Virus record (IMG/VR): IMGVR_UViG_3300015360_000107
Span: 1-36,360 of that record
Origin: a virus
Length of the DNA stretch: 36,360 nucleotides
Reading direction: 5' to 3' (one strand)
Shown here: in pieces, positions 1 to 36,360 of the stretch
Numbering within the stretch: the stretch's first letter is position 1
Layout of the letters: every line of letters starts with the position of its first letter
Notes under the pieces: model-generated
What the model was told of the DNA's origin: nothing
Seen by the model: only the letters and a program-made list of their open reading frames with translations
Database searches by the model: none
Made by a program: the position numbers and the translations under genes

Positions 1-1297
1 ATGAATTTGGAATGTATACTGCGGGAGTGGGAGTAGTTTCAGTTATATCAGGAAGTTGAGCGCTACCACTATCTAGCTGAACTCCCGGATTAAAATTTTT
101 GCCTTCGGGATTTTTATATCTGCGCTGAAGCCAACTCTTCGTTGCTGCGGAAACGCGAGTATCCGAGAGAGCTTGATCGAGCGTCATGATTCCCTGTTCA
201 ATCCGCTGGGCGATTATAGGGGCTCGATCTTCTGGAGGTTTCTCATCAACTTGTGGAATTGACCTACCACTTTGCGAAGATGAAGGAGGAGGAGGAGGAG
301 GAGCGATCTCTTGTTGCGGCATCATCCCAAGATCCATCATTCTCTTTTCATAAGCTAGGCTGTAATCACTAACCCTCTTAGCGAGTCTGTCTCTTTCATC
401 TTGTAACGGCTTTAATGCTGTAATAGTTCTCGGATCATTTGGAGCTGTATAAATATTCGCCATCGCTGATTTCAGATTTGTATCCGCTTGCTTCAATTCA
501 AGATCAGTCTGAGCCCAGCCATTCTTCAGTGCTTGAGTCTCATCGTTCTGTAACTGAATATCAATTCTTCTATCTGACTTCCGGTCTGTAGCTAGCTTAA
601 GCCCAGTTTGATGACCGTAGAGAATTTCATCTTCCTTCAACTTTATTGCTGCGTCAAAAAGGAGTTTTGCTCCATACTTATCCTGATTGATTGCAACAAT
701 GAGAGCTTGATTCCCCCTTCCAAAAACAGCTTCAGATGCCACCGAGTGAATATCAACACCTTGGAGATTCGGATATGCAGCGACAGCCTTATCAATCCTC
801 TTTTTCTCTGTTTGCATCTCGTCGAGCTTTGCCTTGTTCTGATCTATAGACTGCCCTCTAATCACCTGTTCTTGCTTCGCTGCCTCTTGCCCAGTCTCAA
901 AGGTAATCCCGGCACGCTGTCGCGTTGTAGCTTGATAGTCGATATCAGCTTGAGTTGGAACGCCAATGTCTGCCGCATCCGAGAAGAGTTGCTGCTGCGG
1001 AGTCGCATTTGCTCTTGCCTTTGCGATCCTGTCCCTCTCAGCTTTCACTGAACCGGTTCCAATCTTTTCGAGGGGATTCTTATTCTTAGCTCCAAGAACA
1101 GTTTTCGAGAAGGTCTCTCTAGCACCCTCATCCATATTTGAAATCCTCTCAATGAGAGTAGGATCGTTTAGGACAAGTTGCTGAAAACGCTGACGAGCGG
1201 TGTGATCCGGGGCAACTCCGGCAAGGAGATTCTGAAGAAACCCCTGGAATCCTTGCTGAAGGTTTGGATTATCTGCCCACGATTGAATGTATGTCAT
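1..1297 (-). CDS. large virion-associated protein, C-terminus missing (runs off left edge)
   Basis: The frame stays open from an ATG at 1297 to the window edge, 432 codons. The start overlaps the stop of the upstream gene as ATGA, and GGAGGG and AGGAGG lie just ahead of it. The protein begins MTYIQSWADNPNLQQGFQGF and is rich in Gln, Lys, Glu and Ala with few hydrophobic blocks, so mostly helical or coiled-coil. A run of seven prolines sits near residues 330-337. No catalytic motif was recognised. As the most promoter-distal visible gene after the nozzle-like and Gln/Asn-rich genes, it occupies the place where short-tailed phages put internal (ejected) virion proteins. That role is inferred from position only. 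Confidence 0.75.
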   Translation of the reverse strand, partial: MTYIQSWADNPNLQQGFQGFLQNLLAGVAPDHTARQRFQQLVLNDPTLIERISNMDEGARETFSKTVLGAKNKNPLEKIGTGSVKAERDRIAKARANATPQQQLFSDAADIGVPTQADIDYQATTRQRAGITFETGQEAAKQEQVIRGQSIDQNKAKLDEMQTEKKRIDKAVAAYPNLQGVDIHSVASEAVFGRGNQALIVAINQDKYGAKLLFDAAIKLKEDEILYGHQTGLKLATDRKSDRRIDIQLQNDETQALKNGWAQTDLELKQADTNLKSAMANIYTAPNDPRTITALKPLQDERDRLAKRVSDYSLAYEKRMMDLGMMPQQEIAPPPPPPSSSQSGRSIPQVDEKPPEDRAPIIAQRIEQGIMTLDQALSDTRVSAATKSWLQRRYKNPEGKNFNPGVQLDSGSAQLPDITETTPTPAVYIPNS

Positions 1298-3141
1298 CCT
1301 CCTGTCCCTCCATATTGAATGGTTTGTGGATTAGGTGTCTGCCAACCTGGAGGAGCTTGGTTAGGAGGAGACCAACCTCGAGGTTGGTTAGGAGGATTCC
1401 AACCTCCAGGATTATTAGAATTATTACGGTTGTTGAAAAGTGCACCTATACCCTGCCCAATAAATGGAAGAGCTGCTCCTAGAATTCCACCCCAAGGACT
1501 ACCTTGTTGGTTCGTCTGAGTATTCCTCCCTTCAATTCCAAGCCCTGTTGACTGTCCAAAACTTTGGAAAAGTTGAGCAAGTGCCGCTGCTTGATTCTGA
1601 TTCGCCATTTGATTTGTATTCTGACCCATGCCCAACATGTTCAAGAAGTTCTGTTGATTCTGTTGGAAGTTCTGACTGTTAAGTTGATTTGACTGCCCTT
1701 GAAAGTTTGCACGTTGATTGGCGTTCGTGAGATTGAATCCATTCTGAGAGTTCGCCTGGGACATAGCATTTGAATTATTCATCTGTCTTGCTCCATTGTT
1801 TAATTCTGCGGCCCCAAGACCAAACTGATTTCCCAATCCCTGATTCGCAAGGAGAGCTTGAAGCTGCTGCCCATTCCGGGTATTCATAAATCCCGAGTTC
1901 TGCAAGGCTTGCTCAAGTCCCATTCTATCCATCGACTGTTGCTGATTGAAATCTTGTCCTCGACCAGCAAGAGCACTTTGAAGAAGGTCGTTGGAAAAAT
2001 TGTTGTTTTGACTCATCCCTTGAAGCATAGCTTGCTGATTTCCAAGACCTGCTTGCAGGGATGCATTCATATTTGCAATTCCTACTTGCGCATCCTGCCC
2101 TCTACTGTTTAATCCGACATCAGCTCTAGTTCCACGCTCTGAAAGATCTTGCTGTTGAAGACCTTGAAGAGCCTGCTGAAGAGCGACTGTCTGATCTGCG
2201 CTTGCCGCTGACTGCAAATTGCTATTTGCAAGCTGAGCACCAGACCCAATAGCACCAGCGCCAGCCGCTCCAAATCTTGCATTATTGTTCGCTGTAGCTT
2301 CGGTGAGCGCTCGCTCCTGTTGAGTCTTAAGTGCATTAAAATACGGATTGTTCATGTCGAATTGCGTTGCCGCTTCGAGAGCAATTCCCGGCCCGATATT
2401 CGCCTGCTGTGCTGAAGCTTGAGGAATGCTTGTATTTCCTAGCGCACTCTGACCCCTTCCAAGCAATCCCGAGATAGTATCAGAGAACCCAGAATTCGCT
2501 CCTCGCGCAGTGTACGATGAGAGGGCCGTCTGATTCACTCCACTTAGATCCGCCGTTCCTGTCTGTCCTTGACCAAATTGAGTTGGAATCTGAGAAAGTT
2601 CAGCGGATTGGAATTGCTGATTCTGATAAGGGTTCTGATAGTTCTGCCCGTATTGACTCGCACCACTACCAATCCCACTCGCGATAGCTGCATTCGCCCC
2701 ACTTGGATCAGGAATCTGCCCATTAAGCATATTGTTGAAAGAGTTCGTGAATGGACTTCCCGACGAATTGAATGAATTCGGAAGTGGATTTGCGTTCCCC
2801 ATTCTTGGTTGCATCCCAGAGCTATTTACAGGAGCGTTCCGAGTTCCTTGGAACACCCCATTCGAATTAATAAACCTCTCATACGCAGCTCGCTGCTGAG
2901 GGGTCATATTTGGCCCACCGGCTGCCCCATTACCGGCTCCCTCATTTTGGTACGTCCCTCCCCCATTACCATGACCTAGGGGATTCAACCAGGAATTTAA
3001 AGGTCTCTGCTGCTGCCCCATAAATTGCCCGCCAGCATTACCGTTTCCAGTAAGCTGTGTCATCAACCAACTTTGAAATTCATTTGCAACGGGAGTGGCT
3101 GCTCCTCCACCTGACGTTGTTTGAGTTGTGCTCGGTCCCAT
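1294..3141 (-). CDS. Gln/Asn/Gly-rich putative internal virion protein
   Basis: A 615-residue protein of extreme composition: Gln, Asn, Gly, Ala and Ser dominate, and Lys and Cys are nearly absent. Repetitive NQ-rich helices fill the centre. Near the end a short hydrophobic segment (GILGAALPFIGQGIGALF) precedes a Pro/Trp/Asn tail with repeated WxPPNQ-type units. No enzymatic motif is seen. The single hydrophobic segment and helical, low-complexity body would suit a protein that leaves the capsid and crosses the host envelope with the DNA, but this is inference. It starts 2 nt after the GNAT-like gene's stop and overlaps the next gene by 4 nt, so all are co-transcribed. Confidence 0.8.
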   Translation of the reverse strand: MGPSTTQTTSGGGAATPVANEFQSWLMTQLTGNGNAGGQFMGQQQRPLNSWLNPLGHGNGGGTYQNEGAGNGAAGGPNMTPQQRAAYERFINSNGVFQGTRNAPVNSSGMQPRMGNANPLPNSFNSSGSPFTNSFNNMLNGQIPDPSGANAAIASGIGSGASQYGQNYQNPYQNQQFQSAELSQIPTQFGQGQTGTADLSGVNQTALSSYTARGANSGFSDTISGLLGRGQSALGNTSIPQASAQQANIGPGIALEAATQFDMNNPYFNALKTQQERALTEATANNNARFGAAGAGAIGSGAQLANSNLQSAASADQTVALQQALQGLQQQDLSERGTRADVGLNSRGQDAQVGIANMNASLQAGLGNQQAMLQGMSQNNNFSNDLLQSALAGRGQDFNQQQSMDRMGLEQALQNSGFMNTRNGQQLQALLANQGLGNQFGLGAAELNNGARQMNNSNAMSQANSQNGFNLTNANQRANFQGQSNQLNSQNFQQNQQNFLNMLGMGQNTNQMANQNQAAALAQLFQSFGQSTGLGIEGRNTQTNQQGSPWGGILGAALPFIGQGIGALFNNRNNSNNPGGWNPPNQPRGWSPPNQAPPGWQTPNPQTIQYGGTGG

Positions 3142-3143
3142 CG

Positions 3144-3710
3144 TTATTCCTTATTGTAAAGGGGTCTGTTCCAAACAGCTTCATCCTTCAACACACCATA
3201 TGATACAGTGTCAAACCACTGACCTTTGTAGAATGCGGCAGATCTCTTCACTCCCTCAACAGAGATTCCACATCCCCTTACAAATTCGTGAACTCGACCT
3301 TTCACATACTTCGGAATACTTGCATTCAATCGTTGAAATCCGAAGTGATCGAAGGCATGATGAAGCATCGCATGGAAGAGAGGTTCTCTCCCAGCGACTC
3401 TTCTATCAAAGAAAGCGAAATGAACAGTAGCCTCAAAATCACAAATGTCTGTGAGATAAAAGATTCCAGTCTTCAAATCATCCACACTCCAGAAGAGCCC
3501 TCTGAAAATTGGATCTCCAGACGGTATCGAATAGTCCATGAAGATTTTCATAAAATCTTCGATGCCATTAAGAGGCCTGCCAAAGATAACAGGATACTGG
3601 CTCATCTGAATGTAAAGTTCATTCAAGGAAGAAAGTGAAATCTCTAACGGTTTGACTGTGTGGTACACAACCTTCTTGCCTTCCACACATTGAATAACGA
3701 TGCTTTCCAT
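3144..3710 (-). CDS. GNAT-like acetyltransferase-fold protein in the virion gene cluster
   Basis: A 188-residue protein. The C-terminal half reads like the end of a GNAT N-acetyltransferase domain: a helix (PLFHAMLHHAFDHFGFQRLN), then a strand-helix stretch with GCGISVEGVKRSAAFYKGQW followed by FDTVSYGVLKDE. This is the usual 'G-EG--R--....G-W-D---YG-L-DE' ending of RimJ/RimL-type proteins. The N-terminal half is more divergent and I do not see a clear acetyl-CoA pyrophosphate loop, so activity is uncertain. The start follows the preceding stop directly (TAAATG). It may modify a host or virion protein, or use the fold structurally. Confidence 0.7.
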   Translation of the reverse strand: MESIVIQCVEGKKVVYHTVKPLEISLSSLNELYIQMSQYPVIFGRPLNGIEDFMKIFMDYSIPSGDPIFRGLFWSVDDLKTGIFYLTDICDFEATVHFAFFDRRVAGREPLFHAMLHHAFDHFGFQRLNASIPKYVKGRVHEFVRGCGISVEGVKRSAAFYKGQWFDTVSYGVLKDEAVWNRPLYNKE

Positions 3711-5318
3711 TTACTTCTCTCTTGTATCGGTTGTTTGAATTCCTAAGATGCGATATTCTAGTATCTCGTAGGAACCCACAGTTGATTGAATTTTCCATAC
3801 ATACTCACTTGTTGTGATGTTCTTGAAGCAAGTAAGTATCTTTCTTTTTCCGAGGTCAGCGATTCCGAAAGTAACTGTCTTGTAAAGCTCGAAACTATCT
3901 CCTCCATTACGCGAGAAGAAGACTTCAAGGTTCCCCATCCGCTTCGGTCGATACTTCAAAAGAAGTTTTGTAACTGAGATATTCTGTTTTTGTAAAGCGA
4001 AAACTTTTGAAATGATCTCGCTAGTAAAAATCTCCCCGTTATCAGTATCAGATGCTGAGTCATCCTGGAGAAGTACCCCGTTCTTCAGTCCGTATGTGAT
4101 AACAGAAGGACTTATCGAAGCATCACTAAGATCATTATAGTCTCCTACAAGATCATCATAACTACCGACAAGTTCATCGTATGTAAGAGTTTGCGTGATT
4201 TCATCAATGGGAAATACACCATTGAGGAGATACCTTTCATCCTTCACCCAAGATGCAGTATCAAAATCAAATACATACACAATAGTAGTATTTGAACCAC
4301 TATTAGGAATGCAAAGATGATATCTATGACCAACAGGATCGAATGATCCCTGTAATAAGAGGTTATCTGTGATCGAATCTTTAATACTCTTACGTACTGC
4401 ATCTCCAATACGAAGCGGAGAACTGCCAATCTCGTATGTATAGACATTATTCGATCGGTAATCATACCAAGTGACTCCATTAGCTGACTGAGTAATGGAA
4501 TCTGGTGAATCACATCCAATGTGGGGATATGACGCAGTGAATTGAAATGGAAGAGAGACAACTGGGCGCTTCGTTGCAGTCCACAAAGAGCGTTCTCGCA
4601 TAATCAATAGCACACTCGCAAACCCAAAAAGTCCTGTTATCTCATCACTGAAGTCCCCTTGCCCTTCAACAAGAGCTACATGCCCAGCCGAGATATCAAC
4701 AAGAGGGCTCCACTGAGCGAAGTTAAGATCCCCGCTCCACCCAACTTGAACAGGATTTGGTGAAGTGGCATCATATAGATTCGCCCCTATGATGCGATTG
4801 AAAAACCCCGCTATATACTTATACTTCGGCGCGTTCCCAAGATCAGCATATGTATTTGCGCTGAAGTTGATCTCTTGAATCTCATCGAGTCCTGTCGTGA
4901 AAAAAAATCGGTCACTGATCGCGAGAGTTTTTTGACGTTGAGAGACTGTGAAACCTAATCCCGTGATTTGCACCCAACTAACTGATGACCGCTTCCAAAT
5001 TTCACTTGCATCAAACCGAACAAAAACACCAGTTCCATCAAAACGTGAAAATCTAATAACATTAAGAATAGAATTAGTGTTTGGGATGGCTCCTTGAGGA
5101 GCGAAGGCATCATCACTTGAGCCATCCCGAGGGAAAATAATATCCCCATAGATTCTTTGATTCGATGCACTTTGGGTCTGCTGAAGCTTGATATCTGCTG
5201 GATCAAGCCAAGTATTAATTCCCCCACTCGCCTTGTCAGAGAAGAGTTCAACATCTTCTTCCGTCACCTGCGCCATTCCAAAGCGACTTCCGATGGGCCT
5301 ACCAGCAAGATTTGGCAT
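3711..5318 (-). CDS. putative tail nozzle / beta-propeller tail protein
   Basis: A 535-residue protein made almost wholly of short beta strands with aromatic-Gly turns, for example RIIGANLYDATSPNPVQVGW, then NFAQWSP, then SLWTATKRPVVSLPF. Such repeating blades are typical of podovirus nozzle, hub or DNA-stabilisation proteins. The N-terminus (NLAGRPIGSRFGMAQ) is polar with no signal peptide. A Tyr-Asp-Asp/Asn-Leu repeat near residues 385-402 (YDELVGSYDDLVGDYNDLSD) is an unusual insert. The start overlaps the upstream stop by one base (TAATG). Neighbours are endolysin, a small virion protein and large low-complexity proteins, matching the tail end of a podovirus late operon. The specific T7 gp12 or P22 gp10 relation is not established. 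Confidence 0.65.
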   Translation of the reverse strand: MPNLAGRPIGSRFGMAQVTEEDVELFSDKASGGINTWLDPADIKLQQTQSASNQRIYGDIIFPRDGSSDDAFAPQGAIPNTNSILNVIRFSRFDGTGVFVRFDASEIWKRSSVSWVQITGLGFTVSQRQKTLAISDRFFFTTGLDEIQEINFSANTYADLGNAPKYKYIAGFFNRIIGANLYDATSPNPVQVGWSGDLNFAQWSPLVDISAGHVALVEGQGDFSDEITGLFGFASVLLIMRERSLWTATKRPVVSLPFQFTASYPHIGCDSPDSITQSANGVTWYDYRSNNVYTYEIGSSPLRIGDAVRKSIKDSITDNLLLQGSFDPVGHRYHLCIPNSGSNTTIVYVFDFDTASWVKDERYLLNGVFPIDEITQTLTYDELVGSYDDLVGDYNDLSDASISPSVITYGLKNGVLLQDDSASDTDNGEIFTSEIISKVFALQKQNISVTKLLLKYRPKRMGNLEVFFSRNGGDSFELYKTVTFGIADLGKRKILTCFKNITTSEYVWKIQSTVGSYEILEYRILGIQTTDTREK

Positions 5319-5689
5319 TATGCGTTCTCTACCCAGATGTCGTTAAAGAGAGTGAGAGTATAAACCTTATTCACTCCAAGGAGTTTATTCGCCCCTGTGT
5401 TCGTCTTGATGTAAGTTCCATGTACCAGTGTTGTTTGCCCGTCTCCGAGAACCTTAATCTCCTGCCCCTCTTGACCATGAGTAAAATTCGTAACTGAGAT
5501 AGCAGCAGAGTTCACCGAAATAAGCCTAGTTCTATTTAAGGCGGATGGGATTGTCTCAGTAACTGGTATTGTGGAGGGCGGTTGTGTAGGGAGTTCAGAG
5601 AAAGTGACTGGAGAATAGAAAGTCACTTCATCGACAATCTCAAGCAAGGCTCCCGTTGAGGTTGCAAGATCCTCTCGTACAGTTTTCAC
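5318..5689 (-). CDS. small beta-rich virion protein
   Basis: A 123-residue protein starting with GTG inside the end of the endolysin gene (GTGA overlap). The C-terminal half alternates short strands and Gly/Asn turns (SVTNFTHGQEGQEIKVLGDG, then VHGTYIKTNTG). This pattern is common in the cap or stem of phage appendages. The N-terminal third is Ser/Thr/Pro-rich. No enzymatic residues are apparent. It lies between endolysin and nozzle-like genes and is probably a minor tail component. Confidence that it is coding is high because its start and stop are both interlocked with neighbouring genes; its role is unknown. Confidence 0.7.
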   Translation of the reverse strand: MKTVREDLATSTGALLEIVDEVTFYSPVTFSELPTQPPSTIPVTETIPSALNRTRLISVNSAAISVTNFTHGQEGQEIKVLGDGQTTLVHGTYIKTNTGANKLLGVNKVYTLTLFNDIWVENA

Positions 5690-6093
5690 GGTTCATCAAG
5701 TTCAAAGTGTGGCATATCAAGAAAGGTTTCATCCCTGGTGTCTTGATTACGATTCCAGTCTCCTCCCCATCGAACCTTGATTCCAAGTCTGCTTGCTGTA
5801 TTCATCACGTAACCTGCAAGGAAGGCAAATCGAAGCTGAGTGAGAAGTTTGTTACTCCAGTCGATAGGATATGGGGCAATATCCACCGCTCTAGATGGAG
5901 ATTTGTTATGATTCCCATGTGGCCATCTTACTTTCGAGTTGCCTTTAAAGTATGCAGCATTCTGCGCTTCCTTTCCCCTATGCCCTTCAACCACACTAAA
6001 ATCAATTTCTTTAATTACTTCAGTCATCAGTGATTGAAGTCGTTCGTCACAGGTATGAAGCTGGGTGAGAGATTTCTGAGAAAAGGTTGGCAT
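5686..6093 (-). CDS. endolysin, M15-family peptidase (L-Ala-D-Glu / D-Ala-D-Ala carboxypeptidase type)
   Basis: A 135-residue peptidoglycan peptidase. Visible M15 signatures are FSVVEGHR at residues 32-39, the zinc-ligand stretch GNHNKSPSRAVDIAP with H62 and D71, and GGDW followed by DMPHFEL, with H129 as third ligand and a nearby acidic catalytic residue. Length matches the single-domain T5-endolysin-type family. A longer in-frame start at 6156 would add 21 basic residues and overlap the holin-like gene by 56 nt. I chose 6093 because it lies 7 nt after that gene's stop and the domain begins there. No signal peptide is seen, so export should depend on the adjacent holin-like protein. Confidence 0.88.
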   Translation of the reverse strand: MPTFSQKSLTQLHTCDERLQSLMTEVIKEIDFSVVEGHRGKEAQNAAYFKGNSKVRWPHGNHNKSPSRAVDIAPYPIDWSNKLLTQLRFAFLAGYVMNTASRLGIKVRWGGDWNRNQDTRDETFLDMPHFELDEP

Positions 6094-6100
6094 CTTTGCG

Positions 6101-6451
6101 TTACTCTGTTTTAGTTTGAGAAGAAGAACTACCTTTCCGTTTCGCGACCTTCTCATTAATCAAATCCACTTTTCTTAATGTAATACCACGCTCCGCAAAA
6201 CCTAAAGCGAGATCATGCATATTACCTTTTATGAGATTGATTTCATCTTCTACTTGATTAAATCGAGATCTCAAGCCGTTCTGTCCATCCTGCCCAACAA
6301 GAGTTGTATTAACTATTTCCACTTTTGTTGAAATATGCTCGATTCGTGTGGAGAGATTTTTAATCTCTCTCACGATATACCCCAAAGCTGGTATGATAAC
6401 TACCGTTACAACCCACTTCAAAAGTTCCATCAATTCTGCTGGGATATTCAT
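6101..6451 (-). CDS. holin-like small membrane protein
   Basis: With the start at 6451 the protein has 116 residues. It has one membrane-spanning segment near residues 10-27 (LLKWVVTVVIIPALGYIV), then a long polar heptad-like coiled coil (STRIEHISTKVEIVNTTL onward) and a Lys/Ser-rich tail. One N-terminal membrane helix plus a coiled coil resembles XhlA-like or other single-span holin-associated proteins. It is immediately upstream of the endolysin, which supports a lysis role. The earlier start at 6508 would overlap the upstream gene; the chosen one lies 4 nt after that stop. A spanin-like role is possible. Confidence 0.65.
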   Translation of the reverse strand: MNIPAELMELLKWVVTVVIIPALGYIVREIKNLSTRIEHISTKVEIVNTTLVGQDGQNGLRSRFNQVEDEINLIKGNMHDLALGFAERGITLRKVDLINEKVAKRKGSSSSQTKTE

Positions 6452-6455
6452 GATC

Positions 6456-7166
6456 CTATAAAGTAGCTGGGTGACCAAGAATTCCTGGGAGAGGGTTCCC
6501 AAGAACATAATACCGAGATCGTGTATAGGTTACAACGGATGGCGCAATTCCGAATCCGAAGACAATTCGATAGACCTGGGACGCTCCAACACTCGCCCCC
6601 CATCCTGTGAAGTATGCTCCAACAGTCAACGGAAATCCAGAAACAAGAGCGGTAGTTTCAATGAAGATGCCCGTATAAGAGTAGTTATCGCTCTCAGCGA
6701 GTGAATGAGTGAGTGTCACATCAACTCCATTCGCAAGACCTACTCCAAGATCAAAGACAACCGCACTGGTGATTGCTGTCGGTGCAATTGGAGCTAGCGT
6801 AACATCCCAACGAGTCTTTGTTGTAGAGCCAGCGAGCGTCTGCCAAGGACCAACATACCCAAGAGTTGTGTTCTCCCACCGATAACGGAAGAAATTGTTA
6901 TCGTAATAAGGCCCTAAAAAGGGGCTGGCATCATTTGGAATAGGTAAGCCATTAAGCGGATAAACATTTTGATAAGCGGTCATCCATGGCCCACCTCCAC
7001 CAATACTATATTGAACGTTCAGTGATGTATTCGTAGGAGCATTCCCATTCGCCCCAAAGTTCAAAATACTCTCTGTATTGTCCGGCATGATCTGAAAGAG
7101 CGTTCCGATTTCGCTTACAATGGGGAAGAAGAACGCACTCGTTGAACCGAGAAGACTAGGAAACAT
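6456..7166 (-). CDS. putative tail/appendage structural protein
   Basis: With ATG at 7166 this is a 236-residue protein. It is rich in aromatic residues, Gly, Thr and Pro, and predicted beta throughout. The middle (NFFRYRWENTTLGYVGPW) resembles fibronectin-III-like or receptor-binding appendage modules; the end (TYTRSRYYVLGNPLPG) is also strand-rich. No enzyme motif is seen. A TTG five codons earlier (7181) is also in frame, but the ATG needs the smaller overlap (11 nt) with the upstream gene. It lies between an appendage-like gene and the lysis pair, so a tail fibre or appendage part is the likely job. Neither start has a strong Shine-Dalgarno site. Confidence 0.65.
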   Translation of the reverse strand: MFPSLLGSTSAFFFPIVSEIGTLFQIMPDNTESILNFGANGNAPTNTSLNVQYSIGGGGPWMTAYQNVYPLNGLPIPNDASPFLGPYYDNNFFRYRWENTTLGYVGPWQTLAGSTTKTRWDVTLAPIAPTAITSAVVFDLGVGLANGVDVTLTHSLAESDNYSYTGIFIETTALVSGFPLTVGAYFTGWGASVGASQVYRIVFGFGIAPSVVTYTRSRYYVLGNPLPGILGHPATL

Positions 7167-7686
7167 CGAAGGATGTCCCAAAAGAGCCGAGATAAACTAC
7201 ACTGCCATCACTATACCACGAATAGATCGTCGCTTTCGATGCCGTGGTTGTAACTGTGATAGCTATATTTGCTTGAGTATTCCAATTTGCCGGGAAGGTT
7301 ATAAGCCATCCGCCTACCACATCCTGCACTACACGAAGAATCCCCGAAGCCCCTGCTGGAGGGGTGGAGATTGTAAGCGTACAACTTGCCGTAAGCACAA
7401 GTTTTTGTATTGGTCCGTCTGTTGAGAAGTTGAGCGTTTTCGCACTCCCCGAATTTCCAGCGTCGTGTTCTGTTTTATAAAAAAGCTTCGAAGATATGGA
7501 AGCCGCCTGGTTTGCTCCCGATCCAAGCTGACTAATCAGCATTGGATCAGCAGAAAAGACAGTTCCAAGAAAGTCTACAATTCTCTCAACCATCATAGCT
7601 TCCTTCTCTCGAATATCAAGAGGAGCGTCTTTCGCGGGATCTGACCCGAGTGGTTGAGTCGGTTGATATGGATTAGTGTATGCCAT
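7156..7686 (-). CDS. putative tail appendage protein with beta-sandwich C-terminus
   Basis: A 176-residue protein. The N-terminal 35 residues are Pro/Asp-rich (NPYQPTQPLGSDPAKDAP). A helix follows (EKEAMMVERIVDFLGTVFS), then from about residue 80 a run of strands: KTLNFSTDGPIQKLVLTASC, and later WLITFPANW. The latter is the type of small beta domain found in phage appendages and decoration proteins. Its start overlaps the adaptor stop by one base (TAATG). It probably attaches near the adaptor or nozzle. Function is unassigned. Confidence 0.65.
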   Translation of the reverse strand: MAYTNPYQPTQPLGSDPAKDAPLDIREKEAMMVERIVDFLGTVFSADPMLISQLGSGANQAASISSKLFYKTEHDAGNSGSAKTLNFSTDGPIQKLVLTASCTLTISTPPAGASGILRVVQDVVGGWLITFPANWNTQANIAITVTTTASKATIYSWYSDGSVVYLGSFGTSFDVS

Positions 7687-8345
7687 TAGGGATACCTCGC
7701 TCTGAGAATTCTCGCTGAGGACATACTGTAGTCCTTCTCTTCCTTCGTCTCAGTCTCAATAAGATCCCTCAAGATATTATCTGAGACCGCAAACATCTGT
7801 GTTGCCTTGGGGATTGAACCCTTGTTGATCCAACACCGAGCAGTTGCTCTGTAAGCAATGAGTTCGTGCCACTCTTCCGGTATTGAAGGTCCAGTAGTTA
7901 GAACATCTCCAAGACTCTTTTTATACCACACCTTCACTTGATATCCATATGCAGGAAGATAATTAAATACTATCTTATCATCGAATCTCGCATATTTTGT
8001 TGGAATGGTAGTTGGAGGAATCGTATCATCCTCTGCATCCATAAGATTTTCATAATCTGTCTGGATAATAGTATTCCATGTCGTACTATTTACTTGTGTA
8101 TCTAGGATTGTAATGTGTCTAACCGCATCGAGATCACTCACATACGATGCGAAAGAGTACGTGTTGATTCCTGGAGTGAGAACAATTACGAACTCACTAT
8201 CTTGCTGGCGAAATTTGAGTTTCTTCGAAATCTCCCAGAAGGCTCTGTTGATATTCTGATTGACTTTCGTCAATGAGATATCATTCTGATCCATTCCAAG
8301 ATTATCGTAGATTTCTTCCTGAAGATTAGCTAAAGAGAGACTCAT
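7686..8345 (-). CDS. head-tail adaptor (podovirus tail-tube/adaptor protein)
   Basis: A 219-residue protein with the order typical of podovirus adaptors that sit beneath the portal. It has an N-terminal helical start (LANLQEEIYDNLGM), a helix pair (VNQNINRAFWEISKKLKF), and strands around PGINTYSFASYVSDLDAVRH. A central beta part (KYARFDDKIVFNYLPAYGYQ) precedes long helices (EEWHELIAYRATARCWINKG). This matches the general gp4/gp11-type pattern, recognised by motif layout and not by alignment. The start is interlocked with the tiny ORF upstream (ATGA). It should join the portal ring to the nozzle-like protein encoded downstream. Confidence 0.75.
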   Translation of the reverse strand: MSLSLANLQEEIYDNLGMDQNDISLTKVNQNINRAFWEISKKLKFRQQDSEFVIVLTPGINTYSFASYVSDLDAVRHITILDTQVNSTTWNTIIQTDYENLMDAEDDTIPPTTIPTKYARFDDKIVFNYLPAYGYQVKVWYKKSLGDVLTTGPSIPEEWHELIAYRATARCWINKGSIPKATQMFAVSDNILRDLIETETKEEKDYSMSSARILRARYP

Positions 8346-8416
8346 TTCTTCTTCTGTTTGGAAGGAACGATTGGTTTTTGCATCAACTCATCAAATTTCC
8401 TACATGGATTCGACAT
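8342..8416 (-). CDS. possible 24-residue peptide bridging two virion genes
   Basis: An ATG at 8416 opens a 24-codon frame (MSNPCRKFDELMQKPIVPSK, then QKKK) whose TGA overlaps the adaptor start as ATGA. It overlaps the end of the preceding gene by 17 nt. It is the only continuous frame linking these genes and would keep ribosomes moving through the 54-nt gap. Lys-rich, no domain. It could be a translational-coupling leader with no function of its own, or chance. Confidence 0.3.
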   Translation of the reverse strand: MSNPCRKFDELMQKPIVPSKQKKK

Positions 8417-8648
8417 GAACATCGAGAAGTTTAGATCCAGATTCACCAATCACTGCATAGATTTTTGCAATACCTTGAGTGACGAACTCTGAACCATCGG
8501 AACTAGGAAGTGGGAAGTCATCAATGAAAACTCTAAGCTCGGCGTCAGCGTTATTCGAGACAACCTTCCACTTCCCCGCTCCTATTGTAACTTTCATCGA
8601 GTGAAGTCCACTCGATTGAATGGCTGATTTGAATAAAGAGAATTGCAT
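8400..8648 (-). CDS. small hypothetical virion-cluster protein
   Basis: An 82-residue protein with alternating strands (MKVTIGAGKWKVVSNNADAE, then VFIDDFPLPS). The end (AVIGESGSKLLDVHVE) suggests a compact beta protein. An AGGAG-like element lies ahead of the ATG. It sits between the decoration-like gene and the adaptor, a common place for head-completion or small capsid proteins. I do not recognise the family. Confidence 0.65.
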   Translation of the reverse strand: MQFSLFKSAIQSSGLHSMKVTIGAGKWKVVSNNADAELRVFIDDFPLPSSDGSEFVTQGIAKIYAVIGESGSKLLDVHVESM

Positions 8649-8675
8649 TTCTTCTATGAATAGAAAGGAGAGAGG

Positions 8676-9173
8676 TTAGCGAGGAGAGAGAAGGATTCTC
8701 ATATCCTCAGCGAGAACCCCAACAGTAATCGTATTACCAACAACTTGACCAGCCGTTGTTCCAGCAATCACTCTACCAGCGGTTCCAGTATCTGGAATTA
8801 CTGTAAAATGAGTCCCTACAGTAATCGCTCCCCCGGCAACAACAATAGCGATCCCGTCAACTTGGACGAGAAGACTCTCACCAACGACACCAGTTGTTAA
8901 GGGGCGGCCCGTTCCAAAAACTGCCTGATTGTCTGTGAGCTTTCCACCTACAGCCACACCCTTAAATCCAACATAGTTTGCCTGAGTAGCTGACTTGTTA
9001 AAGCCTGTCGCAGAGAGAAATACAAGATCACCAGAATTGATGACTGCGGCAGCAGCAGATGCAAGGATAACTGTTCCTCCCGGCTCATACGCTGTCATGT
9101 CCTCTCGCCCACGCGCAAACTTTAGCCAGCTCAAACCTGTCCATCTTCCACCTTGATTTGATTCCATAGCCAT
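8676..9173 (-). CDS. capsid decoration-like protein (DUF2190-type pattern)
   Basis: I place the start at the ATG at 9173, which has GAGGAG 8 nt upstream; a longer frame would run into the major capsid gene. The 165-residue protein is Gly/Val/Ala-rich and beta. It has the recurrent pattern of DUF2190-type decoration proteins: GDLVFLSATGFNKSATQANY, FKGVAVGG, GESLLVQVDGIAIVVAG, then GNTITVGVLAEDMRILL. Such proteins bind the outside of an HK97-type shell. It directly follows the major capsid gene (14-nt gap), the expected position. Another beta-rich head protein lies on the other side of the capsid gene, so which one decorates the shell is uncertain. Confidence 0.7.
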   Translation of the reverse strand: MAMESNQGGRWTGLSWLKFARGREDMTAYEPGGTVILASAAAAVINSGDLVFLSATGFNKSATQANYVGFKGVAVGGKLTDNQAVFGTGRPLTTGVVGESLLVQVDGIAIVVAGGAITVGTHFTVIPDTGTAGRVIAGTTAGQVVGNTITVGVLAEDMRILLSPR

Positions 9174-9187
9174 GATGGAGTCTCCTC

Positions 9188-10123
9188 TTAAGTTGGATTC
9201 GCGCCGACCCAACCTCTCCAATCATAGAAGTAGGATAGGATACGCATACGATTGGCAACGAACTGCGTCTGAGTTGGCTTATCTTCCCAATCTCGAAAGG
9301 CAATACCTTTTCGAGTCAAGAAGTGAGCATCGTTCAATCTGCTATCAAGCATCCAATAAGAAGACGTTGATGTGATAAACGGATTCACGATGATTTCCAT
9401 CGAACGGCTACCAAGAACAGCTTTCACTGGATTTGCGTTACGGTTAGCCGTATTGAGTTCCCACTCCTGATTGAGAATTCGTTTCGCGTCCATCTCCATC
9501 CCAACTCGATTTGGAATAATAAGCTTATCCGGCATCGACATAATAGGATCGCCGTTCTCATTCTTCATATCACGATAAAGCTGAAGCATCGCAGTGATAC
9601 CAGCGATGGAGAGTGCAACGGGCTGAGCAACGAGATTTGACTGAAGGGTCGTAGAACTCATGAGCGGATGGGATGCAGACAACAAAGCCAATCCATCCAT
9701 ACCGAGATACCCAGACGTTCCAGCAAATGAATCATCCAAGAAAGCCGCAACTAGGTATTCTTGTGTCATCTTCGCAGCATATCCAAGGTGAGTACCGCCC
9801 TTGTTAAGCTGATTATACAGATCGTCTTCTCTCGCTTCGATTGTTACACCATAACCGAGCTGATAGGTGCGATCAACAGCAGAGAATTTATCTGAGACAT
9901 TGATCTTCGAGAGAACCGGACCTTCACCCTCATATGAACGAAACATGCGGGAAGGACCAGTAATTCTAGCCCGCTGAATTTCAACCTGATCGGTCGTACC
10001 AAACTTCATAATACTCGACGCTACAGTCGGGTATTCTTGATACGCGTTCAAGAAGTTATTCAGAAGACCTTTGCGAAAGAGGAGTTGTGAAGTTCCTCTT
10101 GTAGTAATTCCAAAACCGGCCAT
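9188..10123 (-). CDS. major capsid protein, HK97-fold
   Basis: A 311-residue protein with the features of a Mu gpT-like or HK97-fold shell subunit. It starts with TTRGTSQLLFRKGLLNNFLN and then FGTTDQVEIQRARITG. An E-loop-like region follows (FRSYEGEGPVLSKINVSDKF), then long spine helices (THLGYAAKMTQEYLVAAFLD). P-domain strands include PDKLIIPNRVGMEMDAKRIL, and an A-domain-like end carries MEIIVNPFITSTSSYWMLD. Position agrees: portal, scaffold, capsid, adaptor in order. No N-terminal protease or delta domain is seen; assembly would use the separate scaffold gene. Confidence 0.88.
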   Translation of the reverse strand: MAGFGITTRGTSQLLFRKGLLNNFLNAYQEYPTVASSIMKFGTTDQVEIQRARITGPSRMFRSYEGEGPVLSKINVSDKFSAVDRTYQLGYGVTIEAREDDLYNQLNKGGTHLGYAAKMTQEYLVAAFLDDSFAGTSGYLGMDGLALLSASHPLMSSTTLQSNLVAQPVALSIAGITAMLQLYRDMKNENGDPIMSMPDKLIIPNRVGMEMDAKRILNQEWELNTANRNANPVKAVLGSRSMEIIVNPFITSTSSYWMLDSRLNDAHFLTRKGIAFRDWEDKPTQTQFVANRMRILSYFYDWRGWVGANPT

Positions 10124-10142
10124 GTGCGTGTAATCCTATTAG

Positions 10143-10661
10143 TTAGATGGTGGCTAGCGCGGTGGACAAGAACACCCATTCTACAACTCGCTCCGCAAAT
10201 TCAGTATCAATACGAAGAATGCGAACGCGAGCATCCGTAGTTGTGAGACTCTTATCAGCAGCAACTTCACCTGTTGCAAGAACGCGAACACCATATTGAG
10301 CACCCACATCAGCAAGAACAGGAGTAATATAAACATCACTCCCATTTACAAGATGCGACGCATAAATAGTGTCTGTAGATGCCTTGTAATACGGAATGAT
10401 ATTCTGACGCCAACCAACAACAGATGGTTGATTCGCCATATCATAACCTGGACCTGTCTTGTTTGCTGCCGCCGCAACACCTACGATAGTTCCGGCTGTC
10501 GGAGTTGTCGCCAGAGCCACAAGGATATTCGAAGAGCGTCCCAGAAGTGAGCCCTCATAAATGGCTGATGCGGTATTTGCCACATCATTCATCATCGGAG
10601 GGTTGTTTGTACCTGAATCAGGCTGTTTAGCCGGACCCATTGAAAAAGGAGCGAGTGGCAT
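10143..10661 (-). CDS. head-associated beta protein (second decoration-like candidate)
   Basis: A 172-residue protein. It is Ala/Thr/Val-rich with an N-terminal Pro/Asn-rich arm (PFSMGPAKQPDSGTNNPP) and a beta body (SNILVALATTPTAGTIVGVA, then VLADVGAQYGVRVLATGEVA). The end is VEWVFLSTALATI. It lies between the scaffold-side genes and the capsid gene, where decoration or head-stabilising proteins are often encoded. No enzyme motif is seen. With the gene at 8676-9173, the phage may carry two outer-shell proteins. Confidence 0.65.
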   Translation of the reverse strand: MPLAPFSMGPAKQPDSGTNNPPMMNDVANTASAIYEGSLLGRSSNILVALATTPTAGTIVGVAAAANKTGPGYDMANQPSVVGWRQNIIPYYKASTDTIYASHLVNGSDVYITPVLADVGAQYGVRVLATGEVAADKSLTTTDARVRILRIDTEFAERVVEWVFLSTALATI

Positions 10662-10674
10662 GTTAAGATCCTAC

Positions 10675-11199
10675 TTAGGAGGTTTTTTTGTCTTTGAGTA
10701 ACTCGAAGCGCGTTTCCGCACCCGACAGAACTCGTGATTCATTCTTTTTAATTTCCTGTTCGGGGAGGTCACGGAAATCTTCTCCCAACGCCTTCCCAAC
10801 CTCTTTTGCTGCATCTGAATAGGACTTTCTAGGATCAAGCTTGAGCTGTTTGGATATTTCAAAGGCTTCATCAGAAGCTTGCTTGAACGCTATGTGAGTC
10901 GAATAACAAACTACATCGAGAATCTTATTGACTCCATTCTCCGTACTCGTGAGGTACGGAGACTTTGCTGCAAGTTCATTATCAAGTTTATATCCCTCAG
11001 AAGCCATACGAGCAATCTCTTCAGGAGTATCTAAACCCCACTGATAGGACTTACTACTCGGAGCCCCTGGAATTTTAAACTTATCCAAATACTTTCCGAA
11101 GGCTAGTCTATTTACACGCTCAGCTCGGAAATTCTCGATCTCCGCAGCAGACGGACTGTCTTCAATTTCAAGCTCGGGTAACTGGATAGAGTCACTCAT
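10675..11199 (-). CDS. hypothetical head-morphogenesis protein
   Basis: A 174-residue, highly charged, mostly helical protein (acidic N-terminus LPELEIEDSPSAAEIENF; C-terminal helices DEAFEISKQLKLDPRKSY and ETRFELLKDKKTS). Its ATG overlaps the scaffold stop (ATGA), so the two are translationally coupled. It could be a second scaffolding or chaperone-like factor. No recognisable domain. Confidence 0.65.
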   Translation of the reverse strand: MSDSIQLPELEIEDSPSAAEIENFRAERVNRLAFGKYLDKFKIPGAPSSKSYQWGLDTPEEIARMASEGYKLDNELAAKSPYLTSTENGVNKILDVVCYSTHIAFKQASDEAFEISKQLKLDPRKSYSDAAKEVGKALGEDFRDLPEQEIKKNESRVLSGAETRFELLKDKKTS

Positions 11200-12017
11200 T
11201 TTTTCATTATCTTGTTGAGGTCAAAGGACAGGATCTGATCGGGGGCATAGAAATCATCTTTCCAATCTTCATCGCTCATCTTCGCCCAGTCTGGATTCTG
11301 TGCCTTGATACGCTTCTCCGCCTCATCAAGAATGGAAGCTCCGCCGGGAGCAGAACTTACAAGGGGACGAGAGGTAGGAATGCGATGAGGAATAGGCTTA
11401 GAGGGTGAAGAAGCGGGATTCGCTGATGCTGATTGATTCTGACCACCGTAGTAATCTGAAATCATTGATGGATTCTGCATCATCGCCTGACCGATAGCTC
11501 CATCAATGAGACTTTTCACTATGAACTCGTCAGGCTCTCTATTGCCCAGAGAACCTTTCACATAAGTGATAAGATGCTCTCTCCCCTGATTTACAAAACC
11601 AGAATATATGTGTCCAGAGATAGCAGCATCAACCATACCTGCGATATTTCGCTCTCTCTTTGAAGCTGCGTTTTCAGCTAGCAAAGGAGCCATCATCCTT
11701 TGCATCTCAGATCGAACAATATCTGCTTGTACTTCTGCGAATTGACCATTGGTTGCCCGATGGTTCATTTCCTGAAAATCGTAAGTTGGTTGAACGTTAC
11801 GAGATTCATATTGCTGGCGAAGACGTTCATTATCTTCCCGCGCGAATCGAGCAGCTTCAAGCGCCCTCTCTACATTTCGAGATTGCAACCCGAGCGCCCG
11901 TTGCATTTGCTCTTCGCTAAATGATACTGTCGAAGGAACCGGTTCTGCGGGAGTTATCAGTTCTGGGCTCTCGCTTTCTGGCTGATTCTGCGGTTCCAAC
12001 TGTTCGTCTTCGTTCAT
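11196..12017 (-). CDS. capsid scaffolding protein (putative)
   Basis: A 273-residue protein. It has an acidic, Pro/Glu-rich disordered N-terminus, then a coiled-coil stretch (VERALEAARFAREDNERLRQ) and a central helical part. A flexible Ser/Pro/Ala linker (SASANPASSPSKPIPHRIP) precedes a charged C-terminal helix (EAEKRIKAQNPDWAKMSDED) and a basic tip (NKIMKK). This disordered-helix-disordered-charged-tail layout, together with the position between portal and major capsid genes, is classic for podovirus scaffolds, whose C-terminal tail contacts the shell. The start has a strong site (GAGGAAGGACAAG before ATG). Assignment rests on composition and synteny. Confidence 0.72.
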   Translation of the reverse strand: MNEDEQLEPQNQPESESPELITPAEPVPSTVSFSEEQMQRALGLQSRNVERALEAARFAREDNERLRQQYESRNVQPTYDFQEMNHRATNGQFAEVQADIVRSEMQRMMAPLLAENAASKRERNIAGMVDAAISGHIYSGFVNQGREHLITYVKGSLGNREPDEFIVKSLIDGAIGQAMMQNPSMISDYYGGQNQSASANPASSPSKPIPHRIPTSRPLVSSAPGGASILDEAEKRIKAQNPDWAKMSDEDWKDDFYAPDQILSFDLNKIMKK

Positions 12018-12213
12018 CTTGTCCTTCCTCTTCGTAGATAGATGTGAGATTATGTATAATGCGGTCTACTGCTTCGAGCTTTCCTTGAATCTTGGAGAGA
12101 TTATCAACCGAGCAAGCCTGCAAGTCCTTGAGGTATCTGACCCGCTCCTGTTGAATCGCCAATATTAATATTTGTGACTGAGTTGTCTGGAGGAGTGTAC
12201 GAAGCTCCTCCAT
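11917..12213 (-). CDS. small helical-hairpin protein nested across portal end and scaffold start
   Basis: With ATG at 12213 it has 98 residues. The first 60 form two long helices with an IQG turn motif (SKIQGKLEAVDRIIHNL) after LLQTTQSQILILAIQQERVR. I recall this 'long helix, LLQ..., IQG.....' pattern in small ORFs next to phage portal genes. It overlaps the portal 3' end by 110 nt and the scaffold 5' end by 101 nt, in other frames. The last third (RRRTVGTAESARKREPRTD) is basic and may simply read out through the scaffold start. An upstream ATG at 12264 is also possible; neither has a good ribosome site. Confidence 0.55.
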   Translation of the reverse strand: MEELRTLLQTTQSQILILAIQQERVRYLKDLQACSVDNLSKIQGKLEAVDRIIHNLTSIYEEEGQDERRRTVGTAESARKREPRTDNSRRTGSFDSII

Positions 12214-14089
12214 TTGGCTGTCCGAGAGCCCCTGCAAGTGGATTCGAAAGCGCGGGATTTGCATCTAGATTAGAGGTTGAGGGTGGAAGAGGGGGTGGAA
12301 GAGGGGGTGGGATGGTAATGAGATACTTCTGAGGATCTCTGATACCAAACGTTTCAAGAATCTTCGTGAAAATTTGATTAGCTCCCCTAATTGCAACCCT
12401 ATAACCCTCGTGAAGGGTGGGATCTTGAGTCTGCGGGATAGCTTGAAGCAAGGGAATCATGGCGTTGTAATATTGCTGAGCCGCTGCGGAAAGTTGAGTA
12501 TGAGTCTGCCGATCAAGCATTTGATTATTATTCTGATCGACCATCTTAACTTCGAGAATAAGCTTTTTTCTAAAATCTTCAAATGGCCTCTTGAGAAACA
12601 TTTCAATCTCCGATCCCTTTGGAGAATATTGAAGTCTCTCAACACTCGGACCGTATTGAACGATATTAAGAACACTATCCGTGATGAGTTGAGAAAGAAA
12701 ACGCAAAGTTGCTCGACGAGTGTAGTCTCCCTTTCGCTGAGATTCTTGAACCCGAAGTGAACTATCTGTTGCTGTCCCAGGTGTCCCTATTCCAGGCATC
12801 CCAAGAGTGATCTCATTGATACCTGTTCGCTGCTGCGAGTAGATCATAGCTTGATTTTCCATATTAAAGCTACTCGCATAGATTTCATCATTCTTTAACG
12901 CTTGTACATCATCCATCTCATCGACCCACCAAATCTTATTAGGAAAGATTGGTTCGTTATCTCGGATTGAATTTGTTCCTTTTCTCACCTTCCACATTCG
13001 CGTATTCGCAATGGTCCCGGAATCAATAATCTGTCGATGTTGCACAGAAATTTCTTCCTGGAATGAGCGATTCATTTCCGCAAGACCAATTCCCGTCCAT
13101 CGAAAAGGCTTGGAGAAAAAGTTAGCCGTCCGATACGGCCTTCTCAAATCCTCAAATGGATTATGAGTCACACTCATAATGCTTCGAGAATCTTTATGAT
13201 AGATTACACAAATTTCTCGGAAGACTTGCGAGGTATCAATAGGAACGTTGCGTGAAAGGGCTATCTGTTGAAGTGTTTTTGAAGGGGCGTCGATAACAAA
13301 CTGAAGATAGATATAGAAGAAGTTAAGTTGTTGAGGCCAGTTGGGGATTCGGTCATCAAGTTTCTCTTCATTCCAAAGTGTATCTCGTACATTTGTAGTC
13401 GCCGCAGTTGGAGGAAGATAATAGTTCTTTAATGTTTCTACACTCCCCTTCCGAAACATACCCTCATTCTCAGCCTCTTGCGTTTGAATGGGATTCATCC
13501 AAAATACTTCTCCACACCACCTAGCCGTTTGAGGATCAGTTTGATCGAACGGCATGATGAAATTTGTAAGAGGGATTGACTTAACTACATTCCCCTCATT
13601 TACGATAACATCAAAAGATTTTCCATTCCGCATCCCTTTCCGAACAACTTTCTCCCATGTCGCCTGACCGATCCCAGTACCCAAAAGAATCTGCTCTTGA
13701 ATGGCAGGCTTCAACTTTTCCAACATCTCTCCACGAACAAATAGTTCATCATCCAAAAAGATTTCAAGTTCATCTTGGATTACTTCAGCTTCAGGATCTT
13801 TGATGTGACATGCAACCTTCTGAGAAAGAGCCTCTAGGAGTTGGAAAGTTCGAGCTTCTGTTGCCTCAAAAGCAATCGCGGTTAGAGGGATGATGAATTT
13901 AGATGCTCCAAGAAACGGAAAATCAGACTGCTCTTCACCAGGTTTCGCAATGTAATCTCTCTGGTAATCATTAATATCTTTAATCCAACTTCCACGCTCA
14001 CCGAGATGGTTGGGGATTTCCACCTCAAGGTGCTGAATCAGCGCCTCTTCTGTATCTAAGTTCAGCTTGAGTTGAGATGGGTAGTTCAT
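12104..14089 (-). CDS. portal protein
   Basis: A 661-residue protein, of normal length for podovirus portals. It begins with an acidic helical segment (LDTEEALIQHLEVEIPNHLG), then GSWIKDINDYQRDYIAKPGE, and a wing region rich in ILLGTGIGQATWEKVVRKGM. The central part has FRWTGIGLAEMNRSFQEEIS and the tunnel-helix-like MPGIGTPGTATDSSLRVQES. Near the C-terminus are a PPPLPPPLPPS run, encoded by a short DNA repeat, and a flexible Gly/Asn tail. Its start overlaps the HNH stop by one base. It forms the dodecameric DNA gate and docks the terminase and adaptor encoded here. Confidence 0.85.
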   Translation of the reverse strand: MNYPSQLKLNLDTEEALIQHLEVEIPNHLGERGSWIKDINDYQRDYIAKPGEEQSDFPFLGASKFIIPLTAIAFEATEARTFQLLEALSQKVACHIKDPEAEVIQDELEIFLDDELFVRGEMLEKLKPAIQEQILLGTGIGQATWEKVVRKGMRNGKSFDVIVNEGNVVKSIPLTNFIMPFDQTDPQTARWCGEVFWMNPIQTQEAENEGMFRKGSVETLKNYYLPPTAATTNVRDTLWNEEKLDDRIPNWPQQLNFFYIYLQFVIDAPSKTLQQIALSRNVPIDTSQVFREICVIYHKDSRSIMSVTHNPFEDLRRPYRTANFFSKPFRWTGIGLAEMNRSFQEEISVQHRQIIDSGTIANTRMWKVRKGTNSIRDNEPIFPNKIWWVDEMDDVQALKNDEIYASSFNMENQAMIYSQQRTGINEITLGMPGIGTPGTATDSSLRVQESQRKGDYTRRATLRFLSQLITDSVLNIVQYGPSVERLQYSPKGSEIEMFLKRPFEDFRKKLILEVKMVDQNNNQMLDRQTHTQLSAAAQQYYNAMIPLLQAIPQTQDPTLHEGYRVAIRGANQIFTKILETFGIRDPQKYLITIPPPLPPPLPPSTSNLDANPALSNPLAGALGQPNGGASYTPPDNSVTNINIGDSTGAGQIPQGLAGLLG

Positions 14090-14442
14090 TAGGGTATGGC
14101 AAAAATTCGAGAAGGGGCAACCACTGGTATTTTCACGTTCTTATGCTCCTTTCTATGACAGGAAACACAGAGAAAAGTACCGTTAGAAATATCAACTGCC
14201 TTTGACGGGTCTTCATAGACCCGAACGATATGATGAACATGCCGACCTTTACGAGAACAGCGATTACCCGTACATAAATAAGCAGACCTCATTCGAACCT
14301 CTTTAAGAAAGCTCTGGTATTCTGGAGTACGATATAGCTGATCCCTCAAAATATTCCAGATTCCAAAAAAGTCTTTATGTCCAAGTTTCTTGAGATTAAT
14401 CAATCTCTTGATAATGACATTACAAGGAGGCGATTTAGGCAT
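14089..14442 (-). CDS. HNH endonuclease between terminase and portal genes
   Basis: A 117-residue protein with a complete HNH signature. Structural cysteines C57 and C62 precede the VHHI motif at residues 69-72. DISNGTFLCVSCHRKEH supplies the central Asn (N87), second cysteine pair C92/C95, and His96 and His100. It overlaps the terminase by 8 nt and the portal by 1 nt, so it is fixed in the packaging operon. In HK97-like phages a free-standing HNH protein beside the terminase helps cleave DNA at packaging ends; a similar role is inferred here. A selfish homing nuclease is less likely given the tight overlaps. Confidence 0.85.
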   Translation of the reverse strand: MPKSPPCNVIIKRLINLKKLGHKDFFGIWNILRDQLYRTPEYQSFLKEVRMRSAYLCTGNRCSRKGRHVHHIVRVYEDPSKAVDISNGTFLCVSCHRKEHKNVKIPVVAPSRIFAIP

Positions 14443-16045
14443 ACTTAATTTCTCCGTAAGAGCTAGAAAAATTACGAGACTCTTTGAATTTCTTCATCGC
14501 CTCGTCAACCTGTTCACTTTGTCTTCCTTCACCTGAAGCTCTCCATACTTCCGGTCCCATCGCAAGTGCATCGAGAGCATGATAATCAGATCCGTAGGGA
14601 AAATTTCGATATTGATCGACGATGGAATCTTTCTGATCGGGACCAAACCATAATTTCCCATTTGCAAACCAAGGACGAAGCATTCGCACTCGATCTTCCT
14701 TTGACTTCTGTCTTGTTGTAACTGGAATCATCCTAAAGTGAGCACCTCGAATTCTCATCTCCCGCTTAAACACATTCTCATACAAAGCAGAGAAAAGAAC
14801 CTTCTCAAATACAAAGGCTCTAGGATTCCACTTAGCTACAAGAGCAAAGCACTTCGCAATAAGTTCTTCAGTCTTAAGCTTTTCTTGCACGACTTGGAGG
14901 ATATAAGTAATTCCCCATTTATCTGTCCCCGTTACCACGATTCCGCTGAAGCCTACCGTTGCTGGATCTAAGAGAATAACGATATCGAGATCTCTTGTAT
15001 CTAATTTTTTGATTTCTCCATTGAGTTGAATAGCCGAGAGTTCAAAGTGTCTATCGTTAATCCAGGAAAAATATCTTTCCCACTCCTGGCTAAACTCACC
15101 CTCTGTCTCTATCGGATTATTCATATACTGAGCGTTGAAGAGTGCAGGATTTGTCTCCTGCATCTCTCGAATATCTTCCCAGCTTGTTGACTCAGGCCAA
15201 ATCAAAACTTTCTCGTTCTTTTCATTCCTCTCGTAGATTGAACGAGTGTATGTTTTCAGTCGATCCTTGTGCATCTCCTTAATGAAAGCGTAGATATCAT
15301 CTCTACGATATCTAACTCCTTCATAATCAACATGAGTATCCGTCATCGAAGTGTACATACCTTTGAGATCTTGAACCCAGAGTTTTGCGCCTTTGTAGTC
15401 CGTCTCAGACTGCATAGCATTGAGTCCAACGATATCATTAATCTTCATGACATCAAAATGCTTCCCTTGTCCCGCTGCACCTCGACCCATAACAGTGAAA
15501 GTAGCTTCCGGCCAAGCCTTTGAACGAGGAAGTTCAAGATTCGTCCTATTCACTCTAAGATGCTTTCCGGGAATAAGTTCCGGGAAGAGTGCTACCAAGA
15601 ACTCCTCCCCGAAAATCTTATTCGTAATTGCAGATAGATTCTCAGCGCTCGTATTTTCTACTTCGTGTGCAAGAAGAATGCGAGCATTCGGTCCAAGATT
15701 ACGAGGAAAGGGTTGATTACCGCTATCATCAGGAAGAATAATCTGAATTCCATCCGCGATAGTATTAATCGTTGTCTTGAGATTACCACGAGGCAGCAGG
15801 ATCATCCTGAATCTATCTGCTTTCGTCGCATTCATCCAATTACAAAAATGTCCATGAAGATCTGTCGGAGTTCCATCAGGCTTGTGTAAACGATCAAAGC
15901 CAAGAATTGTATCCGACAAGAAAAAGAGATCTGTCTTTGTTCTCCTTCTCAGCAATCCCACTTCCGTATCTGTTTGAGACTCTCGGATCTTCTCTGACTT
16001 CCTTCTCAATTCATCCGTGTTGATTATTCTTTCTTCTGTATGCAT
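14435..16045 (-). CDS. terL: terminase large subunit
   Basis: A 536-residue packaging motor with both expected domains. The ATPase has a Walker A-like LPRGNLKTT at residues 84-92, where G-N-L-K-T-T replaces the commoner G-H-G/S-K-S-T loop. A motif-III-like region lies near 120-128 (ARILLAHEV) and a Walker B-like region near 197-206 (HFDVMKINDIV). The C-terminal RNase H-like nuclease shows DIVILLDPATVGFSG with D360, FVFEKV with E414, and DYHALDALAMG near residue 492. Length is normal. It cuts and translocates DNA into the head through the portal. A 240-nt GC-rich gap separates it from the small subunit, which is unusual. Confidence 0.9.
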   Translation of the reverse strand: MHTEERIINTDELRRKSEKIRESQTDTEVGLLRRRTKTDLFFLSDTILGFDRLHKPDGTPTDLHGHFCNWMNATKADRFRMILLPRGNLKTTINTIADGIQIILPDDSGNQPFPRNLGPNARILLAHEVENTSAENLSAITNKIFGEEFLVALFPELIPGKHLRVNRTNLELPRSKAWPEATFTVMGRGAAGQGKHFDVMKINDIVGLNAMQSETDYKGAKLWVQDLKGMYTSMTDTHVDYEGVRYRRDDIYAFIKEMHKDRLKTYTRSIYERNEKNEKVLIWPESTSWEDIREMQETNPALFNAQYMNNPIETEGEFSQEWERYFSWINDRHFELSAIQLNGEIKKLDTRDLDIVILLDPATVGFSGIVVTGTDKWGITYILQVVQEKLKTEELIAKCFALVAKWNPRAFVFEKVLFSALYENVFKREMRIRGAHFRMIPVTTRQKSKEDRVRMLRPWFANGKLWFGPDQKDSIVDQYRNFPYGSDYHALDALAMGPEVWRASGEGRQSEQVDEAMKKFKESRNFSSSYGEIKYA

Positions 16046-16285
16046 GATTGCCCGAGTTCTTGATTAATCATCAAAGTGCCTAGGCCTCCGGCCTCGGCGC
16101 AAGCGCCGTCTGACGCGATGGCAAGTTCAGCGCGGCGCGGGTCGCTGCGGAAGCTTCGCCGCCACGGCGGCTAGCTTCCTGCGACTCCGCGGCGGAGGTC
16201 GGAGCGATGGGAGGTGGCTGGCCCGGACATAGAGGAGGGGAGGGACGGAGCGCAGGGCGAGGGCCTGCGCAGTTCGGAGAGGCGC
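16046..16285 (-). other. GC-rich gap between terminase subunit genes
   Basis: Apart from the first ~35 nt, this gap is far richer in GC (about 72% over 16,081-16,260, counted by hand) than the flanking genes (43% in a 60-nt sample of terL). It contains three hairpins: CGGCGCAAGCGCCG at 16,095-16,108, a long one at 16,149-16,179, and CTCCGCGGCGGAG near 16,185. A 69-codon frame begins with GTG overlapping the small-subunit stop, but its product is low-complexity Ala/Pro/Arg/Ser and looks like read-through of GC-rich DNA. Packaging-initiation (cos/pac) DNA often lies here, so a packaging or processing site is possible; an acquired insertion is the alternative. Confidence 0.6.
16149..16179. repeat. 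imperfect inverted repeat (hairpin) in terminase gap
   Basis: GGAAGCT at 16,149-16,155 pairs with AGCTTCC at 16,173-16,179. After a short internal mismatch GCCGCC (16,158-16,163) pairs with GGCGGC (16,166-16,171). No T-run follows on either strand, so it is not an ordinary intrinsic terminator. Confidence 0.7.
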
Positions 16286-16855
16286 TCACTTCAACAAGGA
16301 CACCTTCGCCCCTTCAATATCAATACTCTCTCCCGTAATCATCTTGTGCATCTCCTCCGCAAGCAGTGCCCGTTGCAACCCCGCTGCAAGAGCATCCCTT
16401 TTTACCTCACTACCGAGGATGTTCACTTGCGTATTATATGTAACACTACTACCCGGAACAGCAGTTATATGCCTATCTGCATTCGTTAGGGATTCGAACG
16501 CTTTGAGGTTCACGGGCGCACAGGCAAGGGGAGCCCGCTGCTGCAATTCATCATCAGCAAGAAAATCAAGAATTCTCTGTTGAGCTTTAATGATCCCTTG
16601 TTTGCGGGTCTCAGGCAAATCAGCGAACTTCTGCTCTAGAACTCGCTGTTCGATATTAGCGATAAGTATCTTCCCTTGCCTGGATGTCGCAATAGCAGTA
16701 ATCATCGCCTCCGAAAGAACATACTTATCGGCGAGTTCAGTTACCGTAGCTCCCGCAACGCGATCCATCACTATTGCGGTGTGGTGAGGCTTCCAAGACT
16801 TGATTTTAAGATTACCCGGTCCGGTTCCTTTCCTAGTTCTAGCAAACTCAATCAT
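16286..16855 (-). CDS. terminase small subunit (putative)
   Basis: A 189-residue protein. The N-terminus is basic (EFARTRKGTGPGNLKIKSWK), then a helix-turn-helix reads VMDRVAGATVTELADKYVLS followed by EAMITAIATSRQGK, a DNA-recognition layout seen in phage small terminases. A long helical oligomerisation region follows (QRVLEQKFADLPETRKQGII). The position just upstream of the large subunit fits. It would recognise packaging DNA and load it onto the motor. The stop is followed directly by the GC-rich gap. Assignment rests on the helix-turn-helix and synteny. Confidence 0.7.
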   Translation of the reverse strand: MIEFARTRKGTGPGNLKIKSWKPHHTAIVMDRVAGATVTELADKYVLSEAMITAIATSRQGKILIANIEQRVLEQKFADLPETRKQGIIKAQQRILDFLADDELQQRAPLACAPVNLKAFESLTNADRHITAVPGSSVTYNTQVNILGSEVKRDALAAGLQRALLAEEMHKMITGESIDIEGAKVSLLK

Positions 16856-16882
16856 CTTTCTTCTCTAACTAAGGATATTTAG

Positions 16883-17023
16883 CTATCGTGCAGCAGGGAA
16901 CTGAGGTCTCGCAAGCCTCTTCCGCATCCCCGAAAGTGTCTTTGCGTTTGCTGTCATCTTTTTCTTCGGGACTCTCTTGAGAATCTTGGCTGGGGCAAAT
17001 GGTCCCTTCGGCTTATCTTTCAT
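16883..17023 (-). CDS. small basic protein (46 residues)
   Basis: An ATG-to-TAG frame of 47 codons, MKDKPKGPFAPAKILKRVPK then KKMTANAKTLSGMRKRLARP. About a third of residues are Lys or Arg and the codon style is like neighbouring phage genes. It fits between the three-repeat virion gene (49-nt gap) and the small terminase (27-nt gap) on the same strand. A small basic protein here could bind nucleic acid during packaging, but there is no motif to prove it. No strong ribosome site precedes the ATG. Confidence 0.5.
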   Translation of the reverse strand: MKDKPKGPFAPAKILKRVPKKKMTANAKTLSGMRKRLARPQFPAAR

Positions 17024-17072
17024 CTTAGGGGTGTGTGAACGTTAAGGGAAGTGGAATGCTTTCCACTCCCAT

Positions 17073-18407
17073 TTATCTGGATCTTCTTCTATTTTTCCAG
17101 AACCACGGAGAAGGTGGAGCGTTGGTACCTCCAGTTGAAGGAGCTAAAGCAGTCCCTCGAAGGAAGACTTGATCTGGAGATTCCCCAAATCTGAATGGCA
17201 CTGACGCACCCACGTCACCTGCGATCATCTTAGGATGAAATCCCGCCGAAGGGATCTCATTCATCCTAAGTCCATAGTGTTCTATGGTCATCGCTCCACT
17301 ACCACCAGTAACTATCATCCAGTTGATGTCATCCCCTGGAGCCAGTGCGACACTCGCAGTGTTTTCAAACCAACCAGTTCCACCACCCGCAACAGTCACC
17401 GTAAGTCCTGTACTAGCTCCATTCTTCCTCAGCGTGAGAACGGTATTTGTAATCGTTGCATTCGCAGAGATATGCAGTTCGGCTATCGTAGCTGTACAAG
17501 CTTCTGTGATGCGAGCTTTCGTATGCTCTTCTGTACCGTATGCTTCAGGAGAACCAAAAATAGGCTCATATAATGTAGACCCTCCCGTACTATATACGAG
17601 GGCATTAGAACTAACAGCTTGTACAGCTCCAGTTGTGTGAAACTCTGTTCGCTGATTAGCATTGAAGTTACCAGCTCCCCCTCCACCCAAGACATATCTA
17701 CCTAATGTATCATCAACAGCAACGCTATCCGTGTTAATATTATCAGTAAATGTTCCAGTAGCCCCCGCAGCAATGGACAAAAGTATATTTCCATCTGCTG
17801 CATTCTTACGAATCCCACATGTGGTTGCTGTTGATCTACCATTAGTGAAAACAACAACAGTGAGATATCGAAGTGTCCCAGCAACTTTTGTTCGGAAGCT
17901 AGCCGATGGACTTTCTGTAGCAGATAAGAAAGCGGATCCTCCTATACGAACAAAGTTTTTTGTACTAGCGGACGAATAATTACTTGACTGACCACACGCG
18001 AAGGTAGAAACATATTTCCCTGTTTGGTTTCTTGAACATCCCTTCGACGAAAGTGTTATTGACGTACCACCCGCAGCGGCGATCAGTTGCATGTTAACAG
18101 TCTGACCTATACTACAAATGTCAGTATTAACATCATCGAAAAACTGACCCGTTAACCCGGTAGTGATCGTAACTACTTGATTACCGTTGGCGCCGTTAAC
18201 CCTGAATCTCAGAGTAGCAGATCCAGATAGCGTATTTGCTGTAACTCTAGCAATGAGATTTGAGTATGTTGCTGCTTCTTGTAGAGTTACTTGTGATTGC
18301 GCTTCTGTTCCATTGAACTCCCCCGCAGCGGAGATAGCAAGAGAAGATGTAGTGTTTTGGTTGAAGGCTTGAGAGGCTCGAAAAGCCACATTCAAAGCTT
18401 TAGACAT
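17073..18407 (-). CDS. virion/adhesin protein with three tandem ~130-residue repeats
   Basis: A 444-residue beta protein containing three copies of one module. Cores lie near residues 65-108, 195-239 and 323-366. Each has a strand and turn (RFRVNGANGN / CGIRKNAADGN / LTLRKNGASTG), then T-I/A-x-G-x-T-G-x-F and a D-x-x-N-T-D-like stretch, then D/Q-x-x-x-x-x-V. Spacing is 128-130 residues. The pattern suggests jelly-roll or other beta-sandwich lectin-like modules. The C-terminus is Pro/Trp then strongly basic (KNRRRSR). It is next to the tailspike and probably contributes to attachment or capsid fibres. The family was not recognised. Confidence 0.75.
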   Translation of the reverse strand: MSKALNVAFRASQAFNQNTTSSLAISAAGEFNGTEAQSQVTLQEAATYSNLIARVTANTLSGSATLRFRVNGANGNQVVTITTGLTGQFFDDVNTDICSIGQTVNMQLIAAAGGTSITLSSKGCSRNQTGKYVSTFACGQSSNYSSASTKNFVRIGGSAFLSATESPSASFRTKVAGTLRYLTVVVFTNGRSTATTCGIRKNAADGNILLSIAAGATGTFTDNINTDSVAVDDTLGRYVLGGGGAGNFNANQRTEFHTTGAVQAVSSNALVYSTGGSTLYEPIFGSPEAYGTEEHTKARITEACTATIAELHISANATITNTVLTLRKNGASTGLTVTVAGGGTGWFENTASVALAPGDDINWMIVTGGSGAMTIEHYGLRMNEIPSAGFHPKMIAGDVGASVPFRFGESPDQVFLRGTALAPSTGGTNAPPSPWFWKNRRRSR

Positions 18408-18633
18408 ACTTTCTCCTCTTGACCTTCAAACGTAACTTTTCAACCATTCTCTCCTCCTCCTGATCTTCACATGATTGAATCTTCTTCTCGATCTCCGTAT
18501 TATTTTTGCGCTGCTCTGCGTAGATATCCAGAAGAAGCCATCCACGATGATAGATACATCTCACTGACTCTGGTTGCTCCAGCTCTCGATTAGTGACGAT
18601 TCGACAATCACAGGTGTCTGGTTCCCATATCAT
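18400..18633 (-). CDS. small Cys/His (zinc-binding-like) protein
   Basis: Starting at the ATG at 18,633, which overlaps the tailspike stop as ATGA, this is a 77-residue protein. The N-terminal third carries WEPDTCDCRIV and RCIYHRGW, a C-x-C...C-x-x-H arrangement that could hold one zinc ion. The rest is a charged helix (NTEIEKKIQSCEDQEEERMV) ending in a basic tail. I recall similar W-x-P-D-T-C-x-C small proteins in other phages without a known role. A GTG at 18,648 is an alternative start. Confidence 0.65.
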   Translation of the reverse strand: MIWEPDTCDCRIVTNRELEQPESVRCIYHRGWLLLDIYAEQRKNNTEIEKKIQSCEDQEEERMVEKLRLKVKRRKYV

Positions 18634-20726
18634 CTTGAGAATGCCCACGGTTGCATTGAGAGGAGAGCCGCATTAAGTTGTGTATGATCTACGCCTGGAA
18701 CACTGCCACCCACGCCATCATCATTACCAGGAGCCGAGATGATACCTGTTGCAGTATCGAATCCCATCGCCGCTGCGTTAGCGTAAGTTGTTTGTCCTGG
18801 GGTATATGTTCCACCGCCAATAGGAGCAGTACCATATACAGTATTTCCCGCCCAGTTGTAACTTCCACCTGAGTATTGATTTAAGCACGATAGAGCAGTC
18901 TGCCCGAAATTACCTGTTGGAGTTTCACCGAAGATACCGGGATTGGGGCCAACGTAATTATTAATCCTGATTGACGTTGCCCCACTTCCACCTAGTTCCA
19001 TATATGAAACATTCCCCGGAACAACTGTAGCTGTCCACCGATCAATCAAGACACTTTGATTATCAGCGAATAGTTTGAAGGGGCGACATCCCGTAGAGAT
19101 CCCATACGTCGTTCCGAGATTCTGCAAGAATATGTTATCTAGTGCTATTCTAGCTGAAGGATTCATCGGAAGCGTACCTGGGACATACCTGATCCTCGCA
19201 TGTACGGTGATTCCTGCGGGGCAGTCCTTGAACAAATGGTTATGAACTACGATATCCTGATTGATATTCGCCGCAGAGTTGATATCTCCCCCCTCCTGGA
19301 GATTTTGGAATATCATGGAGATACCATTCTGTCCTGTTGCAGCATTCCGATGCGTGATACAATTCAGAATGAACCACCTCGAAACGTTCTTAGATTCGAA
19401 ACCGTTCTTCATCCCCAAAGCCGCATTTCCACCATTTTCTGTCATCCACGAAAGCTTCTTAGCGCAAACGACATTCACGCTAAGGATGTCCGATGGATCG
19501 CAAATACCTGTACCAGGCAAGACTGGATCAGCTCCGCCGTATAGATCTCCAATTCCAAGAGATTCAATATACACGTTACGACTGTAGATGTATTTAGACT
19601 GACTGTATCCACCCATCCCCTTTGTTTCGTTAGAGCCTGTCCTGATATTGATGATCCAAGATTCCAGGAAGGCAAGCTGTTGTCCGTTACGAAGGATTCC
19701 ATTCTTCATAGTTCCAGCATTTAATCCATCAACAATACACCGATCCAAGACAAAATTCTTCGGTGCTGTTGACATATCAGTGGCTGAGGGATTACGAATA
19801 GTAATAAGCCCAAAATTTCCCGCAAATGCTTGTGGCCTTAATACAATCCCCGTGAATGTTACACGAGCTAAGTTGGGATTATCAATTAGAATTAGCCCAT
19901 CTTCTGTATTCGTTACTGGTCCGGTCCAGATGGAACAAGCTTCTACAGCAGCGATTGAAGGCATTACATTCGCTGTTGGGAGCGTTCCACTGAATGTCAC
20001 AAACAGAATTCGATCTGCTCCTCCAACATTCGGGGGTTTCCACCCAAAAGCCCCAGAATCAGGCAACGTCAAAGCTGTTGGGACTCTAATCTCCCAATCA
20101 CCAGATCCAGCAACGAATTCCGCTTGGAAGGTTAAGAAGTCTGTCCATCCAGCAGCTCCAGTATTAGTTACTGTTCTGATTGTTGCGGCTGCGTGGCGAG
20201 CTGAACCTACTCTCTGTACATCCCAGCCCCACAAAGGGGTAGCGGGTAGCAGGGTTTGAGTCAGCTCGTCAAAGTACACATCGTAGGCTGGAGATATTCC
20301 CCGAGGAAGTTCTGCATTGATGGTCGAGGGGCGGAAGTACCTTCCTCCAGACACAGCAACGGTGACATCTAGCGTATAGACTTGAACGCTAGGCGTTACA
20401 CCTGTACCAGTAGCGGTGATCGTAATAGCATTACCTGCCGATACGAGAGTAGCAAGAGAGACATCAAGCTGAAGACTAGCACTTGTTGATGGATTTACTA
20501 TTGACGTGGGCGTGAAGATATTCGTAACACCTGAAGGAAGCCCTGTTATACTTAGTTCAATAGCACCTGTGTAATTTGTTCTAGTAACTACAATTCCCAC
20601 CGTGACACTCCCACCCTGAAATGTAAATCCAGAGGTAGGAGTTAGGGAAAGTGAGATTGCGGGTGTTGGTGGAGGGGTGGGAGGGGTAACTGGGCTAAGG
20701 GGAGTTTTACGCAAGAACATTATCAT
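18630..20726 (-). CDS. tailspike / receptor-binding protein with Ig-like and beta-helix domains
   Basis: A 698-residue protein. After a short start, a Pro/Thr linker (PVTPPTPPPTP) leads to a bacterial Ig-like module at about 24-125 with the typical TSGFTFQGGSVTVGIVVTR and SAGNAITITATGTG pattern. From about 130 on it is a long right-handed beta-helix: repeated short rungs with Asn/Gly turns and phrases such as NFVLDRCIVDGL, YIYSRNVYIESLGIG and RWFILNCITHRN. The tail (GVGGSVPGVDHTQLNAALLS) is less repetitive. Such trimeric spikes bind and often cleave surface polysaccharide. Catalytic acidic residues cannot be assigned by eye. AGGAG lies 9 nt before the ATG. Confidence 0.8.
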   Translation of the reverse strand: MIMFLRKTPLSPVTPPTPPPTPAISLSLTPTSGFTFQGGSVTVGIVVTRTNYTGAIELSITGLPSGVTNIFTPTSIVNPSTSASLQLDVSLATLVSAGNAITITATGTGVTPSVQVYTLDVTVAVSGGRYFRPSTINAELPRGISPAYDVYFDELTQTLLPATPLWGWDVQRVGSARHAAATIRTVTNTGAAGWTDFLTFQAEFVAGSGDWEIRVPTALTLPDSGAFGWKPPNVGGADRILFVTFSGTLPTANVMPSIAAVEACSIWTGPVTNTEDGLILIDNPNLARVTFTGIVLRPQAFAGNFGLITIRNPSATDMSTAPKNFVLDRCIVDGLNAGTMKNGILRNGQQLAFLESWIINIRTGSNETKGMGGYSQSKYIYSRNVYIESLGIGDLYGGADPVLPGTGICDPSDILSVNVVCAKKLSWMTENGGNAALGMKNGFESKNVSRWFILNCITHRNAATGQNGISMIFQNLQEGGDINSAANINQDIVVHNHLFKDCPAGITVHARIRYVPGTLPMNPSARIALDNIFLQNLGTTYGISTGCRPFKLFADNQSVLIDRWTATVVPGNVSYMELGGSGATSIRINNYVGPNPGIFGETPTGNFGQTALSCLNQYSGGSYNWAGNTVYGTAPIGGGTYTPGQTTYANAAAMGFDTATGIISAPGNDDGVGGSVPGVDHTQLNAALLSMQPWAFSR

Positions 20727-20740
20727 GCTAAATACTCCTG

Positions 20741-21214
20741 TTAGTCTTCCCGAATCCAGAGTTCTACGAGGGGAGGATAGGACGCTGAGCGAGCCTGGGC
20801 GGCAATCAGCTCAATTGAGATGTTTGAATTAACAGCACCTTCGAGAATGACTCCCTCTGGATCATTATAGCTGATATCAATGCTTGATCCGGTTGGGCAG
20901 AGCAGAGTATCAAGCAATTCAGGCGATCCCGCCGTGGGTTCTACCGTATAGTTTCCTTTTATCGTACCTTGAACAGCTCCGCTTGCCGCACCGAAGCGCA
21001 AAACTGGAGTGAGTGTAGTTCCAGTACCATCCGCTCCTCGATTTCGCTGAATGAGCGCCTTGATTGGTTCGTCTGTAGCTGTAATGGAACGATCAGATAT
21101 GCGAATTCGAGTAATTCTCATACGTCTAGCTGTGACGGATGTGTTACAGCGAATGGCAGTCTTTACGGTTGCCGCTACCAAAGTTGTGATTTCTGAAAAC
21201 ACATTGAAAACCAT
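20741..21214 (-). CDS. small beta-rich virion protein
   Basis: A 157-residue protein of strands and Gly/Thr/Ser turns (MRITRIRISDRSITATDEPI, then TPVLRFGAASGAVQGTIKGN, ending YPPLVELWIRED). No signal, membrane segment or catalytic motif. It is the second gene of the leftward operon, 14 nt before the tailspike. Probably a capsid-surface or fibre-associated protein; the family is unrecognised. Confidence 0.65.
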   Translation of the reverse strand: MVFNVFSEITTLVAATVKTAIRCNTSVTARRMRITRIRISDRSITATDEPIKALIQRNRGADGTGTTLTPVLRFGAASGAVQGTIKGNYTVEPTAGSPELLDTLLCPTGSSIDISYNDPEGVILEGAVNSNISIELIAAQARSASYPPLVELWIRED

Positions 21215-21222
21215 GATAGTTC

Positions 21223-21585
21223 CTAGTTAGTGGCTTGCATTGAGAGGATGAAAGTGCGATTTGCACCTTCAGCTAGAGTAGAAACAAAGCGAATCCCACG
21301 ATTGAGAACAAGTTCCACGAATGGAACTGTTGTTCCAACAGCGGGAACATTGATTTGAACAGCGGGAGATCCATTGTACCAGTCTGTCCAAACCGCACTA
21401 GCGGAATCTGGTTCATCCTGTTGCGTTACTTGAATCTTTACTGTGCCTGTAAGGGCTGCTGGGGAGGTAATGGCAAGTCCCGCGCTTCCTCCATAACTTT
21501 TCCAGGCCCAAGCAGCCTCAGAAGTAGTCTGCCCGGACAAAATTGTAATGGGAAGCGTGATAACTCTTGAAGATGTCCCTGACAT
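21223..21585 (-). CDS. small beta-rich virion protein, first gene of the leftward operon
   Basis: A 120-residue protein predicted as beta-sandwich (SSRVITLPITILSGQTTSEA, then TGTVKIQVTQQDEPDSASAV, ending RTFILSMQATN). It begins the leftward late operon and is followed after 8 nt by a protein of similar style. Likely a minor virion component; no family recognised. Confidence 0.65.
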   Translation of the reverse strand: MSGTSSRVITLPITILSGQTTSEAAWAWKSYGGSAGLAITSPAALTGTVKIQVTQQDEPDSASAVWTDWYNGSPAVQINVPAVGTTVPFVELVLNRGIRFVSTLAEGANRTFILSMQATN

Positions 21586-21615
21586 AATTTTCTAAGGTTG
21601 AGGGTTGATGGTATA

Positions 21616-21644
21616 TGTTTAGTGGATAGGGATAATAAAGTCAA
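21616..21644 (-). promoter_or_regulatory. candidate leftward sigma70-type promoter for late operon
   Basis: On the minus strand TTGACT (21,644-21,639) is followed after 17 nt by TAAACA (21,621-21,616), about 30 nt before the first leftward start codon. The -35 matches consensus in 5 of 6; the -10 is weak (3 of 6). Late genes may instead use a phage-specific promoter. Confidence 0.35.
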
Positions 21645-21682
21645 TGAGAGTGGATTCCCCTTGCATGAAACAAGATCCCCGA

Positions 21683-21724
21683 CAAAATATTAAAAATTTT
21701 GACGCGATCAGATTATTTATAATC
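21683..21724. repeat. two operator-like palindromes
   Basis: CAAAAT...ATTTTG (21,683-21,701, 7-nt centre) and the perfect GATTATTTATAATC (21,711-21,724) lie just upstream of the leftward promoter candidate. Spacing and symmetry would suit dimeric DNA-binding proteins, but no matching regulator is identified. Confidence 0.4.
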
Positions 21725-21816
21725 AGGCTTGTTGATTTTCCCCTACCCTGGGTACGGCAGCCTCGCGCGCACGGGATAAGGACACGATCGATATCATGCA
21801 TCCGAGACGCCTCTCT

Positions 21817-21875
21817 GTCGAAGATTGATCGGCGAGACACGGCACCATACCGTGAGCGAGGTTTCAATCTTCGAC
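21817..21875. repeat. 59-nt nested inverted repeat
   Basis: GTCGAAGATTGA (21,817-21,828) is the exact inverse of TCAATCTTCGAC (21,864-21,875). Inside, after 9 nt on each side, CACGG (21,838-21,842) pairs with CCGTG (21,850-21,854) around a 7-nt loop. The symmetry is exact about the centre. There is no T-run, so it is not a simple terminator. It ends 28 nt before the candidate -35 of the next gene, so an operator, recombination site or structured element is plausible. Confidence 0.7.
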
Positions 21876-21903
21876 AAGACGCCGGAGTCAGCTTGAATCA
21901 CCC

Positions 21904-21932
21904 TTGACATTCTCTGGCACTCTACACAGATT
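21904..21932 (+). promoter_or_regulatory. candidate promoter for the GC-rich solitary gene
   Basis: Perfect -35 TTGACA at 21,904-21,909, 17-nt spacer, and a poor -10 (CAGATT) at 21,927-21,932. It ends 56 nt before the ATG at 21,989. A weak -10 with a perfect -35 can indicate activator dependence. Confidence 0.4.
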
Positions 21933-21988
21933 GTTAGCTCACGCTGCAATCACGTAGATTATTTTTTGCCACCTTACCCGGAGACGAC

Positions 21989-22522
21989 ATGCTCGAGTCA
22001 ATCGCCAAGATCCAAGTCAGCAGCAACGACGCTGCCAACTTGACTAGCCTGACCAACCTTGACGCCGCGACGTACTACGTCATGGCCCTGCAAGCGGCCT
22101 ACCCCGATGCAATGATCGATATCGTCAGTGCTCGCCAGCTTGTGTCGGCCCAGCTGGCGGACGGGTCCCCAGTGGATGACCAACGCATCAGCGAAATGCG
22201 CGAGATCATCGGCCTGACGTGGGAGCGGCTCGCGATCGACTACCCGCAGTCAGACATGCAAGAGGAAGAGGACGCAGACGAAGCCGCCTTGCAAGCGACC
22301 TATGCAGCGCTCGATATCGCCAGCGTACACGACATTTACAAGTCGTATCCCGAACACGGGCGGTACGGTATTCTGGGCAGACGCGCCAACGGCTGGATGC
22401 TGATCCTCTATCCCACATACGGGACTGGGGAGCTCACGATCAGGGAGTCGGTCCCGTCGCTGGAAATGGGCCGCTTCCTGATGCGCGCGCTGGCGACGCG
22501 GCCGCAGGACGACGTAAGCTAG
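21989..22522 (+). CDS. hypothetical GC-rich solitary gene
   Basis: A 177-residue acidic protein, clearly richer in GC than most phage genes. The first part is helical (SARQLVSAQLADGSPVDDQR). The C-terminal half is a mixed fold: DIYKSYPEHGRYGILGRRAN, then WMLILYPTYGTGELTIRE, ending in a helix (EMGRFLMRALATRP). Nothing identifies a function. GGAGACGAC precedes the ATG. The gene has its own candidate promoter, a large inverted repeat upstream and a strong terminator 20 nt downstream, so it is an independent unit. Together with its composition this resembles a recently acquired accessory (moron-type) gene, but that is inference. Confidence 0.8.
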   Translation: MLESIAKIQVSSNDAANLTSLTNLDAATYYVMALQAAYPDAMIDIVSARQLVSAQLADGSPVDDQRISEMREIIGLTWERLAIDYPQSDMQEEEDADEAALQATYAALDIASVHDIYKSYPEHGRYGILGRRANGWMLILYPTYGTGELTIRESVPSLEMGRFLMRALATRPQDDVS

Positions 22523-22543
22523 ACGGGCTGGCCAGCAGGGAAC

Positions 22544-22581
22544 AACAGGCCACCAAGGGACTCCCTCTGGTGGCCTGTTTT
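22544..22581 (+). terminator. strong rho-independent terminator
   Basis: AACAGGCCACCA (22,544-22,555) pairs perfectly with TGGTGGCCTGTT (22,568-22,579). The inner AGGG/CCCT continues the stem, and four T residues follow (22,578-22,581). It ends transcription of the solitary gene before the amidoligase region. Confidence 0.9.
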
Positions 22582-22587
22582 GCGCCC

Positions 22588-22607
22588 GGACGTGCAGGGA
22601 CGTGCAG
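22588..22607. repeat. 10-nt tandem duplicate
   Basis: GGACGTGCAG occurs twice in tandem (22,588-22,597 and 22,598-22,607); a partial third copy (GGACGTGCGG) begins near 22,642. It could be a binding-site cluster or slippage. Confidence 0.6.
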
Positions 22608-22862
22608 GGCGGTCGATCGAAATGGGGTCCACTGCTACTAGCGGACGTGCGGGGAGTTCGGGGCCCTGCAAGCCCTAAATGCAAAAGGGAAAATGGGGGG
22701 GTGTATCTTCAAAAATATAAAATCTATATATACATATATACACATATATTACTATTTAAGGGAGCCACCCTGGCTTGCTTCGCTTCACGCCATGCAGGGC
22801 CCCGACCTACCCCATATCCACTAGGCACTGAGTACCCCGCATTTCGATCAACCGCCCCGCAC

Positions 22863-22890
22863 TTGCATTCTACCACCCTCGCATTATATT
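22863..22890 (+). promoter_or_regulatory. candidate sigma70-type promoter for amidoligase operon
   Basis: TTGCAT (22,863-22,868), 16-nt spacer, TATATT (22,885-22,890; 5 of 6 to consensus). The transcript would begin about 35 nt before the start codon at 22,933. Confidence 0.5.
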
Positions 22891-22932
22891 CCCCTATTCG
22901 CGCGTCCAATCCTCATAACGGAGAGCGTCACT

Positions 22933-24279
22933 TTGCCAGCAAGATCACTCCCCATTCAGCACTGCTACTCTTGTAGCAGTCAGCTCAACACAACAACGTG
23001 CGTGTCGGTCTTTCACGAGAACCGATATGTACAAGTATGCCCAAACTATGCAGGGCGTGATTGTTCCTTCGTATGCCGCTCGTGCACAGGGCGGTTCCTG
23101 CGAATAGATCAATCCAATACCATTCGCGATCATTGTCGGGCGTGCAGTCTACTCCAAGTTGAGTGTATCGGCTGTCTTCAAATTATGGGAGCGGCCGAGG
23201 TAATAAATGGACGGTGCGCCTCTTGTGTCGAAGACCGTGATAATTATATCCGCGAATCCAATTCCGTCGCCGAACTGCGCGAGCTTGCACTTGTACGCAA
23301 CCAAGAACGTCAACGACAGTACGAACGCCAGCAGCGTGAGCATTATTTTCTGGGGTTGCCAATAATCGGCGATTATCATTCCTCTCTCAGAAAGGAAGCC
23401 ACATGGCGGTTAGCGTCAGCATGGACGCGCGCCAACAATTCCCGATTTATCGGCGTTGAGCTCGAAATCGAATCACGCGACATTTCCATATATTGCACCG
23501 ACGATTGTAATGAAGATTGTGACAACGACTGTGAAGGAACTCACGGACGCGACGAACCAGACGACAACGAAGCATGCAAACGATTTGCGCTTGCGGCGCT
23601 ACAAGCCGCTCACACACCCACATGCACAAAACGCAAGTTGTTCGCTGAACATGATGGTAGCCTCACAGCCGGCTTCGAATTAATCACTCAGCCTATGGGA
23701 CTGGATGACCAAACCACACTCTGGACGGCAGTACTACAACCATCTGTCTTGCGTGGCTGTTACAGTCACCAGACGTCAACTTGCGGACTACATGTCCATA
23801 TCAGCCGCGCGGGACTCGCTGAACTCACGATCTCCAAGGCTATCGTCGCGATCAATGATAAGTCGTGGACCGATCTAGTCCATTGCGTCGCGCGTCGCGG
23901 CTCTAACGGCTACTCTGAACGAAAGTCAAACTTGGCGTCGTGCAAGCGTGTCGCGAATATGTCCACAGCACGATACGAAATGATTAACACGCTCAATCGT
24001 GCAACTATCGAATTTCGAATTTTTCGAGGTACCTTAAAGCTAGAATCGCTGCTAGCTGCCATCGAATTTTCGAATGCCGTAATCAATTGGGCTGCCCAAA
24101 CCAGCGCGCGAGCGCTAGAAGTGCGTCACTTTCTCGCTTGGCTGGCAATGCCAGCCAATGCGCACGATACAAAAAACTTGCGCAGCATGCTCGCCACTCG
24201 TGAACCCACGCAATACAAGCACTTGATTTCAGCAAAATCCTTGCTGAAATCAACCACCACGACCGACACGGAGAACTAA
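22933..24279 (+). CDS. amidoligase-like protein with N-terminal multi-CxxC zinc-binding region
   Basis: A 448-residue protein starting with TTG after a good site (GGAGAG, 6 nt). Residues 11-98 hold CxxC pairs C11/C14, C48/C51, C68/C71, C78/C81 and C95/C98 plus C23, C36 and C44, consistent with two or three zinc sites. A charged helix follows. Residues 171-385 match the GS-like amidoligase (Amidoligase_2) pattern: RFIGVELEIES with E176/E178/E180, EHDGSL at 239-244, GFELITQP at 247-254, CGLHVHIS at 284-291, TIEFRIFRGTL at 358-368. These acidic, His and Arg positions should bind ATP-Mg and carboxylate. A Cys/Asp-rich insert lies at 188-215. The family forms amide bonds from a carboxylate and an amine. 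The substrate is unknown. Confidence 0.82.
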   Translation: MPARSLPIQHCYSCSSQLNTTTCVSVFHENRYVQVCPNYAGRDCSFVCRSCTGRFLRIDQSNTIRDHCRACSLLQVECIGCLQIMGAAEVINGRCASCVEDRDNYIRESNSVAELRELALVRNQERQRQYERQQREHYFLGLPIIGDYHSSLRKEATWRLASAWTRANNSRFIGVELEIESRDISIYCTDDCNEDCDNDCEGTHGRDEPDDNEACKRFALAALQAAHTPTCTKRKLFAEHDGSLTAGFELITQPMGLDDQTTLWTAVLQPSVLRGCYSHQTSTCGLHVHISRAGLAELTISKAIVAINDKSWTDLVHCVARRGSNGYSERKSNLASCKRVANMSTARYEMINTLNRATIEFRIFRGTLKLESLLAAIEFSNAVINWAAQTSARALEVRHFLAWLAMPANAHDTKNLRSMLATREPTQYKHLISAKSLLKSTTTTDTEN

Positions 24280-24282
24280 ATC

Positions 24283-25155
24283 ATGTGCTTAATCCTACAC
24301 CAACGCAAAGGATACACACTACCGCGCACGGAACTGATAACAATCTGCACCAAGAATTCAGACGGGTTCGGCCTGATGTATTCCCATCGCGGCCAACTAT
24401 TTACGTTAAGAATGGTAGGCACGCTCTCTGAAACGCTCGATGCTTACTACAAATACGCGGCTGGCCGTGACTGCTTGCTACATTGGCGCATGAGAACACA
24501 CGGCAACGTAAATATTCAAAATGCTCACCCGTTCGTACTAGGTGAGTCAGAAGTTGCCCTAATGCACAACGGGGTACTGGACTGTGGCACGCCGCACGAA
24601 GATATGTCAGACTCGTATCACACAGCCGAGTACCTCTTTAAGCCGATAGCCGAAAGCACACCTGACTTACTTTTCCAGCCTCATTTTATAGAGGTAATGG
24701 GCGGGTTGATCGGGACAGCGAACAAAATTGTCGTCATGGACCGTAAGGGACAAGTCGCAATCATAAACCGTTCAGGTGGAGTCATGCATGATGGTTGCTG
24801 GTTTAGCAACACGTATGCATGGAACGCACCCGCACACCTCACACCAAAACAATTAAATTGGCACCACTACTACCAACGCGCCGATTGGGCTTCCCCAATC
24901 TCACCACCGATAGTACAGCTTCCGTCACCACCGATAGTGCAACTTCCACCTGCAACAACAATGGAATCGCTTCATAAGGCTGTCGAAAAGTCACAGGAAG
25001 CCGGAGCGTTAGAGTGGGCCACTCGCAATCCGGCAACAGCGCGTCAACTTATCAACGAATGGTTTGCGGTAGACTCTCATACGCTGTCAGCCGAGCGAGT
25101 GGCCGAACTCTTGTATGATCTCGGCACTTCGATTCTCACAGAGGTTGAAACCTAA
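24283..25155 (+). CDS. class II glutamine amidotransferase
   Basis: A 290-residue Ntn-type glutaminase. Cys2, exposed after Met removal, is the nucleophile (MCLILHQ). Other class II marks are NSDGFGLMY at 25-33, HWRMRTHGNVN at 67-77, AHPF at 81-84, LMHNGVLD at 93-100 and a SDSYHTAEYL stretch at 109-118. It would release ammonia from glutamine. The C-terminal third is not part of the usual domain: it has a duplicated SPPIVQLP linker (residues 208-222) and a helical end. It begins 3 nt after the amidoligase stop, with GGAGAA ahead, so the two should be made together, matching the amidoligase plus GATase pairs described by Iyer and colleagues in phages and bacteria. Confidence 0.88.
   Translation: MCLILHQRKGYTLPRTELITICTKNSDGFGLMYSHRGQLFTLRMVGTLSETLDAYYKYAAGRDCLLHWRMRTHGNVNIQNAHPFVLGESEVALMHNGVLDCGTPHEDMSDSYHTAEYLFKPIAESTPDLLFQPHFIEVMGGLIGTANKIVVMDRKGQVAIINRSGGVMHDGCWFSNTYAWNAPAHLTPKQLNWHHYYQRADWASPISPPIVQLPSPPIVQLPPATTMESLHKAVEKSQEAGALEWATRNPATARQLINEWFAVDSHTLSAERVAELLYDLGTSILTEVET
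24901..24948 (+). repeat. 24-nt tandem duplication inside the amidotransferase gene
   Basis: Two adjacent 24-nt units (24,901-24,924 and 24,925-24,948), nearly identical and in frame, encode the doubled SPPIVQLP linker after the catalytic domain. This indicates a recent duplication or linker expansion. Confidence 0.8.
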
Positions 25156-25159
25156 CCGC

Positions 25160-25369
25160 ATGCAATTTCCACCCTCTTTATTACTTCTCTGGGCGTCCTT
25201 TAAAGGCGCTCAGAGGAAGTACGATACTAGCGTATCCCTTTCGGTGTCCGATCCAAGACACTTAGAAGTGGTGACACTAGAATATCTCACCTCTCGCGAT
25301 CTGTGGAACACACATCATAGAGCATTCGAAGCTGAGTGCTCTAACACCAGCAACCAGAGAATCTTCTAA
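25160..25369 (+). CDS. small hypothetical protein in amidoligase operon
   Basis: With ATG at 25,160 (4 nt after the amidotransferase stop) it encodes 69 residues: a hydrophobic opening (MQFPPSLLLLWASFKGAQRK), then mixed polar sequence (TLEYLTSRDLWNTHHRAFEA). The opening is too short and irregular for a confident membrane helix. No Shine-Dalgarno is seen, so translation may be coupled to the gene before. Its stop overlaps the next start by one base (TAATG). Function unknown; position makes an accessory role in the amidoligase system possible. Confidence 0.55.
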   Translation: MQFPPSLLLLWASFKGAQRKYDTSVSLSVSDPRHLEVVTLEYLTSRDLWNTHHRAFEAECSNTSNQRIF

Positions 25370-25590
25370 TGGACACACCAACGTCGCGTAAGGTATACAC
25401 AATTTCATTCACGGAAGAAGAGCGAGCTCTGATGGTACTAGCAACTGCTACGGGCTTACACATGGCCGTTGGGCAGACTACGCCAGCAGTCAATGTCTTG
25501 GTAGCGCTGCGTGACCTACTCAAGCACATGTCACTCGATGAATTTGAGAGGTTCCGGTATAAGCTTTCCCAGTTTGTGCCTGTTCCTTGA
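25369..25590 (+). CDS. small hypothetical protein in amidoligase operon
   Basis: A 73-residue protein: a strand-like start (SRKVYTISFTEEERALMVLA) followed by helices (VNVLVALRDLLKHMSLDEFE). The layout resembles a small DNA- or protein-binding helical domain, but no ribbon-helix-helix or helix-turn-helix motif is firm. It is coupled to the previous gene by a one-base overlap. Its TGA lies inside the -35 box of the next candidate promoter. A carrier or substrate peptide for the ligase is only a speculation. Confidence 0.65.
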   Translation: MDTPTSRKVYTISFTEEERALMVLATATGLHMAVGQTTPAVNVLVALRDLLKHMSLDEFERFRYKLSQFVPVP

Positions 25591-25615
25591 CAATGCCGTA
25601 CCCTCTCTTCATATT
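25587..25615 (+). promoter_or_regulatory. candidate sigma70-type promoter
   Basis: Perfect TTGACA (25,587-25,592), 17-nt spacer and CATATT (25,610-25,615; 4 of 6). It lies 32 nt before the ATG of the small repeat gene at 25,648. Confidence 0.5.
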
Positions 25616-25647
25616 GTCCCGTATCCTTCATTATGGAGCGGGACAGT

Positions 25648-25767
25648 ATGGAAAAGATCACAGTTAACACGTTGCGAGCGGACAAGTTGAGAGCTGCTGT
25701 GGCTCGCGCGCGCAGGTTGGCGTTGCGAGCGGACAAGTTGAAAGCTGAAACGCGGGTTGCTGCTTGA
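25648..25767 (+). CDS. 39-residue helical protein with internal 17-residue repeat
   Basis: ATG at 25,648 has GGGAC 5 nt upstream; an in-frame ATG at 25,633 lacks one. The product (MEKITVNTLRADKLRAAVAR, then ARRLALRADKLKAETRVAA) is almost all Leu, Ala, Arg and Lys. It holds two copies of LRADKL(R/K)A spaced by 17 residues, giving an amphipathic basic helix. Such a peptide might bind nucleic acid or a membrane. The underlying DNA repeat is 27 nt with one mismatch. It is too short for domain assignment, but the ribosome site, promoter and repeat support it. Confidence 0.5.
   Translation: MEKITVNTLRADKLRAAVARARRLALRADKLKAETRVAA
25670..25747 (+). repeat. 27-nt direct repeat, 51-nt period
   Basis: Copies at 25,670-25,696 and 25,721-25,747, beginning CGTTGCGAGCGGACAAGTTG, differ by one base and are spaced 51 nt, an exact number of codons (17). 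They encode the internal repeat of the small helical protein. Confidence 0.8.
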
Positions 25768-25891
25768 CCGGGCACAGTGAGAAGGGACCGGCGTGAATAG
25801 GGTAGGTTTATTCCCTATGAGTGGTTCGACTCCACACCCTTTTTTGCCTCACTCTGAGGCTGTATTACCTCCCTACACTCTGGATCATATT

Positions 25892-26431
25892 ATGAGCATC
25901 ACCAAGATTTACCTCAGCGGCAAGAAAGATTCAAAGACCGGAGCCGAACTAGCTTGGAAGATCAACGCCTCCAAGCTTTCGGCTGAGAAGTATCCTAACG
26001 GCCCACATGCGACCATTCAGGGAACAAAGAAAGGGGAAAAGTTGTCAGTCCTTCAGATTCCACTTTTCCCCTCCAACGTGTCCGCCCGAGCCTTTACCAC
26101 TTTGGAAGACGTTCAAGCCGTTGCGCAAACCCAATTTAACGGTTGGGTTATTCGTTCCGCCAACGAACAAGCGAAGGTAGCGGCTGAGGAAGCCGCGAAA
26201 AGTTATGCAAGGGATGTCGAAAGTTTCGCCGGAGAGTCGTTGAACTTTGACGGCACAGCCATTGATATTTTCGCGGCTCCGGTAGAACGCGTAGAAAGGG
26301 TCGCGAGCGCTAAAATGCAATTCTCCTCTTCACTTTCCAAGGTTGAAGGCTTGGAGAATCTGAGCGATACTGACCAGCTTGCTGCGTTGCGTGCGTTGTA
26401 CGCAGAAATCAAGCGGATCGCCAGCAACTAA
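25892..26431 (+). CDS. hypothetical Ala/Ser/Lys-rich protein
   Basis: A 179-residue protein from ATG at 25,892: a strand-rich start (SITKIYLSGKKDSKTGAELA, then EKLSVLQIPLFPSNVSARAF) and helices later (EQAKVAAEEAAKSYARDVES). The C-terminal helix is SDTDQLAALRALYAEIKRIA. No domain recognised. A GTG at 25,793 is in frame with a better ribosome site (AAGGGA) and would add 33 Pro-rich residues. I prefer the shorter form because the extra part overlaps a hairpin (ATAGGG/CCCTAT) and a run of T and reads unlike the rest. A 12-bp hairpin follows the stop. Confidence 0.65.
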   Translation: MSITKIYLSGKKDSKTGAELAWKINASKLSAEKYPNGPHATIQGTKKGEKLSVLQIPLFPSNVSARAFTTLEDVQAVAQTQFNGWVIRSANEQAKVAAEEAAKSYARDVESFAGESLNFDGTAIDIFAAPVERVERVASAKMQFSSSLSKVEGLENLSDTDQLAALRALYAEIKRIASN

Positions 26432-26438
26432 TCCACCG

Positions 26439-26469
26439 ATGAGGGGCATAGGGTATCTATGCCCCTCAT
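26439..26469 (+). terminator. hairpin, probable terminator
   Basis: ATGAGGGGCATA (26,439-26,450) pairs perfectly with TATGCCCCTCAT (26,458-26,469) around a 7-nt loop, 8 nt after the stop of the preceding gene. Only a loose T-rich stretch (TGTAATTCTT) follows. It could also shield the transcript end or separate the tRNA. Confidence 0.65.
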
Positions 26470-26493
26470 TGTAATTCTTCCACAGACCGGCAA

Positions 26494-26567
26494 GCGCTAG
26501 TAGCTCAGGTGGATAGAGCGGCAGCCTTCTAAGCTGCGGGTCGGGGGTTCGAGTCCCTCCTAGCGCA
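26494..26567 (+). tRNA. tRNA-Arg (anticodon TCT)
   Basis: A complete cloverleaf. Acceptor GCGCTAG (26,494-26,500) pairs with CTAGCGC (26,560-26,566). The D-arm contains GCTCAGGTGGATAGAGC. The anticodon arm is GCAGC-CTTCTAA-GCTGC with TCT in the loop, and the T-arm has GGTTCGAGTCC. The discriminator is A and CCA is not encoded. TCT reads AGA (and some AGG), codons common in these moderately AT-rich phage genes and often rare in GC-rich hosts, so it may relieve a codon mismatch. Confidence 0.93.
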
Positions 26568-26601
26568 TTCTCCTCTCTCCCTTCCTCTCTCCCTTCCTCT
26601 C

Positions 26602-27285
26602 ATGTTTACTATAGAACTCCTTACCCAAGCAACTAACGGGCTCTCCTCTATTGAGAACTCCATAATTGCAAAGAATCAGTGGACGAAAACATGGACAACG
26701 CTACTTAGCTCAACGCTAACTGCGAAAGTAGGAGAATCACGTTTTCACATTCAACGAATCGGATGTGAGCCACCGACAATAGAAGTAAATTTATTCTATT
26801 TCCTCTCACTACATTCCGCTAAACCCATTGAGAGAGCAAAAAGAATCTCTCAATTTATTCTACATTTCGCCGATGCTATCCGGCACGCCCAAGATATGAC
26901 TCGGATTTCGGCCTTCCTCTCTCCGACACAAGCAAGAGTTATTCAAGCTGAGAGAGAGCGAGCGGAGCGAGCTATCTTAAGGGATACTAGGGGTATTCTC
27001 CCCGACAGGTTTTTTTCTGTCCAGTGGATAGCCGTAGTAAGTGAGAAGATTACTCCCCAACGCTCTAACGTGGCAATTATACAAAGTCAAGAATTCCCAA
27101 CACAATATGATCTCGCTCAGGAAGGGAAGCGCCAACTGACTGAGCGAATTCTCGCTGACCACTCAATCGCGGAAACGCTCCAATTAGCCGAACCCCATAA
27201 GGATGAGCCAGCCCCCACCTCCGTCACCATCGAAGCTAGAAATGGGGCCATGCACACAACCGTCAGTTACGAGGCCCCAGCTTGA
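26602..27285 (+). CDS. hypothetical protein following the tRNA
   Basis: A 227-residue protein, mixed helical (SLHSAKPIERAKRISQFILH, then VIQAERERAERAILRDTRG) with a strand region (FFSVQWIAVVSEKITPQRSN). No domain recognised. The start codon has no Shine-Dalgarno site; 30 nt of C/T-only sequence built from CTCTCCCTTC repeats precede it, starting just after the tRNA. It ends before a hairpin pair. Confidence 0.7.
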   Translation: MFTIELLTQATNGLSSIENSIIAKNQWTKTWTTLLSSTLTAKVGESRFHIQRIGCEPPTIEVNLFYFLSLHSAKPIERAKRISQFILHFADAIRHAQDMTRISAFLSPTQARVIQAERERAERAILRDTRGILPDRFFSVQWIAVVSEKITPQRSNVAIIQSQEFPTQYDLAQEGKRQLTERILADHSIAETLQLAEPHKDEPAPTSVTIEARNGAMHTTVSYEAPA

Positions 27286-27324
27286 CCCGAGAGGGGCGAT
27301 CTCCCCCTCCTGAAGGGTAGAGGT

Positions 27325-27368
27325 AGGGCCAGTTCTAGCTAAGTCTGCTGAGCTGGCCCTTGACTTTT
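27325..27368 (+). terminator. terminator-like hairpin overlapping a promoter
   Basis: AGGGCCAG (27,325-27,332) pairs with CTGGCCCT (27,353-27,360), extended by TTC/GAG. A short T-rich tail (TGACTTTT) follows. The last stem base is the first base of the -35 box of the next promoter. A GAGGGG/CCCCTC hairpin at 27,291-27,309 precedes it. Confidence 0.65.
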
Positions 27369-27388
27369 GAGGGCAATCCCATTATACA
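27360..27388 (+). promoter_or_regulatory. candidate strong sigma70-type promoter for early/replication operon
   Basis: TTGACT (27,360-27,365), 17-nt spacer, TATACA (27,383-27,388). It lies 38 nt before the ATG at 27,427 and is the best promoter match in the window. It would drive the overlapping genes through about 32,445. Confidence 0.6.
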
Positions 27389-27426
27389 TTATATCATGAA
27401 CCTTTACAGCCTTCATCCTATCCAAC

Positions 27427-27654
27427 ATGACAGCATCCAAGAAGAACATCCTCAACAATCCGCCGCTCTTCTACGTTCTCTTTTATGATCCCTACAGAGA
27501 CGAAATTATCATGACGTGGAAAGATGAACACGGCTTTAGATATTCTACTGACTTGGTACACGTTCCTAACGGGGTTCCAACATCGCGGAGCCCCAGTGAT
27601 TGGGTCACGACTGAAAACATTTTTTCTTATCGGGAGATCATCGAACAATGCTAA
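27427..27654 (+). CDS. small hypothetical early protein
   Basis: A 75-residue protein, first after the candidate promoter. A compact mixed alpha-beta pattern (FYVLFYDPYRDEIIMTWKDE, then YSTDLVHVPNGVPTSRSP). No Shine-Dalgarno. Its stop lies inside the next gene's start region (7-nt overlap). No known family. Confidence 0.65.
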   Translation: MTASKKNILNNPPLFYVLFYDPYRDEIIMTWKDEHGFRYSTDLVHVPNGVPTSRSPSDWVTTENIFSYREIIEQC

Positions 27655-27950
27655 CCTTTCTTGTTGATAAGATACTCATAAATCCAGCTCACAACGGATT
27701 TAAGTTTGACCTTCCGGGAAGCGGAAATTTTCTCGCCGCTCAAGAGCAAGGAGATCAAATTGCAGTCTGGTACGAACTGACAGGACAGGAGCGCGGAGTG
27801 ACTCAATACGTAATGTATTGGACCGGGGTGGATATTCATTCACCTACTACACTTTTCCTAGCCTACCTTACAACGATTCAATGCAGCAAAAACGGTCTGG
27901 TGTGGCACTTATACAAGAGAATCCCACAGACCACACACTTTGAAGTATGA
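27648..27950 (+). CDS. small hypothetical early protein
   Basis: A 100-residue protein, strand-rich (MLTFLVDKILINPAHNGFKF, then AVWYELTGQERGVTQYVMYW). GGGAGA precedes the ATG by about 9 nt. It overlaps both neighbours (7 and 4 nt). Unrecognised; small early proteins at this position often interfere with host functions, but nothing specific supports this here. Confidence 0.7.
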   Translation: MLTFLVDKILINPAHNGFKFDLPGSGNFLAAQEQGDQIAVWYELTGQERGVTQYVMYWTGVDIHSPTTLFLAYLTTIQCSKNGLVWHLYKRIPQTTHFEV

Positions 27951-28255
27951 CGATTCTCTCACCTCTCCGATACCTTATAGGGGTTCACCTTTCACAGAAA
28001 GGCTTTACTCCTTCTATTACAGTTCCAGTTAACAACATCCTTCGTCTAATTGACGAAGAATTGATCGGGGTGGGGTACGACTTTATCAATCCTGCCATCT
28101 CAAGAGAAGTTGAGAGGCTTGAAGATGCCATTCTAGGAGTTGAGAGGGGGATAGATGAAATATCCGATCTCCCCCTTCCCCTAGATTCACCTGTTCTAGA
28201 AGACATATTCCCCGAAGACCCCCTTTCATTCCTAGATCAGGATTCCGAAAGATGA
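27947..28255 (+). CDS. small acidic hypothetical early protein
   Basis: A 102-residue protein with a hydrophobic start (SPLRYLIGVHLSQKGFTPSI), a helix (ISREVERLEDAILGVERGID) and a strongly acidic Pro/Leu/Asp end (LPLPLDSPVLEDIFPEDPLS). ATGA overlap with the gene before and with the next. No domain recognised. Confidence 0.65.
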   Translation: MTILSPLRYLIGVHLSQKGFTPSITVPVNNILRLIDEELIGVGYDFINPAISREVERLEDAILGVERGIDEISDLPLPLDSPVLEDIFPEDPLSFLDQDSER

Positions 28256-28617
28256 GCACACTTTCAGCCAACACTCTTTTCTCTCACTCCCGATACATCA
28301 TTCCTATTCCCGGTGGAGCGAAGGCGAATATCTTCATTGTAGAAGACCTAGAAGGTAATCCACATGAAGTTATCTGCTCTATAGGAAAGGTGGGAACCAC
28401 GATGTCAGGGTCAGGAACAACAATTGCCCGTCTCCTCTCTTCTATCATCAGAGAAACTTCCCTCGATGAAGCAATCGGCCTCATGAGCGAAATTTCTCTC
28501 GATATTGCAGAGAGTCACGAGGTGAAATATGAGAATGAAGTTTGTCGATCTCTCACAGAAGCTTTCACCATAGCTTTAAGGAAGTATCGCTCACTGAATA
28601 TGAGGATAGAAAGATGA
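28252..28617 (+). CDS. TSCPD-like domain protein
   Basis: A 121-residue protein. Residues about 15-80 resemble the TSCPD domain found at the end of some ribonucleotide reductases and as free-standing proteins: YIIPIPGGAKANIFIVEDLE, a strand HEVICSIGKVGTTMSGSG, and a helix TIARLLSSIIRETSLDEAIG ending in a leucine-rich turn. The usual terminal G-I-x-C part is not clear. No reductase gene is visible in this window. It could regulate or complement nucleotide metabolism encoded elsewhere. ATGA overlaps on both sides tie it to the operon. Confidence 0.6.
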   Translation: MSTLSANTLFSHSRYIIPIPGGAKANIFIVEDLEGNPHEVICSIGKVGTTMSGSGTTIARLLSSIIRETSLDEAIGLMSEISLDIAESHEVKYENEVCRSLTEAFTIALRKYRSLNMRIER

Positions 28618-29006
28618 ACCTCTCAAACATCAATGAGAAGTCTTCTGCCATATTCAGACTAATTCAGCAATCCTTCACCCAACTTCAACCATACGAGATT
28701 GCCTATCTCTGCGGTTGGATAGGAGCAAGCACTTTGAGAGGGAACATTCCGAAATCTCATAACATAGATTCCGTCTCTATCTCCCTAGTCTCTGAGATGT
28801 TCTACACTGAACTCCTCTCCGATTCTGAATTCGCCGACTACATCACCCATAAGAAAGCAAGAAGGGACGAAAATGAGAAGCTTAAGCGCGAACAAGTTCT
28901 CGATTCTCAAGCCGATATCAGAACAGATCGAAGCAGCATTAACGATGAACATCCCAAACTTCAAGATCTATCACCCGAAACCTCACGTCTTGAAGAAAGA
29001 TCTTGA
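28614..29006 (+). CDS. hypothetical early protein
   Basis: Start at the ATG overlapping the previous stop (ATGA). 130 residues: a helical globular first half (EKSSAIFRLIQQSFTQLQPY, then EIAYLCGWIGASTLRG) and a charged, poorly ordered end (ARRDENEKLKREQVLDSQAD). The last 134 nt also encode the start of the next gene in another frame. No family recognised. Confidence 0.65.
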   Translation: MNLSNINEKSSAIFRLIQQSFTQLQPYEIAYLCGWIGASTLRGNIPKSHNIDSVSISLVSEMFYTELLSDSEFADYITHKKARRDENEKLKREQVLDSQADIRTDRSSINDEHPKLQDLSPETSRLEERS

Positions 29007-29397
29007 ACACTTCAAGGCGCTTTACTGCCCTCACTGGAAGGGGAAGTTTCAAATGTGGATGGACCTGGATCACCGCCTCCTAGAAATCAAGTTCACCGTC
29101 ATCCCTAAAACTGAGTTCTCCTTCAATGGAGAAGACTTCACAGAACTACATAACGTAGATGGAATTATTGAGCGGGCTATGTTCAACAGGGATAAACAGT
29201 CTAGGTTCATCAAGTCCCAGCTCTCTCCCACCGATCTAGCTGCTCTCAAAAGACTTCATAAGTTTTTTTACGTTCAGGAGACTCAAGAGCACCTTATATT
29301 CACTCCTAAACTTGAATTGGAGCTTGAACCATCTCCATCTCCATCTCCCTATCAAAACGAGGATCCTTCGAGTGACACTCCACATTTCGGCTTTTAG
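28873..29397 (+). CDS. hypothetical early protein with long out-of-frame overlap
   Basis: A 174-residue protein from ATG at 28,873, which has AAGGGAC ahead; an in-frame ATG at 28,945 lacks one. The body is mixed alpha-beta (PHVLKKDLEHFKALYCPHWK, then FQMWMDLDHRLLEIKFTVIP) with a Pro/Ser repeat tail (LELELEPSPSPSPYQ). The overlap with the previous gene is 134 nt; if 28,945 is used it falls to 62 nt. Function unknown. Confidence 0.65.
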   Translation: MRSLSANKFSILKPISEQIEAALTMNIPNFKIYHPKPHVLKKDLEHFKALYCPHWKGKFQMWMDLDHRLLEIKFTVIPKTEFSFNGEDFTELHNVDGIIERAMFNRDKQSRFIKSQLSPTDLAALKRLHKFFYVQETQEHLIFTPKLELELEPSPSPSPYQNEDPSSDTPHFGF

Positions 29398-29563
29398 TTA
29401 TTCATTCCGATCAGATCGCGAAGTTGCGATAAACAAACGCATAGACAGGGCGCAAGCTGCCTACGATAACATGACTCCACCTGAAGATACACCCGAGCCA
29501 TCTGAACCGCCCGAGCCACCTGACGAGCCAAGGGGAGGGGAAGAAAATGAGTTCGACAACTAG
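29372..29563 (+). CDS. small acidic Pro-rich protein
   Basis: A GTG at 29,372 with GAGGA 8 nt upstream gives 63 residues. A short basic start (REVAINKRIDRAQAAYDN) is followed by an acidic proline tail (TPEPSEPPEPPDEPRGG). The other in-frame start, at 29,312, would overlap the previous gene by 86 nt. It links the previous gene to the ribbon-helix-helix-like gene and may be a flexible adaptor or just a translational link. Confidence 0.5.
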   Translation: MTLHISAFSYSFRSDREVAINKRIDRAQAAYDNMTPPEDTPEPSEPPEPPDEPRGGEENEFDN

Positions 29564-29765
29564 AAAATCTCAAACCACTATCTACATTGATCGTGAGAAG
29601 TGGAATGAAGTTTCTCGACGAATTCCAAATATGACGCTCTCCTTTTTCGTCGATCACTACCTCTCTAATCTACTTACCCTCTTGATTGAAAAGGGTATTT
29701 CGCTTGAGGATATTTATTCTGAAGCGGCCAATCAAACTCTCGAACAAGCAGAGGTGGAACCGTGA
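29547..29765 (+). CDS. ribbon-helix-helix-like small protein
   Basis: A 72-residue protein. After a Ser/Thr-rich start, a single strand (QTTIYIDREKW) is followed by two helices (NEVSRRIPNMTLSFFVDHYL, then NLLTLLIEKG), the layout of MetJ/Arc-type ribbon-helix-helix regulators. A strong ribosome site (GGGGAGGGGAAGAAA) precedes the ATG. It could bind operator DNA in the control regions or pair with a toxin-like partner, though no partner is apparent. It overlaps the nuclease gene by 4 nt. Confidence 0.6.
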   Translation: MSSTTRKSQTTIYIDREKWNEVSRRIPNMTLSFFVDHYLSNLLTLLIEKGISLEDIYSEAANQTLEQAEVEP

Positions 29766-30703
29766 TTACTCATTCAGTCCCTAAGAGAAAGTTCCTTCCT
29801 ACCCTAGAGCGATCTGAACCTCTCATTAAGGATCACACGGCGGTCAAAACATTTATGGAGTGTAAGCGGAAATACTTCCTCCGTATGGTTGCAAGTAGAA
29901 CAGCCAGAACTTCCGCTCTTGAATCCATCTTCGCTTGGGGTTCCGCTGTACACAAATTTGCAGAAGTCTACTCGATCTCCTATGATATCGAAAGTGCAGG
30001 GGATGCCGCCTCCCAAATGTTCAAGAAACCCGTTCTCGATAAGCCCTCTTGGGCTCACTTGGATTTTCAACGCTTCGCACAAACACTCGGAGAGGTTGCA
30101 AAGTTCTTCGATCAGGAAAAGGAAAGCGGTTTTATCAAAACAGAATCCGTTGAGACTCCATTCAACTTGGAACTCCCGGACGGATCAGTTATTGGAGGGC
30201 GGATAGACGCACTTCTCTCTTATAGTGGGGGGCAGCAGTGGGTAAGAGACCTCAAAACAACAACCAAGAATCTCCACTGGTTTATCCAATCACTTGATCC
30301 GAACGATCAAGCGACACGATATGTTTACGCTCGCTCTCGCATGATGGGTTGGGATTCAACCTCACAAAAAATCTCACAGAAAGCAAACGGGATTGAATTT
30401 CTCGTTATCTCGAACGAAGCACCCACGAAAAGTAACAAGAAGGGACCAAAGATTGAACGCTTCCCCCTCTCCCGCTCAAACGACCAACTTGTTGAATTCG
30501 AACGTCAGCAGATGTTCATTCACAAGATGATTGATCTTTGTCGGGAAGCAGATGAATGGCCCATGGAGATCACCTCAAACTGTCAGTGGTGCGATTATGT
30601 ATCAGTCTGTCGAGCACCGAACGAAAACAATATGGAACAGAGGTTGAAGAGTGACTTCAACTATCGGCCATGGGATCACCAGAAGGTGGAGCAAGACAAA
30701 TGA
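29762..30703 (+). CDS. PD-(D/E)XK nuclease with Cas4/AddB-like iron-sulfur cysteines
   Basis: A 313-residue exonuclease-type protein. RecB/Cas4 family features: MECKRKYF with C34, GSAVHKFAEVY with H64, GGRIDAL with D149, DLKTT with D163 and K165, and a Q183-x-x-x-Y helix. The end carries SNCQWCDYVSVC with C274, C277 and C283. C34 plus these three can hold a 4Fe-4S cluster as in Cas4 and AddB. It would process DNA ends to make single strands for annealing. The downstream RecA/Sak4-like ATPase gene completes a recombination pair. All active-site residues are present. Confidence 0.85.
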   Translation: MITHSVPKRKFLPTLERSEPLIKDHTAVKTFMECKRKYFLRMVASRTARTSALESIFAWGSAVHKFAEVYSISYDIESAGDAASQMFKKPVLDKPSWAHLDFQRFAQTLGEVAKFFDQEKESGFIKTESVETPFNLELPDGSVIGGRIDALLSYSGGQQWVRDLKTTTKNLHWFIQSLDPNDQATRYVYARSRMMGWDSTSQKISQKANGIEFLVISNEAPTKSNKKGPKIERFPLSRSNDQLVEFERQQMFIHKMIDLCREADEWPMEITSNCQWCDYVSVCRAPNENNMEQRLKSDFNYRPWDHQKVEQDK

Positions 30704-30870
30704 AACTTTACGAACTTCTAGATGACGAACTTCCACGTATCCGAAAGCTCCTCACTGACAGAAATGTTCTTATGTCTGAGGTCAAATCTATCAGCGTGGA
30801 GATTAACAACACTATCGTCATTCATCTCGGAGACGAATACATCTTTCCAACAACTCGACCATCCTCATGA
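30700..30870 (+). CDS. small hypothetical protein between nuclease and ATPase
   Basis: ATG at 30,700 overlaps the nuclease stop (ATGA), giving 56 residues. A helix (YELLDDELPRIRKLLTDRNV) is followed by a strand pair (VKSISVEINNTIVIHLGDEY). No domain recognised. Its stop overlaps the ATPase start, so it is a fixed member of the recombination operon. Confidence 0.6.
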   Translation: MKLYELLDDELPRIRKLLTDRNVLMSEVKSISVEINNTIVIHLGDEYIFPTTRPSS

Positions 30871-31772
30871 AGCTTTCAAAACTCGCTCCATCTCTATCAG
30901 AAAGTCTCATTGTTCTTGTGTACGCTAAACCCAAAGTGGGGAAGTCCTACTTTGCGGCGACGGCGGCGGAAACAGATCGTGTAGTCGTCATCACTGATCG
31001 GAATGGCCTTGAAACTTACGCAGGGGCAGACCTGAAAAAGAACTTTCCCTCCGTCAACTTCGGAAATGTCGATGTAGAACTTATCGACACTGACTCTTCC
31101 ATCTCTGAAGCGAATGCCTACCTGAACTTAGTCAAAATTCTCATTGATCTTTTTGAGAATCGCCTTTCTGAGTGGGATACTCTCATCATAGATGATTCCT
31201 CATTCCATCAACGGTCAGCGATGAATCTCGCGATCAAATTAAATGGGGCTGCGGGGAGATCAAATACCTACAGCTCTGCGACGAGATCCAAAGGATTCAA
31301 CATCGCTCCAGGACTTACCCAGGCTGACTACCAAATGGAAATGAGATACATTACAGATCTGTTGGTAGACATCACCTCTTCATGCCGGAGATACAAGAAA
31401 AATCTCATTGTTCTTGCTCATGAAGGGATCATCTGGGCAAAAGATCCAGCTCGCCCCAAAGATCCCGAATACATCTCCGCTATTATTCCACTTTTCACAG
31501 GCAAAAAAGATCCGCAATCAGCTTCAAAGCACTTCTCTATCGTCATGCGCCTCACCGTAGCGGGGAAGGAGGCGAGTCGAGAGGTGAAAGCTCAATGCAA
31601 GGGCGATAACATCGTAGATGCAGGTGATAGATATGGAGTTCTCAAGACCTACGAATCTAACTTAACCTGGAGGATCCTCAAAGAAAAAGTAGCAGCTCAG
31701 ATAGCATCCATCGAACCACCGACTCCCACCCCCTCACTTGAGGATGAAGATGACAGTAAAGGACCTACTTGA
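30867..31772 (+). CDS. RecA-like ATPase, Sak4-type recombinase
   Basis: A 301-residue P-loop protein. Walker A is AKPKVGKSYFA at residues 20-30; Walker B is WDTLIIDDSS at 103-112. A later strand (NLIVLAHEGIIWAKDP) resembles the sensor region. Length and C-terminal acidic tail (PPTPTPSLEDEDDSK) match Sak4-type phage annealing proteins, which act with a nuclease and single-strand binding protein. It directly follows the Cas4-like nuclease module here. Homologous recombination or replication is the probable role. Distinguishing Sak4 from other AAA/RecA phage proteins would need alignment. Confidence 0.8.
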   Translation: MKLSKLAPSLSESLIVLVYAKPKVGKSYFAATAAETDRVVVITDRNGLETYAGADLKKNFPSVNFGNVDVELIDTDSSISEANAYLNLVKILIDLFENRLSEWDTLIIDDSSFHQRSAMNLAIKLNGAAGRSNTYSSATRSKGFNIAPGLTQADYQMEMRYITDLLVDITSSCRRYKKNLIVLAHEGIIWAKDPARPKDPEYISAIIPLFTGKKDPQSASKHFSIVMRLTVAGKEASREVKAQCKGDNIVDAGDRYGVLKTYESNLTWRILKEKVAAQIASIEPPTPTPSLEDEDDSKGPT

Positions 31773-31917
31773 TTTGGTCAACGAACTTTTACGAAGTTCT
31801 GTTATTGGGCCATCTACCCTCGTTAAAATTGACAGGGGGCACTTGGAAGCGGTTCCGCTCCACAAGCTTGAACACGAGATCCAATTCACCGGACAGCCTT
31901 ATCTTAAACTCTCATAA
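31750..31917 (+). CDS. small hypothetical protein overlapping ATPase end
   Basis: ATG at 31,750 with GAGGAT 6 nt upstream gives 55 residues (MTVKDLLDLVNELLRSSVIG, then PSTLVKIDRGHLEAVPLHKL). The first part is a helix, the second strand-like. It overlaps the ATPase end by 23 nt and ends 12 nt before the next gene. A plausible small partner; no family. Confidence 0.6.
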   Translation: MTVKDLLDLVNELLRSSVIGPSTLVKIDRGHLEAVPLHKLEHEIQFTGQPYLKLS

Positions 31918-31929
31918 CACCCATCAAAA

Positions 31930-32445
31930 ATGGTCTTCAATCCTCTCGCAGCATCGTTTGACACAACCTTTTTCACCATCCCTGAAGGTACACACCGCTT
32001 CAAGATCATAGGAACAAAGCTGCGCAAGCAGAAGTGGGGAGAACATGAAGCATACCTTCTCGACATTATAACTAGAGTCGAAATGGGGAATGCAGAAACA
32101 AACGGGAAACTTGTAACGTTCGGGAACGCGGTTGCCTCCTATGATCCTGCAACCCAATCCGCACGGGAAGATGAAGAGGGGAACGCTGTCGTTGACTTCA
32201 AGCAGGTAGCTGAAATTATTCATGCTGTTTTCGGCTATGAGAATGGGAACAAGCGAGAGGATGCTCGCTTTGTTCGCGAGCGGACCGACCTCGACCTCTC
32301 TGTTGACTGGGAGAGCTTCACGCTCACAGGTTTAGGGTGGGATCAAATCAAAGAGTGCTCGTTTATCTCTGATGTTACTCACAGACAAGACAAGAAAGAT
32401 CCGAATAAATCTTACGCGAAGTTTAATAGGATTCGTTCGGTGTAG
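31930..32445 (+). CDS. probable single-strand DNA-binding-like partner of Sak4 ATPase
   Basis: A 171-residue protein with an OB-fold-like strand order: FFTIPEGTHRFKIIGTKLRK, then HEAYLLDIITRVEMGNAETN, then KLVTFGNAVASYDPATQSAR, ending SYAKFNRIRSV. Proteins of this style (DUF669-like) often follow Sak4-type ATPases in phages and are thought to bind single strands. No Shine-Dalgarno site is evident. Assignment rests mainly on position and strand pattern. Confidence 0.6.
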   Translation: MVFNPLAASFDTTFFTIPEGTHRFKIIGTKLRKQKWGEHEAYLLDIITRVEMGNAETNGKLVTFGNAVASYDPATQSAREDEEGNAVVDFKQVAEIIHAVFGYENGNKREDARFVRERTDLDLSVDWESFTLTGLGWDQIKECSFISDVTHRQDKKDPNKSYAKFNRIRSV

Positions 32446-32510
32446 TAGGACGTAGGGAATCTCTCACATAACACAACGCAAAAATCTTAATTTCGTAACG
32501 ACATCAGCGT

Positions 32511-32640
32511 TCCCTGTTATGAAACTCAATCGGCGATTGGCGCAACGGTTAAAGATTATCCGCGGCCTCCGACGTATGCCATAACGAAAATGCAAGTAGG
32601 ATAAGCAACACTATCCGAAGCACCGATTGAGCTTGAGGGA
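32511..32640 (+). ncRNA. candidate structured RNA
   Basis: No gene begins cleanly here. A 9-bp perfect closing stem joins CTCAATCGG (32,525-32,533) to CCGATTGAG (32,623-32,631), with TCCCT (32,511-32,515) and AGGGA (32,636-32,640) able to extend it. Inside, GGATA at 32,599-32,603 can pair with TATCC at 32,612-32,616, or GGATAA can pair with TTATCC at 32,556-32,561. The two pairings exclude each other. The 3' half reads GCAAGTAGG...CCGAAG. It is not a tRNA: no T-arm motif. A switch, ribozyme or regulatory leader is possible. Confidence 0.5.
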
Positions 32641-32668
32641 CCCCATTCACACCACCACAACGGAAACA

Positions 32669-32971
32669 GTGACTTTCTCGCGGCCCTATCCATCAGTTAA
32701 CACCTCTATCGAACGTATCCTACAAGATCATCTCCCTCTCGAATACAAAGGAGTTCTTGAACGCATCTCCTCCCTCACTCTGGAGTTAACAGAGTATGAA
32801 AATTACAAAACCTACCTTATCCGCATTGCGCAAGCATCGGAGATTTGCCTTACTGAAGATCGACTCGGAGGAGAAGATCCGACTCCTTCAAGTCTTCTAC
32901 CGCAAGCCGAAGATGCTAGCGGAAATGCAGCGGAGAAAGGCCGCTGGCGAGAGCAACCTAGTTCCCTCTAA
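32669..32971 (+). CDS. hypothetical protein after structured RNA
   Basis: Using GTG at 32,669 with GGAAACA ahead, this gives 100 residues: helical first half (NTSIERILQDHLPLEYKGVL, then ERISSLTLELTEYENYKTYL) and a Pro/Ser/Gly tail that may be read-out. TTG starts at 32,627 and 32,633 also lie in this frame. From 32,796 another frame encodes a basic protein that looks equally real. The true start and perhaps the true end need comparison with relatives. Confidence 0.45.
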   Translation: MTFSRPYPSVNTSIERILQDHLPLEYKGVLERISSLTLELTEYENYKTYLIRIAQASEICLTEDRLGGEDPTPSSLLPQAEDASGNAAEKGRWREQPSSL

Positions 32972-33002
32972 GATCTGCTTCCAGGTCGAGAAGATTTATT
33001 AA
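32796..33002 (+). CDS. small basic hypothetical protein overlapping the previous gene
   Basis: A 68-residue Lys/Arg-rich protein (TLSALRKHRRFALLKIDSEE, then EKIRLLQVFYRKPKMLAEMQ) in the +1 frame relative to the previous gene, with 176 nt of overlap. GGAG about 10 nt before the ATG supports a start. Its clean helix pattern and basic charge suggest nucleic-acid binding. No family recognised. Confidence 0.5.
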   Translation: MKITKPTLSALRKHRRFALLKIDSEEKIRLLQVFYRKPKMLAEMQRRKAAGESNLVPSKICFQVEKIY

Positions 33003-33024
33003 TCATTCACCCAAGAGTAAAACC

Positions 33025-33384
33025 ATGCTTATCACAGCTACGCTTGACGCTATCGTCGATATTCAAAATCATCTCGTATCCATTGAGAAGCGGCTCCGTC
33101 AGATATCAGCTCTCATCGACCCCCCCGGCCCTTATCCCATTCGCCCCGTGGGATCACTGATCGACCAAGCTATTCTTGAGGTTCCACCTGAATTTCAGGT
33201 TGGCCGCTCAGTTTTCTTCAATCATGACCCACTGAAGCGCCTAGTCCCCATCACTCTTCTAGGAAGTGCAGTCATTCAAGTTCAACTCACCCTTGAGCTT
33301 GCATCCTGGCTCAATTTCGATGGGAATTCCGATCTTCTCCTCTTCGTGTACCCCTCCGCAGTAACGCTAAGCGATGCCCCTTAA
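33025..33384 (+). CDS. hypothetical protein
   Basis: A 119-residue protein. An N-terminal amphipathic helix (TLDAIVDIQNHLVSIEKRLR) precedes Pro-rich and strand-rich parts (LKRLVPITLLGSAVIQVQLT). The hydrophobic strands could form a small barrel. It overlaps the GroES-like gene by 11 nt. Function unknown. Confidence 0.65.
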   Translation: MLITATLDAIVDIQNHLVSIEKRLRQISALIDPPGPYPIRPVGSLIDQAILEVPPEFQVGRSVFFNHDPLKRLVPITLLGSAVIQVQLTLELASWLNFDGNSDLLLFVYPSAVTLSDAP

Positions 33385-33787
33385 GCCAATAGGTACTCAA
33401 GTTCTCGTTCAACAAGTCCCAGCCTCCTTTCGATACTCCTCTTCGATCCTAGATCTCAAAGTTCCCGATCAGTACATCAAGAAATCGAATCAAGGAATTG
33501 TGAAAGCGGTTGGGGAGAGAGTTCGGGATATCAAACTAGGCTGGTATACGGGATTTGAAGACAGTCGCGGTCTAGTCATAGAGGACAAACACGGACGCTA
33601 TCAGATACTCGAAGAGTCGGACTTCGAATATCATATCGAGCTGGAGGATGAGATCATCCCTGGGATCTTCCTTCAAGCTGAAGACGGTTCCTTTTTTCCT
33701 GCTCCTTTTGAAGCTATCTTTTCTTGTATCATGGAACATCGAATCTCCCTCCCCCATCCGATCCAGTCAGTGAAGGAAATTCGATAA
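33374..33787 (+). CDS. GroES-like co-chaperonin-fold protein
   Basis: A 137-residue protein whose first 90 residues follow the GroES pattern. LKPIGTQVLVQQVP corresponds to the 'RPL-DRV-V' start. A mobile-loop-like SSSILDLKVP comes next. NQGIVKAVGERVRDIKLGWY matches 'G-V-AVG-G---VK-GD-V', and GRYQILEESDFEYHIE matches the 'SE-DILA-I' end. The last 45 residues, including EDEIIPGIFLQAEDGSFFPA, are an addition absent from bacterial GroES. It may pair with host GroEL to help fold a virion protein, as T4 gp31 does; that is an inference. It begins inside the previous gene and its stop overlaps the next start (TAATG). Confidence 0.65.
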   Translation: MPLKPIGTQVLVQQVPASFRYSSSILDLKVPDQYIKKSNQGIVKAVGERVRDIKLGWYTGFEDSRGLVIEDKHGRYQILEESDFEYHIELEDEIIPGIFLQAEDGSFFPAPFEAIFSCIMEHRISLPHPIQSVKEIR

Positions 33788-34002
33788 TGTACTTCGTAAA
33801 CTACAAGCTCACCTTCAATTACTGCGGAAGAATCCCCATCAGTAATGTTCAAGGGGTTAGAGAAGCTGAAGAGAAGCTTCGAAATCTCACACCAAGTGAA
33901 CTTCAAACTCTCTCCGACACTTCGAGTTTTACTATCTCCGCTCAAGCTGAACCTCTCTTTGATCTATCTCAGCTCATTCTTTTCGAAGATGAGTTTTCAT
34001 GA
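33787..34002 (+). CDS. small hypothetical protein
   Basis: ATG at 33,787 overlaps the preceding stop by one base. 71 residues with a strand start (MYFVNYKLTFNYCGRIPISN) and a helix (VREAEEKLRNLTPSELQTLS), ending acidic and hydrophobic. Its stop overlaps the next tiny gene (ATGA). No family recognised. Confidence 0.65.
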   Translation: MYFVNYKLTFNYCGRIPISNVQGVREAEEKLRNLTPSELQTLSDTSSFTISAQAEPLFDLSQLILFEDEFS

Positions 34003-34067
34003 TTTACATTCTCTTCGGAGTTCTCTGTAACTGGATCTTCACCTCCCTCAAGGGAACCCTCAAATGA
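33999..34067 (+). CDS. 22-residue hydrophobic peptide (possible)
   Basis: ATG overlapping the previous TGA (ATGA) opens MIYILFGVLCNWIFTSLKGT then LK: a short hydrophobic helix able to lie in a membrane. Its stop overlaps a seven-codon frame (MTSVKT) that ends 4 nt before the beta-helix gene's ATG. The chain suggests translational coupling. Could be a small membrane peptide or only a ribosome pathway. Confidence 0.35.
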   Translation: MIYILFGVLCNWIFTSLKGTLK

Positions 34068-34088
34068 CCTCAGTTAAGACGTAGAAAG

Positions 34089-35600
34089 ATGACTCTCCCC
34101 GTGATTCCTCGCAGAGAGTGGGAGCCTGAGCAGACTATCTATAACCTACTACTCCAGTATCCCACCTTTGAACTTCGAGCACTCGCCCAGATCTACCTGA
34201 ATACTGTATCCAAAGCGACACTCTGGCTAACCTTTTCAACAGAGTACAAGACCTACCTTGCTTCTATATACACGCCGAATTCTGGTCCTTCTGTCTACCT
34301 GCCATTCCTCGATCAGTACGCGAGATGTGTCCTCAATCAAACCGAGTCAATCATGGACCTTTCAGCTTTAAAAGTAGTCGTCATGAGTAACATGGTAGCG
34401 GATTTCAATCCGCTCGCTCCTCTTGGACCCTCGACTGAAAATGCTGCCATCATGATGCAGTATGTTACTGAAAGAGAGCAACAAGCTGGAGCTTTTGAAC
34501 TTCCAACACTCTACATTGCTCCTGCGGGTAATTACCGTATCGCTCCTGATATTTTCAGATTCTCCAAGCCGAAGCAATGGCTAATGGGAATGGGTCGAAA
34601 TCTCATTACAGCCTTCTACGGCGAGCCAACTACAGCAGGAAACAATCGGTTCTTTTCAGCGAACTCCGACGATAATCCCTATACGACACTCTTTGGATGT
34701 CGCTTTTTGAACTTTTCGGTTCGGGGATATAACCCCGATGTTATTGGTCCCACCGCCGCTGCGAACCGACATAAGAAAGTCGCGTTTTACTCTGTATGCA
34801 CCAGTGAACTTTACATCGACACAGATATCAATTTGTTTGAAACTGGTACTGCTATGTACGGAGCGGAGGGGGGAAGTGAAGGGCTTGACTGGCGAGGGAA
34901 GGAACTTCCTCACATCATCAACCCCACCTGGGTTACTGATATAGCAATCCATTGTCGGCTTAATCCAAAAGAGCCGCTCAATCAAATTGATTGCGATCTT
35001 ATGGACGTTGTAAATGCTTATTTCGTCGGCACCAACGGACCCAACACAGAATATCTTATACAGTTTGACGCTGGATTGAAGATCACAGGATTTAAGATGC
35101 GAGGGAACAACGTTTTCGCGCTGGGAAGGGGCTCGATTAGACTTGTCGAAACGACAGGAGGCTTTGACACTGTGGGGTTTGAGGTTGAATCCCTTCGTCA
35201 TGAGAGCGCAGTTGCTTCCACAGATCCAGGTATCCTCATTCGTAAGGGAGGTTCAGGGAAGATGTTTGATCTTCACCTCAGAAAGGTTTTACCTTCGTGG
35301 GGTGGAGCTGGCATCCATCTCGAAGGAGTCCGTTATTCTTCTATACAAGGCGGAGGTTATTACGATAATTCTACGCAATCACTTACGCGTAAAGCACTCA
35401 TTCTCGGAGCTGGTATCAGAAGTCTCAAGGTAGATGGATTTTACATCCCTTCTCTACCTACGTCGGGAGGGGTGAATCTTCTCACCCTAGGTAGTAATAC
35501 GAAAACTTTCACGACAGGAGATGCTGTACCCGGAGGGACAAACCCCGCTGGGGAGTCGAAGAACCAACTCGACTCCATCGTTATTTTCGATTCACCGTAG
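34089..35600 (+). CDS. right-handed beta-helix (tailspike-like) protein on early strand
   Basis: A 503-residue protein. The first 130 residues are helical and polar (TIYNLLLQYPTFELRALAQI, then FSTEYKTYLASIYTPN), unlike a virion anchor. From about 145 the sequence is a beta-helix: PTLYIAPAGNYRIAPDIFRF, then GCRFLNFSVRGYNPDVIG, then IKFD-like rungs such as YLIQFDAGLKITGFKMRGNN. The end reads GAGIHLEGVRYSSIQGGGYY and SLKVDGFYIPSLP. GTAGAAAG lies just before the ATG. Such folds bind or cleave carbohydrate. It is on the opposite strand from every other structural gene, so it may be a second spike, a depolymerase or a surface-altering factor. Confidence 0.75.
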   Translation: MTLPVIPRREWEPEQTIYNLLLQYPTFELRALAQIYLNTVSKATLWLTFSTEYKTYLASIYTPNSGPSVYLPFLDQYARCVLNQTESIMDLSALKVVVMSNMVADFNPLAPLGPSTENAAIMMQYVTEREQQAGAFELPTLYIAPAGNYRIAPDIFRFSKPKQWLMGMGRNLITAFYGEPTTAGNNRFFSANSDDNPYTTLFGCRFLNFSVRGYNPDVIGPTAAANRHKKVAFYSVCTSELYIDTDINLFETGTAMYGAEGGSEGLDWRGKELPHIINPTWVTDIAIHCRLNPKEPLNQIDCDLMDVVNAYFVGTNGPNTEYLIQFDAGLKITGFKMRGNNVFALGRGSIRLVETTGGFDTVGFEVESLRHESAVASTDPGILIRKGGSGKMFDLHLRKVLPSWGGAGIHLEGVRYSSIQGGGYYDNSTQSLTRKALILGAGIRSLKVDGFYIPSLPTSGGVNLLTLGSNTKTFTTGDAVPGGTNPAGESKNQLDSIVIFDSP

Positions 35601-35626
35601 TCTCACTTCATTCTATTCAACCGATC

Positions 35627-35893
35627 ATGCAAATCTTTACTATCGAACGCGGCTTCCCAATCCCCACAGGCGGGTATCGTGGTCAGCCATCACCCTATCC
35701 ATTCGCAAATCTTTCTATAGGGGATTCCTTTCTTGTCCCTTTCGATTTCAAAGTTTCTGGGAGGGCACTAACTCCTCAGCAGTTGCGCAGTAGGCTTCAC
35801 GGTGCTGCGGCTTGCGTGCGAAGACGGCATCCCGAACGCAAATTCACAATCCGCAACAGTGAAGATGGTGTTCGGTGTTGGAGAGCAGTTTAA
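35627..35893 (+). CDS. small hypothetical phage protein
   Basis: An 88-residue protein, QIFTIERGFPIPTGGYRGQP followed by YPFANLSIGDSFLVPFD, then basic LRSRLHGAAACVRRRHPERK, then FTIRNSEDGVRCWRAV. I recall this layout (F-P-I-P..., YP...L..GDSF, then basic helix and a K-F-T-x-R...R-x-W-R end) in small conserved phage proteins of unknown role. Its 3' half turns GC-rich. It begins 26 nt after the beta-helix gene. Confidence 0.65.
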   Translation: MQIFTIERGFPIPTGGYRGQPSPYPFANLSIGDSFLVPFDFKVSGRALTPQQLRSRLHGAAACVRRRHPERKFTIRNSEDGVRCWRAV

Positions 35894-36053
35894 CAGTGAG
35901 TTGAAGTAGGTGGGTAGAGACAGTGCGCCCCGCCCCGGCGAGGGCGCCTGTCGAATGCCCGCCACTTCCCCTCCCTCCTTACCCCCGTGCCAGCCCGCTC
36001 TTCCTTGCCCCCTCTCCGCCCTCTGTCGTAGTCCTCTCCCTCGTGAGGTTGTC
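35894..36053 (+). other. GC-rich intergenic stretch with hairpin
   Basis: A 160-nt gap. GCGCCC (35,925-35,930) pairs with GGGCGC (35,942-35,947); no T-run follows, so it is at most a weak terminator. The rest is a C/T-rich strand up to the start of the DUF3310-like gene. I see no coding frame worth reporting on either strand. Confidence 0.55.
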
Positions 36054-36360
36054 ATGATTCCACAGTCAAGTTATTGCCGTGTCTACCCCGGCGCCGCAGC
36101 CGTTGAAGGGTTTGGGAATGGGGGGCCGTGCGCGTGTACCCATGCCTGTCGAATAGACGGGTCGATTCTTTCGGCCGAAGGCCTCGCCGCCGAAGACAAA
36201 GCGTACGCGGCGACGGTTGCGCCAGACCCCGTTACCTACCCGCCGCACTATCGGCGGGGCAAGGTAGAATGCATTGACGCAATCGAAGCAGCCACAGGGG
36301 ATGGGTTCCTCCAGTATTGCAAAGGCAACGCGATCAAGTATCTCTGGCGCGCTGGATTGA
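36054..36360 (+). CDS. DUF3310-like protein, 3' end cut by window edge
   Basis: ATG at 36,054 with GAGG 6 nt ahead opens 102 codons continuing past the window. Residues about 66-100 match the DUF3310 pattern: PPHYRRGKVECIDAIEAA, then GDGFLQYCKGNAIKYLWRAG. This family is common in phages and has been linked to nucleotide-kinase fusions, but its activity is not established. A Cys-containing N-terminus (GPCACTHACRIDG) precedes it. The gene is markedly richer in GC than the beta-helix gene to its left. Confidence 0.75.
   Translation, partial: MIPQSSYCRVYPGAAAVEGFGNGGPCACTHACRIDGSILSAEGLAAEDKAYAATVAPDPVTYPPHYRRGKVECIDAIEAATGDGFLQYCKGNAIKYLWRAGL

Follow-up and report, generated by a model that had tools for sequence, protein, structure and literature searches.

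A 36.4-kb stretch of viral DNA (the window, i.e., the whole of the stretch that was analyzed) carries two adjacent genes, which are predicted to encode an amidoligase of the glutamine synthetase (GS) fold with an intact active site (22933-24279) and an Ntn glutaminase that has every expected catalytic residue (24283-25155). The amidoligase-glutaminase pair is a real, selected module, and the copy in the window is an intact, divergent new example of a published pair type, not a new system. The minus strand of the window contains the terminase, portal, and head protein genes, and the plus strand contains exonuclease and Sak4-like replication/recombination genes; the pair is located early in this plus-strand (early/replication) half. 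A previous sequence-only reading described two adjacent genes with a 3-nt gap, and both open reading frames were found in that arrangement, each with its own Shine-Dalgarno-like sequence (Table 1). Directly before the pair lies a 410-nt stretch with no assigned gene (22523-22932), which contains a TA-rich repeat (about 22725-22760) and duplicated short motifs and is likely regulatory. Elsewhere in the window, a tRNA-Arg (TCT) is found at 26494-26567, with a strong terminator-like hairpin ahead of it (26437-26471). Megablast of the whole phage against annotated phages found no close relative.

Table 1. Features of the amidoligase-glutaminase pair in the window.
Feature	Position	Strand	Details
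Amidoligase gene	22933..24279	+	448 aa; TTG start; RBS GGAGAG at 22920-22925, 7 nt upstream
N-terminal Cys-rich module	22963..23226	+	Amidoligase residues 11-98
GS-fold catalytic domain (predicted)	23422..24222	+	Amidoligase residues 164-430
Cys/Asp-rich insertion in catalytic domain	23488..23580	+	Amidoligase residues 186-216, begins CTDDCNEDCDNDCEGTH; from alignment of relatives
Glutaminase RBS (GGAGA)	24270-24274		8 nt upstream of ATG; overlaps amidoligase 3' end
Class II (Ntn) glutamine amidotransferase/glutaminase gene	24283..25155	+	290 aa; ATG start
Ntn glutaminase domain (predicted)	24283..24921	+	Glutaminase residues 1-213; nucleophile C2, R69-x2-T72-H-G74, N96-G97, D110
C-terminal helical extension	24952..25149	+	Glutaminase residues 224-289; confident helices in model

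The amidoligase scores 24.9 bits with the PF12224 (Amidoligase_2) profile, whose cut-off is 22 (E-value 2.3e-5), and is borderline by Pfam alone, as a six-frame PF12224 search of the genome at E<=0.001 did not list it. In PHROGs, it matches phrog_16683 (7e-29) and phrog_2443, annotated as "amidoligase enzyme" (4e-9). Its catalytic domain contains E176/E178, D241, S243, E249, H287, H289, R322, E360, and R362. Across 61 amidoligases, E178, D241, S243, G247, E249, G285, H287, H289, R322, E360, and R362 are invariant or nearly so, in agreement with the acidic, His, and Arg motifs that the sequence-only reading had picked out. A structure model built with a 61-sequence alignment has pLDDT above 85 in most 10-residue blocks beyond residue 140, and is weaker at residues 180-210, 330-350, and the C-terminus. 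By VIA-align, this model superimposes on yeast GS (Z 12.8, rmsd 3.8, 194 aligned) and on YbdK (Z 12.7, rmsd 4.0, 221 aligned), and the Foldseek list also includes Dop and PafA. The best structural matches within a viral model library are phage amidoligases, one Marvin-type protein among them, and the matches include an uncultured-phage protein named "LIM domain containing protein"; a sequence search for a solved structure of an amidoligase relative found none. An unrelated fold at residues 171-385 would have spoken against an amidoligase, and residues 164-430 are instead modeled with the GS/YbdK fold. Judged from the model, the likeness to YbdK is one of fold only; the TIGR02050 (YbdK-type) profile gives an E-value of 3e-4 and 20.3 bits, which does not reach its cut-off of 176.4.

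The N-terminus of the amidoligase contains a Cys-rich module, which the sequence-only reading had overlooked. In the window protein, its CxxC pairs are C11/C14, C48/C51, C68/C71, C78/C81, and C95/C98, and among the 61 amidoligases C48 is conserved in 59, C51 in 58, C95 in 59, and C98 in 60. All 53 scorable amidoligase-centered representatives have at least two CxxC motifs N-terminally, and the mean over all 78 scorable representatives is 2.5, compared with 0.34 in shuffles; Firmicutes relatives mostly have six or seven. The Pfam LIM model is over its cut-off in two of these Firmicutes relatives (L170 and L191). It is the Cys pattern that suggests zinc binding by this module, since the module has low pLDDT in the amidoligase model. 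A conserved module of this Cys-rich, LIM-like kind would more typically contact proteins or nucleic acids. A second Cys cluster, the Asp-rich insertion within the catalytic domain (C-x3-C-x3-C-x3-C; CTDDCNEDCDNDC), has no counterpart in the relatives inspected in the alignment and is private to the window protein, where it is a possible extra metal site.

The translation of the downstream gene contains C2, NSDGFG (residues 25-30), HWRMRTHG (67-74), and MHNG (94-97), which are the class II motifs named in the sequence-only reading. In 60 glutaminases, C2, N25, D27, G28, G30, H67, R69, T72, G74, H95-N96-G97, and D110 are invariant. Because the active-site residues are invariant in 61 amidoligase and 60 glutaminase relatives, the motifs of the two proteins are not due to chance. 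The Pfam GATase_4 and GATase_6 models score the glutaminase at 17.1 and 17.7 bits, under cut-offs of 23 and 27, which are sensitivity thresholds rather than chemical requirements. By sequence, the glutaminase is a divergent class II member. It matches phrog_25883 (7e-9), and a five-sequence glutaminase profile matches GlmS structures with an E-value of 1.3e-9. Its model (mean pLDDT 88) resembles EgtC (Z 13.4) and GlmS (Z 12.4), with PurF also matched. A Pro-rich linker with pLDDT under 50 leads to the C-terminal extension, which is a possible docking part. Profile, fold, and active-site evidence therefore agrees with the earlier description of the pair as a GS-like amidoligase and a class II glutamine amidotransferase.

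Relatives of both proteins in viral contigs came from alignment-based scans, as single-sequence scans with either protein as query found nothing. The amidoligase alignment yielded 540 confirmed relatives. For the best 80 of these, the glutaminase is directly downstream on the same strand in 79, and the sole exception is an amidoligase at a contig end (L056). Conversely, 75 of 80 glutaminase-centered loci contain the ligase, 74 of them within 100 nt, and adjacent pairs over all loci number 230. Neither loss of the pair nor decay of active residues, which had been named as grounds for doubt, was found in relatives; both are kept. The identities of the two proteins covary over 109 pairs (Spearman 0.37, compared with a maximum of 0.13 in 500 permutations), which supports co-inheritance and is no proof of contact, because shared ancestry contributes.

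Apart from the two genes, no conserved neighbor was found when all neighbors were clustered, the commonest families being present in 11 of 104 ligase groups. The small downstream genes (25,160-25,767), which the sequence-only reading had put forward as accessory proteins or substrates, have no relatives close to the pair at any of 160 loci and are not supported in either role. Gamma-glutamyl cyclotransferase (PF06094, PF13772) was found in 0 of 30 records (the window and 29 related records), some of which are fragments, while the window itself may be incomplete; PF06094 was positive in the control phage StenR_269. No match was obtained for PF14395 (COOH-NH2_lig, a second carboxylate-amine ligase), for which the controls were equally silent, and a PHROGs scan of 28 window proteins gave no ATP-grasp match. 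With no other conserved neighbor and no cyclotransferase, two genes appear to be sufficient, which suggests that the two purified proteins would suffice to test the chemistry. A known defense system was also considered as the identity of the pair and rejected, as PADLOC, which covers known anti-phage defense proteins, gave no match for it.

The pair is not restricted to phages: in a scan of bacterial and archaeal genomes, it proved to be widespread in Ruminococcaceae and relatives, and to be present in Polynucleobacter as well. Among 80 genome loci, relaxase/MobC is present in 28, an integrase or resolvase in 60, and either in 64. In Ruminococcaceae and relatives (L170-L245), a LIM-like amidoligase and glutaminase are found in mobile elements, often with DUF960 nearby. 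DUF960, found in Firmicutes, is present in 55 of the 80 genome loci; it was considered as a partner, but since it is missing from viral loci, it is probably part of the element type. Several copies occur in Ruminococcus flavefaciens genomes, with FD-1 matches on at least four contigs. A 63-aa, partly hydrophobic protein is encoded directly 3' of the amidoligase in 23 of the 80 genome loci (e.g., L213 1712-1903), and other genome loci have DUF4314 in its place. The Polynucleobacter locus (L166 4741-16749) contains an integrase, the pair, a relaxase, and a T4SS coupling protein, and is an apparent integrative conjugative element. In a quick tree with long branches and many weak forks, the window is grouped within a set of 53 rows, of which 51 are viral and 2 genomic, and the Polynucleobacter ligase is placed among viral rows. 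This arrangement suggests that exchange has taken place between phages and conjugative-type elements.

The occurrence of the pair in phages and in relaxase/integrase elements alike points to an action on the host cell or competing elements. This distribution also bears on whether the pair modifies the phage's own DNA or virion. The location of the genes in the window's early/replication half and a Cys module that could bind nucleic acid are in keeping with such a role, but relaxase/integrase elements, which produce no virion, also carry the pair, and no conserved base-modification partner genes adjoin it, so we regard this role as highly improbable. Virion modification in particular is unlikely as a general role, because elements without a virion carry the pair.

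We consider the chances about even that the pair is a two-subunit glutamine-dependent amidoligase, in which the glutaminase feeds ammonia to the ligase and the ligase, with its Cys module holding the target, converts a carboxylate of that target into an amide. This model is based on computed folds, active sites, linkage, and occurrence in diverse phages and conjugative-type elements; in the literature found, no member of the pair has a shown substrate, complex, or activity. As in its enzyme family, the glutaminase would split glutamine at Cys2, and the ammonia released may be channeled to the ligase. The ligase could then activate a carboxylate with ATP to form an acyl-phosphate, as in glutamine synthetase, and reaction of this intermediate with ammonia would produce an amide, i.e., carboxyl amidation of the target. 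Less surely, the Cys module might bind zinc and hold a macromolecular target (a host protein, a peptide, or a cell-wall precursor), and, early in infection or once transfer has taken place, the change might give the resident mobile element an advantage over its host or rivals.

The modeled resemblances to YbdK and EgtC would equally allow ligation of another amine and gamma-glutamyl hydrolysis. A gamma-glutamyl transfer/hydrolysis cycle is the main chemical rival, given the high rank of YbdK and EgtC among the structural matches. Here, a YbdK-like ligase would protect an amine with a glutamyl or another acyl group, and an EgtC-like Ntn enzyme would remove this group or process the product, resulting in a small peptide-like metabolite. 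The presence of YbdK and EgtC among the top solved-structure matches and the TIGR02050 match are what this chemistry would predict; however, glutamine synthetase and GlmS fit these models about as well and no third biosynthetic gene is conserved, making it unlikely. Auxiliary nitrogen metabolism, in which the pair would raise host amino-acid synthesis during infection, has been proposed for Phage-ZRK32 with its amidoligase and glutaminase genes (PMC10945688), but that proposal rests on growth stimulation by the whole phage. Hosts generally have their own glutamine synthetase, and neither the Cys module nor conjugative-type carriage calls for a nitrogen role, which is improbable as an explanation of the pair.

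For the two-subunit amidoligase, the main uncertainty is the substrate, which may be a peptidoglycan precursor or else a macromolecule, such as a protein, that the Cys module recruits. Cell-wall modification for superinfection exclusion, whereby the pair would amidate peptidoglycan precursors or add peptide bonds to them and keep out rival phages and elements, is compatible with the two-subunit model and differs only in naming the substrate; we rate it as possible, though leaning toward doubtful. Carriage by phages and conjugative-type elements fits entry exclusion, but the cyclotransferase of the full cassettes was not found in the window and its relatives, and the type of Cys module present would be more expected at protein or nucleic-acid contacts. 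This role is the published prediction for phiEco32/RIO-1/LUZ24-like cassettes (PMC5498523, PMC10580990, PMC11318856), and peptidoglycan amidation by a ligase and a glutaminase does exist (MurT-GatD; PMC3267633), although the literature found contains no experimental test of the prediction. Alternatively, the pair could be a general host-takeover or competitor-exclusion module of phages and conjugative elements, in which the metal-binding domain would recruit a single conserved host protein or nucleic acid for amidation of its carboxylates. This proposal is doubtful; if true, host-macromolecule carboxyl amidation would be the first such system to be described in prokaryotic mobile elements. For pulling out the substrate, the conserved Cys module offers a handle.

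In the literature found, phage amidoligase genes have a predicted function only, resting on a 2009 prediction by Iyer and colleagues, which reportedly lies behind the statements on superinfection and surface modification in that literature. MurT is a relative of Mur ligases and GatD is a different type of glutaminase, with folds unlike those of the window pair. Peptidoglycan amidation by MurT-GatD likewise combines an ATP-using ligase and a glutaminase subunit encoded by adjacent genes (PMC3267633, PMC5871853). The adjacent pair itself is already annotated in OM43 phages (PMC10580990) and, in annotated phage records, in Marvin-type mycobacteriophages and MEP401/402, and it is found inside larger cassettes in LUZ24-like (PMC3890496) and RIO-1-like phages (PMC5498523). 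Thus, the enzyme pair of the sequence-only reading stands, while its suggestion of a possible new system does not. The "peptidoglycan modification cassette" of phiEco32, LUZ24-like (UFV-P2, tf), and RIO-1 phages combines, in the early region, an Amidoligase_2 protein with a class II glutaminase (PMC3890496, PMC5498523), and adds a COOH-NH2_lig second ligase, an ATP-grasp enzyme, and a gamma-glutamyl cyclotransferase, the last of which was not found in the window. As in the window, no cyclotransferase was found in the genomes of Marvin, MEP401, MW202733, and AR1086-1.

Mycobacteriophage Marvin (cluster S) has the same gene order (gp105-gp106) and a ligase with Cys motifs in its N-terminus, but is very divergent (28% identity over ligase residues 236-411 and 27% for the glutaminase), has a 79-nt gap within the pair, and carries it near the right genome end. 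Marvin gp106 (L003 7124-8023) also has Cys-rich ribbon-like motifs in the glutaminase C-terminus. In the Methylophilales (OM43) phages MEP401/402 and in MW202733, an uncultured phage from Manatee Spring to which the window comes closest within the annotated phage collection (35-37%), the amidoligase gene directly precedes the glutaminase gene close to where the early region starts; these belong to other phage lineages than the window, and the MEP401 ligase has a longer N-terminus. The conserved N-terminal CxxC...CxxC module and carriage by relaxase/integrase elements are new as far as could be checked, although Iyer 2009 or Mageeney 2012 might already mention them; as far as could be checked, so is the minimal two-gene form with nothing else conserved nearby. 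The Cys module, the minimal form, and conjugative-type carriage are the parts that merit follow-up.
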